A stretch of DNA of 64,000 bases. Source: an uncultured Syntrophobacterales bacterium (GTDB taxonomy: Bacteria; Desulfobacterota; Syntrophia; Syntrophales; UBA5619). The stretch's first letter is position 1; each line of letters begins with the position of its first letter. Position numbers and translations under genes: made by a program. Shown piece after piece: positions 1-64,000 of this stretch. The stretch lies in NCBI GenBank assembly GCA_903928915.1, contig CAIYSL010000018.1:1-64000 (forward strand), given 5' to 3'. The notes under the pieces were generated by a model, which did not search any database, had not been told where the DNA came from, and saw nothing but the letters and a program-made list of their open reading frames with translations.

Positions 1-2
1 AT

Positions 3-36
3 GTGACTGGAGTTCAGACGTGTGCTCTTCCGATCT
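3..36 (+). other. Illumina TruSeq adapter (assembly artefact)
   Basis: These 34 bases match the Illumina multiplexing read-2 adapter exactly and end in the diagnostic CTCTTCCGATCT. The two preceding bases would be the end of an index read. The real genome starts at base 37, inside gyrB. Nothing biological should be read from this stretch, including the artificial start of the plus-strand ORF at 22. Confidence 0.97.
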
Positions 37-753
37 GTTCAAGTACTCCACAAAGGAGACGATTCCCCCTTCATAAAAAAATTCGTTCTGGCGATCGATC
101 CGCTCGTCGATCAGGTTGATCTTGACGCCGGAGTTCAGAAAGGCCAGCTCCCTCAGCCGATTGGAGAGGATATCATAACTAAAATCAAGATCTTCAAAGA
201 TCTCCTCATCGGGTTTGAAGGTGATCTTGGTCCCCCGGGTCTTGGTCTTGCCGATCATCTCCAGAGGGGCCGTGGGAACGCCGCGGACGTAGGACTGCGT
301 ATAGACTCCGCCGTCCCGGTGGACCTCCAGTTCCAGATAGGAGGAAAGGGCATTGACGCAGGAGACCCCCACGCCGTGGAGACCGCCGGAGATCTTGTAG
401 CTGTCGTTGGAGAACTTCGCCCCGGCGTGGAGCTTCGTCAGGGCCACCTCGGCCGCCGAAACCCCTTCCCCTTTGTGTATGTCCACCGGGATCCCGCGGC
501 CGTTGTCCTCGACCGTTATGCTGTTATCCATCCGGATCTTGACGCAGATCGTATCGCAAAAACCGGCGGACGCCTCGTCGATGCTGTTGTCCACCACCTC
601 GTACACCAGATGGTGCAGACCGTCCTTCCCGGTGCTCCCGATGTACATGGCCGGACGCTTCCGGACCGCTTCGAGTCCCTCCAGAACCTTGATGCTGTCG
701 GCGCCGTAACTCGCGGCAGAGCTTTCTTTCTTTGCTTCGTCGTCGATTTCCAT
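37..753 (-). CDS. gyrB: DNA gyrase subunit B, N-terminal part only (truncated by contig end)
   Basis: This encodes the ATPase subunit of the type II topoisomerase that introduces negative supercoils. The minus frame reads from ATG at 753 through 239 codons to the adapter junction. It shows GyrB GHKL features: a [10 protein letters not shown] segment near residue 30, the N-box [17 protein letters not shown], and GGLHGVGVS around residue 120. It ends at VSFVEYLN, so the transducer end, TOPRIM and tail domains are missing because the contig stops, not because the gene decayed. A GAAAGAGGG ribosome site sits just before the start. It is the last gene of the dnaA-dnaN-gyrB run; recF, often found between dnaN and gyrB, is absent here. 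Confidence 0.95.
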
Positions 754-822
754 CTACCCTCTTTCCAGCGGGGGATCCTAGGATCCATTCCCCCGCGTAT
801 CCTCCCATTCGTTTCCCTTCTT

Positions 823-1941
823 CTACAGCTTCAACGGCATGATGATACAGAAATAATTGTCGTTCCCGACGGGACGGACGACACCCGGTTTCATCCCGGC
901 CCCGACCTCGAACTCCACCCGCTCTTCGTCGACCACTTCGAGCGCATCGGTCAAATACGTCACGTTGTAGCCGACGCTCCGCTCCTCCCCCTGGTAGGAG
1001 ACATCGATCTCGTCACTGGCCTCTCCCACATCGGGATTGGTGGAGTTCAACACGACCCGATCCTGAGAAAGCGCTATGATAACACCATTGTACCTATCTG
1101 ACGAGATGACGCTCATCCTGCGCAGGGCGTGCATGAATTTGTCTTTTTCGATGGCCACGACCATCCCCTTTTCCGCCGGGATAACCCGGCGATAGTCGGG
1201 ATACTCCCCGTCGATCAGGCTGACCCGCAGGAGGGTATGATCGGTCTTGACGATGCATACCCCTGGCCGAACCCCCAGGAACACATCCCCCGCCTCATCG
1301 TCCACAAGTCTGCGGATCTCTCCCAGCCCCTTGCGCGGGATGATGACCCCTTTCTCCATCACCAGCACACCCTTTTCCCCTGCATCGGCGCTGACCAGGG
1401 CAAGGCGGTGACCGTCCGTCGCCACCATACGGATCATGGTGGCGTTGTCCGTCTGCTCGGTCTCCAGGTACACCCCGTTGAGGTTCTTGCGCATCTCGTC
1501 GGTGGACATGGCAAAGGCCGTCTTGCGGATCATCTCCCGCAGCAGGCTTCCCTTGATCTTATAGAAGGGCAGTTCATCCTGCTCCGCGACAACGGGGTAA
1601 TCATCGGCCGGGATCCCCGGTATCCGGTACACCGCCTTGTTACAGGCAAGCGTGACCAGATCCCGGTCGCCCTTGGTGACATGGACCGTTTCCCCTTGAA
1701 TCTCCCGGACCATCTCGTGGAGCTTCCGGGCCGACAGGGTGATCGCCCCCTCCCTGAGCACCTCGGCTTCATAATCCGCCACCAATCCAATCTCTCGGTC
1801 CGTGGCCATGATCCTGATCTTCTTTTCCCCGGTCCTGATCAACAGGTTACTCAGGATCGGCATCGTCGTCTTTCTCTCCACAATCCCCAGGGTCTTCTGG
1901 ATACCGCTGAGAAACACATCCCGTTTAATCGTAAATTCCAT
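823..1941 (-). CDS. dnaN: DNA polymerase III beta sliding clamp
   Basis: This is the ring-shaped processivity clamp that tethers the replicative polymerase to DNA. At 372 residues it has the normal length and ends in the family-typical hydrophobic tail CIIMPLKL. The ORF track begins nine codons earlier, but MEFTIKRD at 1941 is preferred: it matches the usual DnaN N-terminus and has an AAGGA-type site about 10 bases upstream. It lies between dnaA and gyrB on the same strand, as in most bacterial origin regions. The spacer to gyrB is about 70 bases and the genes are probably cotranscribed. Confidence 0.97.
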   Translation of the reverse strand: MEFTIKRDVFLSGIQKTLGIVERKTTMPILSNLLIRTGEKKIRIMATDREIGLVADYEAEVLREGAITLSARKLHEMVREIQGETVHVTKGDRDLVTLACNKAVYRIPGIPADDYPVVAEQDELPFYKIKGSLLREMIRKTAFAMSTDEMRKNLNGVYLETEQTDNATMIRMVATDGHRLALVSADAGEKGVLVMEKGVIIPRKGLGEIRRLVDDEAGDVFLGVRPGVCIVKTDHTLLRVSLIDGEYPDYRRVIPAEKGMVVAIEKDKFMHALRRMSVISSDRYNGVIIALSQDRVVLNSTNPDVGEASDEIDVSYQGEERSVGYNVTYLTDALEVVDEERVEFEVGAGMKPGVVRPVGNDNYFCIIMPLKL

Positions 1942-2116
1942 AGCTTCCCATCCTTTCCCCATTATCAACAGGTTATATGATTATGGAAGAGACCTTTCTT
2001 TTATAAGATAAGTAATAATAGTAGACCCTGTGCATAGTGTTCATAACGCCGATATACCCTGGCATATCCCGTGGCTGTGAGCTTATGGTCTGTAGATACT
2101 GCGACCGCGTTTCTCC
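1942..2116. other. dnaA-dnaN spacer, AT-rich, possible oriC element
   Basis: The 175-base spacer is conspicuously AT-rich for this genome (runs such as TTATAAGATAAGTAATAATAG) and holds near-consensus DnaA boxes: TTATCAACA at 1962-1970, and the complement of TGTGCATAG near 2029. Such a region beside dnaA is the usual place for the unwinding element. Assignment as oriC is an inference from position, composition and degenerate boxes; no full box array is present. Confidence 0.45.
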
Positions 2117-3472
2117 TCATGACTTGTGGAGGAGGGTCTCCTGGATCTCCTCTAGGATCCCCCGGAGGGTCTTATCCGTTTCCAGGGCCTTTTTCATCTT
2201 GTTATGGGCGTAAATCACCGTGGAGTGGTCCCGTCCGCCGACTTTTTCCCCGATGTCGGGAAACGAAGCGGTTGTCATCTCGCGGGCGAGAAACATCGTT
2301 ATCTGCCGTGCCTGCACGAGATTCTTATTCTTTTTCGGCGACTTGATATCGCTGATCTTTATTCCGAACTTTGCGGCTACGGTCTTGATCACCTCTTCGA
2401 TCGTGATCTCCGGTTTCTCGTCCTTGCGGAGCAATTTCTTCAATACCGCCTTGACGAGTTCCAGATCGATCTCGCGGCCGGTGAGCGAGGAGTAGGCGGC
2501 GATGCGGACGAGGTACCCTTCCAACTCCCGGATGTTCGTCTCCGCCTGGGAGGCGATGTACAGGGCCACGTTCTTGGGCAGCGAAATATTGTTCTCCTGG
2601 GCCTTCTTTTCCAGGATCGCGATCTTGGTTTCCGTCTCCGGCGGCTGGATGTCCGCGATCAGCCCCCATTCGAAGCGCGACCGGAGCCGTCCTTCGAGAT
2701 TGGGGATGTCCTTCGGAAACTTGTCGCTGGTCACGACGATCTGTTTTCCCGCGTCGTGGAGGGTGTTGAAGGTGTGGAAAAACTCCTCCTGCGTCCGTTC
2801 CTTGCCGGCGATAAACTGGATGTCGTCGATCAACATGCAGTCGATATTCCTAAACTTCTCTCGGAATTTCGGCATCTTGTCATAACGAATCGAATTGATC
2901 AGCTCATTCATGAAGACCTCTGCCGAGACATACACCACATTCATGTCCGGGAATGTCTTCAAGGTCTGCAGCCCGATGGCGTTGAGGAGGTGGGTCTTGC
3001 CCAGGCCGACGCCGCCGTAGATGAACAGGGGGTTGTAGTTCTTGGCGGGCTGGTCGGCAACCGCAACAGAGGCCGCATGCGCGAACTGGTTCGATGCGCC
3101 CACGACGAACCGGTCGAAACTGTAATGGGGGTTCAGCGTGGAGTTGATCCTCGTCCGGGCGCCTTTTTTCAGCGGCGCCTTCTCGGCGGCCGGAGCGCTC
3201 TCGCGCGTATCATCCGCCCTGTCGGGCCGCGGTTCCTGCTCCAGGATGAAGTCTACGTGGAGCGGGACACCAGCCGCCGCTTTTATCGCTTCCCGAATCA
3301 GGTCGAGGTAGTTCTCGATCAACCAGTCGCGGAAAAAACGGTTGGGAACCGCCAGCCGGACACGATCCGCGTCCAGGGAGGTGATGCGGACCGGGCGAAT
3401 CCAGGTGTCGAAATTCTGCTGACTGACCTGTTCCTTAATTATTTTAAACGTTTTTTCCCAGAGAATGTCCAA
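2117..3472 (-). CDS. dnaA: Chromosomal replication initiator DnaA
   Basis: DnaA is an AAA+ ATPase that binds DnaA boxes and melts oriC. The 451 residues show all four domains: an N-terminal interaction domain (WEKTFKIIKEQ), a variable charged linker around 85-115, the AAA+ core with Walker A GGVGLGKTHLL near residue 150 and Walker B MLIDDIQF, and the C-terminal helix-turn-helix signature GGRDHSTVIYAHNKM. The length is normal and no key residue is missing. It follows parB by 68 bases that carry a DnaA-box pair, which may allow autoregulation. Confidence 0.98.
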   Translation of the reverse strand: MDILWEKTFKIIKEQVSQQNFDTWIRPVRITSLDADRVRLAVPNRFFRDWLIENYLDLIREAIKAAAGVPLHVDFILEQEPRPDRADDTRESAPAAEKAPLKKGARTRINSTLNPHYSFDRFVVGASNQFAHAASVAVADQPAKNYNPLFIYGGVGLGKTHLLNAIGLQTLKTFPDMNVVYVSAEVFMNELINSIRYDKMPKFREKFRNIDCMLIDDIQFIAGKERTQEEFFHTFNTLHDAGKQIVVTSDKFPKDIPNLEGRLRSRFEWGLIADIQPPETETKIAILEKKAQENNISLPKNVALYIASQAETNIRELEGYLVRIAAYSSLTGREIDLELVKAVLKKLLRKDEKPEITIEEVIKTVAAKFGIKISDIKSPKKNKNLVQARQITMFLAREMTTASFPDIGEKVGGRDHSTVIYAHNKMKKALETDKTLRGILEEIQETLLHKS

Positions 3473-3495
3473 AATTCACAATCCTGTAAACAGTT

Positions 3496-3515
3496 TTATC
3501 CACACCTGTGGACAA
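3496..3515. promoter_or_regulatory. Inverted pair of DnaA boxes upstream of dnaA
   Basis: TTATCCACA (consensus box, plus strand, 3496-3504) is followed two bases later by TGTGGACAA, whose complement TTGTCCACA differs from consensus at one position. The two boxes form a 20-base near-palindrome immediately upstream of dnaA. It could serve dnaA autoregulation or be part of a bipartite origin with the dnaA-dnaN spacer. Confidence 0.75.
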
Positions 3516-3540
3516 GGTTCTTAAAGCGCACGGCTATCGC

Positions 3541-4386
3541 CTAGCGCCGCAGCAGCATGATCAGACGGTTCAGGTCCTCCCCGCTGGTGTAACGGATCTC
3601 GATCGTCCCGGCCTTCTTTCCGGCGTGAATATGAACGGCCGCCAGGAGCTGTGAGGAGAGTTCCCGTTCGAGATCGGTCAGGTACGCATTCCGCTTCGGC
3701 GTCTTGGGCCGCTGCGGTGCCTGTTTCATCTTCTGGATCAGCCGTTCCGTTGCCCGGACGTTCAGCCCCTTATGCTGGATGACCTTCAAGGCGCCGACCT
3801 GCTCACCGGGAACCTCGAGGCTGAGCAGGGCCCGGGCATGGCCCGCCGTGATCGACTTGGCGATCAGCGCCTTCTTCACCGTTTCCGGCAGCTTCAGTAG
3901 GCGGACCGTGTTGGCGATCGTCGAGCGGTCCTTGCCGACGCGGGTCGAGATCTCCTCCTGGGAGAGGTCGAACCGCGTCATCAGCGTCTGGTAGGCGTCG
4001 GCCTCCTCGATCGGGTTGAGGGCCTCCCGCTGGATGTTCTCGATCAGCGAAAGCTCCGCCAGCTCCCGGTCCTCGGCGCTGCGGATGATTATCGGGACCT
4101 CTTTCAGGCCGCTGGCCTGGGCGGCCCGCCAGCGCCGCTCGCCGGCGATGATCTCGTATCCGGTCTCGGCTTTGCGCACGATGATCGGCTGGATGATCCC
4201 GCTCTTCTTCACCGAGGCGATCAGATCCCGCTGGTCTTCGTCGTTGAAGTCGCGGCGCGGCTGGAACCGGTTCGGCGTCAGCTCCTCGATCCCGCAGAGG
4301 GTGAAGGCTGGCTTGTTGCCCACATTGTTGAGAAGATCGGGGAACATCGCCCCCAGCCCCTTGCCGAGCGTCTGCTTTGGCGGCAT
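3541..4386 (-). CDS. parB: Chromosome partitioning protein ParB (CTPase, parS-binding)
   Basis: ParB loads at parS sites and spreads as a CTP-gated clamp to organise and segregate the origin. The reading frame is open much further upstream, but the true protein starts at MPPKQTLGKGLGAM (4386), giving 281 residues. Visible motifs are the CTP-binding GERRWRA, the ENIQREALNPIEEADAY box, a helix-turn-helix (LSQEEISTRVGKDRSTIANTV) and a C-terminal dimerisation region. Its start overlaps the parA stop by one base (TAATG) with a GGGAGG site inside parA, so the pair is translationally coupled. No clear parS sequence was seen in the window. Confidence 0.96.
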   Translation of the reverse strand: MPPKQTLGKGLGAMFPDLLNNVGNKPAFTLCGIEELTPNRFQPRRDFNDEDQRDLIASVKKSGIIQPIIVRKAETGYEIIAGERRWRAAQASGLKEVPIIIRSAEDRELAELSLIENIQREALNPIEEADAYQTLMTRFDLSQEEISTRVGKDRSTIANTVRLLKLPETVKKALIAKSITAGHARALLSLEVPGEQVGALKVIQHKGLNVRATERLIQKMKQAPQRPKTPKRNAYLTDLERELSSQLLAAVHIHAGKKAGTIEIRYTSGEDLNRLIMLLRR

Positions 4387-5159
4387 TACATCCTCCCGTC
4401 GCTGATTATCTCTTTTGCCAGTTCCATGTACGAGACCGCCCCGCGCGACTTGACGTCGTACAGAATGATCGGCAGCCCGTGGCTGGGGCTCTCCGAAAGC
4501 CGCACGTTTCGCGGGATGACCGTCCGGAACACCCGCTCCCCGAAGTGGCTGCGCACGTCCTCGCTCACGCGGCGCGCGAGCAGGTTCCGGGCATCGTACA
4601 TGGTCAGGAGGATCCCCCCCAGGGCCAAGGTGGGATTCAGCCTGGCCTTGATCAGACCCATCGTACTGAGCAGGTGGCCGAGCCCCTCCATGGCGAAATA
4701 CTCGCACTGCAGCGGTACGATCAAATAATCCGATGCCACCAGCGCGTTGACCGTGAGAAACCCGAGGGACGGCGGACAGTCGATGATGACGTACTCGTAC
4801 GGCGTCTCCAGCGCCCGAAGCTGGTTCCGCAGCCGCTTTTCCCGGTCCTCGAGGGAGATGAACTCCACCTCGATCCCTACCAGGTCCTGGTTGGCGGGGA
4901 CCAGATCCAAATGGGGGATCTGGGTTCCGACGACGACCTCCCGAAGCGGAATGCGGTCGATGAGGCTGTGGTAGAGGTTTTTTTCGCGGATCGATTCCCC
5001 GGCGATTCCCATGCCGCTGGTGGCGTTTCCCTGGGAATCGCAATCGACAAGCAGGGTGCGCTTTTCCGCCGCTGCCAGAGAGGCCGCGAGGTTGATGGCC
5101 GTTGTGGTCTTACCCACCCCCCCCTTTTGATTGGCCATGCATATGATTTTACGCATCAT
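4386..5159 (-). CDS. parA: Chromosome partitioning ATPase ParA (Soj-like)
   Basis: ParA is a deviant-Walker ATPase that binds nucleoid DNA and moves ParB-parS complexes. At 257 residues it is the short chromosomal type, without an N-terminal helix-turn-helix. The deviant Walker A KGGVGKTTT lies at residues 12-20, followed by VDCDSQGN and the Walker B IIDCPPSLG. Two adjacent ATG codons (5159 and 5156) are possible starts and neither has a strong ribosome site. It sits between rsmG and parB, the classical rsmG-parA-parB order beside oriC. Confidence 0.96.
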   Translation of the reverse strand: MMRKIICMANQKGGVGKTTTAINLAASLAAAEKRTLLVDCDSQGNATSGMGIAGESIREKNLYHSLIDRIPLREVVVGTQIPHLDLVPANQDLVGIEVEFISLEDREKRLRNQLRALETPYEYVIIDCPPSLGFLTVNALVASDYLIVPLQCEYFAMEGLGHLLSTMGLIKARLNPTLALGGILLTMYDARNLLARRVSEDVRSHFGERVFRTVIPRNVRLSESPSHGLPIILYDVKSRGAVSYMELAKEIISDGRM

Positions 5160-5254
5160 TTAATAGAGCAAACCCCGATCACGTGGTTATTCCCAAACCG
5201 GCGTTGACGGTAGCACAAAACAGGCTGTTTGCAAAGGTTTTTTACGGCCAGGTC

Positions 5255-5923
5255 TCAGCGCGAAACGCGCTCATAGGTTATTATTTTTCTTGACGAATCT
5301 GTTTCCGGCGGGCGGACCTCCCGGCAGTCCCTGAACACCATCCCGACGATCGCCAGGACCGCCTCCGCTTCCGCCATCTCCTCCGTCGGGTCGGGACCCT
5401 TCATGGCGACCAGGGTTCCCCCTTCGCGGAGGAAAAAGGAGGCCGTCCGGACAAGCTGGGGAAGCTTGAAGGCGGCCCGGGAGAGGACCGTGTCGAAGCT
5501 GCCGGCCAGGGCCTGCTGCCCGATCAGGGCCTCGATCCGCTCCCGGACGACGGTGACCTCCGTCAGCGCGAGGGTGCGCACGACGTGCGCGAGGAACGAA
5601 GTCTTCTTCCGGGAGGATTCGACGAGCATCACCCGCAGCTCGGGCAGGGCGATCCGCAGCGGGATGCCGGGGAACCCCGCCCCGCTCCCGAGGTCGAGCA
5701 GGAGCCCGTCCGGACAGGTGATCGCGGTGGCCGCCGTCAGGGAGTCGAGGAAGTGGCGGATCACGATCTGGCGGGAGGACTTCTCCGAGACGAGGTTGAT
5801 CCGCCGGTTCCAGAGGAGGAGCTCCCGCTCGTAGACGGCGAACTGCTCCAGCGCCGCCGCGTCCAGCCGGATGCCGAGCGCGGCCGCCCCTTCGGCGAGG
5901 GTATCGAGAAGTTTCTTTTCCAC
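5255..5923 (-). CDS. rsmG: 16S rRNA (guanine527-N7)-methyltransferase RsmG
   Basis: RsmG methylates G527 of 16S rRNA using S-adenosylmethionine in the 30S subunit. The 222-residue protein has the typical N-terminal helical part ending in NRRINLVSEK, the SAM-binding LDLGSGAGFPGIPL motif near residue 73, and the downstream VESSRKKTSFL and SRAAF motifs. The length is normal. It is the first gene of the rsmG-parA-parB-dnaA-dnaN-gyrB series and is divergent from the hydrogenase operon. Confidence 0.96.
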   Translation of the reverse strand: MEKKLLDTLAEGAAALGIRLDAAALEQFAVYERELLLWNRRINLVSEKSSRQIVIRHFLDSLTAATAITCPDGLLLDLGSGAGFPGIPLRIALPELRVMLVESSRKKTSFLAHVVRTLALTEVTVVRERIEALIGQQALAGSFDTVLSRAAFKLPQLVRTASFFLREGGTLVAMKGPDPTEEMAEAEAVLAIVGMVFRDCREVRPPETDSSRKIITYERVSR

Positions 5924-5991
5924 GGTCTTCTTGTGTCAGAGCCGGTGTCTCCTGTCAATCCCCTTATCACGGGAGATTGTTTCCGCGGTTC

Positions 5992-6020
5992 TTGACTCAG
6001 GCTCGCGATATGCGTATGGT
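5992..6020 (+). promoter_or_regulatory. Putative sigma-70-type promoter of the hydrogenase operon
   Basis: TTGACT and TATGGT are separated by 17 bases and lie 23 bases before the small-subunit start, leaving room for a short leader with a GAGGTG ribosome site. The fit is 5/6 and 4/6 to the consensus hexamers. No regulator site is recognisable. Confidence 0.55.
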
Positions 6021-6042
6021 AGATGAAACGTGAGGTGACGCC

Positions 6043-7176
6043 ATGGCTTCGGATACCCTGTTTGATGCCCTGATCGAACACGACATCTCCCGGCGGGATT
6101 TCATCAAATTCTGCACGGCCATGGCGGCAGCCCTCGGGCTTTCCGCCGGCACCGTCCCCCGGATTGCCCACGCGCTCCAGACGAAGAAGAAGCCGATCCT
6201 CCTCTGGCTGGAGATGCAGAGCTGCACCGGCGACACCGAGGCCCTGCTTCGGGCCACGAAGCCCACCGCGGCGGAGCTGGTCCTCGACGTTCTCTCCCTC
6301 GACTATTCCGAGACGATCATGGCGGCGGCAGGCCACCAGGCGGAAAAGCTGCTTGCCGACTTGGTGAAGAACCACAAGGGGGCCTATTTCGCGGCCGTCG
6401 AAGGGTCGATCCCGGTCAAGGACGGGGGCATCCACTGCTGCATCGGCGGCCGCAGCGGCCTGGAGATCGCCCGCGAGGTCTGCGGCAACGCCCTGGCCAC
6501 TTTCGCCATGGGCACCTGCGCCTGCTTCGGCGGCATCCCCCATGCCAGCCCGAACCCCACCGGCGCCGTGGGGGTGAAGGAGGCCTTCCCGAACGCCACC
6601 GTGCTGAACCTCGCCGGCTGCCCGGTCAACGCCGAGAACATCACCGCGGCGATCGTCCACTACCTCACCTTCGGGTCGCTCCCGGCCGTGGACGCCTTCG
6701 GCCGGCCGCTGTTCGCCTTCGGCAAACGGATCCACGACAACTGCGAGCGGCGCGCCCACTTCGACGCCGGGCAGTACACCCGGCAGTGGGGGGACGACGG
6801 CCACCGCCGCGGCTGGTGCATGTACTACATGGGGTGCAAAGGACCCCAGGCGTACCAGAACTGCCCGACGGTGCGGTACAACGGGGGGACGAGCTGGCCC
6901 GTGGGCTCGGGCCACGGGTGCGTGGCCTGCGCGGCGCCCAACTTCTGGGACGAGATGACGCCGTTCTACCGGAGGCTGCCCCAGCCCTTCGGGATCACCG
7001 TCGAAACCACTGCCGACAAGGTGGGGCTCACCGTGACCGCGGTGACCCTGGGCGGCATCCTGCTGCATGCGATCGCGAGGATGGTCAAGCACCACACCAG
7101 ACCGAAGGGTGAGGCGGCGCAAGGGGCCAAACCCCAGGAAAAAACCGAGTGGAAGGGTCCGTCATGGCACGAATAG
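6043..7176 (+). CDS. hyaA: [NiFe] uptake hydrogenase small subunit, Tat-exported, CxxD proximal site
   Basis: This is the electron-transferring subunit of a periplasmic, membrane-anchored hydrogenase. Residues 17-23 form a twin-arginine signal (SRRDFIKF), and a hydrophobic anchor lies near the C-terminus around residues 325-345. Iron-sulfur ligands are visible: GTCACFGG, LAGCPVN, a His/Cys pair in RIHDNCERR, then GWC, MGC, QNC and GHGCVAC for the distal and medial clusters. The usual CxxC for the proximal cluster reads CTGD, so Asp replaces the second Cys; Asp ligation is known for the O2-tolerant R. eutropha actinobacterial-type enzyme. An extra Cys follows the third ligand. The large-subunit gene overlaps by 13 bases. 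Confidence 0.93.
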   Translation: MASDTLFDALIEHDISRRDFIKFCTAMAAALGLSAGTVPRIAHALQTKKKPILLWLEMQSCTGDTEALLRATKPTAAELVLDVLSLDYSETIMAAAGHQAEKLLADLVKNHKGAYFAAVEGSIPVKDGGIHCCIGGRSGLEIAREVCGNALATFAMGTCACFGGIPHASPNPTGAVGVKEAFPNATVLNLAGCPVNAENITAAIVHYLTFGSLPAVDAFGRPLFAFGKRIHDNCERRAHFDAGQYTRQWGDDGHRRGWCMYYMGCKGPQAYQNCPTVRYNGGTSWPVGSGHGCVACAAPNFWDEMTPFYRRLPQPFGITVETTADKVGLTVTAVTLGGILLHAIARMVKHHTRPKGEAAQGAKPQEKTEWKGPSWHE

Positions 7177-8876
7177 CGATCGATCCCGTAACGAGAATCG
7201 AGGGGCACCTCAGGATTGAGGCGACGGTGGAGGGCGGCAAGGTGGTCGACGCCTGGTCGTCGAGCACGATGTTTCGGGGCTTCGAGATCATCCTCAAGGA
7301 CCGGGACCCCCGCGACGCCTGGCTGTTCTGTCAGCGGATCTGCGGCGTCTGCACCACCGTCCACGCCCTTGCCTCGGTGCGGGCGGTGGAAAACGCCCTG
7401 GGGATCACGATCCCCGACAACGCCCGGCTGATCCGGAACATCATCGCCGCCATCCAGTTCGTCCAGGACCACGTGATCCACTTCTACCACCTCCACGGCC
7501 TGGACTGGATCGACGTGGTGAGCGCGCTCAAGGCCGATCCCGCCAAGACGGCCTCGGTCGCCCAGTCGATCTCCGACTGGCCCAACTCCGGGGCCGCCCT
7601 GTTCGCGGCCGTCCAGAAGCGGGTGAAGGGGCTCGTCGACGGCGGTCAGCTCGGCCCCTTCGCCAACGCCTACTGGGGCCACCCGGCCTACAAGCTCCCC
7701 CCCGAGGTCAACCTCCTGGGCGTGGCCCATTACCTCCAGGCCCTGGAATGGCAGCGGGAGGTGATCAAGGTCCATGCCCTGCTCGGGTCGAAGAACCCCC
7801 ATCTCCAGACCTACTTGGTGGGCGGCGTGGCCAAACCCGTCGACCCGAACAGCCAGAACGCGCTCAACGCCGACGGGATCGCCCTGATGAACCAGGCCGC
7901 CCGGCAGGCGATCGATTTCGTGAGCAAGGTGTACCTGCCCGACCTGATGGCCGTCGCCGCCGTGTACAAGGAGTGGGCGGGATACGGGGCCGGGGTCGGC
8001 AACTTCATGACCTACGGGGAATTTCCGAACGACAGCCGGAGCAACAGCGCAAACCTGCTGATGCCGCGGGGGATCATCATGGGCCAGGACCTCACCCGGG
8101 TGCTGCCCGTGGATCAGCAGAAAGTCACCGAGCAGGTGACCCACTCCTGGTACGACTACAAAGAGGGCGACGGGAAGGCGAAACACCCCTGGGAGGGCGA
8201 GACAGCGCCCCGGTACACGGGGCCGAAGCCGCCGTACGAATTCCTCGCCACGGACGCCAAGTACAGCTGGCTGAAGACGCCGCGGTACGCCGACGCACCG
8301 ATGGAGGTGGGGCCGCTGGCCCGGGTCCTGGTGGCGTATGCGGCGGGCCACAAGCGTGCGAAGGAGCTGGTCGACTCCGCCCTCGCGCAGCTCAAGGCGG
8401 GTCCTGCGGCGCTGTTTTCGACGCTTGGCCGGGTCGCGGCGCGTGGCATCGAAACGCTCCTGATCGCCGAGGCGATCCCCGGCTGGATCGGGGAGCTCTC
8501 CGCGAACATGATGCAGAAGGGGGACCTGCGCATCCACGAGGGGGAGAAATGGGAGCCGGCGACCTGGCCGGCCGAGGCCAAGGGGTACGGCCTCCACGAT
8601 GCGCCCCGCGGCGCCCTGGGCCACTGGGTTTCGATCGCCAACGGCAAGATCACGAACTACCAGGCGGTCGTGCCGAGCACCTGGAACCTCTCCCCGCGCG
8701 ACGCCAAGGGGGTCCGGGGGCCCGTGGAGGCCGCGCTGATCGGGACCCCGGTCGCGGACCCGAAGCAGCCCCTGGAGATCCTCCGGACGGTCCATTCCTT
8801 CGACCCCTGCATGGCCTGCGCGGTCCACGTCGTCGACACCCGCGGCAGGACCATCGCCGCCACCAAGGGGGCCTAA
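7164..8876 (+). CDS. hyaB: [NiFe] uptake hydrogenase large (catalytic) subunit
   Basis: This subunit carries the NiFe(CN)2CO site that oxidises H2. The four cysteine ligands are present in the N-terminal RICGVCTTVH (residues about 56-65) and C-terminal DPCMACAVH motifs. The protein continues 15 residues past that His, so a maturation cut after it by the downstream protease is expected. The start at 7164 (MARIAIDP) is preferred over the track start because it has a GGAAGG site and the usual N-terminus. It has 570 residues, a normal length. It has no signal of its own and presumably travels with the Tat-tagged small subunit. Confidence 0.96.
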   Translation: MARIAIDPVTRIEGHLRIEATVEGGKVVDAWSSSTMFRGFEIILKDRDPRDAWLFCQRICGVCTTVHALASVRAVENALGITIPDNARLIRNIIAAIQFVQDHVIHFYHLHGLDWIDVVSALKADPAKTASVAQSISDWPNSGAALFAAVQKRVKGLVDGGQLGPFANAYWGHPAYKLPPEVNLLGVAHYLQALEWQREVIKVHALLGSKNPHLQTYLVGGVAKPVDPNSQNALNADGIALMNQAARQAIDFVSKVYLPDLMAVAAVYKEWAGYGAGVGNFMTYGEFPNDSRSNSANLLMPRGIIMGQDLTRVLPVDQQKVTEQVTHSWYDYKEGDGKAKHPWEGETAPRYTGPKPPYEFLATDAKYSWLKTPRYADAPMEVGPLARVLVAYAAGHKRAKELVDSALAQLKAGPAALFSTLGRVAARGIETLLIAEAIPGWIGELSANMMQKGDLRIHEGEKWEPATWPAEAKGYGLHDAPRGALGHWVSIANGKITNYQAVVPSTWNLSPRDAKGVRGPVEAALIGTPVADPKQPLEILRTVHSFDPCMACAVHVVDTRGRTIAATKGA

Positions 8877-8879
8877 GCC

Positions 8880-9551
8880 ATGCTCTGCCTGCGAGACGTC
8901 TACGTGTGGGAATTCCCGGTGCGGCTGACGCACTGGGTCAACGTGATCTGTCTGATCACCCTCAGCTTCACAGGCTACTACATCGGCAATCCCTACATCC
9001 ATAACGTGCACCCCTTCTTCTACGGGGTCCTGAAGGACCAGTGGGTGATGGGGTGGATGCGGCTGATCCACTTCTCCGTTGCCTACGTCTTTGCCATGAG
9101 CGTCCTGCTCCGGATCTACTGGGGCTTTGCCGGCAACAGACACGCGCGCTGGAGTGCGATGATTCCCACCACCAAAGAGCGCCGCAGAACCCTCCTGCAT
9201 GACATCCGGTTCTACCTGCTTATGGAACCGGCGCCCGCGGTGTCGATCGGCCACTCCCCGACCGCGGGTCTGGCGTACCTGCTTTTGTTCCTGGGGTACC
9301 TCGTCTCGATACTGACGGGGTTTGCCCTCTTGTCCCAGAGCCATGGGGGGGCCTTCTGGTATGCGGCCGGCGGATGGATCCTCCCCTCGTTTCCGGTCCA
9401 GTGGGTGCGGCTGGTCCACCACGTCATGATGTGGTTTCTGATCGTCTTTCCCATCGTCCACCTGTACGTGGGATGGACCACGGACCTGGTGGAAGAAAAC
9501 TGCGTGATGAGCTCGATCTTCAGCGGACGTAAGACCTGCGGTGACGAGTAA
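8880..9551 (+). CDS. hyaC: Ni/Fe-hydrogenase b-type cytochrome subunit
   Basis: This membrane diheme cytochrome b passes electrons from the hydrogenase small subunit to quinone. The 223-residue protein has four hydrophobic segments and the expected membrane histidines: RLTHW near residue 18, RLIHF near 62, and the paired LVHHVMMW and IVHLYV in the last helix region. The length fits the HyaC/HupC family. It begins four bases after the large-subunit stop, and its 3' end overlaps the protease gene by 11 bases. Confidence 0.92.
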   Translation: MLCLRDVYVWEFPVRLTHWVNVICLITLSFTGYYIGNPYIHNVHPFFYGVLKDQWVMGWMRLIHFSVAYVFAMSVLLRIYWGFAGNRHARWSAMIPTTKERRRTLLHDIRFYLLMEPAPAVSIGHSPTAGLAYLLLFLGYLVSILTGFALLSQSHGGAFWYAAGGWILPSFPVQWVRLVHHVMMWFLIVFPIVHLYVGWTTDLVEENCVMSSIFSGRKTCGDE

Positions 9552-10077
9552 GACCTGCCTGATCGGCCTCGGCAACATCCTGATGCAGGACGACGGTATC
9601 GGCGTCCACGCGGTGCGGGAGATCGAGCGGCGGTTCCGGTTTTCGCCGCAGATCGCGATCGTGGACGGAGGCACGTTGGGCCTTGCGCTGTTGCCGCTGA
9701 TCGAGGGGTACGGCCGGGTGCTGTTCGTCGATGCGGTGGAGGCCGGGCGGGAGCCGGGGGCGGTCATCGTCCGGGAGGGGGAGGAGGTCCCCGCCTGCCT
9801 GGGGGCGCAGGTGTCCGTGCACCAGGCAGGCCTCGCCGACCTTCTGTACGCCGCCCGCATGGCCGGAATGATGCCGCCCGAGGTCTGTCTGGTGGGGATC
9901 CAGCCGCAGGCGGTCGGACTCGGCCTGGAGCCGACGCCGCTCCTCCGGGACAAGCGGGAAGAACTGATAACGAGCGTGCTGGCGAGGCTGGCTGCCTGGG
10001 GTATCAAAGCGGCGGATGCCGCTCATTCTAGCGATGAAGGAGGATGTGATGTACAAGAAATGCCTGGTCCCACTTGA
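9541..10077 (+). CDS. hyaD: Hydrogenase maturation protease (HyaD/HupD type)
   Basis: This nickel-dependent endopeptidase removes the C-terminal tail of the large subunit after NiFe insertion. It starts with GTG and begins IGLGNILMQDDGIG, the family signature with the metal-binding Glu/Asp region, followed by VDGGTLG and VDAVEAG. The core ends near residue 155. The remaining tail runs 29 bases into the universal stress protein gene. No hypABCDEF maturation genes occur in the window. Confidence 0.93.
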   Translation: MTSKTCLIGLGNILMQDDGIGVHAVREIERRFRFSPQIAIVDGGTLGLALLPLIEGYGRVLFVDAVEAGREPGAVIVREGEEVPACLGAQVSVHQAGLADLLYAARMAGMMPPEVCLVGIQPQAVGLGLEPTPLLRDKREELITSVLARLAAWGIKAADAAHSSDEGGCDVQEMPGPT

Positions 10078-10504
10078 CGGTTCCGAGTTGGCGGAGTGTG
10101 CATTGAACCACGTCAAGAACCTCGTAAAGGAGCAATCGGTCGGCGAGGTAACGCTGATCAACGTGGTCAAGGTCGACATCCCCTGGGCGAGCGTGGACGA
10201 GCGGACCATCGACCTCGCGGCGATCAGAAAGCCGCTGTTCGCGTCGGCCAATAAGTACCTCGCCGGCGTGGAGAAGAAGCTCACCGCCAAGGGCGTCAAG
10301 GTGAAAACCGTGGCCGTCGAGGGAAACCGGCCCGGCGAAACGATCGTCGACTATGCGCGTGCCAAGGGGATGGGGCTGATCGTCATCGCCACCCACGGGC
10401 ATACGGGTTTGAAGAAACTGATGCTGGGGAGCGTGGCAACCCGTGTCCTCCACGATTCCCCGGTGCCCGTGCTGCTGATCAGGCCGGAGTCGTGCCGGCC
10501 CTAG
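10049..10504 (+). CDS. Universal stress protein, UspA family (ATP-binding type)
   Basis: A single-domain Usp of 151 residues. The start is set by a strong AAGGAGG site before ATG at 10049 (MYKKCLVPLDGS) rather than the upstream codon of the track. The ATP-binding signature GHTGLKKLMLGSVATRV is intact near residue 118, and the protein ends at the typical PVLLIRP strand. It overlaps the hydrogenase protease gene and is probably cotranscribed with it. A specific role in hydrogen metabolism is not shown. Confidence 0.92.
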   Translation: MYKKCLVPLDGSELAECALNHVKNLVKEQSVGEVTLINVVKVDIPWASVDERTIDLAAIRKPLFASANKYLAGVEKKLTAKGVKVKTVAVEGNRPGETIVDYARAKGMGLIVIATHGHTGLKKLMLGSVATRVLHDSPVPVLLIRPESCRP

Positions 10505-10559
10505 GGAGAAACCCCGCGTCCGGGTGTGCTGCGCGGGGAGGTGAGGTTCGGGAGGAGCG

Positions 10560-11897
10560 ATGGTACAGTTTGAATTGAGCCCCGCGCAGAAGGAACTGCG
10601 GGCGCGGGTCCGGGAGTTCGCCGTCCGGGAGGTCCTGCCGGCTGCGTGGCACTACGATGAAAAGAACGACATCCCTCTGTTCCTGCTGAAGAAGGCATTC
10701 GACGGCGGGTTCATGAACGGCGACATCCCGGCCAGGTACGGCGGCCGGGGGCTCGGCTGTCTGGAGATCGCCATCCTCACCGAGGAGATCGCCGCGGCCT
10801 GCCCCGGCGTGGCCACGTCGATATTCGACAATTCACTCGGCATGGCGCCGCTTCTGCTTAGCGACAACGAGCCGCTCCGGGAGCGGTACCTGCCGGCCAT
10901 CGCCCGCGAGTTCAAACGCATCTGCTTTGCCACGTCGGAGCCGACCATGGGCTCCGACGTGGCCTCGCTGCGCTGCACGGCCGAGCGGCAGGGGGAGGAC
11001 TATGTCCTGAACGGAACGAAATACTGGATCACCAACGCCGGGGTGGCGGATTACCTGACCGTCTTCGCCACGGTCGATCCGGAGCAGCAGCACGCCGGGA
11101 TCGGGGCGTTCCTCCTGGAGCGGGGATGGGAGGGGGTGTCGGTGGGCGAGCCGATCCCAAAACTGGGGCAGCGCTGCTCGAACACCGCGGGGCTGAACTT
11201 CAAGAACGTCCGGGTGCCCAAGGAGAACGTCATCGCCGAGCCGGGGAAGGGGTTCGTCCTGGCCATGCAGACCTTTTCCCGGACCCGGCCGATCATCGGC
11301 GCCTTTGCCGTGGGTGCGGCCCGCTCGGCGATGGAGTACGCCATCGACTACGTGAAGAAGCGGCGGGCCTTCGGGACCAAGCTCGCGAACTTCGAGGCGA
11401 TCCAGTTCAAGCTCGCCGAGATGTACCAGAAGGTGGAGACCTCGCGACTGCTGGTCTGGAAGAGCGCCTGGGAGGTGGACAGCGGGATCGACCCCACGGT
11501 GAGCGCCTCGATCGCGAAGTTCTACTCTACCGAAGCGGCCCTGGAGGTGGTCAACGACGCCCTGCAGGTCTGCGGCGGGTACGGCTACACCAAGATGTTC
11601 CCGCTCGAAAAGCTGCTCAGGGACATCCGGCTGTTCAGCATCTACGAAGGGACCAGCGAGGTGCAGCGGATCATCGTCGCCGGCCACGTCCTGGGGAGCT
11701 ACCAGCCGATCATGCCCCCCCTGGAGGACCTCCCGCTGATCCGAGGGCTCGACCTGAACGACGAGTCGGCAAGAAACACCCCGGCATGGCGGTGCCGCAT
11801 GTGCGGCCATATCCACTACGGCGAGGAGCCGCCCGAAGAGTGCCCCTCCTGCTTTTTCCCGAACACGGCGTTCAAGAAGGTCTGGCCGGCCGCCTGA
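10560..11897 (+). CDS. Acyl-CoA dehydrogenase with C-terminal rubredoxin-like domain
   Basis: The first about 385 residues are a complete FAD-dependent acyl-CoA dehydrogenase: an N-terminal helical domain, the FATSEPTMGSD flavin-binding segment, and the C-terminal GGYGYTKMFPLEKLLRD and IYEGTSEVQR motifs, the last containing the usual catalytic Glu. After a linker of about 20 residues comes a rubrerythrin-style knuckle, CRMC-x12-CPSC, expected to hold one Fe(Cys)4. Such a fusion offers a built-in one-electron relay, either beside or replacing electron-transfer flavoprotein. The substrate is unknown. GGGAGG precedes ATG 10560. The next gene starts 25 bases downstream and encodes a selenoprotein. 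Confidence 0.9.
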   Translation: MVQFELSPAQKELRARVREFAVREVLPAAWHYDEKNDIPLFLLKKAFDGGFMNGDIPARYGGRGLGCLEIAILTEEIAAACPGVATSIFDNSLGMAPLLLSDNEPLRERYLPAIAREFKRICFATSEPTMGSDVASLRCTAERQGEDYVLNGTKYWITNAGVADYLTVFATVDPEQQHAGIGAFLLERGWEGVSVGEPIPKLGQRCSNTAGLNFKNVRVPKENVIAEPGKGFVLAMQTFSRTRPIIGAFAVGAARSAMEYAIDYVKKRRAFGTKLANFEAIQFKLAEMYQKVETSRLLVWKSAWEVDSGIDPTVSASIAKFYSTEAALEVVNDALQVCGGYGYTKMFPLEKLLRDIRLFSIYEGTSEVQRIIVAGHVLGSYQPIMPPLEDLPLIRGLDLNDESARNTPAWRCRMCGHIHYGEEPPEECPSCFFPNTAFKKVWPAA

Positions 11898-11922
11898 GCG
11901 GTTTCTTCCGAGGAGTGCCCGC

Positions 11923-12801
11923 ATGGATCGGACGCTGACGCACCGTTCCTTCGTGAGTTACATCGACCGCAGCCGTGAGTACTATGCCGCCCAGGGCTAC
12001 GAGAAGCCCTACGCCTGGGCCCACCACGATGCTGTCCCCTTTGCCCCGCTTCCGAAGCCGCTGGCCGCGTGCCGGATCGGCCTGGTGACGACCGCGGCCC
12101 GGACCCAGCGGACGGACCTGATCGGGGCCCCGCTGATGCTCCGGGAGCTGTACGCCCAGACCGCGGACCCGCCCCCCGCGCGGCTGTACACCGACGGGCT
12201 GTTCTGGGACAAAGAGGCCACCCACACCGACGACGTGGACAGCTTCCTGCCGGTCAACCGGCTTGCCGAGTTCGCCGCCGCCGGCCGCATCGGGTCGGCG
12301 GCGCGGCGCTTCTACGGCGTGCCCACCGACTACAGCCAGGGCCGCACCCGGGAGAAGGCCGCCCCGCAGGTCCTGGCCTGGTGCCGCGAGGACGGCATCG
12401 ACGCCGTGCTGCTGGCGGGGCTCTGACCGGTCTGCCACCAGACCGTGAGTCTGGTCGGCCGGCACCTGGAGGAGAACGGCATCGCCACGGTGGTGATGGG
12501 CTCGGCCCGGGACGTGGTCGAGGAGTGCGGCGTGGCGAGGTTTGTATTCACCGACTTCCCCTTGGGCAACCCCTGCGGCAGGCCTCGGGACGCGGCGATG
12601 CAGGCCGCGATCCTGGGGATGGCCCTCGACCTGCTGGAGCGGGCGTGGATGCCGCGCACCACCCTCCAGACCCCCTTCCGCTGGGAGAGCGACTCCTGGC
12701 GCGAGGCCTTCATGCGCGTCGACGAGGGAAACCGCGCGGCCCTCGCCCGGGCGGGCGAGGAGCGCCGCCGGCGTCAGGCGGAGGCCAAGGCGATAGAATG
12801 A
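11923..12801 (+). CDS. GrdB-family selenoprotein, UGA at 12424-12426 read as selenocysteine
   Basis: The two track ORFs 11923-12426 and 12445-12801 are one 292-residue protein: they share a frame with no other stop, and the UGA lies in a conserved-looking context giving U-P-V-C-H-Q-T, a UxxC redox motif. A 7-bp stem with loop CGTGA (12437-12455) places a loop G 17 bases after the UGA, matching bacterial SECIS rules. It resembles the glycine/sarcosine/betaine reductase selenoprotein B family but is far shorter than true GrdB (about 435 residues), and no grdA, grdC or grdD lies nearby. Its real substrate is unknown. Its end overlaps the thioesterase start by ATGA. The selA, selB, selC and selD genes must lie elsewhere. 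Confidence 0.88.
12437..12455 (+). promoter_or_regulatory. Bacterial SECIS hairpin
   Basis: ACCAGAC pairs perfectly with GTCTGGT around a five-base loop CGTGA. The loop begins 17 bases after the UGA and has G in its second position, both within the published bacterial SECIS constraints. An alternative 7-bp hairpin (12428-12445, loop CCAC) starts only one base after UGA and would compete. The nearby thermodynamic alternatives are the main uncertainty. Confidence 0.75.
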
Positions 12802-13268
12802 AAGAGCTCAACCCCGCCTACGTCGACCACGTGAACCGGTTGATAAACAACAGCCCCTATTTTCAGCTCCTGTCGATGTGCATCGTCGCGGTAGGGCCAG
12901 GATCAAGCCGGCTGGAGATCGATGTGGACCGAAAACACCTGCAGCCCTTCGGGTTCGTCCACGGCGGGGTGTTCGCATCGCTCATCGACGCCGCCTGCTT
13001 CTGGTCGCTGTTCCACGGGATCGAAGACCCGGAGGCCGGCGCCACCACCGTCGACCTGAAGGTGAACTATCTTGCCCCCGCCCGCGCGGGCAGACTGATC
13101 GCCACGGGCCGTAGGATCAAGCTCGGCAAGAGGCTCGGGTACGCCGAGGCCTCCGTGACGGACGAAACGGGCAGACTCCTCGCCCACGGGACCTCCACGC
13201 TGATGGTCCTTGCCGGGCGGAGCCTGGCGATCGATTCTCCGCTACCGCCGAAGTTCCGGGATCCTTGA
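12798..13268 (+). CDS. Hotdog-fold thioesterase (PaaI/YdiI-like)
   Basis: This is a 156-residue single-domain hotdog protein. FVHGGVFASLIDAACFW near residue 53 carries the HGG loop and the acidic residue of the PaaI-type acyl-CoA thioesterases. The start is ATG 12798, overlapping the selenoprotein stop, rather than the far-upstream track start. Context with an acyl-CoA dehydrogenase suggests hydrolysis of the dehydrogenated or dead-end acyl-CoA, which is inference. It is convergent with mtnA. Confidence 0.88.
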   Translation: MKELNPAYVDHVNRLINNSPYFQLLSMCIVAVGPGSSRLEIDVDRKHLQPFGFVHGGVFASLIDAACFWSLFHGIEDPEAGATTVDLKVNYLAPARAGRLIATGRRIKLGKRLGYAEASVTDETGRLLAHGTSTLMVLAGRSLAIDSPLPPKFRDP

Positions 13269-13315
13269 GTTCCGGGATTCATCCCCGAATGACACCACAA
13301 TGCGCGGGGGAGCGG

Positions 13316-14437
13316 TCAAGGAATCGGTGACCGTCCGCAAAGAGACGAGGGTGCGCAGGCCCTTTCGATCCCCGCGGCGAAGGGGGGACGGATCACCCCT
13401 GCCTCGGTGATGATGGCCGAGATCAGCTCGTGCGGCGTCACGTCGAAGGCGGGGTTCCAGACGTCGACGCCTTCCGGGGCCGTCCGCGTACCGCCGAGGT
13501 GGGTCACCTCGGCGGATGCCCGCTCCTCGATCGGGATCGCGCCGCCGTCGGGAAGGGACGGATCGATTGTCGACAGCGGGGCCGCGACGTAGAAGGGGAT
13601 CTTGTGTGCCCGGGCGAGGACCGCCAGACCGTAGGTCCCGATCTTGTTGGCCGTATCCCCGTTGGCCGCGATCCGGTCCGCCCCGACGATGACCAGGTCG
13701 ACCTCCCCTTTTTTCATCAGATAGCCGGCCATGTTGTCGGTGATCAGCGTGCAGGGGATCCCCTCCCGGAGGAGCTCCCAGGCGGTGAGGCGCGCCCCCT
13801 GCAGGACGGGGCGGGTCTCGTCGGCGTACACCCGCAGGACCTTCCCCTCTGCGGCGGCCGCCCGGATCACGCCGAGCGCAGTCCCGTAGCCCGCGGTGGC
13901 CAGGGCCCCGGCGTTGCAGTGGGTGAGGATCCGCGCCCCCGCCGGGATCAGTCCGCAGCCGGCCTGCCCGAGCCGGCAGTTGGCCGCCACGTCCTCCTCA
14001 CCGATCCGGACCGCCTCGGCCACGAGGACTTCCCGGAGGTGTGCAAACGGGTCACGGCCCGGCGAGGGAGGAGTGGGGTGCGCGGGCAAGGCCGCCAGCG
14101 CCCCGTCGCAGCAGGCCCGCATCCGTTCGATCGCCCAGAAGAGGTTCCGGGCCGTGGGACGGCTGGCGGCGAACTGTTGGCAGATCGTTGCGAAGGCGGC
14201 ACGGAACTCCGCGGGGGTTGAGGCGGTGAGGGAACGGGCCCCCAGGGCGATCCCCAGGGCCGCGGCTACGCCGATCGCCGGGGCGCCCCGGACGGTGAGG
14301 TCCTTGATCGCCGCGACGACCTGGCGGTAATCGCGGCAGATGACGGCGCGCTCGACGAGCGGCAGGGCCCGCTGGTCGAGCAGCACGACGGCTCCGTCCT
14401 CCCAGAAGACGGTCCGGATTGTCTTAACCGACGGCAT
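13316..14437 (-). CDS. mtnA: S-methyl-5-thioribose-1-phosphate isomerase
   Basis: MtnA converts methylthioribose-1-phosphate to methylthioribulose-1-phosphate in methionine salvage. Family hallmarks are RGAPAIGVAAALG near residue 50, the catalytic Cys in LTHCNAGALATAGYG, and the catalytic Asp region GADRIAANGDTANKIGTY. The 373-residue length is slightly long because of a tail of about 20 residues after IRPPF that has no known role. It is a lone gene of the pathway here. It faces the thioesterase tail to tail. Confidence 0.95.
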   Translation of the reverse strand: MPSVKTIRTVFWEDGAVVLLDQRALPLVERAVICRDYRQVVAAIKDLTVRGAPAIGVAAALGIALGARSLTASTPAEFRAAFATICQQFAASRPTARNLFWAIERMRACCDGALAALPAHPTPPSPGRDPFAHLREVLVAEAVRIGEEDVAANCRLGQAGCGLIPAGARILTHCNAGALATAGYGTALGVIRAAAAEGKVLRVYADETRPVLQGARLTAWELLREGIPCTLITDNMAGYLMKKGEVDLVIVGADRIAANGDTANKIGTYGLAVLARAHKIPFYVAAPLSTIDPSLPDGGAIPIEERASAEVTHLGGTRTAPEGVDVWNPAFDVTPHELISAIITEAGVIRPPFAAGIERACAPSSLCGRSPIP

Positions 14438-14492
14438 AATGGTTTCGGGCCCCTGTTTACGCCCTGGGCTGCGCGTGCCGTACCGCTTATGG

Positions 14493-15923
14493 TCAGCCCG
14501 CCAGCATCTTCTTCAGCAGGTCGTTGATCAGCTGGGGGTTGGCCTTCCCCTGGGTCGCCTTCATCACCTGGCCGACGAAGAACCCGAACACCTTCTCCTT
14601 GCCGGCTCGGTACTGGGCCAGCTGGCCGGGGTTGGCCGCGATCACCGCGGCGATCGTCGCGCTCAGGGCGGCTTCGTCGGTGATCTGGACGAGCCCCTTC
14701 TCCTTGATGATCGCCCCGGGGGCGGCGCCGGTCCGGTACATCTGGTCGACGACCTCCTTGGCCATCTTCCCGCTGATCTGCCCTTCCTTGATCAGGCTGA
14801 TCAGCTCGGCGAGCGCCGCCGGCGTGATCGGGCAGGCGCGGATCTCTTTTTTATCCTCGTTGAGGAACCGCAGGATCTCTCCCATCACCCAGTTGCTGGC
14901 GAGCTTCGGTTCGGCCGAGAGGCGGACCACTTCCTCGTAGTAATCCGCAAGCTGCCTGCTGGCGGTCAGGACCCCCGCGTCGTAGGCGGGGATCTGGTAG
15001 TCGCGAACGAACCGTTCCCGCCGTTCCAGCGGAAGCTCGGGCAGGGTCTGCCGGACCGCCTCCACCCAGGCGTCGTCGATCACCACCGGGACCAGGTCGG
15101 GATCGGGGAAGTAGCGGTAATCGTGGGCCTCCTCCTTGCCGCGCATGGGGTGGCTCACCCCTGCCGTGTCGTCCCAGAGGCGGGTCTCCTGGACCACGCT
15201 CCCGCCCCCCTCGAGGAGGTACTGCTGGCGTTTGATCTCGTACTCCAGGGCGCGCTGGACGTTCCTAAAGGAGTTCATGTTCTTGAGCTCCGCCCGCGTC
15301 CCGAAGGTCTCGGATCCCTTGGGGCGGAGCGATACGTTCGCGTCGCAGCGAAAGCTCCCCTCCTCCATGTTCCCGTCGCAGATCTCGAGATACACGAGGG
15401 TCTCGTGGAGACGCCGCAGATAGGCCGCCGCCTCTTCGGCGCCGCGAATGTCCGGCTCGCTGACGATCTCGATCAGCGGGACCCCGGTCCGGTTCAGGTC
15501 GACGCGGCTGACCGGGCTGAACTCGTCGTGCATCAGTTTCCCCGCATCCTCCTCCATGTGGATCCGGGTGATCCCGATCCGCTTCTTCCCGCCCGCGATT
15601 TCCACCTCGACCCAGCCGTGCTCGGCAGGAGGCTGGGCGTACTGGGAGATCTGGTACCCCTTGGGGAGGTCGGGGTAGAAGTAGTTCTTCCGGGCGAACA
15701 GACACCCCCGGTTGAGCCGGCAGTTCGTCGCCAGGGCCATCTTCATCATGAACTCCACGACCTTCTTGTTGAGCACGGGCAGCACCCCGGGCATGCCGAG
15801 GCAGATCGGGCAGGTGTGGGAGTTGGGCGCGGCCCCGAACTTCGTGGAGCAGCCGCAGAAGATCTTTGCATCCGTGAGGAGCTGGGCGTGGACCTCCAGC
15901 CCGATTACCGGTTCGTATTCCAT
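14493..15923 (-). CDS. gatB: Asp-tRNA(Asn)/Glu-tRNA(Gln) amidotransferase subunit B
   Basis: GatB is the kinase and tRNA-binding subunit that activates the mischarged aminoacyl-tRNA. The start [15 protein letters not shown] (15923) is standard; the track adds 15 upstream codons. The protein has 476 residues. The zinc-type cysteines CGCS and CPICLGMPG are present, followed by the GatB kinase core and the C-terminal YqeY/tail domain. An AAGGAG site lies 14 bases upstream. The start is two bases after the gatA stop, so the two are coupled. Confidence 0.97.
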
Positions 15924-15924
15924 A

Positions 15925-17382
15925 TTACAGTGCGGGTCTCCTTTTCTCGCTAGGGGCGAGCTTCTCAAACGCCGAGGCGATCTGGATCAGGCGGCCCTCC
16001 TGGAAGTGGCCCGCCAGGAACTGCACCCCGATGGGGAGGCCGGCCGCGGAGAACCCGCAGGGGACCGAGATCCCCGGTATCCCGGCCAGGTTCGCCGAGA
16101 TCGTGAAGATGTCCGAGAGGTACATCTGCATCGGGTCGTCGGTCTTCTCGCCGATCTTGAAGGCCGGCGTCGGCGTCGTGGGGGTGAGGATGGCGTCGCA
16201 GCTCGCGAACGCCGTATCGAAGTCCCGCTTGATCAGGGCCCGCACCTGCGAGGCCTTCTTGTAGTAGGCGTCGTAGTAGCCCGACGACAGGGCGTAGGTG
16301 CCCAGCATGATCCGCCGCTTCACCTCGGCGCCGAACCCGGCGGAGCGGGATTTCTTGTACAGGTCGATCAGGTCGCGGCTCCCCTCGGCACGGAACCCGA
16401 ACCGCACGCCGTCGTACCGGGCGAGGTTCGAGCACGCCTCGGCCGGGGCGATGATGTAGTAGACGGCCAGGCAGTACCGGGTGTGGGGGAGCGAGATCTC
16501 CACGCACCGCGCCCCTGCCCCCTCCAGGAGGGTTATCGTCCGGCGGACGGCCGCCTCGACCTCCGGGTCGATACCCGCCACGAAGTACTCCTGCGGGATC
16601 CCCACGGTCCACCCCTCGACCCCCCGGCCGAGGAAGCCGCGGTAATCGGGGACCTCCGCGGGGACCGAGGTGGATTCGGCCGGGTCGTACCCGGCGATGA
16701 CGTTCATGACGATGGCGCAGTCCTCCACGTCCTTCGTGAACGGGCCGATCTGGTCCAAGGACGAAGCGAAGGCGATCAGCCCGTACCGGGATACCCGTCC
16801 GTAGGTCGGCTTCAGCCCGACCACGCCGCAGAGGGCCGCGGGCTGGCGGATGGAGCCGCCCGTGTCGGAGCCGAGGCTGGCGATGCACTCGCCGGCGGCC
16901 ACCGCCGCCGCGGAGCCGCCGCTCGACCCGCCGGGGATCCTGCCGAGGTCCCAGGGGTTCCGGGTCGTGCCGTAGTGGGAGGTCTCGGTCGAGGAGCCCA
17001 TGGCGAACTCGTCCATGTTCGTCTTGCCGGTGAACACGGCGCCTGCTGCCCGGAGCTTCTCCACGACGGTCGCGTCGTAGGGAGGGATGAAATTGTCGAG
17101 GACCCGCGACCCGCAGGTCGTGCGGTACCCTTTGGTGCAGGTGATGTCTTTGAGGGCGATCGGGATCCCGGCGAGCGGCCCGGCCTCCCCCTTCCGGAGC
17201 TGCTCTTCCGCCCGGGCCGCTTCCGCCAGCGCCGACTTCCGCATCAGGCTGATGTAGGCGCGCACATCCTTCTCTACCGCGTCGATCCGCCGGAACACCG
17301 AGGCGGTGACCTCGGCGGCGGTCGTCTCGCCGGCCCGGAGCTTTGCCTGCAGTTCGTGAATCGTCAACTCATACAGTTCCAT
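15925..17382 (-). CDS. gatA: Asp-tRNA(Asn)/Glu-tRNA(Gln) amidotransferase subunit A
   Basis: GatA is the glutamine amidase subunit. At 485 residues it has the normal length. The amidase signature [14 protein letters not shown] near residue 150 holds the nucleophilic Ser, the second Ser is in [14 protein letters not shown], and the catalytic Lys is in [11 protein letters not shown]. It lies in the order gatC-gatA-gatB on the minus strand, 11 bases after gatC. Confidence 0.97.
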
Positions 17383-17393
17383 GGCATTTCCCG

Positions 17394-17690
17394 CTATTCT
17401 ATGACCTTCGGGACCTGAAAGCAGTTCCCGCGCGCCTCGGGGGCATTGGCCAGGGCGGTCTTGACGGGGAGCGACTCGCCGACCGCATCCGTCCGGAAGG
17501 CGTTCTTCTGGGCGATGGCATGGGTCATCGGCTCGACGCCGGTCGTATCGACCTCCTGCAGCGTATCCATATACCGGAGGATGGCGTTAAGCTGCGAGGC
17601 AAACCGTTCGGTCTCCTCCTCGGCGAAGATGAGCCTCGCCAGGTTGGCCACGTAGGTCACTTCATCGGTGCTGATCTTGGTTGTTTCCAC
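17394..17690 (-). CDS. gatC: Asp-tRNA(Asn)/Glu-tRNA(Gln) amidotransferase subunit C
   Basis: GatC is the small belt subunit that holds GatA and GatB together. The 98-residue protein has the usual layout: [16 protein letters not shown], a helix with [16 protein letters not shown], and the extended VEPMTH tail. It starts 15 bases after the upstream deacetylase gene and may be cotranscribed with it. Confidence 0.95.
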
Positions 17691-17705
17691 GCGAATCTCC
17701 TCTGT

Positions 17706-18761
17706 TCACAGGACCGGCCAGTAGGGCGCGAACTGCTGCCGCGCGCGGTCGATCAGGGCGTCGGCCTTCTCGTCGGCCTGGCCGGCCACCCGGGCCAGCG
17801 TCTCCTCCGTGGCGCAGGTCTCGCCCAGCAGTTCGAGCAGCACGGCCCGGACGCACTTGGTGAGCCCCTGGATATGGTATCCCCCTTCGAGGACCAGGAC
17901 CAGGCGGCCGCCGCAGGAGGCCTCCGCAAGGTTGAGGAGGGTCCGGGTCAGGTAGGCAAACCCCTCCGGCGTCACCCGCATCTCGCCCAGGGGATCCCCC
18001 ACGTAGGGGTCGAACCCTGCCGAAACCAGGACGAGCTCCGGCCGGAAGGCCTCGGCCACGGGCGCCAGGATGTCGCGGAAGAGGCGGAGGTACAATGCGT
18101 CATCCGCACCGCCCCTAAGCGGTATGTTGAGCGTGTACCCGAGCCCGGCGCCCCGGCCCATCTCCGACATCCCGCCCGTGCCGGGGTAGCCCGGGGACTG
18201 GTGGGTTGAAACATACAGAACCTTCGGCTCCTCGTAGAATGCCTCCTGGGTGCCGTTTCCGTGGTGGAGGTCCCAGTCGACGATCAGGACCCGCTCCAAT
18301 CCGTGCCGGGCAAGGGCGTGCCGCGCGCCGATCGCGATGTTGTTAAAGATGCAGAACCCCGCTGCCACCTCCGCCTGGGCATGGTGGCCCGGCGGCCTCA
18401 CCAAGGCAAAGCCGTTGTCCGTCTCCCCGGAGATGACGCTGTCGACGGCGGCGATCACACCGCCTGCCGCGAGCCGCGCCACGTCATACGTCTCGGCCGT
18501 GGTTACCGTGTCGGGGTCGAGCATGTAGAGCTTCTCCCCTGCCGTGGCGGCGATCCGGTCGATGTAGGCCGGCCGGTGGACCCGCTCCAGCTCCTCGCGC
18601 GTGGCCTCCCGCGGTTCGATCCCGTGGAATTTCCATCCCATATCGGGATTGTCGAGCATCTCGTAGATGGAAACGAGCCGCTGGGGTGTTTCGGGGTGGG
18701 AAAATTCGGTTCCGTGCCGTAAATACCGACAGTCCTTCACAATTCCCGTATTCTTCGACAT
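17706..18761 (-). CDS. Histone-deacetylase-fold hydrolase (AcuC/acetylpolyamine amidohydrolase-like)
   Basis: A zinc-dependent deacetylase of the arginase/HDAC superfamily, 351 residues. Catalytic elements are RPPGHHA, the zinc ligands in DWDLHHGNGTQ, SAGFDPY, and the transition-state Tyr in EGGYH. The start at 18761 is chosen because AGGGGA lies nine bases upstream; two earlier in-frame ATG codons exist. Bacterial members act on acetylated lysines or polyamines, and the target cannot be told from sequence. It is divergent from tatA. Confidence 0.9.
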   Translation of the reverse strand: MSKNTGIVKDCRYLRHGTEFSHPETPQRLVSIYEMLDNPDMGWKFHGIEPREATREELERVHRPAYIDRIAATAGEKLYMLDPDTVTTAETYDVARLAAGGVIAAVDSVISGETDNGFALVRPPGHHAQAEVAAGFCIFNNIAIGARHALARHGLERVLIVDWDLHHGNGTQEAFYEEPKVLYVSTHQSPGYPGTGGMSEMGRGAGLGYTLNIPLRGGADDALYLRLFRDILAPVAEAFRPELVLVSAGFDPYVGDPLGEMRVTPEGFAYLTRTLLNLAEASCGGRLVLVLEGGYHIQGLTKCVRAVLLELLGETCATEETLARVAGQADEKADALIDRARQQFAPYWPVL

Positions 18762-18877
18762 CGGCGCCATTCCCCTGTCGGTCAACACCCGCTTCCGCTG
18801 CGAACCGTACCGGGTCTAACATAAAAGCCCTTAGAAAGCAAAAGATTTTGCAGCGGTCGGCCCTGTGGAAAAGGGCA

Positions 18878-18907
18878 TTGACAAACATTTCCGACTGCGG
18901 GTATAAG
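18878..18907 (+). promoter_or_regulatory. Putative sigma-70 promoter for tatA-tatC-PBP1A
   Basis: A perfect TTGACA is followed by TATAAG after 18 bases, about 60 bases ahead of the tatA start and pointing the right way. This is one of the best promoter matches in the window. Confidence 0.7.
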
Positions 18908-18965
18908 TGCGTCGGAAAGAGGGCCGACCTGCCCTCGGAGAGTGCATAGTCGATGGAGTGTGGTC

Positions 18966-19280
18966 ATGTTCGGTATCGGTATGCCCGAGCTGTTGGTGAT
19001 CGCCGTGATCGCCCTGCTCGTGGTGGGACCAAAGAAGCTGCCCGATCTTGCCAAGGCCTTGGGAAAAGGTCTTTCCGAGTTCCGCAAGGTAACCGAGGAA
19101 GCCACCGATACGATCAAGGAAACGCTGAAAACGGACGATATTAAGAAAGACATGAACGGCATCAAGGATTCGCTGCTCTACGGCACGGGGGATGAGAAGA
19201 AGGCCTCCGCCCCGCCTGAGGCGTCCTCCCCAGCTGAGTCCACCACCTCCAAGACGGCCGACCCCAAACCCCAGGCCTGA
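18966..19280 (+). CDS. tatA: Twin-arginine translocase pore subunit TatA/TatB-type
   Basis: A 104-residue protein with one N-terminal transmembrane helix (IGMPELLVIAVIALLVVGP), the hinge GPKKLPDLAKALGKG and an amphipathic helix, then a charged proline-rich tail. The start at 18966 (MFGIGMPE) has a GGAG site; the track start is eight codons upstream. It is followed at once by tatC. It is the only TatA/B homologue here and might serve both roles, or a second copy may lie elsewhere. The Tat-tagged hydrogenase small subunit is a likely client. Confidence 0.93.
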   Translation: MFGIGMPELLVIAVIALLVVGPKKLPDLAKALGKGLSEFRKVTEEATDTIKETLKTDDIKKDMNGIKDSLLYGTGDEKKASAPPEASSPAESTTSKTADPKPQA

Positions 19281-19308
19281 TCCTCTAGGAGCTCCGGCAC
19301 CCTCTCTC

Positions 19309-20109
19309 ATGAAAAACGACACGAGCGAAGAATCACCCATGCCCCTGACCTCCCACCTGGAGGAATTGAAGACGCGGCTCATCCGCGTCCTGATCGTGAT
19401 CGGCATCGGGTTCGGCGTCTGCTACCTGTTCAAGGACTGGTCGTTTCGGGTGATCACCCAACCCCTCGTCGACGCCATGCCCGCCCAGAGCACGATGATC
19501 TTCACGGGGCTCCCGGAGGCCTTCTTCATCCACATGAAGATCGCCTTCTTCGCTTCGCTGCTCTTGACCGCCCCCTACACCCTGTTCGAGATCTGGCGTT
19601 TCGTCTCCCCGGGGCTGTACCGCGACGAGAAGAAATACGTCCTGCCCTTCCTGTTCTTCTCCACGCTCCTGTTCGGCGGCGGCGTCCTGTTCGGCTATTA
19701 CATCGCCCTGCCCCCGGCCTTCGCGTTTTTTGTGAGTTTTTCCACTGACTTCCTCAAGCCGATGATCTCCTTCAAGGAGTATCTCAGCCTGACGTTGAAG
19801 TTTCTGTTGGCCTTCGGCCTCTGTTTCGAGATGCCGGTCTTCATGTTCTTCCTGGCGAAGCTGGGGGTGGTGAATGCGAAGATGCTGTCGAAGAAACGAC
19901 GCTACGCGATCCTCATCATCTTCATCGCCGCCGCCATCCTGACCCCCTCTCCCGACGCCATCAGCCAGATCCTGATGGCACTCCCGCTGATGGTCCTCTA
20001 CGAGGTGAGCATCGTCGTGGTGCGATTCGCCCGGAGCCCGAAGAAGCCCGCGCCGGAAGAGACGGACGAGCCGGCCGCAGAGACCAAGACGGAAGAAAAA
20101 AATCCATGA
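19309..20109 (+). CDS. tatC: Sec-independent protein translocase TatC
   Basis: TatC is the six-helix receptor that binds twin-arginine signals. The 266-residue product starts MPLTSHLEELKTRL after a ten-residue polar lead and contains FEIWRFVSPGLY in the first periplasmic/cytoplasmic region, followed by the typical hydrophobic segments and TPSPDAISQ. The start ATG 19309 is within the track ORF; the only AGGAG is about 18 bases upstream, so an internal start at the second Met is possible. The C-terminal 30 residues are a charged tail. The stop overlaps the PBP gene by ATGA. Confidence 0.93.
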   Translation: MKNDTSEESPMPLTSHLEELKTRLIRVLIVIGIGFGVCYLFKDWSFRVITQPLVDAMPAQSTMIFTGLPEAFFIHMKIAFFASLLLTAPYTLFEIWRFVSPGLYRDEKKYVLPFLFFSTLLFGGGVLFGYYIALPPAFAFFVSFSTDFLKPMISFKEYLSLTLKFLLAFGLCFEMPVFMFFLAKLGVVNAKMLSKKRRYAILIIFIAAAILTPSPDAISQILMALPLMVLYEVSIVVVRFARSPKKPAPEETDEPAAETKTEEKNP

Positions 20110-22163
20110 CACCGGTAACCCGCGCTACCCGGCGCAGGAGAACGCCCCGGCGACGCTCCCTGCTGGGCATCATCATCATCGCATCGCTGGTGGTGTTCGT
20201 CGGCGCTGCCCTTGCCGGCAGCAGCATGGTCTACTATCTGCTCCTCAAGGAGCTCCCCAGCATCGCCGCCCTGAAGGACTACCGTCCCAGCATCACCACG
20301 CGGGTCTACGCGGATAACTACGAATTGATCGACGAATTTTTCCTCGAAGACCGGAAGGTGATCAAGTACGAGGACATCCCGAAGATCGCGATCCAGGCCT
20401 TCGTCGCCGCCGAGGATGCCCGATTCTTCCAGCACAAGGGGTTCGACATGCAGAGCATGTCCCGGGCCTTCTTCAAGAATCTCGAGGCGGGCAGGATCGT
20501 CCAGGGGGGAAGCACCATCACCCAGCAGGTCGCCAAGACCCTGTACCTCTCCCCCGAGAAGAGCTACATGCGGAAGATCAAGGAGGCCCTGCTCGCCTAC
20601 AAGATCGACACCTATCTGACCAAAGAGGAGATCATCACCCTTTACCTCAACCACATCTATCTCGGCCACGGCACCTACGGGATCGAGGCCGCCTCCCAGG
20701 TATATTTCGGCAAGAGCGCCGGCGACCTGACGCTCGCGGAAGCGGCGATGCTGGCTGGCCTGCCCAAGGCCCCCAGCAACTACTCCCCCTACCTCCACCC
20801 GGAGCGGGCCTACCAGCGGCAGGCCTACGTCCTGAACCGGATGCAGGAAGACGGGTACATCACCGAGGCGCAGAAGAAGCAGGCGCTCGGCCGGGCGCTC
20901 CGCTTCCGGTCGATCAAGCCGAAGGACAAGATCGCCCCGTACTTCATCGAGAACGTCCGCCGGTACATCCAGGAGAAATACGGCAGCGACGTCCTGTACA
21001 AGGAGGGGCTCGAGGTCTACACGACCCTCAACATCCCGATGCAGAAGGCAGCGCGCGAGGCTCTGGAGCAGGGGCTCCGGGAGCTGGAGGAACGCGAAGG
21101 GTATGAAAAGGGGCTGGTCCAGGGCGCCATGCTGGCGATGGACCCCAAGACCGGCGCCGTCCGGGCGATGGTCGGGGGGCGGAACTTCAACCGCAGCGAG
21201 TTCAACCGCGCGACCCAGTCCCGGCGCCAGCCGGGGTCGGCCTTCAAGCCGCTGATCTACACGGGGGCCTTCGACAAGGGGATGACCCCCTCCACGGTGA
21301 TCGTCGACGCCCCGATCATCTACCCCGACCCCTCCAGCCCCGACGGGGTCTGGAAGCCGAAGAACTTCGACGAGAAGTTCCAGGGGCCGACGACGCTGCG
21401 CAACGGGCTGGTCCATTCGCGGAACATCATCACGATCAAGATCCTCCAGGAGATCGGCGTCGACTATGCCGCCTCGTACGCCGCCAACATGGGGATCACC
21501 TCGCCGCTGACGAAGAACCTGTCGCTGGCCCTGGGCACCTCCGGGGTCACCCTCCAGGAACTGGTGCGCGCCTACGGCGTCCTGGCGAACGAGGGGAAAC
21601 GCGTGCAGCCCTTTTTCATCGCCAAGATCGTCGATCGGACCGGTCATATCTTCGAGGAGGCGCAGGTCAAGGCGGAGCAGGTGATCGACCCCCGGATCGC
21701 CTTCATGACCAGTTACGTCATGCAGGACGTAGTCGAAAGCGGGACAGGGCAGCGGGTGAAAAAGCTGGGGCGGCCGGTCGCCGGGAAGACCGGGACGACG
21801 GACGACACGCGCGACGCCTGGTTCATGGGGTTCACCCCCTCGCTGGTCGCCGGCGTCTGGGTGGGGTTCGATCAGGAGCGGCCGCTCGGCAAGCAGGAGG
21901 TCGGCGGCCGGGCCGCGGCGCCGATCTGGCTGTACTTCGCGGAGAAGGCCCTCCAGGGGATGCCGGTCGAGGTGTTCCCCATCCCGGAGGGGATCGTATT
22001 CACCAAGGTGGACCCGAAGACCGGCGCGCCGGCCAAGCCGGCGACCCGGGGGGCGATCTTCGAATGCTTCCTCGAGGGGACCACCCCTGCCAACGCCCAG
22101 ACCGTGGACCCGGCGCACCTGCCGGGCGCAGCGGCCAAGTTCGACATGGACCCCAATTTCTGA
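20106..22163 (+). CDS. mrcA: Class A penicillin-binding protein 1A (transglycosylase/transpeptidase)
   Basis: A bifunctional peptidoglycan synthase of 685 residues, anchored by one N-terminal helix (about residues 18-42). The GT51 domain has EDARFFQHKGFD with its catalytic Glu, QGGSTITQQVAK and RKIKEALLAY. The transpeptidase domain has the SxxK motif in QPGSAFKP, SRN, and KTGTT. The length is shorter than E. coli PBP1a and lacks an evident large insert. It is translationally coupled to tatC, which places envelope synthesis and export in one transcription unit. Confidence 0.95.
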   Translation: MTPVTRATRRRRTPRRRSLLGIIIIASLVVFVGAALAGSSMVYYLLLKELPSIAALKDYRPSITTRVYADNYELIDEFFLEDRKVIKYEDIPKIAIQAFVAAEDARFFQHKGFDMQSMSRAFFKNLEAGRIVQGGSTITQQVAKTLYLSPEKSYMRKIKEALLAYKIDTYLTKEEIITLYLNHIYLGHGTYGIEAASQVYFGKSAGDLTLAEAAMLAGLPKAPSNYSPYLHPERAYQRQAYVLNRMQEDGYITEAQKKQALGRALRFRSIKPKDKIAPYFIENVRRYIQEKYGSDVLYKEGLEVYTTLNIPMQKAAREALEQGLRELEEREGYEKGLVQGAMLAMDPKTGAVRAMVGGRNFNRSEFNRATQSRRQPGSAFKPLIYTGAFDKGMTPSTVIVDAPIIYPDPSSPDGVWKPKNFDEKFQGPTTLRNGLVHSRNIITIKILQEIGVDYAASYAANMGITSPLTKNLSLALGTSGVTLQELVRAYGVLANEGKRVQPFFIAKIVDRTGHIFEEAQVKAEQVIDPRIAFMTSYVMQDVVESGTGQRVKKLGRPVAGKTGTTDDTRDAWFMGFTPSLVAGVWVGFDQERPLGKQEVGGRAAAPIWLYFAEKALQGMPVEVFPIPEGIVFTKVDPKTGAPAKPATRGAIFECFLEGTTPANAQTVDPAHLPGAAAKFDMDPNF

Positions 22164-22233
22164 ACGCCGGGTACGCTGCGGGCCATCTTCGGCTCCGCAT
22201 CTCCCGGGCGTGTTCGTCGGAAAAGGAGGATGT

Positions 22234-23283
22234 ATGAGAAAAACGAGATTCCTGTTCGCGGGGTATGGCGTTATGGCTGCGGCGATTCTCGCCCTGGCGG
22301 TTCTCTTTGTTTCCCCGGGCAGCGCCGCCGAGTACAAGGCAGAATACAAGCTTTCCACGGTCGTCGGCAAGGCGTTCCCCTGGGGCGCCGGCGCGGAGCG
22401 CTGGGCCGATCTGGTGCGGGAAAAGACCGGCGGCCGCATCAACATCAAGATGTATCCGGGCGCGAGCCTGGTCGGCGGCGACCAGACCAAGGAATTCACC
22501 GCGCTGCGCCAGGGGGCCATCGATGTGGCGGTCGGCTCCACCATCAACTGGTCGCCCCAGATAAAAGAACTGAACCTCTTTTCCCTGCCCTTTCTGATGC
22601 CCGACTACAAGGCCATCGATGCCCTGACCCAGGGCGAGGTGGGACGGGAGATATTCAAGATCCTGGCGGGCAAGGATGTGGTGCCGCTGGCCTGGGGAGA
22701 GAACGGGTTTCGGGAACTCAGCAACTCCAAGCGACCAGTCCGGACACCAGGCGATCTGAAGGGACTCAAGATCCGCGTGGTCGGCTCTCCGCTGTACCTG
22801 GAGACCTTTACCGCCCTCGGGGCGAATCCGACCCAGATGAGCTGGGCTGATGCGGTGCCTGCTCTGGCGAGCGGCGCCGTCGACGGCCAGGAGAATCCGT
22901 TCGGCATCTACAGCGGGGCCAAGCTGGACACGGCGGCGAATCAGAAGCATCTCACCGTGTGGGGCTACGTGGCGGATCCGTTGATCTTCGTCGTCAGCCA
23001 GGCGGTCTGGAAAAGCTGGACCCCGGCGGACCAGAAGGCGGTCCGGGAAGCAGCCGAACAGGCGGCCAGGGAAGAGATCGCTATGGCCAGAAAAGGGCTG
23101 GTTGCGCCGGACGACTCGACGATCAAGGAGGTGGAGGCCCGGGGCGTCACCATCGTGCGACTGACGGATGCCGACAAACAGGCCTTCAAGAAGGCGACGC
23201 AGAAGGTGTACGAGAAGTGGGCCAAGACGGTCGGACCGGAGCTTGTCACGAAAGCGGAACAATCCATCGCGAAGCGGAAGTAG
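22234..23283 (+). CDS. dctP: TRAP transporter solute-binding protein DctP (system 1)
   Basis: The periplasmic binding component of a tripartite ATP-independent transporter. A signal peptide spans about residues 1-31, with cleavage likely after SAA. The body follows the DctP fold: YPGASLVGGDQTKEF, a central LKGLKIRVVGSPLY with the conserved Arg that binds the substrate carboxylate, and ASGAVDGQENP. GGAGG lies before ATG 22234. The ligand is unknown but should be a carboxylate. It is first in a dctP-dctQ-dctM operon and is separated from dctQ by a strong hairpin. Confidence 0.95.
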   Translation: MRKTRFLFAGYGVMAAAILALAVLFVSPGSAAEYKAEYKLSTVVGKAFPWGAGAERWADLVREKTGGRINIKMYPGASLVGGDQTKEFTALRQGAIDVAVGSTINWSPQIKELNLFSLPFLMPDYKAIDALTQGEVGREIFKILAGKDVVPLAWGENGFRELSNSKRPVRTPGDLKGLKIRVVGSPLYLETFTALGANPTQMSWADAVPALASGAVDGQENPFGIYSGAKLDTAANQKHLTVWGYVADPLIFVVSQAVWKSWTPADQKAVREAAEQAAREEIAMARKGLVAPDDSTIKEVEARGVTIVRLTDADKQAFKKATQKVYEKWAKTVGPELVTKAEQSIAKRK

Positions 23284-23336
23284 ACCCTCCGGAGCCGTCC
23301 GACCCGTAAGAATCGAGGCGGCTCACCTCGGCCTGC

Positions 23337-23380
23337 GGCTACCGTGCAGGTCGAGGTGTCCCGCTCGCGCCACGGTAGCC
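23337..23380 (+). terminator. Stem-loop between dctP and dctQ (system 1)
   Basis: GGCTACCGTG and CACGGTAGCC form a perfect 10-bp stem with a 24-base loop, 53 bases after the dctP stop. There is no T tract, so it is more likely a 3' stabiliser or partial attenuator that favours the binding protein over the membrane subunits. Confidence 0.6.
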
Positions 23381-23428
23381 CCGTGGAGTGCAGAGGAACA
23401 TCAGGGCGCATCACGCTGGAGCACCCCT

Positions 23429-23935
23429 ATGGCTGAACTGTGCACCCCTGCTCCGGAAGCCGGCAGACCCAAGACCCGGGTTCCCCTGAAGATCGAAGAA
23501 ACGCTCGCGGCCGCGGCCATCGCACTGCTGGCGCTGCTGACGTTCGCGAACGCCGTCGTGCGGTATGCGACCGATTTCTCCTTTGCGTTTACGGAGGAAT
23601 TTTCCCTCTTCCTCATGGTGCTCATGACGCTCTTGGGCGCCTCGAGTGTGATGGCGAAAAACGGACATCTGAACATCTCCTATCTGGTCGACCGGCTTTC
23701 GGCCCGCCGCCGCCGCTGGGTCCGGCTCGGGGCGACCGCCGCCACCGCCGCGACGTTCGCCCTGCTGGCCGTCCTGGGTGCGGTGATGGCCTATGACGAA
23801 TACCGTTACGAGGTCACCTCTCCCGGGATCGGCATCCCCACCTGGATCTATACCGTCTGGCTGCCGATCCTGTCGCTGGCGATCCTGGGCCGCACGGTCG
23901 GCCTGTTCATCCGCATCCGGAGGGGCCACGACTGA
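23429..23935 (+). CDS. dctQ: TRAP transporter small membrane subunit DctQ (system 1)
   Basis: A 168-residue four-helix membrane protein needed with DctM for transport. Hydrophobic helices fall near residues 23-45, 55-75, 95-118 and 135-155, with the family-typical RYATDFSFAFTEEFS. The start at 23429 is chosen from a TGGAG site; the track frame runs open far upstream. Its stop shares a base with the dctM start (TGATG). Confidence 0.93.
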   Translation: MAELCTPAPEAGRPKTRVPLKIEETLAAAAIALLALLTFANAVVRYATDFSFAFTEEFSLFLMVLMTLLGASSVMAKNGHLNISYLVDRLSARRRRWVRLGATAATAATFALLAVLGAVMAYDEYRYEVTSPGIGIPTWIYTVWLPILSLAILGRTVGLFIRIRRGHD

Positions 23936-25224
23936 TGCACCCTGCGCTCCTGCTGTTCGGCTGTTTCTTCCTCCTGCTCCTGTGCGGTGTGCCGATTGCC
24001 GCCTCGCTCGGCCTTGCCGGCACGGTGGTCATCGCCGTCACCGGCCTGGGAATCATGGCGGTGCCCACCAGCGTCTACACCGGCATCGCGAAATACCCGC
24101 TTCTGGCGATCCCCATGTTCGTCCTGGCCGGCGCCATCTTCGACCGTTCCGGCGTGGCTGCACGGCTGCTCCGGTTCGCCGCCTCCGTGATCGGCCAGGG
24201 CCGCGGATCGCTGGCCGTCATCACGATCCTGGTCGCCATGGTCATCGGCGGCATCTCCGGCTCGGGACCGGCCTGCACGGCGGCGGTGGGGGGGGTGATG
24301 CTCGGCGCCATGGTGCGCGCCGGCTATGCGCCGGGCTTCGCCGCCAGCGTCACCGCGGCGGCTGGCTCCACCGACATCCTGATCCCCCCCTCCGTCGCCT
24401 TCATCATCTACAGCGTACTGGTGCCTTCCGCCACGGTCCCGGCGCTGTTCGTTGCCGGCATCGTCCCGGGCCTCATCGCCGGCATCGCCCTGGTCATTCC
24501 GGCGTTTCTGCTCAGCCGATACCACGATTTCGGGAGCGCCCAAGGCAACGAACCGAAGCCGAAGTTCTGGCAGTCCTTCAAAGAGGCCTTCTGGGCGCTG
24601 ATGGCGCCGGTCCTGATTCTGGGCGGCATGCGCACCGGCTGGTTCACACCGACCGAGGCGGCGGTGATGGCCGTGTTCTACGGTCTGTTTGTCGGCGTCG
24701 CGATCTACCGCAGCCTCAGCCTCAAAGACATCGCCGAGCTGCTGGTGGAATCCGCGGAGACCTCCGCGGTCATCCTGATCGTCGTGGGGCTGGCCAGCGT
24801 CTTTGCCTGGGCGTCCAGCACGATGGGGATCGTGGACCCGATCGCAAAGGCCATCGTCTCCTTCGGCGGCGGCGAGCGGGGGGTGATGATCGTCCTGATG
24901 CTGTTTCTCGTGGTGGTGGGGATGTTCCTGGACGGGATCTCGATCTTCCTGATCTTTCTGCCCCTGTTTGTCCCGGTCGCAGAGCGGTTCTCCTGGGACC
25001 TGGTGTGGTTCGGCGTCCTGATGACCTACAACATCGCCCTGGGGCAGTTTACCCCGCCCATGGCGGTCAACCTGATGGTCAGCTGCCGGCTCGCCGGCTG
25101 CTCCATCGAATCCACCGTGCGCTGGGACGCCTGGCTGCTCCTGTCCATGTTCGCCGGCCTGGTCCTGATCATCCTCTTCCCGGCGCTGGCCCTCTGGCTG
25201 CCGAAAGTCCTGGGCTTCATGTAA
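23935..25224 (+). CDS. dctM: TRAP transporter large membrane subunit DctM (system 1)
   Basis: The 429-residue multi-helix ion-coupled subunit, with about a dozen hydrophobic segments across its full length. Family features are IPMFVLAGAIFDRSG near residue 60, ISGSGPACTAAVGG, and QFTPPMAVNLMV near residue 365. The length is normal. It is the last gene of the operon. Downstream are 403 bases without an intact gene. Confidence 0.95.
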   Translation: MHPALLLFGCFFLLLLCGVPIAASLGLAGTVVIAVTGLGIMAVPTSVYTGIAKYPLLAIPMFVLAGAIFDRSGVAARLLRFAASVIGQGRGSLAVITILVAMVIGGISGSGPACTAAVGGVMLGAMVRAGYAPGFAASVTAAAGSTDILIPPSVAFIIYSVLVPSATVPALFVAGIVPGLIAGIALVIPAFLLSRYHDFGSAQGNEPKPKFWQSFKEAFWALMAPVLILGGMRTGWFTPTEAAVMAVFYGLFVGVAIYRSLSLKDIAELLVESAETSAVILIVVGLASVFAWASSTMGIVDPIAKAIVSFGGGERGVMIVLMLFLVVVGMFLDGISIFLIFLPLFVPVAERFSWDLVWFGVLMTYNIALGQFTPPMAVNLMVSCRLAGCSIESTVRWDAWLLLSMFAGLVLIILFPALALWLPKVLGFM

Positions 25225-25331
25225 CGCGCCACTCAGGACGGAACCCGGAAGGCCACGATCGCTTCTTGCCGCTTTCTTTTCGCTGATCCGGCTCCGCCTG
25301 CGGGAAAGGCACGAGGTACGCCCGAGACATC

Positions 25332-25464
25332 CTACATCAGTGGCGAAAGCCGGGTGCTGAGGATCGGGAAAGCCGCGATGACGGCCGGCGATAGAACCAG
25401 CATCAGCGGAACGGGGAAGGAGCCCTGAACGATCTCCCGCGGGATAGCCACCTTCAGTGATAGG
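25332..25464 (-). pseudogene. Relic of a DctM C-terminus
   Basis: Read on the minus strand, this stretch gives about 40 codons ending QGSFPVPLM..AAFPILSTRLSPLM and a stop. This closely parallels the end of the intact DctM at 26106 (QGSFPFLLM..MAFPILSTWLPSLM). Upstream the frame closes at once with a stop, so only the tail remains. It lies in the 403-base gap 25225-25627, which otherwise shows no gene. It is best explained as debris of an earlier TRAP operon copy or of a recombination event. Confidence 0.8.
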
Positions 25465-25498
25465 ATTTACCTGCCCGCAACCGTGCAGTCATCTATCG

Positions 25499-25527
25499 TT
25501 GTGTATCGCCCTCCCGTCGCATATCCT
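25499..25527 (+). promoter_or_regulatory. Weak candidate promoter for the small membrane protein
   Basis: TTGTGT and TATCCT are 17 bases apart, about 100 bases before the 49-residue membrane protein gene. Only about half of the -35 bases match consensus, so this is a tentative call. It is the best match in the gap after the DctM relic. Confidence 0.3.
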
Positions 25528-25627
25528 TTGCAGGAAACGGATGCGTGAGAGCGGTCAGCGGTGAAGGCCGGTCGATATCGGGATGCCGCGGCCGGCTCTG
25601 GGAGCGAACAGCGGAAAGGAGGTTCAT

Positions 25628-25777
25628 ATGTTATGGACGATTGCCGTCGTACTGATCATTCTGTGGCTGCTGGGGCTGGTAAGCGGCTATACCCTGGGGT
25701 CGTTTATTCACATCCTGCTGGTCATCGCCGTCATCGTCGTTTTGGTCCGGATCATCCAGGGACGGAAACCGTTCTAG
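25628..25777 (+). CDS. Small lmo0937-family membrane protein
   Basis: A 49-residue protein that is almost entirely two hydrophobic helices split by GYTLGS, ending RIIQGRKPF. This matches the short lmo0937-type membrane proteins, whose function is unknown but which are often linked to stress. The start at 25628 has a near-perfect AAAGGAGGT site; the track start is 15 codons upstream. A small lipoprotein gene follows 51 bases later with its own strong ribosome site. Confidence 0.85.
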   Translation: MLWTIAVVLIILWLLGLVSGYTLGSFIHILLVIAVIVVLVRIIQGRKPF

Positions 25778-25828
25778 GCGATCGTGTCTGAATGCGGAGA
25801 CAAACCTCGGTCTGAAAGGAGCATGCCA

Positions 25829-26014
25829 ATGAAGAGATTCGTTCAAAGCATCACCACCGCATTACTGGTGGCCGTCCTGGCGGTCGGGCTCGCGGGCTGC
25901 ACGAAAGAAGGCCCGGCAGAGAAAGCAGGCAAGAAGATCGATAAGGCGATCGAAAAGGCCGGAGAACAGATCGAAAAGGTGGGCGAGAAGGTGCAGGATG
26001 CCGTAAGAAAATAG
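25829..26014 (+). CDS. Small lipoprotein with amphipathic charged helix
   Basis: A 61-residue product with a signal ending in the lipobox LAGC, so the mature protein starts at Cys near residue 22. The remainder is a lysine/glutamate-rich heptad-like helix (KIDKAIEKAGEQIEKVGEKV), as in small stress-induced envelope lipoproteins. The second ATG (25829) is preferred over 25823 because AAAGGAG is then seven bases away. Its exact function is unknown. It is likely cotranscribed with the preceding membrane protein. Confidence 0.82.
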   Translation: MKRFVQSITTALLVAVLAVGLAGCTKEGPAEKAGKKIDKAIEKAGEQIEKVGEKVQDAVRK

Positions 26015-26067
26015 CGAACGACCGGCAATCGCGACCGAACGCCCTGCCTGCGCAGGCGCCCCGCCGC

Positions 26068-26097
26068 GATTCCCTGCCCCGGCCAGGGCAGGGAATC
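26068..26097. terminator. Bidirectional terminator-like hairpin between convergent genes
   Basis: GATTCCCTGCCC and GGGCAGGGAATC form a perfect 12-bp stem (13 with the flanking C-G) around a six-base loop. It sits between the plus-strand lipoprotein and the 3' end of the minus-strand dctM. No T run follows, but position and stability fit a shared terminator. Confidence 0.7.
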
Positions 26098-26105
26098 GGC
26101 CTGCC

Positions 26106-27419
26106 CTACATCAGCGAGGGGAGCCAGGTGCTCAGGATCGGGAAGGCCATGATGATGGCCAGCGAGACAAGCAGCATCAGCAGAAAGGGGAAGGAGCCCT
26201 GGAAGATCTCTTCGATCGTGGCCTTTCCGCCGAGCGACGACTTCATCGCGAACACCACCATCCCGAAAGGCGGCGTCAGCAGGCCGATCTCGATCGTGAT
26301 GATCGCGACGATGGCGAACCAGATCGGATCGTACCCCAGCTTTACCGCCACGGGGTGCATGATCGGGATCGTCAAGAGGATGATCGACACGGAATCGATG
26401 ATGCAGCCGAGGACCAGAAACACCAGGATGAACCCGAGGATGATGAAGATCGGGGCGACCGGAAGGGTCGTGGCCCACTGGCTGATCTGCGCTGCCAGGC
26501 CGGAGATGGTCAGCATCCGGCTGTACATCTGGGCGCAGATCAGCAGCATGAAGATGCTCGCGGTGGTCTGCCCCCCGTCGAGCAGCACCTGCCAGAGGTT
26601 CTTCGGATTGAGCTTCCCCTTGACGACCACCAGGATGAAGGCGCCCATCGCGCCCACGGCGCCCGCCTCGGTGGGGGTGAAGAGCCCCCCCCAGATCCCG
26701 CCCAGGACCAGCAGGATCAGGACCATGATCCCCCAAGAGACCAGGGTCTCGTTCACCATGGTCTTGACGGAAAACTCCTTTACCTCCGCAGTGACGCCGC
26801 CCAGGTGGGGCCGGAAGTAGATCATCGTCCGGATCCCCAGCGAGATGATCACGGTCACCACCAGGCCGGGGATAAACCCGGCGATGAAGAGCTTGCCGAT
26901 CGACTGCTCGGTGAGGACCCCGTAGACGATCATCAGGATGGACGGGGGGATCAGCATCCCGAGGATCGCGCTGCCGGCGATGATCCCCAGGCTGAATTTG
27001 CGGTCGTACCGCAGCCGTTCCATCTCGGGATAGGCGATCTTGGAGAAGACTGCGGCCGAGGCCACGGAGACGCCGGTGATGGCCGCGAACACGGCGTTGG
27101 CGAAGACCGTCGCGATCCCGATCCCGCCGCGGATCCGGCCCAGAAAGAACTGGGCCGTGCGGAACAGCTCCTGGGTTGCGCCCGAGAGGGTGGAAAAGAG
27201 CCCCATCAATACGAACAGCGGGATGACCGCGAATACGTAATCCATGACCGCGGAATAGGCGGTCGTCTGGAGCAGGTTGACGGCGACCGTTGCCTTGCCG
27301 GTGATCGCCCAGATCCCGATCACGCTGATCGAGGCCAGGGCCACCCCCACGTGGACGCCCAGGATGATGGCGGCAAAAAGAAACACAACCGAGATGATGG
27401 CGATCGTCAGCGGGTCCAT
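26106..27419 (-). CDS. dctM: TRAP transporter large membrane subunit DctM (system 2)
   Basis: A 437-residue multi-helix TRAP permease. The start MDPLTIAIISVVF (27419) overlaps the dctQ stop by one base; the longer track ORF is an upstream open frame. Family motifs include VIPLFVLMGLFSTLSG near residue 65, LGMLIPPSILMIVYG, and LLTPPFGMVVF near residue 385. It ends 36 bases from the terminator hairpin. Its C-terminus is the intact counterpart of the relic at 25332-25464. Confidence 0.95.
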   Translation of the reverse strand: MDPLTIAIISVVFLFAAIILGVHVGVALASISVIGIWAITGKATVAVNLLQTTAYSAVMDYVFAVIPLFVLMGLFSTLSGATQELFRTAQFFLGRIRGGIGIATVFANAVFAAITGVSVASAAVFSKIAYPEMERLRYDRKFSLGIIAGSAILGMLIPPSILMIVYGVLTEQSIGKLFIAGFIPGLVVTVIISLGIRTMIYFRPHLGGVTAEVKEFSVKTMVNETLVSWGIMVLILLVLGGIWGGLFTPTEAGAVGAMGAFILVVVKGKLNPKNLWQVLLDGGQTTASIFMLLICAQMYSRMLTISGLAAQISQWATTLPVAPIFIILGFILVFLVLGCIIDSVSIILLTIPIMHPVAVKLGYDPIWFAIVAIITIEIGLLTPPFGMVVFAMKSSLGGKATIEEIFQGSFPFLLMLLVSLAIIMAFPILSTWLPSLM

Positions 27420-27946
27420 CAGCGCCCCCCCTTCTGCCCGTGCCGGATGAATGCCCCTACGCTCCGCAGCCCGATCAGCAGGAATTCGAAGGAGGTCAGC
27501 GCGGCGCCGAGCAGGACGATCGTCCGTACCGGGTAGGTGGGGACCCGCACGGGGAGCTCCCCTTCGAACTCGCCGATCCGCCAGGCCTCGATCATGTTGT
27601 CCCAGCCGGAATAGACCAAAAGACCGAACACGAAGGCCCCCAGGATCGCGGCGATCAGATCGACGAAGGCCCGCCCCCGCGGAGAGAGCCGGTCCAGGAC
27701 CACGTCCGTGCGGATGTGGCCCCCGATCTTCAGGGTGTGCGACATCTGGAGCCAGACGATCGCCACGACGGACACCTTCACGATTTCCGGGACCCCGATG
27801 ATCGGAGAATTGAACAGGACCCGGCCCAGGATGTCGCAACTGATCAGGACCATGATGACCGCGATCCAGGCTGTTCCGGCGGCGTTGAGGATCGCCATCA
27901 GCCCATGGATGATTCTCATCGGTCCGCTTTCGACTTCTGCCTGCAT
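27419..27946 (-). CDS. dctQ: TRAP transporter small membrane subunit DctQ (system 2)
   Basis: A 175-residue four-helix membrane protein, with VPEIVKVSVVAIVWLQMSHTLKIGGHIRTD being the typical DctQ second-helix region. An AAGGATAGGG site precedes ATG 27946; a second Met nine codons in is an alternative. It is coupled to dctM. It lies 263 bases downstream of its dctP, a spacer without a gene that begins with a short GC hairpin. Confidence 0.93.
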   Translation of the reverse strand: MQAEVESGPMRIIHGLMAILNAAGTAWIAVIMVLISCDILGRVLFNSPIIGVPEIVKVSVVAIVWLQMSHTLKIGGHIRTDVVLDRLSPRGRAFVDLIAAILGAFVFGLLVYSGWDNMIEAWRIGEFEGELPVRVPTYPVRTIVLLGAALTSFEFLLIGLRSVGAFIRHGQKGGR

Positions 27947-28185
27947 ACCCTATCCTTCTTTGTTCGCTCCGGGGAGCCGGGGGGCCGCTGCGGCCGAACA
28001 GGGGCGCGTAAACGGTCAGAGTCCGGGGCGGCCCGTTGTCGATCGCCCGGCCCCTGACCGCAGTGCTGCGTTCCCTGCTCCCTTGTTACCCCGCCGGCGG
28101 CCGCCGTCCCGGTGCTGTGCCTCGCGTCCGGGCCATCGGCCGCCATACCAACGCCACGCCGATCAACCTCGCACTGGCAAGGGAG

Positions 28186-28201
28186 ACCGGCAGTTGCCGG
28201 T
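28186..28201 (-). terminator. Stem-loop just after dctP (system 2)
   Basis: ACCGGC and GCCGGT pair around the tetraloop AGTT, nine bases past the dctP stop on the minus strand. There is no T run. Like the hairpin in system 1, it probably protects or trims the dctP message ahead of dctQM. Confidence 0.45.
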
Positions 28202-28209
28202 GGGGCAGG

Positions 28210-29277
28210 CTATTTGATCCATTCCCGCGGGAACTTGAACCCTTCCGCCTTGAGATTCCGGTAGTAGGCGGCTACGACGCCGCCCGGCATCCCGGCCTTG
28301 GTGATTTCGGCCGCCCGGTCCTTCGGGATGTCGGGAAGCGCGTTCGCCCACTTGACCTTTTCTTCCCAGGTCAGGTTCCGGACGGTGCAGCCGGCGTCCT
28401 TCATCGCCTTCACGCTGCGTTCGCCCTTGGCGGCGCCCAGCGGGGTCTGGACCAGGTGGTACTGCTTGCCCACTTCCCGGATGATCTCCTGGACCTCCTT
28501 GGGCAGCTTCTTCCAGGTGTTCTGGTTGATGGTGATCATCACGTTGGGAATGGCCCCGAAATCGGTGAACGTGTAGTACTTGGCCACTTCATGGAGCTTG
28601 AAGGAGATGATGGCGTCGGGGAACATGACCCACCCCTGGTACACGCCCGTCTGCAGCGACGTGTACGCCTCGTTCAGGTTCGACTGCACCGGCACCGCAC
28701 CGATCGCCTGCACCCAGGGGATGTTCGGCCCGGCGGCGGCGATCTTCCGCCCCTTCAGCTGCTCGACCTTTTCCCAGGGAAAGGTCGTCACGAGGTTGTA
28801 ATTGCCCACTGCGCCGGTGGCGAGGTAGACTTGGTTGTATTTCTTCTCCAGGATCTCCCTGAGCTGGGGGGTCTCGTCGAACACCTTGCGGGCCGCTTTG
28901 GCGGCCATGACCGGGTCCGGGGTTCCGAAGGGGATGAAGTAGGGGAAGTTATGGGCCATAAGCTTGGCCGGCTCGAAGGGGACGTGGAGGTCCCCGATGT
29001 CCATCAGGCCGCTTTCCACGGCCTCGAGCACCTCGCCCAGTTTCGCGATCGACCCGCCGTAGGCCTCCACCCATTCGATCTTGTGCGGTGTCTTTGCCTC
29101 TACCCGCTTCTTCACCTCGACCTGGAAGAAATCCCGCATCGGCGTGATCCAGACGGAGGCATCCACCGGGTGCCCCGCCCCGATGACCAGCCGGAACGTC
29201 TCGGCCTGGGAAGTCCCCGGCTGCAGCAACGCGACGGCCAACAGGAATACACCGATTATCCTGACAACTGTTCTCAT
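28210..29277 (-). CDS. dctP: TRAP transporter solute-binding protein DctP (system 2)
   Basis: A 355-residue periplasmic binding protein with a signal peptide ending near residue 25 (TSQAET). The DctP fold is recognisable: AYGGSIAKLGEVLEAVESGLMDIG, FPYFIPFGTPDP and EQLKGRKIAAAGPN, with a later YQGWVMFPDAIISFK. It is only distantly related to the system 1 protein, so a different ligand is likely. It starts the dctP-dctQ-dctM minus-strand operon that converges on system 1. Confidence 0.94.
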   Translation of the reverse strand: MRTVVRIIGVFLLAVALLQPGTSQAETFRLVIGAGHPVDASVWITPMRDFFQVEVKKRVEAKTPHKIEWVEAYGGSIAKLGEVLEAVESGLMDIGDLHVPFEPAKLMAHNFPYFIPFGTPDPVMAAKAARKVFDETPQLREILEKKYNQVYLATGAVGNYNLVTTFPWEKVEQLKGRKIAAAGPNIPWVQAIGAVPVQSNLNEAYTSLQTGVYQGWVMFPDAIISFKLHEVAKYYTFTDFGAIPNVMITINQNTWKKLPKEVQEIIREVGKQYHLVQTPLGAAKGERSVKAMKDAGCTVRNLTWEEKVKWANALPDIPKDRAAEITKAGMPGGVVAAYYRNLKAEGFKFPREWIK

Positions 29278-29478
29278 GCTTCCCTCCTTAATGGTTGTGT
29301 TGATCGCTTCGGGGACATTCCCCGCAGCGTGTTTCGTTTCCTGCCGCTACCCCGCAGCATGCTGTGGAGGGTGAAGCGGTCGCCGGGACCCTGATTGCGC
29401 GCAAAACAGTTTCCCTCGCCAGGAGCCATCCGGTCGGGATGTCACGAAACTGGTACCCGGCAGCTGGTCCGCTTGCGC

Positions 29479-30432
29479 CTACAGCGTAATCTGTGCTCCG
29501 GCCGTGTTGAGCAGGAAGGCCTCGGGCATCTCCCGCGCCACCGCAGCCAGCGTCTTGAAGCCGCTGCAGTGCATCGGGGATACAAGGGCGGGTTTCAGTC
29601 GCTTCAACTCCTCGATCGTCTTGTTTGCCTTCTCCTCAGAAATCCCCGGGAATCCCAGGTGAAAACCGCCGAAGACGGCATGCACCTTCTCGACTCCGGT
29701 GACGGTCTGTGCCTGGCGAATCGTGTTGACGATGCCGGCATGGGCGCACCCGGCCACGACGACCAGGCCTTTGTCCCGCAGAACGACGATCAGGGCCAGG
29801 TCGTCGGCGGTTTCATCCTCGACAAAGGCGCCGTTTTTCAGGCACCGCAGAGCCGATGGGGTCCCCGCCGGAGGGCCGGGGGGCTCGAAGGGGGTGGTGA
29901 GGGGAATTTCCCCGGTGGTAAACGCGGCCGGCCCCATCTGCATGGGGTTGGCCGCCAGCACGAGCCTGCCTCCCGCCGCTTCGAGCTCCTCTTTGCGCAG
30001 AGACTGGTTGTAATAGGGGATCACCCAGCCGTTCCCGGCGACCACATACCGGGTCAAGAAGGCGTTGGGGTGGATGATGACGGGCAGCGGAACGCTGCGG
30101 GCCTTCAGCAGGGCAACAAGCCCGCCGTAATGGTCGGGATGCCCGTGGCTGATGACCGCGTGATCGATGCTGTCCGGGGAGATGTGCAGGGCCGACATGT
30201 TGTGGAGGATGACCGAGTCGCTCAGCCCTGCGTCGAAGAGGATGCGGTACCGCTGGCCGGCGAAGGAGATGTCGACCAGCAGCGAGATCCCGTTTTCCGC
30301 CTGGATCGGCTTGTTCCGCGGGTCGAAGTGAAACGCGAGCCCCGTCCGTTTGACCGTCTCCGTATTCGGAATGAGCATGTCCACATAGTTCTCGACCAGC
30401 GTGGTGATCGTTATCCCGTCCGCTGCCTGCAT
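29479..30432 (-). CDS. MBL-fold metallohydrolase (MJ0301/dihydropterin synthase-like)
   Basis: A 317-residue metallo-beta-lactamase-fold protein. SHGHPDHYGG near residue 90 is the HxHxDH metal motif, with further ligands in AGCAHAG and a late FGGFHLG. The arrangement is that of the MJ0301-like group annotated as an RFA-P synthase, although most bacterial members are uncharacterised. The start at 30432 has AAGGAG eight bases upstream; the track frame runs farther. It stands alone, downstream of and divergent from the hydro-lyase genes. Confidence 0.85.
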   Translation of the reverse strand: MQAADGITITTLVENYVDMLIPNTETVKRTGLAFHFDPRNKPIQAENGISLLVDISFAGQRYRILFDAGLSDSVILHNMSALHISPDSIDHAVISHGHPDHYGGLVALLKARSVPLPVIIHPNAFLTRYVVAGNGWVIPYYNQSLRKEELEAAGGRLVLAANPMQMGPAAFTTGEIPLTTPFEPPGPPAGTPSALRCLKNGAFVEDETADDLALIVVLRDKGLVVVAGCAHAGIVNTIRQAQTVTGVEKVHAVFGGFHLGFPGISEEKANKTIEELKRLKPALVSPMHCSGFKTLAAVAREMPEAFLLNTAGAQITL

Positions 30433-30605
30433 CTTCGACTCCTTATATCTCCGGTTATTGTCGAGCATCGCACAACGGTTCGCCCCCGCTTCAGCGCCAT
30501 CAGCCGGGCGCGGCGGGCAGGGGGCTACGATACGACCGCCGCGAAGAAATAGCAAGAAAAAGGTTGTTCCCGGGCGGGCTGCCGAGGACGGCGGAACGTT
30601 TTCCG

Positions 30606-30634
30606 TTGACATTCACGGGAGGCTTCCTTAAGCT
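30606..30634 (+). promoter_or_regulatory. Putative promoter for the hydro-lyase genes
   Basis: A perfect TTGACA is followed after 17 bases by TAAGCT, which keeps the important first A and last T of the -10. It lies about 80 bases before the beta-subunit start, in the spacer divergent from the MBL gene. Confidence 0.5.
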
Positions 30635-30714
30635 CTGACGCACGACGGTCACCGGCGGGCCCGCCGATGCCCCGGGACCCGCCGCGTTTGTTCGCGAAAG
30701 GAGCGTGTGAAGCA

Positions 30715-31224
30715 GTGGAGAGCCTATCGATTCGGACCCCGATCAGCCCCGAGATTGCCGGGAACCTCACCGTCGGGGATGCCTTCGCGCTGCACGGCAA
30801 GATCCTCTGCGCCCGCGATGCCGCCCTGTCCCGCCTCGTGCGGATGCTCGATACGGGGACCCTGGGAGACTTGGCGGAACATCTGAAGGGAGCCGTGATC
30901 TTTCACACCGCCGTGAGCGATGCGGGCATCGGGCCGACCAGCAGCAACAAGGTCGAGATCGAAGGCAGCATCGGCCCGCTCTCGGCCGCGGGGGTGCGGA
31001 TCCATCTGGGCAAGGGCGCCATCTCCGCCGCGACCGTCGCCCGGATGTCCTCGGCCGGCAGCGTGTTCGCGGTAACCCCGCCGGCTACGGCGCTGTTCAT
31101 GGACAAGATCGTCTCCCGGCGGATCCTCGCCTTCCCCGAGGAGGGGATGGAGGCGCTGTTCGAGCTCGACGTGCGGGGTCTGCCCGGGATCGTGGCCGCG
31201 GCGAAGGGGGCAAGCATCTATTGA
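30715..31224 (+). CDS. Class I fumarase/tartrate dehydratase-type hydro-lyase, beta subunit
   Basis: The C-terminal (beta) half of an iron-sulfur hydro-lyase. It opens with ISPEIAGNLTVGDAFALHGKI and includes GPTSSNKVEIEG and HLGKGAIS, the substrate-binding part of the family. A GTG at 30715 with AAAGGAG upstream is preferred, giving 169 residues; the track ATG at 30667 lacks a ribosome site. Fumarase, L-tartrate dehydratase and mesaconase share this fold, so the substrate is not settled. Unusually, it precedes the alpha gene. Confidence 0.85.
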   Translation: MESLSIRTPISPEIAGNLTVGDAFALHGKILCARDAALSRLVRMLDTGTLGDLAEHLKGAVIFHTAVSDAGIGPTSSNKVEIEGSIGPLSAAGVRIHLGKGAISAATVARMSSAGSVFAVTPPATALFMDKIVSRRILAFPEEGMEALFELDVRGLPGIVAAAKGASIY

Positions 31225-31276
31225 CGGTCAACGGACGGCGCCGAAGCGGTCCGCTCTGCACAGGAGAAGCGACGAC

Positions 31277-32152
31277 ATGACGACACGCTGCGAGCGGGTT
31301 GAGGGCTTGGTGAAGGAGCTGCTGATCACCGCATCCACCACCTTCCGTCCGGATCAGTACCGGGCCTACGAGCGGGCCATCGCCCGGGAGACCAACCCCC
31401 CCTCCCGGTGGGCGATGGAGGCGATGGTGGAAAATGCCCGCATCGCCGCCGCCAAGAGGTACCCCCTGTGCGACGATACGGGCATCCCGCACTTGATCGT
31501 GGAGGTCGGCGCCGAGGTGGCGATCTCCGGGGAGCTGCTGGAGGCGATCCGGGCGGGTGTTGCCGCGGGCCAGCGGGCGCTCCCGACGCGGCCGATGGGG
31601 CTTATGGGAAACGACGAGCAGCGGATCGCACAGAGCGGGGGCGTGTCGTCCGACCCGGCCTGGGTCGTCCCCCCGGCGATGCTGGTGAAGCCGATCCCCG
31701 GGGATGAACTGCGGATCACGGTCCTGATGTTGGGCGGCGGTCCGGAGCTGCGCTCGACCACCGTCAAGGTGTTCCACGAACGCAACGCCGAAGGGGTGAT
31801 CCGCGAGGCGGGGAGGTGGGCCGCCGAGGTGGCCGCGAAACTGGGGTGCACACCCACGCTTCCTTGCATCGGCATCGGCCGGACCCACTACGAGGCGACG
31901 ACGATGATGCTCGAGGCGATGCAGGAGGGGGACCTCGACTGCCAGAGTGAATGGGAGCGGATCGTGACCGAGATGGTGAACGCCTCGGGCAGCGGTTCGC
32001 TGGGCCTGCGTGGGACCGTGACCGCCCTGGGTTGCTTCATCCGCGTGGGGCCGCAACGCGCCAGCGGTCAGCGCATGGTCTGCATGCGGCCGGGGTGCTC
32101 GGTCGACGTCCGGCGGGCCACGGTCACGATGCGCGCCCGCGAGCTCGCGTAA
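31277..32152 (+). CDS. Class I fumarase/tartrate dehydratase-type hydro-lyase, alpha subunit
   Basis: The iron-sulfur alpha subunit of 291 residues. The three cluster cysteines are in PLCDDTG (about residue 65), LPCIGIGRT (about 196) and LGCFIRVGPQR (about 254). It forms the enzyme with the beta subunit encoded 52 bases upstream. A TRAP system nearby and a CoA-transferase downstream suggest C4- or C5-dicarboxylate breakdown, but this is inference. Confidence 0.9.
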   Translation: MTTRCERVEGLVKELLITASTTFRPDQYRAYERAIARETNPPSRWAMEAMVENARIAAAKRYPLCDDTGIPHLIVEVGAEVAISGELLEAIRAGVAAGQRALPTRPMGLMGNDEQRIAQSGGVSSDPAWVVPPAMLVKPIPGDELRITVLMLGGGPELRSTTVKVFHERNAEGVIREAGRWAAEVAAKLGCTPTLPCIGIGRTHYEATTMMLEAMQEGDLDCQSEWERIVTEMVNASGSGSLGLRGTVTALGCFIRVGPQRASGQRMVCMRPGCSVDVRRATVTMRARELA

Positions 32153-32511
32153 CGGGGCGGGCCGCGCCCGCCGTAAGCCTTCCTGCCCTCGGCAGACTCG
32201 ACCGGGAGATCGTGACGGATCTCACGGAACTGTTCGGCTGGGATATCTATTGACGGTCACCTCTCCGGGTTTGCCAAGGGGATCGCCAGGGGGAAGCGCG
32301 TGGACCGGGGAGACGCGATCGGGTATATGCGGGCAGGACGGGCGTTGCGACCGGACCGCATCCCGTTTTCCGAGTGCAGCACCAGGGGAGGGATGGCAAT
32401 CCTCTCCGGGGAACGCCCGCACGACCGGCGCTGATCCGGTTCCTCCGCTCGCCGGCGCGACGAGCCCTGATCAGGGGCGAGGTGAGGTGCGGAGGGCGAC
32501 CGTAAATTTCG
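32153..32511. other. Intergenic region with a possible gene-end remnant
   Basis: Most of the 446-base gap before the CoA-transferase is this stretch. Near its start a short open frame ends LTELFGWDIY and a stop, resembling the end of a protein but with no start codon. The last 15 bases around that stop, ATCTATTGACGGTCA (32245-32259), repeat exactly those around the beta-subunit stop (31216-31230). The rest shows nothing recognisable. Confidence 0.4.
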
Positions 32512-32540
32512 TTGACAGATACGACCGTTCTCCTTAGAAT
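32512..32540 (+). promoter_or_regulatory. Putative sigma-70 promoter for the CoA-transferase gene
   Basis: A perfect TTGACA and TAGAAT (5/6) are spaced exactly 17 bases apart, about 60 bases before the CoA-transferase start. This strong match implies that the gene is transcribed separately from the hydro-lyase. Confidence 0.75.
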
Positions 32541-32598
32541 CGCCCCGGCAACTCTGTCGCCTTTTCACCGCCTACCGCTTACGGGGAGTGATCGCACG

Positions 32599-33786
32599 AT
32601 GAGCCTACCGCTGACGGGTGTACGGATCCTCGATTTAACGCTGATCATGGCCGGCCCTTACTGCACCCTGATCCTGGGGGACCTGGGGGCGGAGGTGATC
32701 AAGATCGAAAAACCGGGAATCGGCGAATCGTCGCGCGAGATGCCCCCCCATTTCTTCGCGGGGCAATCGGCTTATTTCATCGCCATGAACCGGAACAAAA
32801 AGAGCATGACCCTCGACCTGAAGAGCGACGCGGGCAAGCGGATATTCCTGGACTTGGCCAGGAAGTCGGACGTGGTGATCGACAACTTCCGGCCGGGGGT
32901 GGTGAAGAAACTGGGGATCGACTTCGATACGCTCAAAACGATCAACCCCCGCATCATCTGCTGCTCCATATCGGGATACGGCCAGACCGGTCCGTTCCGG
33001 GACCGGCCGGCCTTCGACCTGGTGATTCAGGCCCGGGGCGGGATCATGAGCTATACCGGGGAGGAGGGGCAGATGCCGGTGCGGATGGGGGCGCCGATGG
33101 GCGATCTGTCCGGCGGGGTATTCGCGTCGCAGGGCATCCTGGCAGCGCTCTACCAGCGGGAAAAGACGGGGCGCGGCCAGCGGATCGACATCAGCCTGGT
33201 TGACTGCCAGACGTCGCTGCTCACCTACCGCGCCCAGTTCTATCTGGTGGGCAAGGAGATCGCGCGGCCCGTCGGCTCGGGCCACGTTTCCGCCCATCCG
33301 ATCAGGGCGTTTCGGACCCGGACCTTCGACGTGGTGATCGACGCCAATACGGAGAGCATCTTCACCGAACTGTGCGACGCCATCGGCCGGCCGGAGATGG
33401 CGCGAGACGGCAAATTCAACTCGCGGGAGGCGCGGCTCAAGAACAAAGAGGAGCTGTACGCCATCCTGGAGGAGGCGTTCCTCAAGAAGACCGGCGAGGA
33501 GTGGCTGGAGATCCTGGAGAAACGCATCCCCATCGCCCCGATCAACACGATCGACAAGGCCCTCGCCGATCCCCAGACGCTCAGCCGCAACATGGTGGTC
33601 GAGGTGGAATACCCGGACAACAAGAAGCTCCGTATCGTGGGCAATCCCATCAAGATGTCCGAAGTGGACGAGGAGGTGTTCCGGCGTCCCCCCTACCTGG
33701 GTGAGCATACCGAGGAGATCCTCCGGGACCTCCTCCAGTACCCGCCGGAACGGATCGAGGCGATCAAAACCGAGAAGGCTGTGTAG
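32599..33786 (+). CDS. Class III CoA-transferase (CaiB/BaiF family)
   Basis: A 395-residue formyl-CoA-transferase-type enzyme that moves CoA between acids through an aspartyl intermediate. It opens with LTGVRILDLTLIMAGPYCT, has the IKIEKPG CoA-contact region, and the catalytic Asp lies in APMGDLSGG near residue 173. The start at 32599 has a GGAG site ten bases upstream; the track adds 29 codons over the promoter. The substrate acid is not evident. It is followed eight bases later by a double-hotdog protein. Confidence 0.92.
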   Translation: MSLPLTGVRILDLTLIMAGPYCTLILGDLGAEVIKIEKPGIGESSREMPPHFFAGQSAYFIAMNRNKKSMTLDLKSDAGKRIFLDLARKSDVVIDNFRPGVVKKLGIDFDTLKTINPRIICCSISGYGQTGPFRDRPAFDLVIQARGGIMSYTGEEGQMPVRMGAPMGDLSGGVFASQGILAALYQREKTGRGQRIDISLVDCQTSLLTYRAQFYLVGKEIARPVGSGHVSAHPIRAFRTRTFDVVIDANTESIFTELCDAIGRPEMARDGKFNSREARLKNKEELYAILEEAFLKKTGEEWLEILEKRIPIAPINTIDKALADPQTLSRNMVVEVEYPDNKKLRIVGNPIKMSEVDEEVFRRPPYLGEHTEEILRDLLQYPPERIEAIKTEKAV

Positions 33787-33794
33787 CCGCTCCC

Positions 33795-34757
33795 ATGATC
33801 CGCAACCGCCGTACCTTTCCGAACCCCGCCGATCGGGCGATCCGCGACCGCGTGCTCAGGGCGATCGCGGCCAATCGCGTCCCCGGACTGCATTTCGCCG
33901 GCCATTTTCTCGACCTGGCATGGCAGGAAGTCACGGCCGATACGGCGGCCATGGCGATGGCGGCGGGGCCGCACTGCCGCGATGCGGACGGGGCGGTGAA
34001 CCTCGTGGCGCTGGGGATCCTGGTGGACAACATCCTTGCCACCCCCACGCGGACCGAAGCCGTCCCCGGTGCGCGGCTGGCGACCATCCAGATCAACCTC
34101 CAATTCACCGGTCAGCAGATCAGCGGGGACCTTACCGCCGAAGGACGCCTGGTGGGCCGCAGCGAGCAGGCGCAGCTGCGGCGGGAGCTGTCGTCGGCGA
34201 CGATCTCGGCTGCGGGGGCGGCGGTCTGCCACGCGAGCGGCGAATTCGCGCTGCTCGACGCCCCGCCGGGCGTTACCCTCGCCCCGCTGCCCTGGCAGCG
34301 GAGCGAGCCTCCGCCGCTCGCGACGGTCGACCCCGACGAATTCACCCCCGCTGAACGGGCGATCCTCAGGCTCTGCGACGCCGCGCTGGCGAAGTCAACG
34401 CCCGCGGCCTCGTTCATCCAACATCTCTGGGGCGGCCTGCCGCGGCGAAGCGCGCACGGGGCGGCTCACCGCGTTGCGATCGGTCCGCACATCGGCAACC
34501 GGGTCGGTCACGTCCAGGGCGGAGCGCTGCTCGGCCTGGCGGCGACCACCGCCCGCGCGGCGGCGCCCGCAGGGATGCTGCCGGCCGCGATCTCGGCCTG
34601 GTACATAAGCCCCGGCCGCGGTGCGGCGCTCACCATTCGCTCGCGCATCCTGCATGCGGGCCGTACCCTCGCCGTGGTTCGAACCGAGATCAAGACCCCC
34701 GCCGGCGAACGCGTGCTCGAGGCGGTGAGTCACCACGTGGCGCGCAGAGCCGCCTGA
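33795..34757 (+). CDS. Double-hotdog protein, PaaI-type thioesterase-like
   Basis: A 320-residue protein built of two hotdog domains. The second is clearer, with NRVGHVQGGALLGLAA near residue 235 standing for the HGG-type loop, while the first (about residues 20-155) is more diverged. Double-hotdog proteins include thioesterases and acyl-CoA hydratases, and either could act on the product of the adjoining CoA-transferase. Coupled spacing supports a joint role. A terminator follows at 34774. Confidence 0.7.
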   Translation: MIRNRRTFPNPADRAIRDRVLRAIAANRVPGLHFAGHFLDLAWQEVTADTAAMAMAAGPHCRDADGAVNLVALGILVDNILATPTRTEAVPGARLATIQINLQFTGQQISGDLTAEGRLVGRSEQAQLRRELSSATISAAGAAVCHASGEFALLDAPPGVTLAPLPWQRSEPPPLATVDPDEFTPAERAILRLCDAALAKSTPAASFIQHLWGGLPRRSAHGAAHRVAIGPHIGNRVGHVQGGALLGLAATTARAAAPAGMLPAAISAWYISPGRGAALTIRSRILHAGRTLAVVRTEIKTPAGERVLEAVSHHVARRAA

Positions 34758-34773
34758 CCCCAGCAACCGGAAG

Positions 34774-34805
34774 CGGAGCTCACGACCGCAGCTCCGTGCG
34801 TTTTT
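34774..34805 (+). terminator. Rho-independent terminator
   Basis: CGGAGCT and AGCTCCG form a 7-bp stem with a nine-base loop, followed by TGCG and TTTTT, 17 bases after the double-hotdog stop. Confidence 0.7.
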
Positions 34806-34977
34806 CCCGCGCCGCCGTGCGGGAACGTACCCCCGTCGCAACGGCAGGTCGTTTCGCCGCAGGCTCCGCTCAAAGGGTTGGGGAAAAAGCCGCGGGCACG
34901 GGGCCGAGCGGCGCACGCCCCCGCGCATTCCGCCGGCCGGAGGACAGGAGTGGGGGCAGATGCTCCCGGCGTACGGG

Positions 34978-35778
34978 TCAGCGGGAGGCGGGAGCCGCCG
35001 GCACGGCGCCGGAAACCCGAGCCTCGGTGTGTGCCGTGACGACCGTCTCGATGGCGATCTGCATCCGGGCCCCGGTCCGGGAGGGGGGGAGGTCGAAGGC
35101 CCGAGCGGGGAGTACAGAGGCAAAAGAAAGCGCCGCCGCGAGGGCGGCCGTGAGGAGCTTCTGCTGGAGACACAGCCCCCGGGTGAGCTGCTCGGGTTTG
35201 AGATAGCCCCCCTCGACGAGAACTTCGCCGATCTTCTTGCGGGAGACCTTCTGGCGCCGGAGGGCCTCTTCGATCTTTTCCCGGGAGATCATCCGATTCC
35301 GGACGAGGATTTCCCCCAGCCGAAGCGCGGACCGCTCTTTTTGTTCCGCGCCCTGCCTGCGCTGGAACCCGAGCACCGCAGTGAGCTCCGCGGCGGTGAT
35401 CAGCCCCTTGCGGACGAGGATCGTCCCGAGCTTCTCCCCGGTCCGCTCCTGTTCCTCCAGGGCCTCCCCGAGGGAGTCGGGCCGCAGGCGTCTGGCCCGG
35501 ACGAGCAACTCGCCCAGCAGCTCGCGCATCCCCGCCGCTGCCGCAATCGCCTCTGCGGGGGAAGAGCATTCCTTCTGCACCGAGAGGATCGTCTCCAACT
35601 CCGCCTCGTCCAGGATGCCCATCCCCACGAGGACGGCACCGAGCTGGGCGCCGGTGTTCCGCTGCCGTTCGAGCGCCACCCAAAGGGCGGCCGAAGAAAC
35701 GAACGCGCCGTCGAGAAGGATCGTTCCCAGCATCCCTGTCTTTCCTGCCGGCCCGTTCATCGCCCGCGATTCTTCCAT
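34978..35778 (-). CDS. Protein with three tandem MshEN-type (c-di-GMP-binding-like) units and a C-terminal membrane segment
   Basis: The 266-residue protein contains six copies of a 24-residue motif of the form xLGxxLVxxGxLxxxxLxxxLxxQ, at residues 16-39, 45-68, 87-110, 116-139, 153-176 and 182-205. They occur as three pairs, and within each pair the spacer is exactly five residues. That is the architecture of the MshEN domain, known to bind cyclic di-GMP in MshE and related ATPases. Some copies have R or K before LG, as in binding MshEN domains, but others have M, Q or L. No ATPase follows. Instead a hydrophobic stretch (about 209-228) ending in ARA leads to a 35-residue tail. The role is unknown. 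Confidence 0.8.
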   Translation of the reverse strand: MEESRAMNGPAGKTGMLGTILLDGAFVSSAALWVALERQRNTGAQLGAVLVGMGILDEAELETILSVQKECSSPAEAIAAAAGMRELLGELLVRARRLRPDSLGEALEEQERTGEKLGTILVRKGLITAAELTAVLGFQRRQGAEQKERSALRLGEILVRNRMISREKIEEALRRQKVSRKKIGEVLVEGGYLKPEQLTRGLCLQQKLLTAALAAALSFASVLPARAFDLPPSRTGARMQIAIETVVTAHTEARVSGAVPAAPASR

Positions 35779-36002
35779 GAAACACCAGCCAGTCTTTCGT
35801 TTGCCCCCTCCCGCGGAAGGTAAGCCGGGGCCGGGGCTGCGCTTTCTTGCGCAGCCCTCCGGGCGGGCACGTCCGCCTGGAAGAGAAATCGGCAGTTCGA
35901 CGGAACAACTTTAGGGGAAAATTCGCCCGTACCTCCCGGCAGGAGGGGGCAAAGACAGCGCAGAGGAGGGGCGCGCGGCGATACGCCGCCGGCGGGAGAG
36001 GA

Positions 36003-37040
36003 TCATCCGCCGCTCAGCGCCTCGGCGCGCCGCCAGTCCTCCCGGATGATCCCCAGGAGCTCCTTCGCGAATGCCGATTCCAGGACGATGCCTTCGAAAT
36101 CGGGGGGGCAGTGGAGTTTTTGCATCAGCAGACCGTCGCCGTCGAACCAGCGGGGAAGCGCGCCTCCGAAGAAGTAGCCCGCCTCCCGGAGGGCGCGCAC
36201 CGCGGCGCCGACCCAGGGCGTCGTCAAGTCCGCCCACACCTGGTACACCGCGGCCTGCTTCTCCCGGCCCCGGGCCTCCAGTTCGGCGAGCCGGGCGCTG
36301 AAATCGTCCCCGACGGCGAAGACGGCAATGCGGGCCACCCGGGCGTGTGCGAACATGGTCATCTCCATCCGGGAGGCGGTTCCGGGGGGGATCCGATCCA
36401 CCGACGGGCTCAGCTCCCGGCTATCGTCGAGGCGCCCATATATTTGCCGGAGCACGGCGTCGTACTCCAGCGGGAGGAAGATCCGGTGCGGCTTCGGCCG
36501 GAAGCAGCGGAACGCCGCGAGCGTCGCCACCCTGCCCCCCGCGCTTTGCTCCTTGACGTAGGCCTCCGCCGGCATCAGGGCGACTTCGAGGGCCGTCTCC
36601 ACGTACCGGCACGGCGCGATCGCCTTCTGCATGAAGGGATGGTTGCAGACCGCCTCGCCGAACACCTCCTCGATCTCGGGACGGCGGGGGATGAACTCCT
36701 CGTTCAGATACCCGAGCATGCGCGTGTTGACGCCCAGGCTGCGGTAGTCCTTCCGGACCAGCCCGACCCCGGACTCGTACAGGGAGCGGCAGGGCGCCGA
36801 CGGGTACAGGTGGTTCACCCCGACGACCTCGCCGGAGGGGGTGCGGGCGCAGATCGACAGGTACCGGCCGTCCCCGTTGGCCCGGACGATCTCCGCGGGG
36901 TCGTAGAACAGCCGGATCGGGTAGAGTTCCCCGTAGACGGCCCGAAAGAGGCGGACGATCCCTGCGGCATCCTCAGGCTGAAACTCGCCGATAATGAACT
37001 GCTCCTGCCCCGGGGGCACGACCGGTGAATCATGGCTCAT
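36003..37040 (-). CDS. GNAT-type N-acetyltransferase-like protein
   Basis: A 345-residue protein whose first half shows a GNAT layout: IIGEFQPEDAAGIVRLFRAVYG, the central strand SGEVVGVNHLYP, then GLVRKDYRSLGVNTRML where acetyl-CoA would bind. The C-terminal half is longer than in simple GNATs and ends in a repeat-like unit (AVRALREAGYFFGG) that resembles the end of the gene at 39357. The start ATG 37040 overlaps the MFS stop (ATGA). It is last in a four-gene coupled cluster and its substrate is unknown. Confidence 0.72.
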   Translation of the reverse strand: MSHDSPVVPPGQEQFIIGEFQPEDAAGIVRLFRAVYGELYPIRLFYDPAEIVRANGDGRYLSICARTPSGEVVGVNHLYPSAPCRSLYESGVGLVRKDYRSLGVNTRMLGYLNEEFIPRRPEIEEVFGEAVCNHPFMQKAIAPCRYVETALEVALMPAEAYVKEQSAGGRVATLAAFRCFRPKPHRIFLPLEYDAVLRQIYGRLDDSRELSPSVDRIPPGTASRMEMTMFAHARVARIAVFAVGDDFSARLAELEARGREKQAAVYQVWADLTTPWVGAAVRALREAGYFFGGALPRWFDGDGLLMQKLHCPPDFEGIVLESAFAKELLGIIREDWRRAEALSGG

Positions 37041-38248
37041 ACATTCATTCCTTTCTTCGGTGCGGGTGACACCGATGCAGGCGACAGGTTCATGATGAAC
37101 GCGAAGCAACAGAGGGCAAAGCCCGCGGCGACGTAGAACAGGAGATCGAACCCCGCCCCGAATGTGATCAGGAACCCGCCGAGATAGGGCAGCAGGAAAT
37201 AGGCCATGTCCAGGGTGAACAGCGCGAGGTTGGTGTTGATGCCCCGCAGCAGCGGCGGCGAGGCCGAAAACAGCAGGGCGTTCAGCAGGGGGAGGCTGAT
37301 CCCCATGCACAACCCGTACGCGCCCGCCAGCAGGGAGAAGGCCGTCCGTGCGCCGGCGTGCGGCAGGATGATGAAACAGGGGAGCAGGAGCACCAAGCTT
37401 ATGCGCAGCATGACCAGTTTGTCCAATCTGTCGAACAGGACTGCGCCGAAGGCGCGGACCGCGATCATCGCCACCATCGACAGGGTGAAAAAGAGGCCCA
37501 CGTCGCCGCCGCCGGTTTGCAGGGCGAGGTCCTTCAGGAAGTAGAAGACCGTGGCATGGGCGAGATAGATCGCCAGCCCCGCGCCCAGCAGCAGCCCGAC
37601 TGCCTTCAGCCGCAGGTTCTCCCGGATCTCGGCGGAGGTGGGGCGGCGAAGCAGGACGCCGTCTTTGCTTTGCAGCGCCCGGGCGAGGCGTCCGCGCAGG
37701 GCGATCAGCAGCACGATCGCCACCACCGCGAAGATCGAGACCCCGGCATAGATGTCCGCCTCGTTGCGGACAGCGGGAAGCACGGCCTCGGTCAGCGGCG
37801 GGATCACCGCGTAGGGGATCATCATCGCCACGCTGAGGATGCTGAACCCCTGACCGCTCTTCTCCGGGGGGATGAAGTTCACGACGAGCGAGATCGCCCC
37901 CGACGTGAGCAGCACGAACGCCGCGCCGTGGGCGATGCGCACCGCGATCAGCCCCGGCACCGTCGCGACCCCCATGTACGATAAGGAGACCGCCACCAGC
38001 AGGAACAGCGACGCCAGCATGACCGCAGGGGCGTTGCGCACGTGGAGCCAGGGGAGCAGGAATAGCCGCAGGATGAACGCGGCCATCGGTTCCAGCCCGA
38101 CCAGAAAACCCCGCCACGCCACGGGGATGCCGATGGTGCCCAGGTAGTGGTAGAAACTGTAGAAGACGCAGACGTTGCAGAAGGCCGCCATGATCGTCAG
38201 GGCGAGGGCGACAAACTCGAAGGAGATCCAGTTCCCGGGGGTGCGCAT
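37037..38248 (-). CDS. Major facilitator superfamily transporter
   Basis: A 403-residue membrane protein with about 12 hydrophobic helices and a central cytoplasmic loop (about residues 190-215, rich in Arg and Lys). GFLVGLEPMAAF and the VPGLIAVRIAHGAAFVLLT helix fit MFS permeases. It lies between an aminotransferase and an acetyltransferase, consistent with exporting or importing the small molecule they handle. No substrate can be assigned. Confidence 0.88.
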   Translation of the reverse strand: MRTPGNWISFEFVALALTIMAAFCNVCVFYSFYHYLGTIGIPVAWRGFLVGLEPMAAFILRLFLLPWLHVRNAPAVMLASLFLLVAVSLSYMGVATVPGLIAVRIAHGAAFVLLTSGAISLVVNFIPPEKSGQGFSILSVAMMIPYAVIPPLTEAVLPAVRNEADIYAGVSIFAVVAIVLLIALRGRLARALQSKDGVLLRRPTSAEIRENLRLKAVGLLLGAGLAIYLAHATVFYFLKDLALQTGGGDVGLFFTLSMVAMIAVRAFGAVLFDRLDKLVMLRISLVLLLPCFIILPHAGARTAFSLLAGAYGLCMGISLPLLNALLFSASPPLLRGINTNLALFTLDMAYFLLPYLGGFLITFGAGFDLLFYVAAGFALCCFAFIMNLSPASVSPAPKKGMNV

Positions 38249-38266
38249 CGCAAGAGGGTCCTTTCG

Positions 38267-39376
38267 CTACGGCAGGATCTTTTTCAAGGCGGCAACGCAG
38301 GCCTCCATCGCCTCCTGCCCGGCCAGGGTGATCCGGATGTGGTTCGGACAGCGGAAGCCGGTCATCGGCCGGATCATGATCCCCTCGCGCATCAGCTTCC
38401 GGTAGGCCAGGGTATCGCTCAGCGGGAGCTTCGCAATCAGGTAATTCCCCTCCCCCGCGATCACCGGCAGACCCATCTTCGCCAGCTCCCCGCGCAGAAA
38501 TGTCCGGCTCGTCCGGACCAGTGCGCGGGTCCGGCGGATGTGTCCCGTGTCGTCCTTCAGCGCCGCCAGGGCCGCCTCCTGGGCGATGCGGTTCACCGAA
38601 TAGACGACGCAGGTCCGGCGGATCATGTCCACGACCTCCGGCGCGCCGACCAGGTACCCGATCCGGAGCGCGGCGAGGCCGTACATCTTCGAGAAGGTCC
38701 GAAACACGACGAGGTTCGGGTATTCCCCGAGCAGGGAGATGCCGTTCGGGAAGTCCTCCTGCTCGACGAATTCGCAGTAGGCCTCGTCGACGACGACGAT
38801 CCGCCTGCCGCCGACGGCGGCGAGGAAGCCCCGCAGCCGCTCCCGCGTCCAGTAGCTCCCCGTGGGGTTGTTCGGGTTGCAGACGAACAGGATCTTCGTG
38901 CGCGGGTCGATGGCGGCGAGCATCGCCGCGTCGTCGAACCCCTCGTCCTTGAGGGGGATGACCCGCGCCTCGATCCCGGAGAAGACGGCCACCCACTCGT
39001 ACACGGCAAAGGTCTTGTCGGCGGTGACGATGTTGTCCCCCTGCTCGCAGAAGGCCTTGATCACGAAGGCGATCACCTCGTTGGCCCCGTTGCCGACGAG
39101 TATCTGGCCGGGGTCGACGCCGTGGACGGCCCCGAGCTCCTGCCGGAGGTAGTAGGAATCGCCGCTCGGATAGACGGCGCCCTGGGGCGGCGGGAAGCGC
39201 CGGATCACCTCCTGGGCGCCGGGCGGCGGCCCGAGCGGGTTTTCGTTGTTGTTCAGACGGTACAGCCGCGCGCAGCCGTAGAGCTTCATCAGCTCCGGGT
39301 CGGGCCTGCTGGGGATGTAGGGCTCGAATTCCCGGACATAGGCCGGGACCAGGCTCTCAAGATTCGGTTGCGTCAT
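38267..39376 (-). CDS. Fold-type I aminotransferase, histidinol-phosphate aminotransferase-like
   Basis: A PLP enzyme of 369 residues. LNNNENPLGPPP near residue 42, VCNPNNPTGSYW, and the PLP-lysine segment TFSKMYGLAALRIGY near residue 230 mark the HisC subfamily. No other histidine-biosynthesis gene is near, and the neighbours are GNAT-like and MFS genes, so a role in a specialised amino compound is as likely as histidine synthesis. It overlaps the preceding gene by 20 bases. Confidence 0.9.
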   Translation of the reverse strand: MTQPNLESLVPAYVREFEPYIPSRPDPELMKLYGCARLYRLNNNENPLGPPPGAQEVIRRFPPPQGAVYPSGDSYYLRQELGAVHGVDPGQILVGNGANEVIAFVIKAFCEQGDNIVTADKTFAVYEWVAVFSGIEARVIPLKDEGFDDAAMLAAIDPRTKILFVCNPNNPTGSYWTRERLRGFLAAVGGRRIVVVDEAYCEFVEQEDFPNGISLLGEYPNLVVFRTFSKMYGLAALRIGYLVGAPEVVDMIRRTCVVYSVNRIAQEAALAALKDDTGHIRRTRALVRTSRTFLRGELAKMGLPVIAGEGNYLIAKLPLSDTLAYRKLMREGIMIRPMTGFRCPNHIRITLAGQEAMEACVAALKKILP

Positions 39377-40676
39377 GATGCTGGAAGATCACGAGGTCCG
39401 CTTGCCCGGCAAAGGGCAAAAGGAGCGCCGGCGTGAACCCGTTGGCCATCAGGACCGGGATCAGCTCCGCGTGCCAGGGGAGCCCCAGGTCGATTTCGAA
39501 CAGCAGGGTGGTCAGGCCGTCGGCCTGCAGGTAGCGGACGTGCCGCGCCACGTTGGCGGCCAGATCGGCGCCGGGCCACAGGGGGCGGAGGGTCGCCTCG
39601 GCCCTCTCCCGGACGATCTCGGCGGCGAACAGGGATGCGCCGAGGCGCGTTTCGCCCATCGCCTGGACGGTCCGGATCTGACGGGCCAGGACCAGCCGGT
39701 CATACTCGCCGGTGAGCCAGACCGTCAGGTCCGCCGGGACCCAGACCTCGGCGCCGGGATCCTCGTGGAGATGCCGGAAGAAGAAGGACACTCCCCCCCC
39801 CGGCCCCTCGGCGGTCGAAGGGGGAAGGGACCCGAGGTGCTCGAACTGGGGCTCCAGGGCCTTCGGCAGGCCGGCGAGGCTCAACAGCCCCAGGGCCTTT
39901 GTCCGGGCGATCGAGGCGATCAGGGCGGTCAGCAGCGCGTCGGCCGCAGCAATCTGTTCTCCCTCGGAAAAGAGATAGGGGCCGTGGAACTGCACGATCC
40001 GCTCCGAGCGCCCGGAAAAGATGATCCCTCCGACGATCTCCCGCTTCTGACTGATCGCCGTCAGGCACCGATACTCGCCGCCGGCAACCATGTCCGCCAC
40101 CTTGCCCGGGTAGGCGAAGAACGGCGGCCGGTCGCGCTCCGGGGAGAACCGGCCCGCCAGCAGGGCGAAGCGCTTGACCCGCTCGCGATCCGGTTCTTCC
40201 ACGCTCACTCCGGCCGGGGCTGCCGGGCGGGGAAGCTGTTCGGAAAAGCGGGGGTAGACCTTTTCCATCGTCACGGCCAGACAGATCCGGTGGCCTTTCT
40301 CCTCAGTGAGATGGAGACGGTCTACGGAGCGGGAGGCGATCATGAGCCCCATCTCATCCAGGTCGCATTGCCCGTCCTTGGCCGAGTCCGAGGCGATGTT
40401 GAGTCCCTTGAGGTTCAACTGCGGGGCATGAAAACGGAAGAGGACCCGGGTGTAATACAGGCCGTCCTGGCAGGCGGTCTCCAGCTGTTCCCCCGCACAA
40501 ACGGCGCCGCAGAGGTGCAGAAAGATCTCCTCCGTTGCCAGCGAGAGCTTCAGGGATTCCGTTCTCGCCAGACCGAACAGGGACGCCGCCGACTCCACAA
40601 ACTGCGTGACGACGGGAAGGAAGGGGGCGCGGGCTTCGAGGTGCAGCTGGACGGTGCCGTGTCTGGGTTCGTGCAT
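39357..40676 (-). CDS. Fusion: RsbW-like ATPase-fold domain plus acetyltransferase-like region
   Basis: A 439-residue protein. The N-terminal 140 residues resemble anti-sigma/serine-kinase (RsbW, SpoIIAB) HATPase domains: FLPVVTQFVESAASLFG, then LSLATEEIFLHLC where the N-box would be, although the usual Asn is not at its place, and a DEMGLMIASRSVDRL segment. The remainder looks like a degenerate tandem acetyltransferase fold with EYRCLTAISQKREIVGGIIF. It is first in the cluster, so it may regulate or prime the other three products. This is a weak family-level call and should be tested by structure prediction. Confidence 0.55.
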   Translation of the reverse strand: MHEPRHGTVQLHLEARAPFLPVVTQFVESAASLFGLARTESLKLSLATEEIFLHLCGAVCAGEQLETACQDGLYYTRVLFRFHAPQLNLKGLNIASDSAKDGQCDLDEMGLMIASRSVDRLHLTEEKGHRICLAVTMEKVYPRFSEQLPRPAAPAGVSVEEPDRERVKRFALLAGRFSPERDRPPFFAYPGKVADMVAGGEYRCLTAISQKREIVGGIIFSGRSERIVQFHGPYLFSEGEQIAAADALLTALIASIARTKALGLLSLAGLPKALEPQFEHLGSLPPSTAEGPGGGVSFFFRHLHEDPGAEVWVPADLTVWLTGEYDRLVLARQIRTVQAMGETRLGASLFAAEIVRERAEATLRPLWPGADLAANVARHVRYLQADGLTTLLFEIDLGLPWHAELIPVLMANGFTPALLLPFAGQADLVIFQHHDATES

Positions 40677-40997
40677 GCTCTTTCCCCTGCGTCGTTACCG
40701 GATACGCCCCGAGGGGCCGATCATGCGCCCGAGTATAGGGAAAATGCGGCAGCGAGTCAACGGGATTCGCGGCCCTCGTCCGCTGCGCTTTCGCCGTTGA
40801 TAGGCCGCGCTTCCCTGTGGTATAGTCCCTCCGCCTTCAGAAGCCTCAAGGCTGTGCGCCCTGCCGCTGAACCTTTTTGCGCGGTTGCTCCGCGGAACGG
40901 GTTCTTGCCCGCCATGCGGAAAACGTCCCCGGGCAGCGCGGAATGGAGTGGGTGACGAGGGGTGGATTATCAGGGGGTGGGGGGGGAGAAGGATGTC
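40677..40997. other. Divergent spacer between the aminotransferase cluster and the molybdenum hydroxylase
   Basis: These 321 bases hold no gene. They contain the plus-strand promoter at 40797-40826, and presumably a minus-strand promoter for the cluster that could not be recognised. The promoter implies a leader of about 165 bases before the hydroxylase gene, with no clear riboswitch structure seen. Confidence 0.5.
40797..40826 (+). promoter_or_regulatory. Putative sigma-70 promoter for the molybdenum hydroxylase operon
   Basis: TTGATA (5/6) and TATAGT (5/6) are separated by 18 bases in the divergent spacer and point toward the hydroxylase genes. Confidence 0.6.
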
Positions 40998-43313
40998 ATG
41001 ACGGGAAGGATCCCTGAGATCGGCCGGCCGCTCCCCCGGGCGGATGCGGCGGCGAAGGTCACCGGTGCGGAGAAGTACGCCGCGGACCACTGCGGTGACA
41101 GCCCGCTCTGGGCCGGGGTCCGGCGGGCGGGGGTCCCCCACGGCCGGATCCTCGGGGTCGATACCGCCGCGGCAAAGGACCTTCCCGGCGTGGTTGCCGT
41201 CCTCACCGGCCGGGATGTCCCCGGGACCAACCGCCAGGGGATCGTCCACAAGGACCAGCCGGTCCTGTGCACCGACAAGGTCCGCCACTGCGGCGATGCC
41301 GTCGCCCTGGTGATCGCCGAGGACCGGCAGATCCTGGCGGAGGCCCTCGACCGGATCCGTGTGGACATCGCCCCCCTCCCGGGGGTATTCGGGATCGACG
41401 ACGCCCTGGCGCCGGGCGCGCCGCTCGTCCATGAGGAGCACAAGGGCGGCAATGTCCTGCTGGCTGCGGAGATCAGGAAGGGGGACGCAGCCGCGGCGCT
41501 CTCCGCCTGCCCGGTCGTGATCGAGGAGACCTTCGCGGTTCCGATGGCGGCTCACGCCTTCCTGGAGACGGAAAACGGCGTCGCCCGTCAGGATCCCGAC
41601 GGGAGGATCGTCATGACCGTCTCCACCCAGGCCCCCTTCCGCGACCGCTGGGAGGTGGGCCACGCCCTGGGCCTCCCGATGGAGCGGATCCGGGTCATCG
41701 CTCCCTACCTGGGCGGCGGGTTCGGGGGCAAGGACGGCGCCACGGTCCAGTGCTTCCTCGCGCTGGCGGCCCTGCATGCCGGGGGGCGTCCGGTGAAGAT
41801 GGTCTGGAGCCGCGAGGAGAGCTTCCTGGCCGGATACAAGCGCCATGCCGCGCGGCTCTGGTACCGCCTCGGCGCAGACGCGGACGGGACCCTCCGCGCG
41901 CTCCACTGCCGCCTGTACTACGACACCGGCGCTTACGCCCACCTGGGAGGTGAGGTGATGGCCCTGGGGATGGAGCACGCCGCCGGCCCCTATCGGATCC
42001 CCCATACCCTGACCGAAGGGTGGTGCCTGTACACGAACAACCCCGTGGCCGGCGCAATGCGCGGGTTCGGCGTCGCGCAGGTGAGCTTTGCCTGCGAGCG
42101 GATGATCGACCTGCTCGCGAAAAGACTGGGATGCGATCCCCTCGCGCTCCGGCTGCAGAATGCCCTGCGGCAGGGCGATCAAAACGGCGCCGGTGTGGAG
42201 TTGACCCAGCCCGCGGGGGTCGCCTCCTGCATCGAGACGGCCGGCAGCCACCCGCTCTGGCGCGGGCGCAGGGAGTGGATCGCGCAGGCGGGCCCCTTCA
42301 AGAAACGGGGGGTCGGCGTGGCCGCCGTGTTCAACGCCATGGGGTACGGCCGGGGGCTCCCGGACTCGGCGCTCGCCAAAATCGAGCTGCTTCCGGACGG
42401 CAGGCTTCGGCTGTACTCGGGCGTCTCCGACATGGGACAGGGAAACACCACCGCCTTCCTGCAGATCGCCGGGCAGATCCTGCGGCAGGAAGACACCGCC
42501 TTCGAGATCGTCCTGCCCGACACGGACCGGACCCTCCCCTCGGGCTCGGCCTCGGCCAGCCGGACGACCTACACCTACGGGAACGCCCTGATCAGGGCCT
42601 GCGAGGAGCTCCGCCGGCGGATCGTGGGCCGCGCCGCCCTGCTGCTCCTCGTGGATACCCTGGAGGACCTGGAGATTCTCCCCGGGCGGGTCCGTCACCC
42701 CGCCACCGGGCGGGAGGTCCCGATCGCCGCCCTGGCCGCGACGATGACCGAACCGGAGCGGATCTGCATCAGCCAGTTCCTGATGCCCGTCGTCAAGGAC
42801 ATCCCGGACACGGGCAAGGCCTTCTTCATCGGGTTTCCTCATCTGCTGTTCTCCCACGCGGCCCATGTGGCCCGTGTCGAGGTGGACGAACTGACGGGGC
42901 AGGTCGCGGTGGACTCCTACCTGGCCGTGACCGAGGCGGGTAGCGTCCTCAACCCCCAGGCGGTGGAGCAGCAAATCCAGGGCGCCGTCGCCCAGGGGAT
43001 CGGTTACGCGCTCTGCGAAGAGGTCCGGCTGGCCGAGGGGCGGATACTCACCCCCGATTTGGCCACCTACGTCATCCCCGGGGCGCAGGACCTGCCGGAG
43101 ATTCTCTCGCTTGCCGTCGAGATCGGCGAGCCGACCGGGCCGTACGGGATGAAGGGGGCGGGCGAGGTGGGGATCGACGGTCCCCTGCCCGCGATCGCCA
43201 ACGCCGTGGCCGACGCCTGCGGCATCGCGATCACCCGGGCGCCGCTCACCGCCGAACGGGTCCTGGAGGCGCTGCGGGACAGCGACCGCGGCGGCGCGGA
43301 GGGGCGGGCATGA
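40998..43313 (+). CDS. Xanthine dehydrogenase-family molybdopterin-binding subunit
   Basis: The catalytic Mo subunit (771 residues) of a molybdenum hydroxylase, which adds water-derived oxygen to an aldehyde or N-heterocycle. Cofactor motifs are PYLGGGFGGKDG near residue 232, AMRGFGVAQ near 350, the GQGNTT loop, and the catalytic Glu in GMKGAGEVG close to the C-terminus. The start at 40998 has AAGGA six bases upstream; the track start is 12 codons earlier. The substrate is unknown. The stop overlaps the next gene (ATGA). Confidence 0.93.
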   Translation: MTGRIPEIGRPLPRADAAAKVTGAEKYAADHCGDSPLWAGVRRAGVPHGRILGVDTAAAKDLPGVVAVLTGRDVPGTNRQGIVHKDQPVLCTDKVRHCGDAVALVIAEDRQILAEALDRIRVDIAPLPGVFGIDDALAPGAPLVHEEHKGGNVLLAAEIRKGDAAAALSACPVVIEETFAVPMAAHAFLETENGVARQDPDGRIVMTVSTQAPFRDRWEVGHALGLPMERIRVIAPYLGGGFGGKDGATVQCFLALAALHAGGRPVKMVWSREESFLAGYKRHAARLWYRLGADADGTLRALHCRLYYDTGAYAHLGGEVMALGMEHAAGPYRIPHTLTEGWCLYTNNPVAGAMRGFGVAQVSFACERMIDLLAKRLGCDPLALRLQNALRQGDQNGAGVELTQPAGVASCIETAGSHPLWRGRREWIAQAGPFKKRGVGVAAVFNAMGYGRGLPDSALAKIELLPDGRLRLYSGVSDMGQGNTTAFLQIAGQILRQEDTAFEIVLPDTDRTLPSGSASASRTTYTYGNALIRACEELRRRIVGRAALLLLVDTLEDLEILPGRVRHPATGREVPIAALAATMTEPERICISQFLMPVVKDIPDTGKAFFIGFPHLLFSHAAHVARVEVDELTGQVAVDSYLAVTEAGSVLNPQAVEQQIQGAVAQGIGYALCEEVRLAEGRILTPDLATYVIPGAQDLPEILSLAVEIGEPTGPYGMKGAGEVGIDGPLPAIANAVADACGIAITRAPLTAERVLEALRDSDRGGAEGRA

Positions 43314-44761
43314 ACCTTTGCTGTCGGATCAACGGGGTGGAGATGACGCTCGAGACGGACCCGGAGAGGCGGGTCGTCGACCTCCTGCGGGAAGAGCTGG
43401 GGCTCACCGGGACGAAGGAGGGGTGCGGGAGCGGCGAGTGCGGGGCCTGCTCGATCCTCGTCGACGGCGAGCACCGTCTCTCCTGCCTGATGGTCGCCGC
43501 ACAGCTGGAAGGCAGAGCGGTGACCACGATCGAGGGGCTGGGGGAGCCCGGGCGGCTCCACCCCCTCCAGGAGGCCTTTGTCCGGTGCGGCGCCGTCCAG
43601 TGCGGGTTCTGTTCCCCCGGGATGATCCTGGCGGCAGCGGCACTCCTGAAGAAGACCCCGCATCCCGGCCGGGACGAGATCCGGCAGGGGCTGAGCGGGA
43701 ACCTCTGCCGCTGCACGGGATACCAGAAGATCGTCGACGCCGTGGAAACGGCGGCCGGCCTGACGAACCCGGACGGCGCGCCGCCCACCGCGCCACACGC
43801 GCGCCCGGCACTCGCCGAAGAGGGCGAGGCATCCCGCTGCGCAGCGCCTGCGCAACCGCCGCCCCCTCCGGGCGGCCATTCCGCGAGACTGCGCAGGGGC
43901 GGGCAAGTGCGGCACAGGGTGCTGCTCCCCCGGAGCCTCGCCGAACTGTGGAGCTTCCTGGAGGAGGAGCCCGGGGCGCGGGTATGGGCGGGCGGCACGG
44001 ACCTGAGCGTGCAGCTGCGGGTGGGGCGGGCGGTTCCCCCCGCCCTGGTCTGCCTGGAGCGGATCGCCGAGCTGCGGACGATCGAGGAGGATGCGGACTG
44101 CCTGCGGATCGGCGCGGGCGTCACCCTCGGCCGCCTGATCGCCGACCCGCGGATCGGGGATGACCTTCCCGTCCTGAAGCGGGCCGCGGAGACGCTGGGA
44201 TCGCCGCCGATCCGCGCCATGGCTACCATCGGCGGGAACATCTGCACGGCCTCGCCCGCCGGGGACACCCTGCCGCCCCTGTACATCCTGGATGCCGAGG
44301 TGGAGCTTCGCTCGCGGACGGCCACGCGGAGCATGCCGATCGGGTCGTTCATCACAGGCCCGGGAACCATCCGGCGGGAAGCCGGGGAGATCCTGACCGC
44401 CGTCCGGGTAAAAAGACCCGCGGCCTATGGCCTGCAGCATTATGAGAAGATCGGCCAGCGCAAGGCGCTGGCCTGCTCCGTCGCCAGCCTTGCGGCCCTG
44501 CTCCGCCTCTCCCCGGAAGGGACGATCGAGGCCATCCGGCTTGCCTGGGGAAGCGTCGGGCCGACTGTGGTTGCCTCGCCGGCGATCGAAGCGCTTCTCC
44601 TGGGGGAACGGCCGTCCGCGGCGGTGTTGGCGCGGGCGGCCGAAGCGACCCGGCATACCGTCTCCCCCATCGACGACGTCAGGGGCACGGCAGAGTACCG
44701 CAGGACCGCGGCGGCCAATCTCCTGCTGCGGTTCCTCCACGGTGCACTCGCGCAGCGGTAA
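43310..44761 (+). CDS. Molybdenum hydroxylase FeS/FAD fusion subunit
   Basis: One 483-residue polypeptide carries both electron-transfer parts. Residues 1-155 are the two-[2Fe-2S] protein, with CGSGECGACS, CGFCSPGM and LCRCTGY cysteines. After an Ala/Pro-rich linker (about 155-200) comes the FAD domain with VWAGGTDLSVQLR and TIGGNICTASPAGD. These are usually separate genes in bacterial three-subunit enzymes. Together with the Mo subunit this makes a complete enzyme. Accessory insertion genes (xdhC or coxF types) are absent here. Confidence 0.93.
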   Translation: MNLCCRINGVEMTLETDPERRVVDLLREELGLTGTKEGCGSGECGACSILVDGEHRLSCLMVAAQLEGRAVTTIEGLGEPGRLHPLQEAFVRCGAVQCGFCSPGMILAAAALLKKTPHPGRDEIRQGLSGNLCRCTGYQKIVDAVETAAGLTNPDGAPPTAPHARPALAEEGEASRCAAPAQPPPPPGGHSARLRRGGQVRHRVLLPRSLAELWSFLEEEPGARVWAGGTDLSVQLRVGRAVPPALVCLERIAELRTIEEDADCLRIGAGVTLGRLIADPRIGDDLPVLKRAAETLGSPPIRAMATIGGNICTASPAGDTLPPLYILDAEVELRSRTATRSMPIGSFITGPGTIRREAGEILTAVRVKRPAAYGLQHYEKIGQRKALACSVASLAALLRLSPEGTIEAIRLAWGSVGPTVVASPAIEALLLGERPSAAVLARAAEATRHTVSPIDDVRGTAEYRRTAAANLLLRFLHGALAQR

Positions 44762-44795
44762 CAGAAGGGATATGCGGCGGCGGGACGAAACCAGA

Positions 44796-44817
44796 GCCCT
44801 GCGCACGGGTGCAGGGC
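44796..44817. terminator. Terminator-like hairpin between convergent genes
   Basis: GCCCTGC and GCAGGGC pair in a 7-bp stem with an eight-base loop in the 152-base spacer between the hydroxylase operon and kefC. There is no T run. Confidence 0.4.
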
Positions 44818-44913
44818 CGGGAGCGGGCAGGGGTGCGCCGCGGCGGCCAAGAGCGGGGGCGGACAGCATCTCCGGGCAGATTCCCGGGCGGGGCGTGCGG
44901 GGAGCGCTTCCGG

Positions 44914-46794
44914 TTACCGCGCCGGCGGATCTTCGGCGGGCGTCTTGACGTACATCTCGCTGTCCCAGGCGTGATCGCCCAGGGTGGGGTTCACCTCCCG
45001 GTCGGTGGCCAGCAGCTGCTCCTGGAGCTGGTACTGTTCCCGGACCGTGAAGATGTAGGCGCTCTTGTCATGGCGCAGGGCCGCCAGTTTCTGCAGGGCC
45101 GCCTCGTCGTACTTCAGGAAGTTCTGCCCCGCCCGGGTGGCGCTGTACCTGCGGAACCCGAGCGTGACCAGACAATCGACCCCCATCCGTATCGACGTGT
45201 CGAGGGTTTCCCGGTAGATGTCGCTGATCCCCATGTCCATCAATTCGTAGGCGTCGATGCGGTTTTCGGCGCGGGCCAGGATCCGGAGGTTGGGAAACAG
45301 CCGCTGCACCTTTTCGATCAGGTCCTGGTTGATCGCCGGCGAACCGATGGCGGCGATCAGGATCCTGGCCCGGTCCGCCCCTGCTGCCTGGAGGATGTCG
45401 ATCCGCGTGGCGTCGCCGTAGAACACCTTGAACCCCATCTTCCGGAGCAGAGCGACGCGGTCCGAATCGTTGTCCAGGATCGTCGCCTCGACCCCGTTCG
45501 CCCTGAGGAAGCGGCCGATCGTGCTCCCGAAGGGGCCGAACCCGGCGAGGATAACCGGCGTGTGCAGGTCGATCGCATCGGCCTGTTTTGCCTCTTCTTC
45601 CCGGACGCCGAAGCGGGGGACGATGAACCGTTCGTTGAGAAGCAGCAGCAGCGGGGTTGCGGTCATGCTGATGGCCGTCACCCCCATCAGGGTGTCCGTC
45701 CACTCGGCTGATACGAGGTTCAGCTGGCGAATGAAGGAGAACAGGACGAAGGCGAACTCCCCGACCTGGGCCAGCCCCAGGGAGAACAGGAGATTCTGGT
45801 CGAAGGTGAGCCGGGTCAGTCTCCCCGTCAGCAACAGCACGACGAACTTGATCGCGATGACGCCGCAGACGAGGGCGGCGGTCGTCAGCGGCCGCTCCAG
45901 GATCAGGCTGAAGTTGATCGACGCCCCGACGGAGATGAAGAACAGTCCGAGGAGGATCCCCTTGAAGGGCTCGATGTCGCTCTCCAGTTCGTGGCGGTAT
46001 TCGGTGTTCGCCAGGACCACGCCGGCCAGGAAGGTCCCGAGGGCGGGGCTCAGCCCGACCAGCTCCATCAGGAACGCCGCAGCCATCACGATGAACAGGG
46101 CGGAGGCGGTGAACAGCTCGCGGAGGTTGATGCGGCCGATGAACCTGAGGAAGGGGACGATCACGAAGCGGCCGCTCAGCCCTACCGCCCCGACCGCTGC
46201 CAGCACGGCGATCGTCTGCGCCCATCCGGGCAGCCTCTCCAGGAACGTGGCCTGGCCGCCGGTCCCGGTCTGCACTGCGGCGGTCGCTAGCAGCGGCAGC
46301 ACCGCCAGGATGGGGATGACGGATATGTCCTGAAACAGCAGGACCGCGAAGGAGCATCTGCCCGCCTGCGTCTGGACCAGCCCCTTCTCCCGCAGGGTCT
46401 GCAGTGCGATCGCCGTGGACGACATGGAGAGGGCCAGTCCGAGCGCCAGGGCCGCCTGCCAGTGCAGTCCCACGGCCGCAAAGAGCGCCAGAAACAGCAG
46501 GGTCGTGGCGCCGAGCTGCACCGCGCCGGAGCCCAGGATGAGGCGGCGCATCCCCCAGAAGTGGGCGGGCTCCAACTCCAGCCCGATCAGGAAGAGCATC
46601 ATCACCACGCCGAACTCGGCGAAATGGATGACCTCCTGTTTCTGGCCGACCAGACCGAGGAAAAAGGGTCCGATCATGATCCCGGCCAGGAGGTACCCCA
46701 GCACCGATCCCATGCCCAGCCGCTTGGCAACGGGAACGAACACGATCGCCGCGGCCAGATAGATGAGGGCGTCCTGGAGAAAGGAGTGGCTCAT
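44914..46794 (-). CDS. kefC: Glutathione-gated-type K+/H+ antiporter (KefB/KefC, CPA2 family)
   Basis: A 626-residue protein: about 12 membrane helices in the first 385 residues, with GYLLAGIMIGP, LIGLELEPAHFW and the conserved LLFQDISVIPIL, then a cytosolic RCK/TrkA-N domain beginning VILAGFGPFGSTIG. It releases potassium in exchange for protons under electrophile stress in studied members. The partner flavoprotein gene lies directly upstream and overlaps by ATGA, which supports the Kef assignment over a plain Na+/H+ antiporter. Confidence 0.92.
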   Translation of the reverse strand: MSHSFLQDALIYLAAAIVFVPVAKRLGMGSVLGYLLAGIMIGPFFLGLVGQKQEVIHFAEFGVVMMLFLIGLELEPAHFWGMRRLILGSGAVQLGATTLLFLALFAAVGLHWQAALALGLALSMSSTAIALQTLREKGLVQTQAGRCSFAVLLFQDISVIPILAVLPLLATAAVQTGTGGQATFLERLPGWAQTIAVLAAVGAVGLSGRFVIVPFLRFIGRINLRELFTASALFIVMAAAFLMELVGLSPALGTFLAGVVLANTEYRHELESDIEPFKGILLGLFFISVGASINFSLILERPLTTAALVCGVIAIKFVVLLLTGRLTRLTFDQNLLFSLGLAQVGEFAFVLFSFIRQLNLVSAEWTDTLMGVTAISMTATPLLLLLNERFIVPRFGVREEEAKQADAIDLHTPVILAGFGPFGSTIGRFLRANGVEATILDNDSDRVALLRKMGFKVFYGDATRIDILQAAGADRARILIAAIGSPAINQDLIEKVQRLFPNLRILARAENRIDAYELMDMGISDIYRETLDTSIRMGVDCLVTLGFRRYSATRAGQNFLKYDEAALQKLAALRHDKSAYIFTVREQYQLQEQLLATDREVNPTLGDHAWDSEMYVKTPAEDPPAR

Positions 46795-47396
46795 GGCTCA
46801 CCGAAGACCTGATTCAGCCAGTCGTTGAGAAACTCGAATCGTCCGATCGTCTCGGCGTCGACCTCCCCCCGCCCCAGCAGTTCCAGGAGGGTGCGGTACA
46901 GCGCGGCGTGAACCGCCAGCTGCTCTTCGCCCAGCAGGTGGGTCCCCTGGACGACGAACGGGGGCAGGTAGCGCATCCGGCAGAGACGGGCGGTCTGCGC
47001 GAAGGGGGCCAGGAACTCCCGGACCGTGAAGCGGTTATGCCCGGCGCGGGAGTAGGTCTCCCGGGTGCCGCCCGAGGTCAGGGCGTTGAAGACGATCCGG
47101 TCCTGCAGGGAATAGACGCCCCGGCCGTGGGCCCAGCCGTATTCGAGGACCAGGTCCAGCCACTGCTTGAGCAGCGCCGGGCAGCTGTACATGTACAGGG
47201 GGTGGTGCCAGACGATGACCTGGTGCGAACTCAGCAGCTCCTTCTCCCGCTCCACGTCCACGTTGAAGTCGGGATAGTGTTCGTACAGGTCCCGGAGCGT
47301 GACCCCAGGGAGCCTCTCGACGCCGGCCAGGAGCGCGCGGTTGACCCGTGATTTTTCGAACCGCGGGTGGGCGAACAGTATCAGGATGCTGTGCAC
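46791..47396 (-). CDS. kefF: Kef ancillary NAD(P)H oxidoreductase (KefF/KefG family)
   Basis: A 201-residue flavodoxin-like quinone oxidoreductase that binds and activates Kef channels. It opens ILILFAHPRFEKSRVNRAL and has IVWHHPLYMYSCPALLKQWLDLVLEYGWAHG, the FMN and dimer region typical of KefF/KefG. The start has a GGAG-type site (AAAGGAGCGGCC). It is translated just before and coupled to kefC. Confidence 0.92.
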   Translation of the reverse strand: MHSILILFAHPRFEKSRVNRALLAGVERLPGVTLRDLYEHYPDFNVDVEREKELLSSHQVIVWHHPLYMYSCPALLKQWLDLVLEYGWAHGRGVYSLQDRIVFNALTSGGTRETYSRAGHNRFTVREFLAPFAQTARLCRMRYLPPFVVQGTHLLGEEQLAVHAALYRTLLELLGRGEVDAETIGRFEFLNDWLNQVFGEP

Positions 47397-47673
47397 CGTG
47401 GCCGCTCCTTTCGTCTCTTCATCGCCGCTTTCTCGTTCCAGAGTCCCGATTAATTACCACAGAAACGGTCTCCGTCATAGGGAGAAAAACCGGGGCTGAC
47501 GGGAAGACGGGCCGCGGCATCGCCGGCTGCAGGGCCCCGAGCGACGGACGGAGGTCTTCCGGCCCGGGGTCAGAATCGATCGGTGCGGAGGCTGGCTATG
47601 CTGAATGCGGGCGCCGCGGGGAACTGCGCGCGGGAAGACGGCGGCTCCGGCCCGGTGCAGGGGCGGACCCCCC

Positions 47674-48366
47674 TTACGGCGAGATCCTGCAGCTTACGGA
47701 GAGGCCCTCTCCGGAGCCGCGTTCGATCGTCGTCCGGAATTTGGGGTTCTGCCGTACGTATTCGAGAAACCGTTCGACCCCGGGGTCGCCCTGCCAGAGG
47801 ACGTTGTGGGCGGCAAAGCAGCCGCCCGGGACGATCTTCGGCTCCAGGTCGCGAAAATACTGCCAGAGCCACTCCTTGTCAGCGTCGCAGAAGACGAAGT
47901 CAACGGGGCCGCTGAGAGCTGGTACGAGCCGGTGGGCGTCGCCAAGCCGGGCGTCGACGTATGCGGACAGCCCGGCCGTGCTGAAGTTGGCAAGGGCCGT
48001 GCGGTAGCGCTTCGCGTCGATCTCGATGGTGGTTACCCTTCCGCCGGTCTTGGCGGCGGCCCAGGCCAGCCAGATGGTCGAGTGGCCGGTGGAGGTGCCG
48101 ATCTCGAGGATCCTCCGGAAATTTCCCTGAACGACGAGATCGTGGAGGATTTGCCCGTCCCGGGCGGGGACGTTCATGTCGGCCCAGGAGCCCCGGGCGT
48201 TGTCGAGAAAGCGGGCGACCCGGGCATCCAGATCTCCCCGTGCGTGCGGCTGCTGGGCATGGGCCCCGCCGGCCGGACCGTACCCGATGGCAACGCCGAT
48301 GAGTACCGCCGCCGCCCAGTGAAGCGGCATTCTGCCGATGCCGCTCGGTAAAAATCCCCTTGACAT
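47674..48366 (-). CDS. SAM-dependent O-methyltransferase with N-terminal signal peptide
   Basis: A caffeoyl-CoA/catechol-type O-methyltransferase: RILEIGTSTGHSTIWLAWA is the SAM loop near residue 85, followed by TTIEIDAKR and the metal/substrate segment FVFCDADKEW. The N-terminus is odd: a positively charged start, a hydrophobic stretch (LHWAAAVLIGVAIGYG) and an AHAQ cleavage-like site near residue 38, so the protein looks exported. SAM is not known to be supplied to the periplasm. The start may be GTG 48369, ATG 48366 or an ATG 12 codons in; all keep the signal. It is divergent from the ilv leader. Confidence 0.82.
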   Translation of the reverse strand: MSRGFLPSGIGRMPLHWAAAVLIGVAIGYGPAGGAHAQQPHARGDLDARVARFLDNARGSWADMNVPARDGQILHDLVVQGNFRRILEIGTSTGHSTIWLAWAAAKTGGRVTTIEIDAKRYRTALANFSTAGLSAYVDARLGDAHRLVPALSGPVDFVFCDADKEWLWQYFRDLEPKIVPGGCFAAHNVLWQGDPGVERFLEYVRQNPKFRTTIERGSGEGLSVSCRISP

Positions 48367-48388
48367 CACCCACGCCCTGGTATAAAAG
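48360..48388 (+). promoter_or_regulatory. Promoter of the ilvBNC leader
   Basis: A perfect TTGACA (48360-48365) is followed by TATAAAAG starting at 48381, so the -10 is TATAAA with a short 15-base spacer or TAAAAG with 17. It reads toward the leader peptide and overlaps the start region of the divergent methyltransferase. Confidence 0.65.
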
Positions 48389-48423
48389 TAGTGCCATCAT
48401 TGAATTGATGGCAGGGAATGTAC

Positions 48424-48510
48424 ATGATCCACCGGTCGTTGTCCAGCAGCCTCCTTCTCCTCCTTAGCGTCGTAGTAGTACGGCCCGGGGCTGCTGCTCT
48501 GCGTCTGTGA
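48424..48510 (+). CDS. ilv operon leader peptide (Leu/Val-rich)
   Basis: A 28-codon reading frame too short for the ORF track. It encodes MIHRSLSSS, five consecutive Leu codons (48451-48465), Ser, four consecutive Val codons (48469-48480), then RPGAAALRL and UGA. AGGGA lies about seven bases before ATG 48424; an ATG two codons earlier is also possible. Runs of regulatory branched-chain codons before a terminator are the hallmark of ribosome-mediated transcription attenuation. It is followed by competing RNA pairings and the terminator. Confidence 0.92.
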   Translation: MIHRSLSSSLLLLLSVVVVRPGAAALRL

Positions 48511-48548
48511 TGGATCGACCATAACGAGATGCGAGCCGCGAGCCCCGG
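48444..48548 (+). promoter_or_regulatory. ilv attenuator: pause and antiterminator pairings
   Basis: Segment 1 (48444-48451, CAGCAGCC) is perfectly complementary to segment 2 (48489-48496, GGCTGCTG). Segment 2 (48485-48492, CCGGGGCT) is also perfectly complementary to segment 3 (48541-48548, AGCCCCGG), which is part of the terminator stem. A ribosome stalled on the Leu codons would cover segment 1, freeing 2 to pair with 3 and prevent termination. These are direct sequence complementarities; the mechanism follows known ilv/leu attenuators. Confidence 0.85.
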
Positions 48549-48570
48549 AAAGGCCGCGGCTTTTTCATTT
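48534..48570 (+). terminator. ilv leader attenuator terminator
   Basis: AGCCGCG pairs with CGCGGCT, continuing after a bulged A into GCC/GGC, and is followed by TTTTTCATTTT. It lies between the leader peptide stop and the ilvB ribosome site. Confidence 0.88.
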
Positions 48571-48633
48571 TCCCTAGGCCGCGGTTCGGGGTGACCGGCG
48601 GCTTTTTTATTGCGGGAAAGGAGCACCAGAAAG

Positions 48634-50292
48634 ATGGACATGATCGGAGCGGACATCGTCTTGAAGACCCTCGCCGAGGAGGGGGTGGAGGTGATCTTCG
48701 GCTACCCCGGCGCGAACACCCTCCCCCTGAACGACCGGCTGGCGGACAGCACCATCCGGCACTACCTGATGCGTCACGAGCAGGCGGCGGCCCACGCCGC
48801 AGACGGATACGCCCGGGCCACGGGCAAGGTGGGGGTCTGCCTCTCCACGTCGGGTCCCGGCGCGACGAACCTGGTCACCGGGATCGCCACCGCCTACATG
48901 GATTCGACGCCGCTGGTGGCGATCACCGCCCAGGTCGACAGCGACCTCTGGGGCAGGGACGCCTTCCAGGAGACGGACATCATCGGGATCACGATTCCGA
49001 TCACCAAGCACAGCTTCATGGTCCGGGACGTGAACCAGCTGGCCGCCTCGCTCCGCCAGGCCTTTCAGCTTGCCAGCACCGGCCGGACCGGACCGGTCCT
49101 CGTCGACATCCCGAAGGACATCCTCCTGGCCCGCTGCGGCGAGCAGCCGAAAAAGGCCCAGACCGCGGCGCCGAAGCGCGTCGAGAACCGCGAAGAGCTG
49201 GAGAAGATTGCCCAGGCCCTGAACCGGAGCGAACGGCCGGTCCTGATCATCGGCGGCGGGGTGAAGCTGGGCGACGCCTGCCCGCAGATGAGCGAGCTCG
49301 TGCAGAAGGGGCAGCTCCCCTTCGTCACGACGATGATGGGAATCGGCTCGGTCTCCTCGGCCAACGGGTACAACCTCGGGTTCATCGGCACCCACGGCAA
49401 CGAACTGGCCAACCGGATCATCCACGACTCGGACTTCATCCTCGCCCTCGGCACCCGCTTCACCGAGCGGAGCACCTCCGTCACCTCGGAATTTGCCCCG
49501 CTGGCCACGGTCGCCCAGATCGACATCGACCCCACCTCCATCGGAAAGAACATCGCCGTGGACCTTCCCTTTGTCGGGGATATCCAGGAGGCGCTCACGG
49601 AGCTGATCCCCCTGGTCACCCCGCGCGAACGGACCGCGTGGAGGGAGCGGATCCGTACGGAGCGGTGCAGCCAGGAGGAGAAGCTGACCGACGGCGGCTG
49701 CGGCCAGGCGGGCAGTCTCATCCGGAAGGTCCAGGAGGCCATGCCCAAAGAGACGATCGTGGTCCCGGACGTGGGGCTCAACCAGATCTGGACGGTCCGC
49801 ACCTGGCAGACCCACTCCCCCCGCAGCCTGCTCACCAGCGGCGGGATGGGGACGATGGGATTCTCGGTCCCCGCCGCCATCGGCGCGCAGGTGGGCGCCC
49901 CGGATCAGCGCGTGGTGGTCGTCTGCGGCGACGGCGGGTTCTACATGAACATCCAGGAACTGGCCACGATCAGCACCTACCAGATCCCGGTGAAGATCGT
50001 CGTGATCAACAACGGCCATCTGGGGATGATCCGGCAGATGCAGGACCTCTGGTACAACGCCCGCTTCACCACCAGCTCCCTGGGCGACCGGGTCGACCTG
50101 GTGGCGGTGGCCAAGGGGTTCGGCGTCCCGGCGGAGCGGGTCGCCGTGGACGAGGACCCGGCCGCGGCGATCGGCCGGATGAGCGCCGCCGAGGGCCCCT
50201 ACCTGCTGGAGGCGATGGTGGACCCGGACAACTACGTCTACCCGATCATCCCGCCGGGCTGCTCGAATGTGGAGATGATCTGCGGGAAATAG
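48634..50292 (+). CDS. ilvB: Acetolactate synthase large (catalytic) subunit
   Basis: A thiamine-diphosphate enzyme of 552 residues that condenses two pyruvates, or pyruvate and 2-oxobutyrate, in Val/Leu/Ile synthesis. The catalytic Glu is in LMRHEQAAAHAADGYAR, and the ThDP motif is GDGGFYMN..VVINN near residue 430. GYPGANTLPLND replaces the more usual GYPGGAVLPIYD, a mild divergence. The start at 48634 has AAAGGAG; the track start is a TTG eight codons upstream. It is under the leader attenuator and followed by ilvN and ilvC. Confidence 0.94.
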   Translation: MDMIGADIVLKTLAEEGVEVIFGYPGANTLPLNDRLADSTIRHYLMRHEQAAAHAADGYARATGKVGVCLSTSGPGATNLVTGIATAYMDSTPLVAITAQVDSDLWGRDAFQETDIIGITIPITKHSFMVRDVNQLAASLRQAFQLASTGRTGPVLVDIPKDILLARCGEQPKKAQTAAPKRVENREELEKIAQALNRSERPVLIIGGGVKLGDACPQMSELVQKGQLPFVTTMMGIGSVSSANGYNLGFIGTHGNELANRIIHDSDFILALGTRFTERSTSVTSEFAPLATVAQIDIDPTSIGKNIAVDLPFVGDIQEALTELIPLVTPRERTAWRERIRTERCSQEEKLTDGGCGQAGSLIRKVQEAMPKETIVVPDVGLNQIWTVRTWQTHSPRSLLTSGGMGTMGFSVPAAIGAQVGAPDQRVVVVCGDGGFYMNIQELATISTYQIPVKIVVINNGHLGMIRQMQDLWYNARFTTSSLGDRVDLVAVAKGFGVPAERVAVDEDPAAAIGRMSAAEGPYLLEAMVDPDNYVYPIIPPGCSNVEMICGK

Positions 50293-50300
50293 GGAAGCGG

Positions 50301-50477
50301 GGTGTGCGCCTTCGTGAACCGGCTCAGGATCTTCTTCCGACCATGATCATCCTCGCTGCGCTGCCGGGGAAAAACTCGCACCTCCGGTGCTCAGACAGTT
50401 TTCCCGGCGGGCGCTCCGCTCGGGTGTCATGGTGCCCGGAAGAATCTCCAAATCGTCGGTTCACGAAGGCACACACC
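50301..50477. repeat. Long imperfect palindrome (MITE-like) between ilvB and ilvN
   Basis: The ends, 50301-50321 and 50457-50477, are 21-base inverted repeats with one mismatch. The interior also folds back on itself: TTCTTCCG, ACCATGA and GCCGGG..AAAACT recur as complements, and the apex is GCACC-TCC-GGTGC. The 177 bases therefore form a nearly continuous long hairpin. It fills most of the 312-base ilvB-ilvN spacer, has no coding potential, and could be a miniature inverted-repeat element or a processing structure. No target-site duplication was evident. Confidence 0.75.
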
Positions 50478-50604
50478 CCGTTCAAGGCGGCGGGAAAGAG
50501 GATGTAAGGAGAAGAACGGTCGGAACAAGATCCTGAGACCCTGCGCAGACCGCCTTCCCAATCCGTGACGGAAAGGATGGAAGAGAAAGGAAGGAAGAGG
50601 AACC

Positions 50605-51111
50605 ATGGCCATCGAGGAACGAACGATTTCGCTGCTCGTCAACAACCAGCCGGGGGTTCTCTCCCGGATCGCCGGGGTGTTCAGCAGCCGGGGGTACAAC
50701 ATCCGGAGTCTCTGCGTCGCCGAGACGACCAACCCCGAGATCTCCCGGATCACCCTGACCAGCAAGGCCGAGAGCGACTTCACCGAGAAGATCAAGAAGC
50801 AGCTCGACAAGCTCGTCGACGTCATCTCCGTCACGGACTTCACGGGCGCCCCCTCGGTCCAGCGCGAGCTGATGCTGATCAGCCTCCGGCTCACCGAGGC
50901 GACCCGCACGGAGATCCTGCGGGCGATCGATGTCTTCGGTTGCCGGGTGATCGCGATGCACGAGGACTCGCTGATCATCGAGACCACGGCGAACAAGGAC
51001 AAGACCGCCGCGATCCTCCGGTATTTCGAGCCCTTCGGCGTGGAGGAGATGAACCGGACCGGGGCGATCGCGGTCTTTCGCCAGCAGTCGGACCGCTCGG
51101 CCGCGGGCTGA
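50605..51111 (+). CDS. ilvN: Acetolactate synthase small (regulatory) subunit
   Basis: A 168-residue regulatory subunit that confers valine feedback on IlvB. An N-terminal ACT domain (ISLLVNNQPGVLSRIAGVFSSRGYNIRSL) is followed by the C-terminal IlvH domain with RELMLISL and the ending GAIAVFRQ. The length is that of the IlvH/IlvN class. It is separated from ilvB by the palindromic element. Confidence 0.95.
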   Translation: MAIEERTISLLVNNQPGVLSRIAGVFSSRGYNIRSLCVAETTNPEISRITLTSKAESDFTEKIKKQLDKLVDVISVTDFTGAPSVQRELMLISLRLTEATRTEILRAIDVFGCRVIAMHEDSLIIETTANKDKTAAILRYFEPFGVEEMNRTGAIAVFRQQSDRSAAG

Positions 51112-51126
51112 GCGCGTCCCCCTTCG

Positions 51127-51153
51127 CCGTTCCCTCCGCCGTCGAGGGGAAGG
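51127..51153. repeat. 27-base palindromic repeat, copy A
   Basis: CCGTTCCCTCCGCCGTCGAGGGGAAGG in the ilvN-ilvC spacer matches 24 of 27 bases of the element at 63273-63299. Both centre on CGTCGA with complementary pyrimidine and purine arms, suggesting a dispersed REP-like element. Confidence 0.5.
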
Positions 51154-51279
51154 ATGCAGTGACACCCTCCCCCTGACGGGCGGGAAAGCGAGGGACAAGG
51201 AGTTACACCGGGGTCGCAGGGCCTCGCACACCAGGGACCGGGAATTCCGGACCCCGTTCATACAGAAAAGGAGAATGAC

Positions 51280-52332
51280 ATGGCAAAGATCAAATTCGGC
51301 AATGTGTGGGAAGAGGTGGTGACCTCCGAGGAGTTTCCGCTGAGCAAGGCGCAGGAGATCCTCAAGAACGATACGGTGGCCGTTCTCGGCTACGGGGTGC
51401 AGGGGCCGGGCCAGGCGCTCAATCTCCGCGACAACGGCATCCGGGTGATCGTGGGTCAGCGCGAGGGCGGCGCCACCTGGGCGAAGGCCGTGGAGGACGG
51501 GTTCGTACCGGGCAAGACCCTCTTCCCCGTCGAGGAGGCGGCCAAGAAGGGGACGATCGTCCAGTACCTCCTGTCCGACGCCGGGCAGACCCAGATGTGG
51601 CCCCAGATTAAGCCCTACCTGACCAAGGGCAAGACCCTCTATTTCTCCCATGGGTTCTCGATCACCTACCGGGAGCAGACCAACGTCATCCCGCCTGCGG
51701 ACATCGACGTGATCCTCGTGGCCCCGAAGGGGTCGGGCCGGTCGCTCCGCACCAATTTCCTCGACGGCAGCGGGATCAACTCGAGCTACGCGATCTTCCA
51801 GGACGCCTCGGGCAAGGCCACGGAGAAGACCCTCGCCCTGGGCGTCGCCATCGGGTCGGGCTACCTCTTCCCGACCACCTTCGAGATGGAGGTGTACAGC
51901 GACCTGACCGGCGAGCGGGGCATCCTGATGGGCGCCCTGGCCGGGGTGATGGAGGCGCAGTACAACGTCCTGCGCAAGCACGGCCACAGCCCGAGCGAGG
52001 CCTTCAACGAGACCGTGGAGGAGCTGACCCAGAGCCTGATCCGGCTGGTGGCGGAAAACGGGATGGACTGGATGTACGCCAACTGCAGCACCACCGCCCA
52101 GCGGGGGGCGCTCGACTGGAAGGGTCCCTTCCGGGAGGCCGTGGCCCCGGTGTTCGACAAGCTGTACGAATCGGTCCATTCCGGCGAGGAGACGCGGATC
52201 GTCCTGAAGGCGAACAACGCCCCCGACTACCGGGAAAAACTAAACGCCGAGCTGGAGGAGATGCGGAACTCCGAGATGTGGCAGGCCGGCGCCGCGGTGC
52301 GTGCGCTCAGGCCGGAGAACCGGCGGCGCTGA
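51280..52332 (+). CDS. ilvC: Ketol-acid reductoisomerase
   Basis: An NADPH- or NADH-dependent isomeroreductase, the second common step of Val/Leu/Ile synthesis. The 350-residue length fits class I. The dinucleotide motif reads GYGVQGPGQALNLRDNG rather than GYGSQGHAHALNLRDSG, a variant that may mark a distinct lineage, while VILVAPKGSG, EMEVYSDLTGERG and the AENGMDWMYANCSTTAQRGALDW segment of the active site are kept. AAAGGAG precedes ATG 51280. Confidence 0.95.
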   Translation: MAKIKFGNVWEEVVTSEEFPLSKAQEILKNDTVAVLGYGVQGPGQALNLRDNGIRVIVGQREGGATWAKAVEDGFVPGKTLFPVEEAAKKGTIVQYLLSDAGQTQMWPQIKPYLTKGKTLYFSHGFSITYREQTNVIPPADIDVILVAPKGSGRSLRTNFLDGSGINSSYAIFQDASGKATEKTLALGVAIGSGYLFPTTFEMEVYSDLTGERGILMGALAGVMEAQYNVLRKHGHSPSEAFNETVEELTQSLIRLVAENGMDWMYANCSTTAQRGALDWKGPFREAVAPVFDKLYESVHSGEETRIVLKANNAPDYREKLNAELEEMRNSEMWQAGAAVRALRPENRRR

Positions 52333-52537
52333 TGCCCTTTCCCGTTTCGATCCCTGCGCTCCCGTTTCTCGGGGGGGCGCAGGGATCGGGCGGCACCCGC
52401 AATGACCGGACCTTCGGCAACCCCTCCGGCCATTCTCAACCGCTCGCTCCCATGCGTCGTCTCTGCAGTGTCCCCCGGACCGGGTAAAGAATCTTCGGTT
52501 CGAATGCGGCGAGTCGTCCACGCATTCTTACGAATTT

Positions 52538-52553
52538 TTCAGGAAAGCTTCAG
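52538..52553 (+). promoter_or_regulatory. Candidate response-regulator site (direct repeat)
   Basis: TTCAG at 52538-52542 recurs at 52549-52553, an 11-base period that is typical of OmpR-family regulator half-sites. It lies just upstream of a weak TTGCAC-16-TATGCT promoter and 50 bases before the regulator gene, suggesting autoregulation. Confidence 0.4.
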
Positions 52554-52604
52554 TTGCACCGCCCAAACTCCACCATATGCTATTGAGTGAAGGAAGAGGC
52601 ATCG

Positions 52605-53288
52605 ATGAAAATCCTGGTTATCGAGGATGAAATCAAAGTAGCCGCAGCCCTGAAGAAAGGGCTTGAGGCGGAGTACTATGACGTTGTACTCGCGCATACG
52701 GGAGAAGAAGGTTTCTTCCTGCTGAACACGCAGACTTTCGACATCATCATACTTGACCTGATGCTGCCGGGCCGCGATGGATTTGAAGTGCTCTCGACGT
52801 TGCGCAGACGGGGCATCGAGACGCCCGTCCTGATCCTGAGCGCCTTGGATGCCGTTGAGAACCGGGTCCGGGGCCTGGACAGCGGCGCGGACGACTACCT
52901 CATCAAGCCCTTTGCCTTCCCGGAATTATCGGCGCGTATCAGGCTGCTGTTGCGACGCGGCAGGGGCGACACGTTGCTTCGCCTGAAATTGGCCGATCTC
53001 GAGATGGACCTGGTCAGCCGGAAAGCGACACGGGGCGGACACCCGCTGGACCTTACCGTAAAAGAATTTGAGCTACTCGAATACCTGCTCCGGCACCAGG
53101 GGCGCATCGTCTCCCGGGAGATGCTGGCGCGCGACCTGTGGCAGGTGAAGGCCCGCTCCACCCCCCTGGACAACGTCATCGATGTTCACATCGCCCGGCT
53201 CCGGCGCAAGGTGGACGGCCCGTTCGAACACAAGCTCCTCAAGACGGTGCGCGGCGTCGGCTTTGTCCTCCGGGAGGACCGGCCATGA
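52605..53288 (+). CDS. OmpR-family response regulator
   Basis: A 227-residue transcription regulator. The receiver domain has the acidic pair in VIEDE, the phosphorylatable Asp in IIILDLMLPGRDG (about residue 51), a conserved Thr/Ser region LILSALDA, and the Lys in YLIKPF. The C-terminal winged helix has LTVKEFELLEYLLRH and DVHIARLRRKV. The start at 52605 has AGAGG six bases away; the track start is six codons earlier. It resembles CusR/CopR-type metal-responsive regulators, but the signal is unknown. It is coupled to the kinase by ATGA. Confidence 0.94.
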   Translation: MKILVIEDEIKVAAALKKGLEAEYYDVVLAHTGEEGFFLLNTQTFDIIILDLMLPGRDGFEVLSTLRRRGIETPVLILSALDAVENRVRGLDSGADDYLIKPFAFPELSARIRLLLRRGRGDTLLRLKLADLEMDLVSRKATRGGHPLDLTVKEFELLEYLLRHQGRIVSREMLARDLWQVKARSTPLDNVIDVHIARLRRKVDGPFEHKLLKTVRGVGFVLREDRP

Positions 53289-54652
53289 TCCGGAAAGCCA
53301 GAAGCGTACGCGCTCGCCTCACGCTGTGGCATCTGTCCGTGCTGGCGACGATTATTCTCGGGTTCGCGCTGGGCGTCTATTTCTTCCTTCAAGCAAGCCT
53401 CCTCCGGCAGATCGATAACCACCTGACCAGGGATTTCGCCACCGTGGAGCGGGTCGTGACCCAGGGGCCCCAGGAGCTCGACTCCCTGACCCGCCACGGC
53501 AATGTCTTATTCTTCCGCGTCGAAATCGAGCGGCAACCGGCGATCGAAACCGAATCATGGCGCAAGCTTGGATTGACAACGCTACCCTCCACCGGAAAGG
53601 AGGGCGCTGTCTGGATATCCGCCGCGGATGGAAAGCCGTACCGGATAAAGGCCGCGGCCGTCCCCTTCCGGGACGGGATGCGCCGGATCATCGTAGCGCA
53701 CGATGGGGACACCTTTCAGCAGAGCATGCACAGCCTGATGGTGATTTTGCTCCTCGCCATCCCGGCGGCGCTCGTCCTGGCCGTGGCAGGCGCGTATCTA
53801 TTGGCCGGCCGGATCCTCGCGCCCCTGGCAACGATGGCTGCGACTGCCCGCAAGATATCCGCCGACCGCCTGTCCGAACGTCTTCCGGTCGAAAATCCCG
53901 GGGACGAGTTCGGCCAGTTGGCAACGGCCTTCAATGAAACCTTTCTCCGCCTGGAAGACTCCTTCGACCGTTTGCACCGCTTTACGGCGGACGCATCCCA
54001 TGAACTGCGCACCCCGCTCACGGCGATCCGGAGCGTGGGTGAAGTCGGGCTGCAGGAGGGCAGTAACGCTGCAGCGTGCCGAGAGGTCATCGGCAGCATG
54101 CTGGAGGAGACGGACCACTTGACCAAACTGGTGGATAGCCTGCTGATCCTCAGTCGCGCCGATGCCCGCACCGTGCCGTTGCACCGCGAACGAACCGACC
54201 TGACCGTGCTGGCAACGGAGGTGTACGACTGTCTGCAAGTGCTCGCGGAAGAAAAAGGTCAGATAGTGAGCCTTGTCGCGCCTTCGCCGGTAGTTGCTTC
54301 GATCGACCGAACAACGGTGCGCCAGGCACTGATCAATCTGCTGGACAACGCCATCAAATTTACCCCGCAGGGCGGCTTCATCCAGGTATCCGTCGAAAGA
54401 TCCGGCGCTGAAGAAGCGGTTATCGCGGTCAGCGATGACGGACCTGGAATACCTGCGGAACATCGGGAGAAGATTTTTGAACGCTTTTACCGGGTCGACA
54501 AGGGCAGGTCCCGGGAAATCGGCGGAGCCGGCCTGGGCCTTTCCATCGCGCAATGGGCCGTCCACGCCAACGACGGCAGACTGAAACTGGAAAAACGGGA
54601 GGGGAAGGGCAGCACGTTCAGGATCCACCTGCCGCTGTCCCGCACCATCTGA
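53285..54652 (+). CDS. Membrane sensor histidine kinase
   Basis: A 455-residue kinase with two membrane helices (about residues 14-36 and 150-173) enclosing a periplasmic sensor of about 115 residues, then HAMP, HisKA with the phosphoacceptor His 239 in DASHELRTPLTAIR, and an HATPase domain with NLLDNAIKF, DDGPGIP and GGAGLGLSIA. Its architecture is that of CusS/heavy-metal or envelope sensors. It overlaps the regulator gene by four bases. A multiheme cytochrome gene 82 bases downstream is a plausible target. Confidence 0.94.
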   Translation: MIRKARSVRARLTLWHLSVLATIILGFALGVYFFLQASLLRQIDNHLTRDFATVERVVTQGPQELDSLTRHGNVLFFRVEIERQPAIETESWRKLGLTTLPSTGKEGAVWISAADGKPYRIKAAAVPFRDGMRRIIVAHDGDTFQQSMHSLMVILLLAIPAALVLAVAGAYLLAGRILAPLATMAATARKISADRLSERLPVENPGDEFGQLATAFNETFLRLEDSFDRLHRFTADASHELRTPLTAIRSVGEVGLQEGSNAAACREVIGSMLEETDHLTKLVDSLLILSRADARTVPLHRERTDLTVLATEVYDCLQVLAEEKGQIVSLVAPSPVVASIDRTTVRQALINLLDNAIKFTPQGGFIQVSVERSGAEEAVIAVSDDGPGIPAEHREKIFERFYRVDKGRSREIGGAGLGLSIAQWAVHANDGRLKLEKREGKGSTFRIHLPLSRTI

Positions 54653-54734
54653 AACCCCTTCGCCAAGGAACGAGGAGCGACTTTCACCGTTTCCCCTCGT
54701 CTTGACCGGAGGAACCAACAATGAGGAGGGTTGT

Positions 54735-55916
54735 ATGCGTATCAAACTGTCAGTAGTAGGTGCGGCACTGGGCTTGTCCGTTGTGCTGCTCGGGTCCGGC
54801 CTTCAGGCCGGAACGGCCGCGGCCGCTTCGGACTATGCAGGGTCCGAAACCTGCAAAAAGTGCCACGCCGCCGAGTTCAAGAGCTGGATGGGGAGCTATC
54901 ACAGCAAGATGGTGCGCACGCAGGAGCAGGGTATCCTGAAGGCGGTCGTGGAAAAATGGAGCACCGACGGCGCGAATGCCGGCCCCACCACGGGCAATGT
55001 CACCGGCGCGACCTTTACCCTGAAGGATGTGGTGTACGTCGTCGGTTCCAAGTGGAAGCAGCGCTTCCTGGTCAAGGACGACTCGACCGGCGGCCATCAG
55101 TTCCTCAACAAGCAGTTCAACCGGATGAGCGGCAAGTGGGAAAATTACGGCAACAAGAACGACTGGGAAACCATGTGCGCCACCTGTCATTCCACCGGAT
55201 ACCGCCTGACCGCGTACGACTCAGCCAACCCCAAAGCCCAGAAGGCCGAGTGGAGCGAACTGAGCGTCGGTTGCGAGGCCTGCCACGGCCCCGGCGCCGC
55301 GCATGCGAAGAGCAGAGCGAAGAAGGACATCTTCTCCTTTAGCGGCAAGTCGAAGGCTGAACAGTCGCGGGTCTGCGGCTACTGCCACATCCGCGTCGAG
55401 AATGAGCAGTACAAGTCCGCCCAGGGAAGTCCCCGCGAGGATATCCCCGCCCCCAAGGTCGGCGACTCGTTCAAGCCGACCGACGACTGGACCAAATGGT
55501 ATCCCGAGCACATCATCATCCCCGGGGTCCAGGCGGAAGACAGGATCGACGCCGATTACAAGGGCGACCTGAAGGGGCTCGTTCTCAAGGACGAGCTCGC
55601 CAAGGCCATGGGGGCCTTCGATGCCGCCAAGCATCACCAGGAATACCAGGATTTGCTCCAGTCCAAGCACTACAAGGCTAACGTCGCGGGCTGCGTGGAT
55701 TGCCATACACCCCACGCAGGCAAGAAGATCGCCGTGAAGAATCCGGCGCAGACTTGTGCCAAGTGTCACGACGCCTCGTACTCCGTGGAGAAGCACATGC
55801 CCGCTACCGGGAAGACGGCCGACAACCTGTTCGTGAGAACGCATACGTTCAACAAGAACCAGACCCGGCCCGGCGGCCCCACTGCCAAAGGGGAGCCCGA
55901 GTACTTCAATAAGTAG
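54735..55916 (+). CDS. Hexaheme c-type cytochrome, periplasmic (cytochrome c554-like)
   Basis: A 393-residue exported protein: a signal peptide to about residue 31 (AAAA), then six CxxCH sites: CKKCH, CATCH, CEACH, CGYCH, CVDCH and CAKCH. The first site follows DYAGSETC, the layout of the cytochrome c-554/multiheme NrfB-like families. A role in periplasmic electron transfer is expected, with acceptor or donor unknown. The start at 54735 has GAGGAGGG; the track adds 11 codons. It is placed directly after a two-component system and ended by a strong terminator. Confidence 0.93.
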   Translation: MRIKLSVVGAALGLSVVLLGSGLQAGTAAAASDYAGSETCKKCHAAEFKSWMGSYHSKMVRTQEQGILKAVVEKWSTDGANAGPTTGNVTGATFTLKDVVYVVGSKWKQRFLVKDDSTGGHQFLNKQFNRMSGKWENYGNKNDWETMCATCHSTGYRLTAYDSANPKAQKAEWSELSVGCEACHGPGAAHAKSRAKKDIFSFSGKSKAEQSRVCGYCHIRVENEQYKSAQGSPREDIPAPKVGDSFKPTDDWTKWYPEHIIIPGVQAEDRIDADYKGDLKGLVLKDELAKAMGAFDAAKHHQEYQDLLQSKHYKANVAGCVDCHTPHAGKKIAVKNPAQTCAKCHDASYSVEKHMPATGKTADNLFVRTHTFNKNQTRPGGPTAKGEPEYFNK

Positions 55917-55930
55917 TGATGAGCGCAGCG

Positions 55931-55973
55931 GCAGGAAAGAGCCGCGTTTGTCGAAAACGCGGCTCTTTCCTGC
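55931..55973. terminator. Perfect 19-bp hairpin after the cytochrome gene
   Basis: GCAGGAAAGAGCCGCGTTT pairs without mismatch to its complement around the loop GTCGA, 14 bases past the cytochrome stop and in front of the convergent pirin gene. The CTCTTTCC side gives a modest T run. Confidence 0.85.
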
Positions 55974-56061
55974 GATAAGCCTCTGCCATTTCCGACCTAT
56001 CGTTCCGGCAGGGTGGGAGGCAAGGACATCATAGCGCACTCGAAGCGGTTCTCCGCTCCGG

Positions 56062-56970
56062 TCAGCGATGTTTGATGAAGGTCCCCTTCTCGTATTCCTC
56101 GAAGGCGACGCGCAGCTCCTCGCGGGTGTTCATGACGATCGGCCCGTACCAGGCGACGGGTTCAGCGATCGGTTTCCCCGAAACCAGCAGGAAGCGCACC
56201 GGCCGCTGTTCCGTGGTGATCACCGCCTCGCTGCCGTCTCCGTACAGGACGAGACTTTCGGGGCCGCAGAGGCACTGCTTTTTCATGTCGAAATAGTTGA
56301 CCCCCACCGCCTCGTGGGCAAAGGGGTCCCGCTCCGGGTCGAAATAGCCTTCCCCGTGGATGACGTAGGCAAGGGCCTTGTGCCCCGGCCGGATCGGATG
56401 GGTGAAGGTCGTCTCGGGCGGCACGGTCACGTCCAGGTAAGCGGGGTCGATGACGATGTCCCGCACCGGCCCCGTCACCCCGCCGGCCTCGCCGCAGATC
56501 ACCCTGGCCCGGACGCCGCCGGCCAGGGTTGCCTCCGGAATCTCCGCGGCCGTGATGCCCCGGTACCGGGGGGCCATCATCTTCCGGGAGGCCGGCAGGT
56601 TCGCCCAGAGCTGGAAGCCCCACAGCAGGCCTTCGGCGTCGCCCCGCGGCATCTCCTGGTGGATGATCCCGCTGCCGGCGGTCATCCACTGGACGTCGCC
56701 GGTGCCGATGGTACCGCTGTTGCCCATGCTGTCGCCATGCTCTACCCGGCCGTGGATGACGTAGGTGATCGTCTCGATCCCCCGGTGCGGATGCCAGGGA
56801 AACCCCTTCAGGTAGTCGGGCGGGTAGTCGGAATGGAAGTCGTCGAGCAGGAGGAAGGGGTCGAACAGCGGCACCTGAGCGTTGCCGAAGGCCCGCTTCA
56901 GGCGGACGCCGGCACCCTCGCGGGTAGGCTCGCTCTTCCAGATTTTGCTGATCTTGCGTACCGATTCCAT
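56062..56970 (-). CDS. Pirin family protein
   Basis: A 302-residue bicupin. The N-terminal cupin holds the iron ligands in FPWHPHRGIETITYVIHG (His pair) plus the later GSGIIHQEMP, and the C-terminal half carries the pirin_C domain with IRPGHKALAYVIHGEG. Bacterial pirins include quercetinases and regulators of metabolism, so no substrate is claimed. The start at 56970 has a GGAGGAG site; the long track ORF upstream is a shadow. Confidence 0.92.
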   Translation of the reverse strand: MESVRKISKIWKSEPTREGAGVRLKRAFGNAQVPLFDPFLLLDDFHSDYPPDYLKGFPWHPHRGIETITYVIHGRVEHGDSMGNSGTIGTGDVQWMTAGSGIIHQEMPRGDAEGLLWGFQLWANLPASRKMMAPRYRGITAAEIPEATLAGGVRARVICGEAGGVTGPVRDIVIDPAYLDVTVPPETTFTHPIRPGHKALAYVIHGEGYFDPERDPFAHEAVGVNYFDMKKQCLCGPESLVLYGDGSEAVITTEQRPVRFLLVSGKPIAEPVAWYGPIVMNTREELRVAFEEYEKGTFIKHR

Positions 56971-57301
56971 CGTCTCCTCCGATCCCGGCAAGAACAATAA
57001 AAGGATACCGCGGTCACTGGGTACACAATAGAACGGCGCGGCCCCGGAAATCAATGGTGATTCGTCATGGGCAGCATGGTAGCCCTTCCCTATCAGCGAG
57101 TGCCGGTCCGCGGCTTCCTTCCCGGGCCCCGCTAAATCTCCAGCCCGGCATCTCCCATCGCCGAGGTGAGCGAAAATACCTTGACAGACCCTTCGTGCGG
57201 CCTCTATCCTCAGCGCCGGATAATGAAGGCGTTTGCTCGGCCAAGGTAAAGCTGCGGTGCACCGCAGTGCAAACCTGCCGAACGCGTCGCCGAGGAGAAA
57301 A
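56971..57301. other. Divergent intergenic region pirin / PLP-enzyme operon
   Basis: These 331 bases contain no gene that can be supported. A plus-strand promoter lies at 57181-57210 and a GAGGAG ribosome site at the right end. The remainder is unremarkable. Confidence 0.5.
57181..57210 (+). promoter_or_regulatory. Putative promoter of the PLP enzyme-cupin-LUD operon
   Basis: A perfect TTGACA and TATCCT (4/6) are 18 bases apart, about 90 bases before the first gene of the operon. Confidence 0.55.
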
Positions 57302-58480
57302 ATGACAGAACGCAAAACAGCGGTTTCCGAACTCGCCACCCCCTGTATCATTATCGACCTGGACGTCCTGGAGAGGAACATCGCCGCGATGACCCGGCTG
57401 GGCCGGGAGGCGGGCGTGCGGCTGCGGCCCCACACCAAGATCCACGAATGCCCGGAGATCGCCCGGATGCAGATCGCCGCCGGTGCCTGCGGCATCGAGG
57501 TGGGGGCGATCGAGCGGGCCCTCTGCATGGCCGAGGCCGGGATCGACGACATCCTGATCGCCCACCCCTTCTACGGCGGGCACAAGCTGGCAGTCCTGCG
57601 GCGGCTGCTCGGCATACCGGGGCTGAAGATCACCGTGATCGCGGACATGATCGAGCAGGCCGAGGGGATTTCCCGGGTGGGGAAGGAACTGGCGCTGAAG
57701 ATCCCCCTGCTGCTGAAGCTCAACACGGGCGGGGACCGGTTCGGCGTCCCCCCCGGCGGGCCGGCGTTGGCGCTGGCCCGCCAGCTCTGCCGCCTCCCGG
57801 GGATCGCCTTCCAGGGGCTGTACGCCCACGAGTCGGGCGGAAAGCCCACCCGGGAGAGTCTGGAGGAGGTGGCCCGCCAGACCGCGACGCAGACCGCCGA
57901 GATCGCGCGTCTGCTCGCCCGGGAGGGGATCCCCGTCAGCCACGTCTCCGTGGGGGCCTCGCCCACGCTCCGGGCCGCCTGCGAGCTCCTCAAGAGCGGA
58001 GGGTTCCCCGAGATCACCGAGATCCATCCGGGCCACTGCACCGTCGGCGATATCTGGCACGTCCGGGCGCTGGCCAACCCCCCGGAGGCCTGCGCGGCCG
58101 CGGTCCTCTGCAGCGTGATGAGCGCCGTCGACCCTCGGCAGGTGATCGTCGACGCCGGCTACAAGATATTCGGGGCCGATTCCCTGATCCAGTACCGCGA
58201 CCAGCCGGGATTCTTCCGCGAGGGAAGGCCGAGTTACGGCGCCGTCCGGGGCCGGGACGATCTCTATCTGGAAAGGATGTCCGCGGAGACGGCGGTGGTG
58301 CAGTACGCCGACCCGGACACGGCGAAGCCGCTGCGGATCGGGGACCGGCTGGAGATCGTCCCGAACAACGCGACCCTCGCGATCAGCACGCAGGACCGGA
58401 TCTTCGGGGTCAGAAACGGGACGGTGGAGCGGGTGTTCACCGTGGCCGGAAGGGGCGGCAGGGGCGTCGGCGCGGGTTAG
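57302..58480 (+). CDS. Fold-type III PLP enzyme, D-threonine aldolase/D-serine dehydratase (DSD1)-like
   Basis: A 392-residue alanine-racemase-fold enzyme. LATPCIIIDLDVLERNI opens the barrel, the PLP Lys is in RLRPHTKIHECPEI near residue 49, and the barrel carries LLLKLNTGGDRFGV and YAHESGG. The C-terminal domain includes VPNNATLAIS. The family cleaves D-3-hydroxy amino acids or deaminates D-serine. GAGGAG precedes ATG 57302. It is first of a four-gene run with a cupin, a binding-protein-like protein and a LUD protein. Confidence 0.88.
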   Translation: MTERKTAVSELATPCIIIDLDVLERNIAAMTRLGREAGVRLRPHTKIHECPEIARMQIAAGACGIEVGAIERALCMAEAGIDDILIAHPFYGGHKLAVLRRLLGIPGLKITVIADMIEQAEGISRVGKELALKIPLLLKLNTGGDRFGVPPGGPALALARQLCRLPGIAFQGLYAHESGGKPTRESLEEVARQTATQTAEIARLLAREGIPVSHVSVGASPTLRAACELLKSGGFPEITEIHPGHCTVGDIWHVRALANPPEACAAAVLCSVMSAVDPRQVIVDAGYKIFGADSLIQYRDQPGFFREGRPSYGAVRGRDDLYLERMSAETAVVQYADPDTAKPLRIGDRLEIVPNNATLAISTQDRIFGVRNGTVERVFTVAGRGGRGVGAG

Positions 58481-58537
58481 CTGCCCGGCCTGGCGCGCAG
58501 CGGACAGAAACTACGTGCAGCGGAAAGGAACAGACCC

Positions 58538-58909
58538 ATGGAGTACGTACGCATGGTCGATTTCGCGGCCATTGAAAAGAGCGGCGCGGCCAAGCGGCTG
58601 ACGCAGACCCTGTTCGATCATACCTCGGGCGCGAAGACCTGCTCGATCAAGTGCATCACCACCCCGGCCGGGGAGGGCTCGCCGGCGGGTCTGCACGTCC
58701 ACGCGTTCGATCAGATCTTCTACATCCTGGCCGGCACGATGAGCATCGAGATCGAGGGCGAGCGCCATGACTGCCGTCCCGGGGCGCTGATCGTTTTTCC
58801 CGCCGGGGTGCCGCACCGCAACTGGAACGGCGGGCAGGAACCGACGGTTCACCTGGCCTTCAATACGCCGCTGCCCGACCCTGCGGCGCCCTTCGCCCGT
58901 TCGGTCTGA
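58538..58909 (+). CDS. Small cupin-domain protein
   Basis: A 123-residue single cupin. The metal-binding HVHAFDQIFYILAG near residue 53 and FPAGVPHRNWN near residue 88 supply the usual three His and a Gln/Glu-like position. Such proteins range from dioxygenases to isomerases and binding proteins, and no reaction is inferred. It lies 57 bases after the PLP enzyme gene. Confidence 0.85.
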   Translation: MEYVRMVDFAAIEKSGAAKRLTQTLFDHTSGAKTCSIKCITTPAGEGSPAGLHVHAFDQIFYILAGTMSIEIEGERHDCRPGALIVFPAGVPHRNWNGGQEPTVHLAFNTPLPDPAAPFARSV

Positions 58910-58923
58910 GGAGTCGAATCAGC

Positions 58924-59649
58924 ATGCACACACCCGCAAATGCCGTCACGGTCATGACCTCGGGCGCATTCACCGCGGCGCATCTGGCGCTGGTGCCGTG
59001 GGTGGAACGCTTCACCGGGAAGAACGTCGTCACCGCCGCGACCTCCATCGGAACCGGGGAGGGCTCGATCCCGAACCGGCTGAAGCGCGGGGAGGCCGTG
59101 GATGTGGTCATCGTGGCGGACGCAGTCCTCAGGGGATTCGTCGGGGACGGCCTCATCCGGGCGGAAACGCGTACCCCGCTGGCCCGGTCGGTGATCGGGA
59201 TGGCTGTCCGCGCCGGGGCGCCCGCTCCGGACATCGCTACGGCCGAGGCGCTGAAACGAACGCTTCTGGAGGCGAAGTCGATCGCCTACTCCGCCAGCGT
59301 CAGCGGCCAGTACCTGACCGGCGAGCTGTACCAGCGCCTGGGGATCGCCGAGCAGGTGCTGGGAAAGAGCCGGCTGATCGGCGGCGGGGAGCGGGTGGGC
59401 GCCGTGGTCGCCCGCGGGGAGGCGGAGATCGGGTTCCAGCAGATGAGCGAACTGATCCCCGTAGCCGGGATCGCGCACATCACGCCGCTCCCGCCGGATC
59501 TGCAGAAGGTCTCGCTGTTTTCGGCCGGCGTCGCCGCACGCAGCGCCGACCCGGAGACGGCCCGCGCGGTGATCCGGTTCTACGCCTCCCTCGAGGCGGT
59601 CCCTGCGATCATCAAAAGCGGTCTGGAGCCCGTCGCACTGCCCGCGTAA
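58924..59649 (+). CDS. Substrate-binding-protein-like (ModA-type fold) without signal peptide
   Basis: A 241-residue protein of the molybdate/phosphonate-type binding fold: VTVMTSGAFTAAHLALVPWVERFTG at the start, NRLKRGEAVDVVIVAD, the central SIAYSASVSGQYLTGELYQRLGI, and GEAEIGFQQMSELIPV. ABC binding proteins normally carry a signal peptide, but the N-terminus MHTPANAVTVM is polar and begins directly with the first strand. It may be a cytoplasmic ligand sensor, or its true start may differ. No permease or ATPase gene is nearby. Confidence 0.8.
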   Translation: MHTPANAVTVMTSGAFTAAHLALVPWVERFTGKNVVTAATSIGTGEGSIPNRLKRGEAVDVVIVADAVLRGFVGDGLIRAETRTPLARSVIGMAVRAGAPAPDIATAEALKRTLLEAKSIAYSASVSGQYLTGELYQRLGIAEQVLGKSRLIGGGERVGAVVARGEAEIGFQQMSELIPVAGIAHITPLPPDLQKVSLFSAGVAARSADPETARAVIRFYASLEAVPAIIKSGLEPVALPA

Positions 59650-59750
59650 GAGGGTGGCTCCCGGGAAGAGGGCGCGGAGACGGGAGGCCTGCGGGCATTC
59701 AGCGGTCGGGGCTGCGGAGAGGATAACTCGATAATCGGAAGGAACCGGAC

Positions 59751-60488
59751 ATGGAGGAATTCATCGCAAGAACGCTGGCGGCCCTGCGCTCCCGGCATAT
59801 CGGCGGCCTCTTCGCCGCGGACATCCCCACGGCAAACCGGAAGATCCTGGAGCTGATCCCTCCGGATGCCCTAGTCGGGTTCGGAGATTCGACCGCTGCC
59901 CGGCAGCTCGGGGTGCTCGCGGACCTGGAGGCGCGGGGGACGAAGGTCCTCAACGCCTTTGTCCCGAAGGATGCGGGGATCGACGGGGAAGAGTTCCGGC
60001 AGTGGCGGGAGCGGATCGTCCGGGAGGCCACCCTCTGCGATTGCTTCCTGACCGGGACCAACGCCTTGACCGAGGACGGCAGGCTCGTCAACGTGGACGC
60101 CCGGGGCAACCGGGTCGCCGGGATGTTCTGGGGACACCCCCTGGCCATCGTCGTGGTGGGGAAAAACAAGATCGTTCCCACCCTGGAGGAGGCCTTCGCC
60201 CGGATCCGGAACGTCATCGCCCCGACCCATTTCCGGATCAGGTCCGGCGAGCTCGGCGGGAGAAAGCGGAAGACCCCCTGCGTGGCCACCGGCGTCTGCG
60301 GCGACTGCCGCTCCCCGGAGCGGGGGTGCAACATCACGACGATCATCGAGGGCCGGCCGGCCGGGACGGACCTGCACGTGATCGTCGTGGATCAGGACCT
60401 CGGTCTGGGGTGGGACCCCTCCTGGCCCGGGGAGCGGATCGCGCGGATTCGCGCCCAGTACAAGAAGCTCGTCTGGCTGCCGGTCTGA
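59751..60488 (+). CDS. LUD-domain (LutC/YkgG-like) protein
   Basis: A 245-residue protein with the LUD fold seen in lactate-utilisation proteins: VGFGDSTAARQLGVL, FLTGTNALTEDGRLVNVD and IVVVGKNKIVPTLEEAFARIRN. A C-terminal cysteine group, PCVATGVCGDCRSPERGC, might hold a metal or cluster. No lutA or lutB gene is present, so lactate oxidation is not implied. It is the last gene of the operon, 101 bases after the binding-protein-like gene. Confidence 0.88.
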   Translation: MEEFIARTLAALRSRHIGGLFAADIPTANRKILELIPPDALVGFGDSTAARQLGVLADLEARGTKVLNAFVPKDAGIDGEEFRQWRERIVREATLCDCFLTGTNALTEDGRLVNVDARGNRVAGMFWGHPLAIVVVGKNKIVPTLEEAFARIRNVIAPTHFRIRSGELGGRKRKTPCVATGVCGDCRSPERGCNITTIIEGRPAGTDLHVIVVDQDLGLGWDPSWPGERIARIRAQYKKLVWLPV

Positions 60489-60542
60489 TCCTGCGCGGTG
60501 CGTACCTGCCGGAGCGAAGGCAGGTCGGACCCGCTCCCTCCC

Positions 60543-61478
60543 TCAGGTCGCGGCGCAGCCCCGGCGGTACTTCTCGTCGAGCATCTCTTCGATGCGCGCC
60601 ATGACGACCCGGGTCACCCCCTCGAACTGCTCTTTGTAGCGCTGCTGCGACTCCCGGGTGAACAGCGCGAAGGGCTCGGTGATGCGGTAGTCCTTCAGCT
60701 GATCGGACACGGAGAGGGGCTCGCCGATCCGGTAGGTGATCCGGCCGCTGCGGGCGATGGGCAGGCTCCCGGGGTAGACCGCCTCGGAGTTGTTGCAGGC
60801 CACGGGGACGATCCGCTTTTCCGTGTGCAGGGCGAGCTGCGCCAGCCCCGTCCTTCCTTCGGCCAGCTTCAGCGAACGGGTCCCCTCCGGGAAGATGATC
60901 AGGTTCAGGTTCTTCTCGCAGAGCGCCGTCCGGCTCAGCTCCGCCACCTTCGCCATGACCTCTTCGTAGTACCCCCGGATGAATTCCGCGAACTGTTCGC
61001 CCATGGCCTGGAGCGCCTCGAGCGCGGCCCGCTCCTGGGGTCCGGCCGCCTCGATCCGGCCGTCGATCAGGTCCTTGACGATGCGGTACAGCCCCTTGTC
61101 CATCTTGCGGTTGAACCGCTTGCGGTAGAACTCCTCGATCAGGTACCCCATCGACGGCACGGGGATGAGGTTGCACAAATCGAGCCCCTTGGCCAGGAAG
61201 GCGTTCTTGTAGTACTTGGCCTTCACCCAGACCGTGGTGAAGGGGTACTCGCGCATCTTCCAGAGCTTGTACTGGAAGGGCCAGTAGTTGAACCGGTCGG
61301 TGTGGTTCATGGCGAAGATCACGTTCTCGCCGCGGGGGATCCGCTCGCTGTTCTCGATGCGGATATCCACCTTGGCGAAGATGTGGTAGTTGGGTAGAAG
61401 CAGGAGATTCCCCAGGAACCGCTGTCCGAAGGGTTTCGATACCAGTCTGATCTTCTTCAGATAATCGATGTCGATCAC
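60543..61478 (-). CDS. PlsC-like 1-acyl-sn-glycerol-3-phosphate acyltransferase family protein
   Basis: A 311-residue acyltransferase of the PlsC/LPLAT fold. The PEG motif is intact in IIFPEGTRSLKLAEGRTGL and the later NNSEAVYP fits motif IV. The catalytic HX4D motif reads NHTDRFN, so Asn stands where Asp is expected, while an Asp sits at +2. The enzyme may still be active as a subfamily variant. It is followed by kdsB and hldD on the same strand, so a lipid A or envelope lipid role is plausible. Confidence 0.82.
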   Translation of the reverse strand: MIDIDYLKKIRLVSKPFGQRFLGNLLLLPNYHIFAKVDIRIENSERIPRGENVIFAMNHTDRFNYWPFQYKLWKMREYPFTTVWVKAKYYKNAFLAKGLDLCNLIPVPSMGYLIEEFYRKRFNRKMDKGLYRIVKDLIDGRIEAAGPQERAALEALQAMGEQFAEFIRGYYEEVMAKVAELSRTALCEKNLNLIIFPEGTRSLKLAEGRTGLAQLALHTEKRIVPVACNNSEAVYPGSLPIARSGRITYRIGEPLSVSDQLKDYRITEPFALFTRESQQRYKEQFEGVTRVVMARIEEMLDEKYRRGCAAT

Positions 61479-61494
61479 GCTGCTCCCTCTCTCT

Positions 61495-62253
61495 TCATGA
61501 ACCCGCTCGTTCCTCGCCGGTGATCAGCCGCCGGACCCGTTCCAGCTCCTGGGGGGTGTCCACTTCGACGGAGTCGAAGGGGGTGACGACCACGCGGATC
61601 CGGTAGCCGTGCTCCAACGCCCGGAGCTGCTCCAGGGCCTCCAGCCGCTCCAGCGTCCCCTCGGGCAGGCCGGCAAAGGTGCGCAGGAAGGCGCGGCGGT
61701 AGGCGTAGATCCCGTGGTGCTTGTAGTAGTCGGCCCGTTTGTCCCGGTCGCGGACGAACGGCACCGTGGCACGCGAAAAGTAGAGGGCGAACAGCCGGCT
61801 GTCGAAGACGACCTTGACGGCGTTCGGGTGGGTGACCTCCTCGTCGCGGACGATCCGGTAGATCAGGGTGGACATGGGGATCGACGGGTCCTCTCCGAGC
61901 GGCCCGACCACCTCGTCGACCTGGCTAGGCTCGAACAGGGGCTGGTCGCCCTGGATGTTGACGACGATCGCGTCGTCCGCAAGCCCCAGCGACTCGACCG
62001 CCTCGTCGATCCGGTCCGTCCCGGACCGGTGGCAGGGAGAGGTCATCACCGCCCGGCCGCCGAAGGCCTCAACCGCGGCGAAGATCCGTTCGTCGTCGGT
62101 GGCCACGGCGGCGCAGGTGACGCTTTCGGCCTTAAGCACCCGCTCGTAGACGTGCTGGATCATCGGCTTTCCGCAGAGGTCGGCGAGGGGCTTGCCGGGA
62201 AAGCGCGACGATTCGTAGCGCGAGGGGATGATGCAGACTACCTGGAGGGGCAT
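61495..62253 (-). CDS. kdsB: 3-deoxy-manno-octulosonate cytidylyltransferase
   Basis: KdsB activates Kdo with CTP for lipopolysaccharide core synthesis. The 252-residue protein begins VVCIIPSRYESSRFPGKPLADLCGKPMIQHVYER, the nucleotide-binding signature, and holds VNIQGDQPLF near residue 97 and KHHGIYAYRRAFL. The start at 62253 has AAGGA; the long track frame continues through hldD sequence and is a shadow there. It lies 11 bases after hldD. Confidence 0.96.
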   Translation of the reverse strand: MPLQVVCIIPSRYESSRFPGKPLADLCGKPMIQHVYERVLKAESVTCAAVATDDERIFAAVEAFGGRAVMTSPCHRSGTDRIDEAVESLGLADDAIVVNIQGDQPLFEPSQVDEVVGPLGEDPSIPMSTLIYRIVRDEEVTHPNAVKVVFDSRLFALYFSRATVPFVRDRDKRADYYKHHGIYAYRRAFLRTFAGLPEGTLERLEALEQLRALEHGYRIRVVVTPFDSVEVDTPQELERVRRLITGEERAGS

Positions 62254-62264
62254 GGGCGGATTCC

Positions 62265-63236
62265 TTACAGATAGGGGTCGGCCTGGAGGAGATGGTTCTG
62301 CACGTAATCTGCCACCGTCTCCTCCAGCGGGGGAAACGCGACCGGGCAGCCGGCGGCCCGGAGTTTGTCCATCCGCGCCTCGGTGAAATACTGGTACTGC
62401 CCGCGGATCCCCTCGGGCATCTCGACGTAGTCGATCGCCGCCGGGCGCTCCAGCGCGGCGAAGACCGCCTTGATCAGGTCGTTCCAGGTCCGGGCCTCCC
62501 CGGTGCCGAGGTTGAAGATCCCGTTCACCTCCCGGTGCTCCAGGAGCCACCAGAGGACCTCTGCGCACTCCTTGACGGAGACGAAATCGCGCTTCTGGCC
62601 GCCGTCGGCGTACTCGGGCCGGTAGGACTTGAACAGCCCCACCCGGCCCTTTTCCCGGATCTGGTGGAAGGCCTTGTAGATCACGCTCGTCATGTCCGCC
62701 TTGTGGTACTCGTTCGGGCCGAAGACGTTGAAGAACTTGATCCCCGCCACGTGGGGGGCCAGGCCGTTCCTGAGGACCCAGAGATCGAACAGTTGCTTCG
62801 AGTAGCCGTACATGTTGATCGGCTTGAGCGCCTTGCTCATTTCGTCGTCGTCGGAAAACCCGCGCGACCCGTCGCCGTAGGTCGCGGCAGAGCTTGCGTA
62901 GATGAACCGCACCCCCTGCCGCCGGGTCCACTCGGCCAGGCGGCAGGAGTAGTGGTAGTTGTTCTCCATCAGAAAGCCGGCGTCCCGTTCGGTCGTGGAG
63001 GAGCAGGCCCCCATGTGGATGACGGCCTCGACCGGAAAGGGGACCCGGTCCGCCTCGACCATGGCCAGGAAGGCGTCCTTGTCCAGGTAGTCGGCATACC
63101 GCCGCTTGACGAGGTTTCGCCACTTCTCGGAGGTCCCCAACTCGTCGACGACGATGATTTCGTCGATCCCCCGATCGTTGAGCTTCGCGACAAAGCAGCT
63201 CCCGATGAACCCGGCCCCGCCGGTGACGACGATCAT
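62265..63236 (-). CDS. hldD: ADP-L-glycero-D-manno-heptose 6-epimerase
   Basis: An NADP-dependent short-chain epimerase making ADP-L-glycero-heptose for the LPS inner core. TGGAGFIGSCF is the Rossmann motif, HMGACSSTTERD is the family-specific loop, and YGYSKQLFD carries the catalytic Tyr and Lys. The 323 residues fit the family. Together with kdsB it shows the organism makes heptose-containing LPS. Confidence 0.96.
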   Translation of the reverse strand: MIVVTGGAGFIGSCFVAKLNDRGIDEIIVVDELGTSEKWRNLVKRRYADYLDKDAFLAMVEADRVPFPVEAVIHMGACSSTTERDAGFLMENNYHYSCRLAEWTRRQGVRFIYASSAATYGDGSRGFSDDDEMSKALKPINMYGYSKQLFDLWVLRNGLAPHVAGIKFFNVFGPNEYHKADMTSVIYKAFHQIREKGRVGLFKSYRPEYADGGQKRDFVSVKECAEVLWWLLEHREVNGIFNLGTGEARTWNDLIKAVFAALERPAAIDYVEMPEGIRGQYQYFTEARMDKLRAAGCPVAFPPLEETVADYVQNHLLQADPYL

Positions 63237-63272
63237 GGAATCAACCTCTTCACCCTCACCTTTGCACCCCCA

Positions 63273-63300
63273 CCCTTCCCTCCCCCGTCGAGGGGGAGGG
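63273..63300. repeat. 27-base palindromic repeat, copy B (hairpin)
   Basis: CCCTCCCCC and GGGGGAGGG form a 9-bp stem around GTCGA in the hldD-aminotransferase spacer. It matches 24 of 27 bases of the copy at 51127-51153. It may also end or stabilise the upstream transcript. Confidence 0.55.
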
Positions 63301-63305
63301 GGGAT

Positions 63306-64000
63306 TTAGAGGGCCTTTGCCGCCCTGTCGATCCCCTTCTTGAGCGCCTTCATCCGCGCCGCAGGCATCTTCACCGAGATCCCCATGATCAGCGTCCGGC
63401 CGAGGATGTCCTCGGCCTGGGGGATCGCCTTGCGGCTGTAGGTCACCTTCCGGTTCCGCGGGTCCGAGAAGGGGTGCTGCTTCGAGTTCGCCGTGGAGCG
63501 GGCCAGGAAGTGCTCCCAGTTGGGGACGTAGTGCCAGAAGTTGTCCTTGAACCGGACCGTGTCGATCCCCTCGGCCTTGAGCGCCTTCTGGAAGGCCTTG
63601 GTCTGCTCCTCCGCCGGCAGGTTGAAGGCCAGGAAGGTCGCCGAATCCCCTTCGGGGTCGGGGACCGCGCGGAATTTCAGGCCGCGTATCGGGGCGAGCA
63701 TCTCCATGACCGCTGCCTGGTTCTTCCGCTGGGCCGCGATGACTCGGTCGAGCTTCCTGAGCTGGGCCAGGCCGATCGCCCCCTGGAGCTCGTTCATCCG
63801 GTAGTTGAACCCCAGGATCGTCCGGCCGTCGAGCGCCCGGCTGACCGGGGAGAGGTGGTCGTGGCCGTGGTCGTGGTACCACTCCGCGCGGTGGTACAGA
63901 TCCAGGTCATTGGTGATCACCATCCCCCCTTCGCCGGTGGTGATCGTCTTGTAGTGGTCGAAGCTGCAGATCCCCATGTGGCCGAAGGAACCGAGCTTCT
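63306..64000 (-). CDS. DegT/DnrJ/EryC1-type sugar aminotransferase, C-terminal part (cut by window end)
   Basis: The frame runs off the right edge; 231 codons are visible. SFDHYKTITTGEGGMVIT near its start contains the PLP-binding Lys of nucleotide-sugar aminotransferases, preceded by GSFGHMGI. NYRMNELQGAIGLAQL follows. The product would aminate a keto-sugar for LPS O-antigen or a related glycan. The ORF track start (63977) is an internal Met. Confidence 0.9.
   Translation of the reverse strand, partial: KLGSFGHMGICSFDHYKTITTGEGGMVITNDLDLYHRAEWYHDHGHDHLSPVSRALDGRTILGFNYRMNELQGAIGLAQLRKLDRVIAAQRKNQAAVMEMLAPIRGLKFRAVPDPEGDSATFLAFNLPAEEQTKAFQKALKAEGIDTVRFKDNFWHYVPNWEHFLARSTANSKQHPFSDPRNRKVTYSRKAIPQAEDILGRTLIMGISVKMPAARMKALKKGIDRAAKAL

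Follow-up and report, generated by a model that had tools for sequence, protein, structure and literature searches.

The locus examined here raises the question of what an array of MshEN-type units is for when it stands without an ATPase and ends at the membrane. Within the window (the whole analyzed stretch of DNA, 64,000 nucleotides from an uncultured Syntrophobacterales bacterium), the gene occupies 34978..35778 on the minus strand and encodes 266 amino acids, as defined by the open reading frame list and the orthologue alignment; an alternative start at Met7 (35760) is possible. A plus-strand open reading frame (34960-35823) overlaps the gene, but every homology found lay on the minus strand. 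A promoter scan at the gene found none, and a terminator scan gave two terminator-like matches, near chance level and both inside the gene. There was no partner among the neighboring genes (fumarase halves, CoA-transferase, MFS, and aminotransferase). The window genome contained 15 GGDEF matches, and thus c-di-GMP is probably present. On balance, we regard the protein as an orphaned, truncated member of a family of putative transmembrane c-di-GMP receptors that probably is still tethered to the membrane, with putative ligand binding, topology, signal transfer, and partner.

Three MshEN_N units without an ATPase

The earlier note described six 24-residue motifs arranged in three pairs with five residues between partners, and this layout was confirmed: the motifs start at aa 16/45, 87/116, and 153/182, and the offset within a pair is always 29 (24 + 5). 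All six motifs matched at least 8 of the 11 consensus positions, and when the protein was shuffled 2000 times, 89% of the shuffles lacked any such 24-mer and the maximum was 3 per shuffle. On the minus strand, unit 1 (aa 16-68; 35575..35733) is made up of motifs MLGTILLDGAFVSSAALWVALERQ and QLGAVLVGMGILDEAELETILSVQ, with M and Q at the first positions; unit 2 (aa 87-139; 35362..35520) of LLGELLVRARRLRPDSLGEALEEQ and KLGTILVRKGLITAAELTAVLGFQ, beginning with L and K; and unit 3 (aa 153-205; 35164..35322) of RLGEILVRNRMISREKIEEALRRQ and KIGEVLVEGGYLKPEQLTRGLCLQ, beginning with R and K. Unit 3 scored highest of the three and also is the unit retained in single-unit relatives.

The view that these are MshEN-type units without an ATPase was upheld by profile searches. 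The NCBIfam model NF053729 (c-di-GMP motif, MshE related) matched the protein three times (E value of 2.2e-42; 142.6 bits, with a curated cutoff of 38 bits), and a search of the whole genome with this model returned separate matches at 35173-35322, 35362-35517, and 35575-35730. A sequence search of the PDB matched PilF, MshE, and PilB chains (best E value, 1.4e-14), and no ATPase domain was found in the protein with either Pfam or NCBIfam. The proposed check with MshEN profiles was not positive throughout, since the Pfam MshEN model PF05157, which includes the MshEN_C subdomain, did not match the protein, and the gene was not among the PF05157 matches in the whole genome. Pfam instead gave gathering-level matches to DUF4388 and DUF2949. 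These matches on an MshEN array suggest that both DUF models overlap with the MshEN_N motif.

Predicted c-di-GMP binding

In MshE, each motif of the form RLGxx..G..L...L..Q contacts one half of c-di-GMP (PMC5013675). Loss of the contact residues in all units, which had been named as grounds for abandoning the receptor idea, was not seen: G3 and Q24 are kept in six of six motifs, and position 2 is Leu, with a single Ile (LG, once IG). The same two residues were almost invariant across the six motifs in an alignment of 17 family members. At position 10, motif II has Gly in all three units, and motif I has A, R, and R. In Thermus PilF, the first Arg can be replaced by Lys or Leu with an affinity of 6 nM, and an R/K/L consensus has been proposed; judged by their sequence, the first positions of unit 2 (L/K) and unit 3 (R/K) fit this extended consensus (PMC11731258). 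The contact residues and the first positions together make units 2 and 3 likely c-di-GMP binders. Unit 1, with M and Q at the first positions, is the least likely binder.

The weak points of this prediction, namely, that motif I has A or R instead of Gly at its position 10 in all three units and that unit 1 lacks the first-position residue, could also mean that the array is an MshEN fold that does not bind c-di-GMP and, like Xanthomonas XpsE or Thermus PilF GSPII-A, serves as a structural or protein interaction module. Nonbinding MshEN relatives are documented (PMC5013675, PMC12002112). However, the known losses affect Gly3, Gln24, and the Leu cluster, all of which are kept here, a first-position Lys and Leu are present in the 6 nM binder (PMC11731258), and the 17 aligned proteins all keep the Lys of motif II in unit 2. 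We therefore consider a nonbinding array unlikely.

Anchor segment and topology

A C-terminal hydrophobic anchor, as first noted, indeed follows the array. It spans aa 206-226 (35101..35163, minus strand; QKLLTAALAAALSFASVLPAR), directly prolongs the final helix of unit 3, and is followed by a tail of about 40 residues. With its short hydrophobic core and small residues at ...ARA, it resembles a signal-type segment more than a long classical transmembrane helix. An AlphaFold2 model of the full-length protein of the same-order relative G033 contained three four-helix units, and the last helix of unit 3 ran into the hydrophobic segment as one helix (residues 206-230). The window protein is predicted to be a membrane-bound MshEN_N array with this segment as its tether. 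Because the anchor is short and AxA-like sites follow it, cleavage is possible, which would uncouple the two sides.

Full-length relatives carry an additional beta domain

Orthologues were found among 60 relatives, with identities of 69% in G003, of the same genus, and 46% in G033. The G033 protein continues past the anchor for about 128 more residues, which form a beta domain. When the C-terminal part and the full alignment were used as queries, further family members were obtained across the phylum, and a scan of named genomes, for which a closer subset of the C-domain alignment served as the query, yielded ten members, including those of Smithella, UBA4796, and Nitrospirae GWC2_56_14. A contig scan of genomes with the window protein as a single query found no relatives. 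At L095:2718-3910, a full-length member lies in three frames in a metagenome-assembled genome labeled Actinomycetota, and the similar L096 is intact; assembly errors are probable, and the label is doubtful. One candidate explanation of the window gene, that it is the N-terminal piece of a pilus ATPase, was ruled out: the ATPase is absent, the G003 orthologue ends with the same anchor and tail, and the full-length relatives have the beta domain at the place in question.

The C-terminal domain of the relatives had no Pfam match. Modeled alone, it reached a pLDDT of 90, and its most probable Foldseek matches were PapG/PapA pilin domains (probability, 0.97-1.00; TM score, 0.45-0.48), yet with E values of about 6e-3 or weaker; the domain is therefore a candidate for a pilin-like fold (incomplete Ig). 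A conserved VTARV stretch ahead of its first strand had no regular structure in the model and would fit a donor strand. Membership of the domain in the SCPU family was not established, since a profile comparison (hhalign) with the neighboring SCPU subunits was not significant (3%) and no SCPU profile matched. We found no description of an array-anchor-pilin-like family in the open-access literature, and the family appears to be undescribed.

Association with chaperone-usher operons

In G033, the gene is the first of an operon that also encodes four SCPU-type subunits, a PapD-type chaperone, and an usher-OmpA fusion. Nearly all members of the family have a chaperone, usher, or SCPU gene as a neighbor, often one that overlaps the gene. 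Across 395 genomes of the phylum, a PapD chaperone was present in 15 of the 16 genomes with the C-terminal domain and in 7 of the 379 without it (Fisher P value of 5e-21, uncorrected for shared ancestry). An usher with a C-terminal OmpA-family domain was also seen in a Smithella-type operon (L049:2174-5440, minus strand). Since the genes for full-length members lie in or beside chaperone-usher operons, we infer that c-di-GMP may gate pilus assembly.

Exchange of putative cytoplasmic modules on one C-terminal domain

Most members join the C-terminal domain to three MshEN units, and two (L081 and L082) join it to one. The same domain also occurs behind an ordinary signal peptide (twice in L122, and in L127 and L128). 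In two further loci, a response regulator receiver domain replaces the array ahead of the anchor and the C-terminal domain (L121:6765-7658, minus strand; L123:6442-7332, plus strand); in each case, a PAS-histidine kinase gene lies immediately upstream, and no chaperone-usher genes were found nearby. Our main argument that the full-length protein is a signaling protein is this swap of receiving modules, predicted to be cytoplasmic, while the anchor and the putative periplasmic domain stay the same. In a one-unit version at L126:6249-7500 (minus strand), the array is apparently frameshifted off the anchor and the pilin-like domain, which may be real or an assembly error. Additionally, a protein at L090:2-973 (plus strand) connects MshEN units via a lipobox-like segment (LLLVGC) to a transglutaminase-like/BTLCP-type domain and could be another c-di-GMP-to-periplasm fusion.

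The anchor could alternatively be a cleavable internal signal peptide, from which signal peptidase would release the periplasmic domain (in the window protein, a short peptide) while the array keeps a membrane stub, so that the array would control export or its timing and would not signal through an intact protein. In many members, the hydrophobic core is short and positions -3/-1 hold small residues (PARA-F, EATA-T, AIAA-Q, and KALA-A), the C-terminal domain is also found behind ordinary signal peptides, and the L090 array protein has its lipobox-like sequence at the corresponding place. However, the AxA site is absent from some members, and the exchange between MshEN array and receiver is simplest if the cytoplasmic and periplasmic parts remain joined. 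Cleavage seems to us an unlikely explanation of the design.

Under the preferred reading of the full-length members as transmembrane receptors, three cytoplasmic MshEN_N four-helix units, or one, would bind c-di-GMP, and the final helix of the last unit would lead straight into the Sec-type signal/anchor segment, past which the pilin-like beta domain of about 128 residues would lie in the periplasm. Through the anchor, c-di-GMP occupancy would reach the pilin-like domain and gate pilus assembly, for example, by presenting this domain to, or withholding it from, a PapD-type chaperone, the usher, or the growing fiber. It is possible, and we propose it tentatively, that the full-length relatives are new inner-membrane regulators in which c-di-GMP, or phosphorylation in the receiver versions, acts through the signal-anchor on the pilin-like domain as a posttranslational control of the chaperone-usher system, and that the window copy has been freed from this role and reused on another partner. 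A subunit-like protein with its own c-di-GMP array or receiver across the inner membrane would, if this holds, be a direct posttranslational pilus switch. The known c-di-GMP control of chaperone-usher pili acts through transcription. The fact that one C-terminal domain occurs in nature with an MshEN array, with a receiver domain, or with a plain signal peptide makes the switch idea testable.

Truncation and selection in the window copy

The tail of the window protein matches no more than roughly the first 50 positions in the profile of the anchor plus the C-terminal domain. After the anchor, aa 227-252 (35023..35100, minus strand) match the profile and represent a conserved remnant, the start of the lost domain; the pilin-like domain is missing from the final segment onward (aa 253-266; 34981..35022, minus strand). 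No remnant of the domain was found downstream of the gene in any frame, which ruled out its survival nearby in another frame. The G003 orthologue has lost the domain too and ends with the same anchor and tail. In a third genome of the genus, G001, a lone fragment of the C-terminal domain was observed (L083:9796-10167, minus strand), with no array and no evident signal peptide. A PapD chaperone (PapD_N) was not found in the window genome (G000), G003, or G001, and an usher was not found in the window genome.

Between the window gene and its G003 orthologue, dN/dS was 0.40 overall (266 codons); the units gave 0.32 to 0.37, the anchor 0.05, and the remnant (aa 228-252) 0.31, whereas the final segment, at about 1.1, is unconstrained. 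These values come from one genome pair, and the purifying selection that they reflect may partly predate the truncation. The window gene is truncated relative to the family yet, by these values, under constraint, and its sequence identifies it as a truncated member of the array-anchor-pilin-like family. The tether in the window protein would be left over from a transmembrane architecture with a pilin-like output in a chaperone-usher system.

The window gene might also be a decaying, functionless remnant, in which the pilus operon was lost first, then the pilin-like domain, with the array now drifting. The absence of both the C-terminal domain and the chaperone, the replaced position-10 glycines, and the lone domain fragment in another species of the genus would agree with decay. 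On the other hand, the frame is intact, the overall and anchor dN/dS values are low for species whose copies are 69% identical, and Gly3 and Gln24 are intact in all six motifs; we consider decay quite unlikely. The orphaned receptor remains our preferred reading. In the genus of the window, where the chaperone was not found and the pilin-like domain is cut off, the array and anchor are retained, and the purifying selection on both suggests that the protein most likely persists as a tethered c-di-GMP receptor with another partner. In this naturally truncated copy, the sensor would be set apart from the pilus.

Comparison with known systems

The fusion of MshEN_N to non-ATPase domains is already known in principle (PMC5013675). 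The proposal of a new receptor architecture stands with regard to the array, the anchor, and the missing ATPase; it does not hold as a self-contained design, since the full-length family adds a pilin-like periplasmic domain. The window protein shares with the MshEN_N/GSPII domain of Vibrio cholerae MshE and Thermus thermophilus PilF GSPII-B the 53-residue unit with two 24-residue motifs, the 5-residue spacer, and the LG and Gln residues. It differs in having three tandem units with a membrane segment at the end, in lacking MshEN_C and the ATPase, and in having weaker residues at the first position and at position 10. T. thermophilus PilF also has three consecutive N-terminal GSPII/MshEN units; however, PilF is a pilus ATPase, whereas the window protein has no ATPase and the predicted output of its relatives is on the far side of the membrane. 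NfrB and related c-di-GMP-activated glycosyltransferases are likewise membrane proteins with MshEN-type motifs, with an NCBIfam match below its cutoff; the window protein, in contrast, lacks a glycosyltransferase domain and has its array N-terminal to the anchor. The C-terminal domain of the relatives may resemble chaperone-usher subunits (PapG/PapA; archaic SCPU) in its predicted, possibly pilin-like fold, and it is encoded among chaperone, usher, and SCPU genes. Unlike these subunits, it matches no Pfam or SCPU profile and is fused to a cytoplasmic signal-binding array, and it is absent from the window copy. The LapD-LapG system, in which LapD has a degenerate EAL domain and HAMP, offers a parallel in idea only, as cytoplasmic c-di-GMP binding leads to a periplasmic output, and we claim no sequence relation to it.
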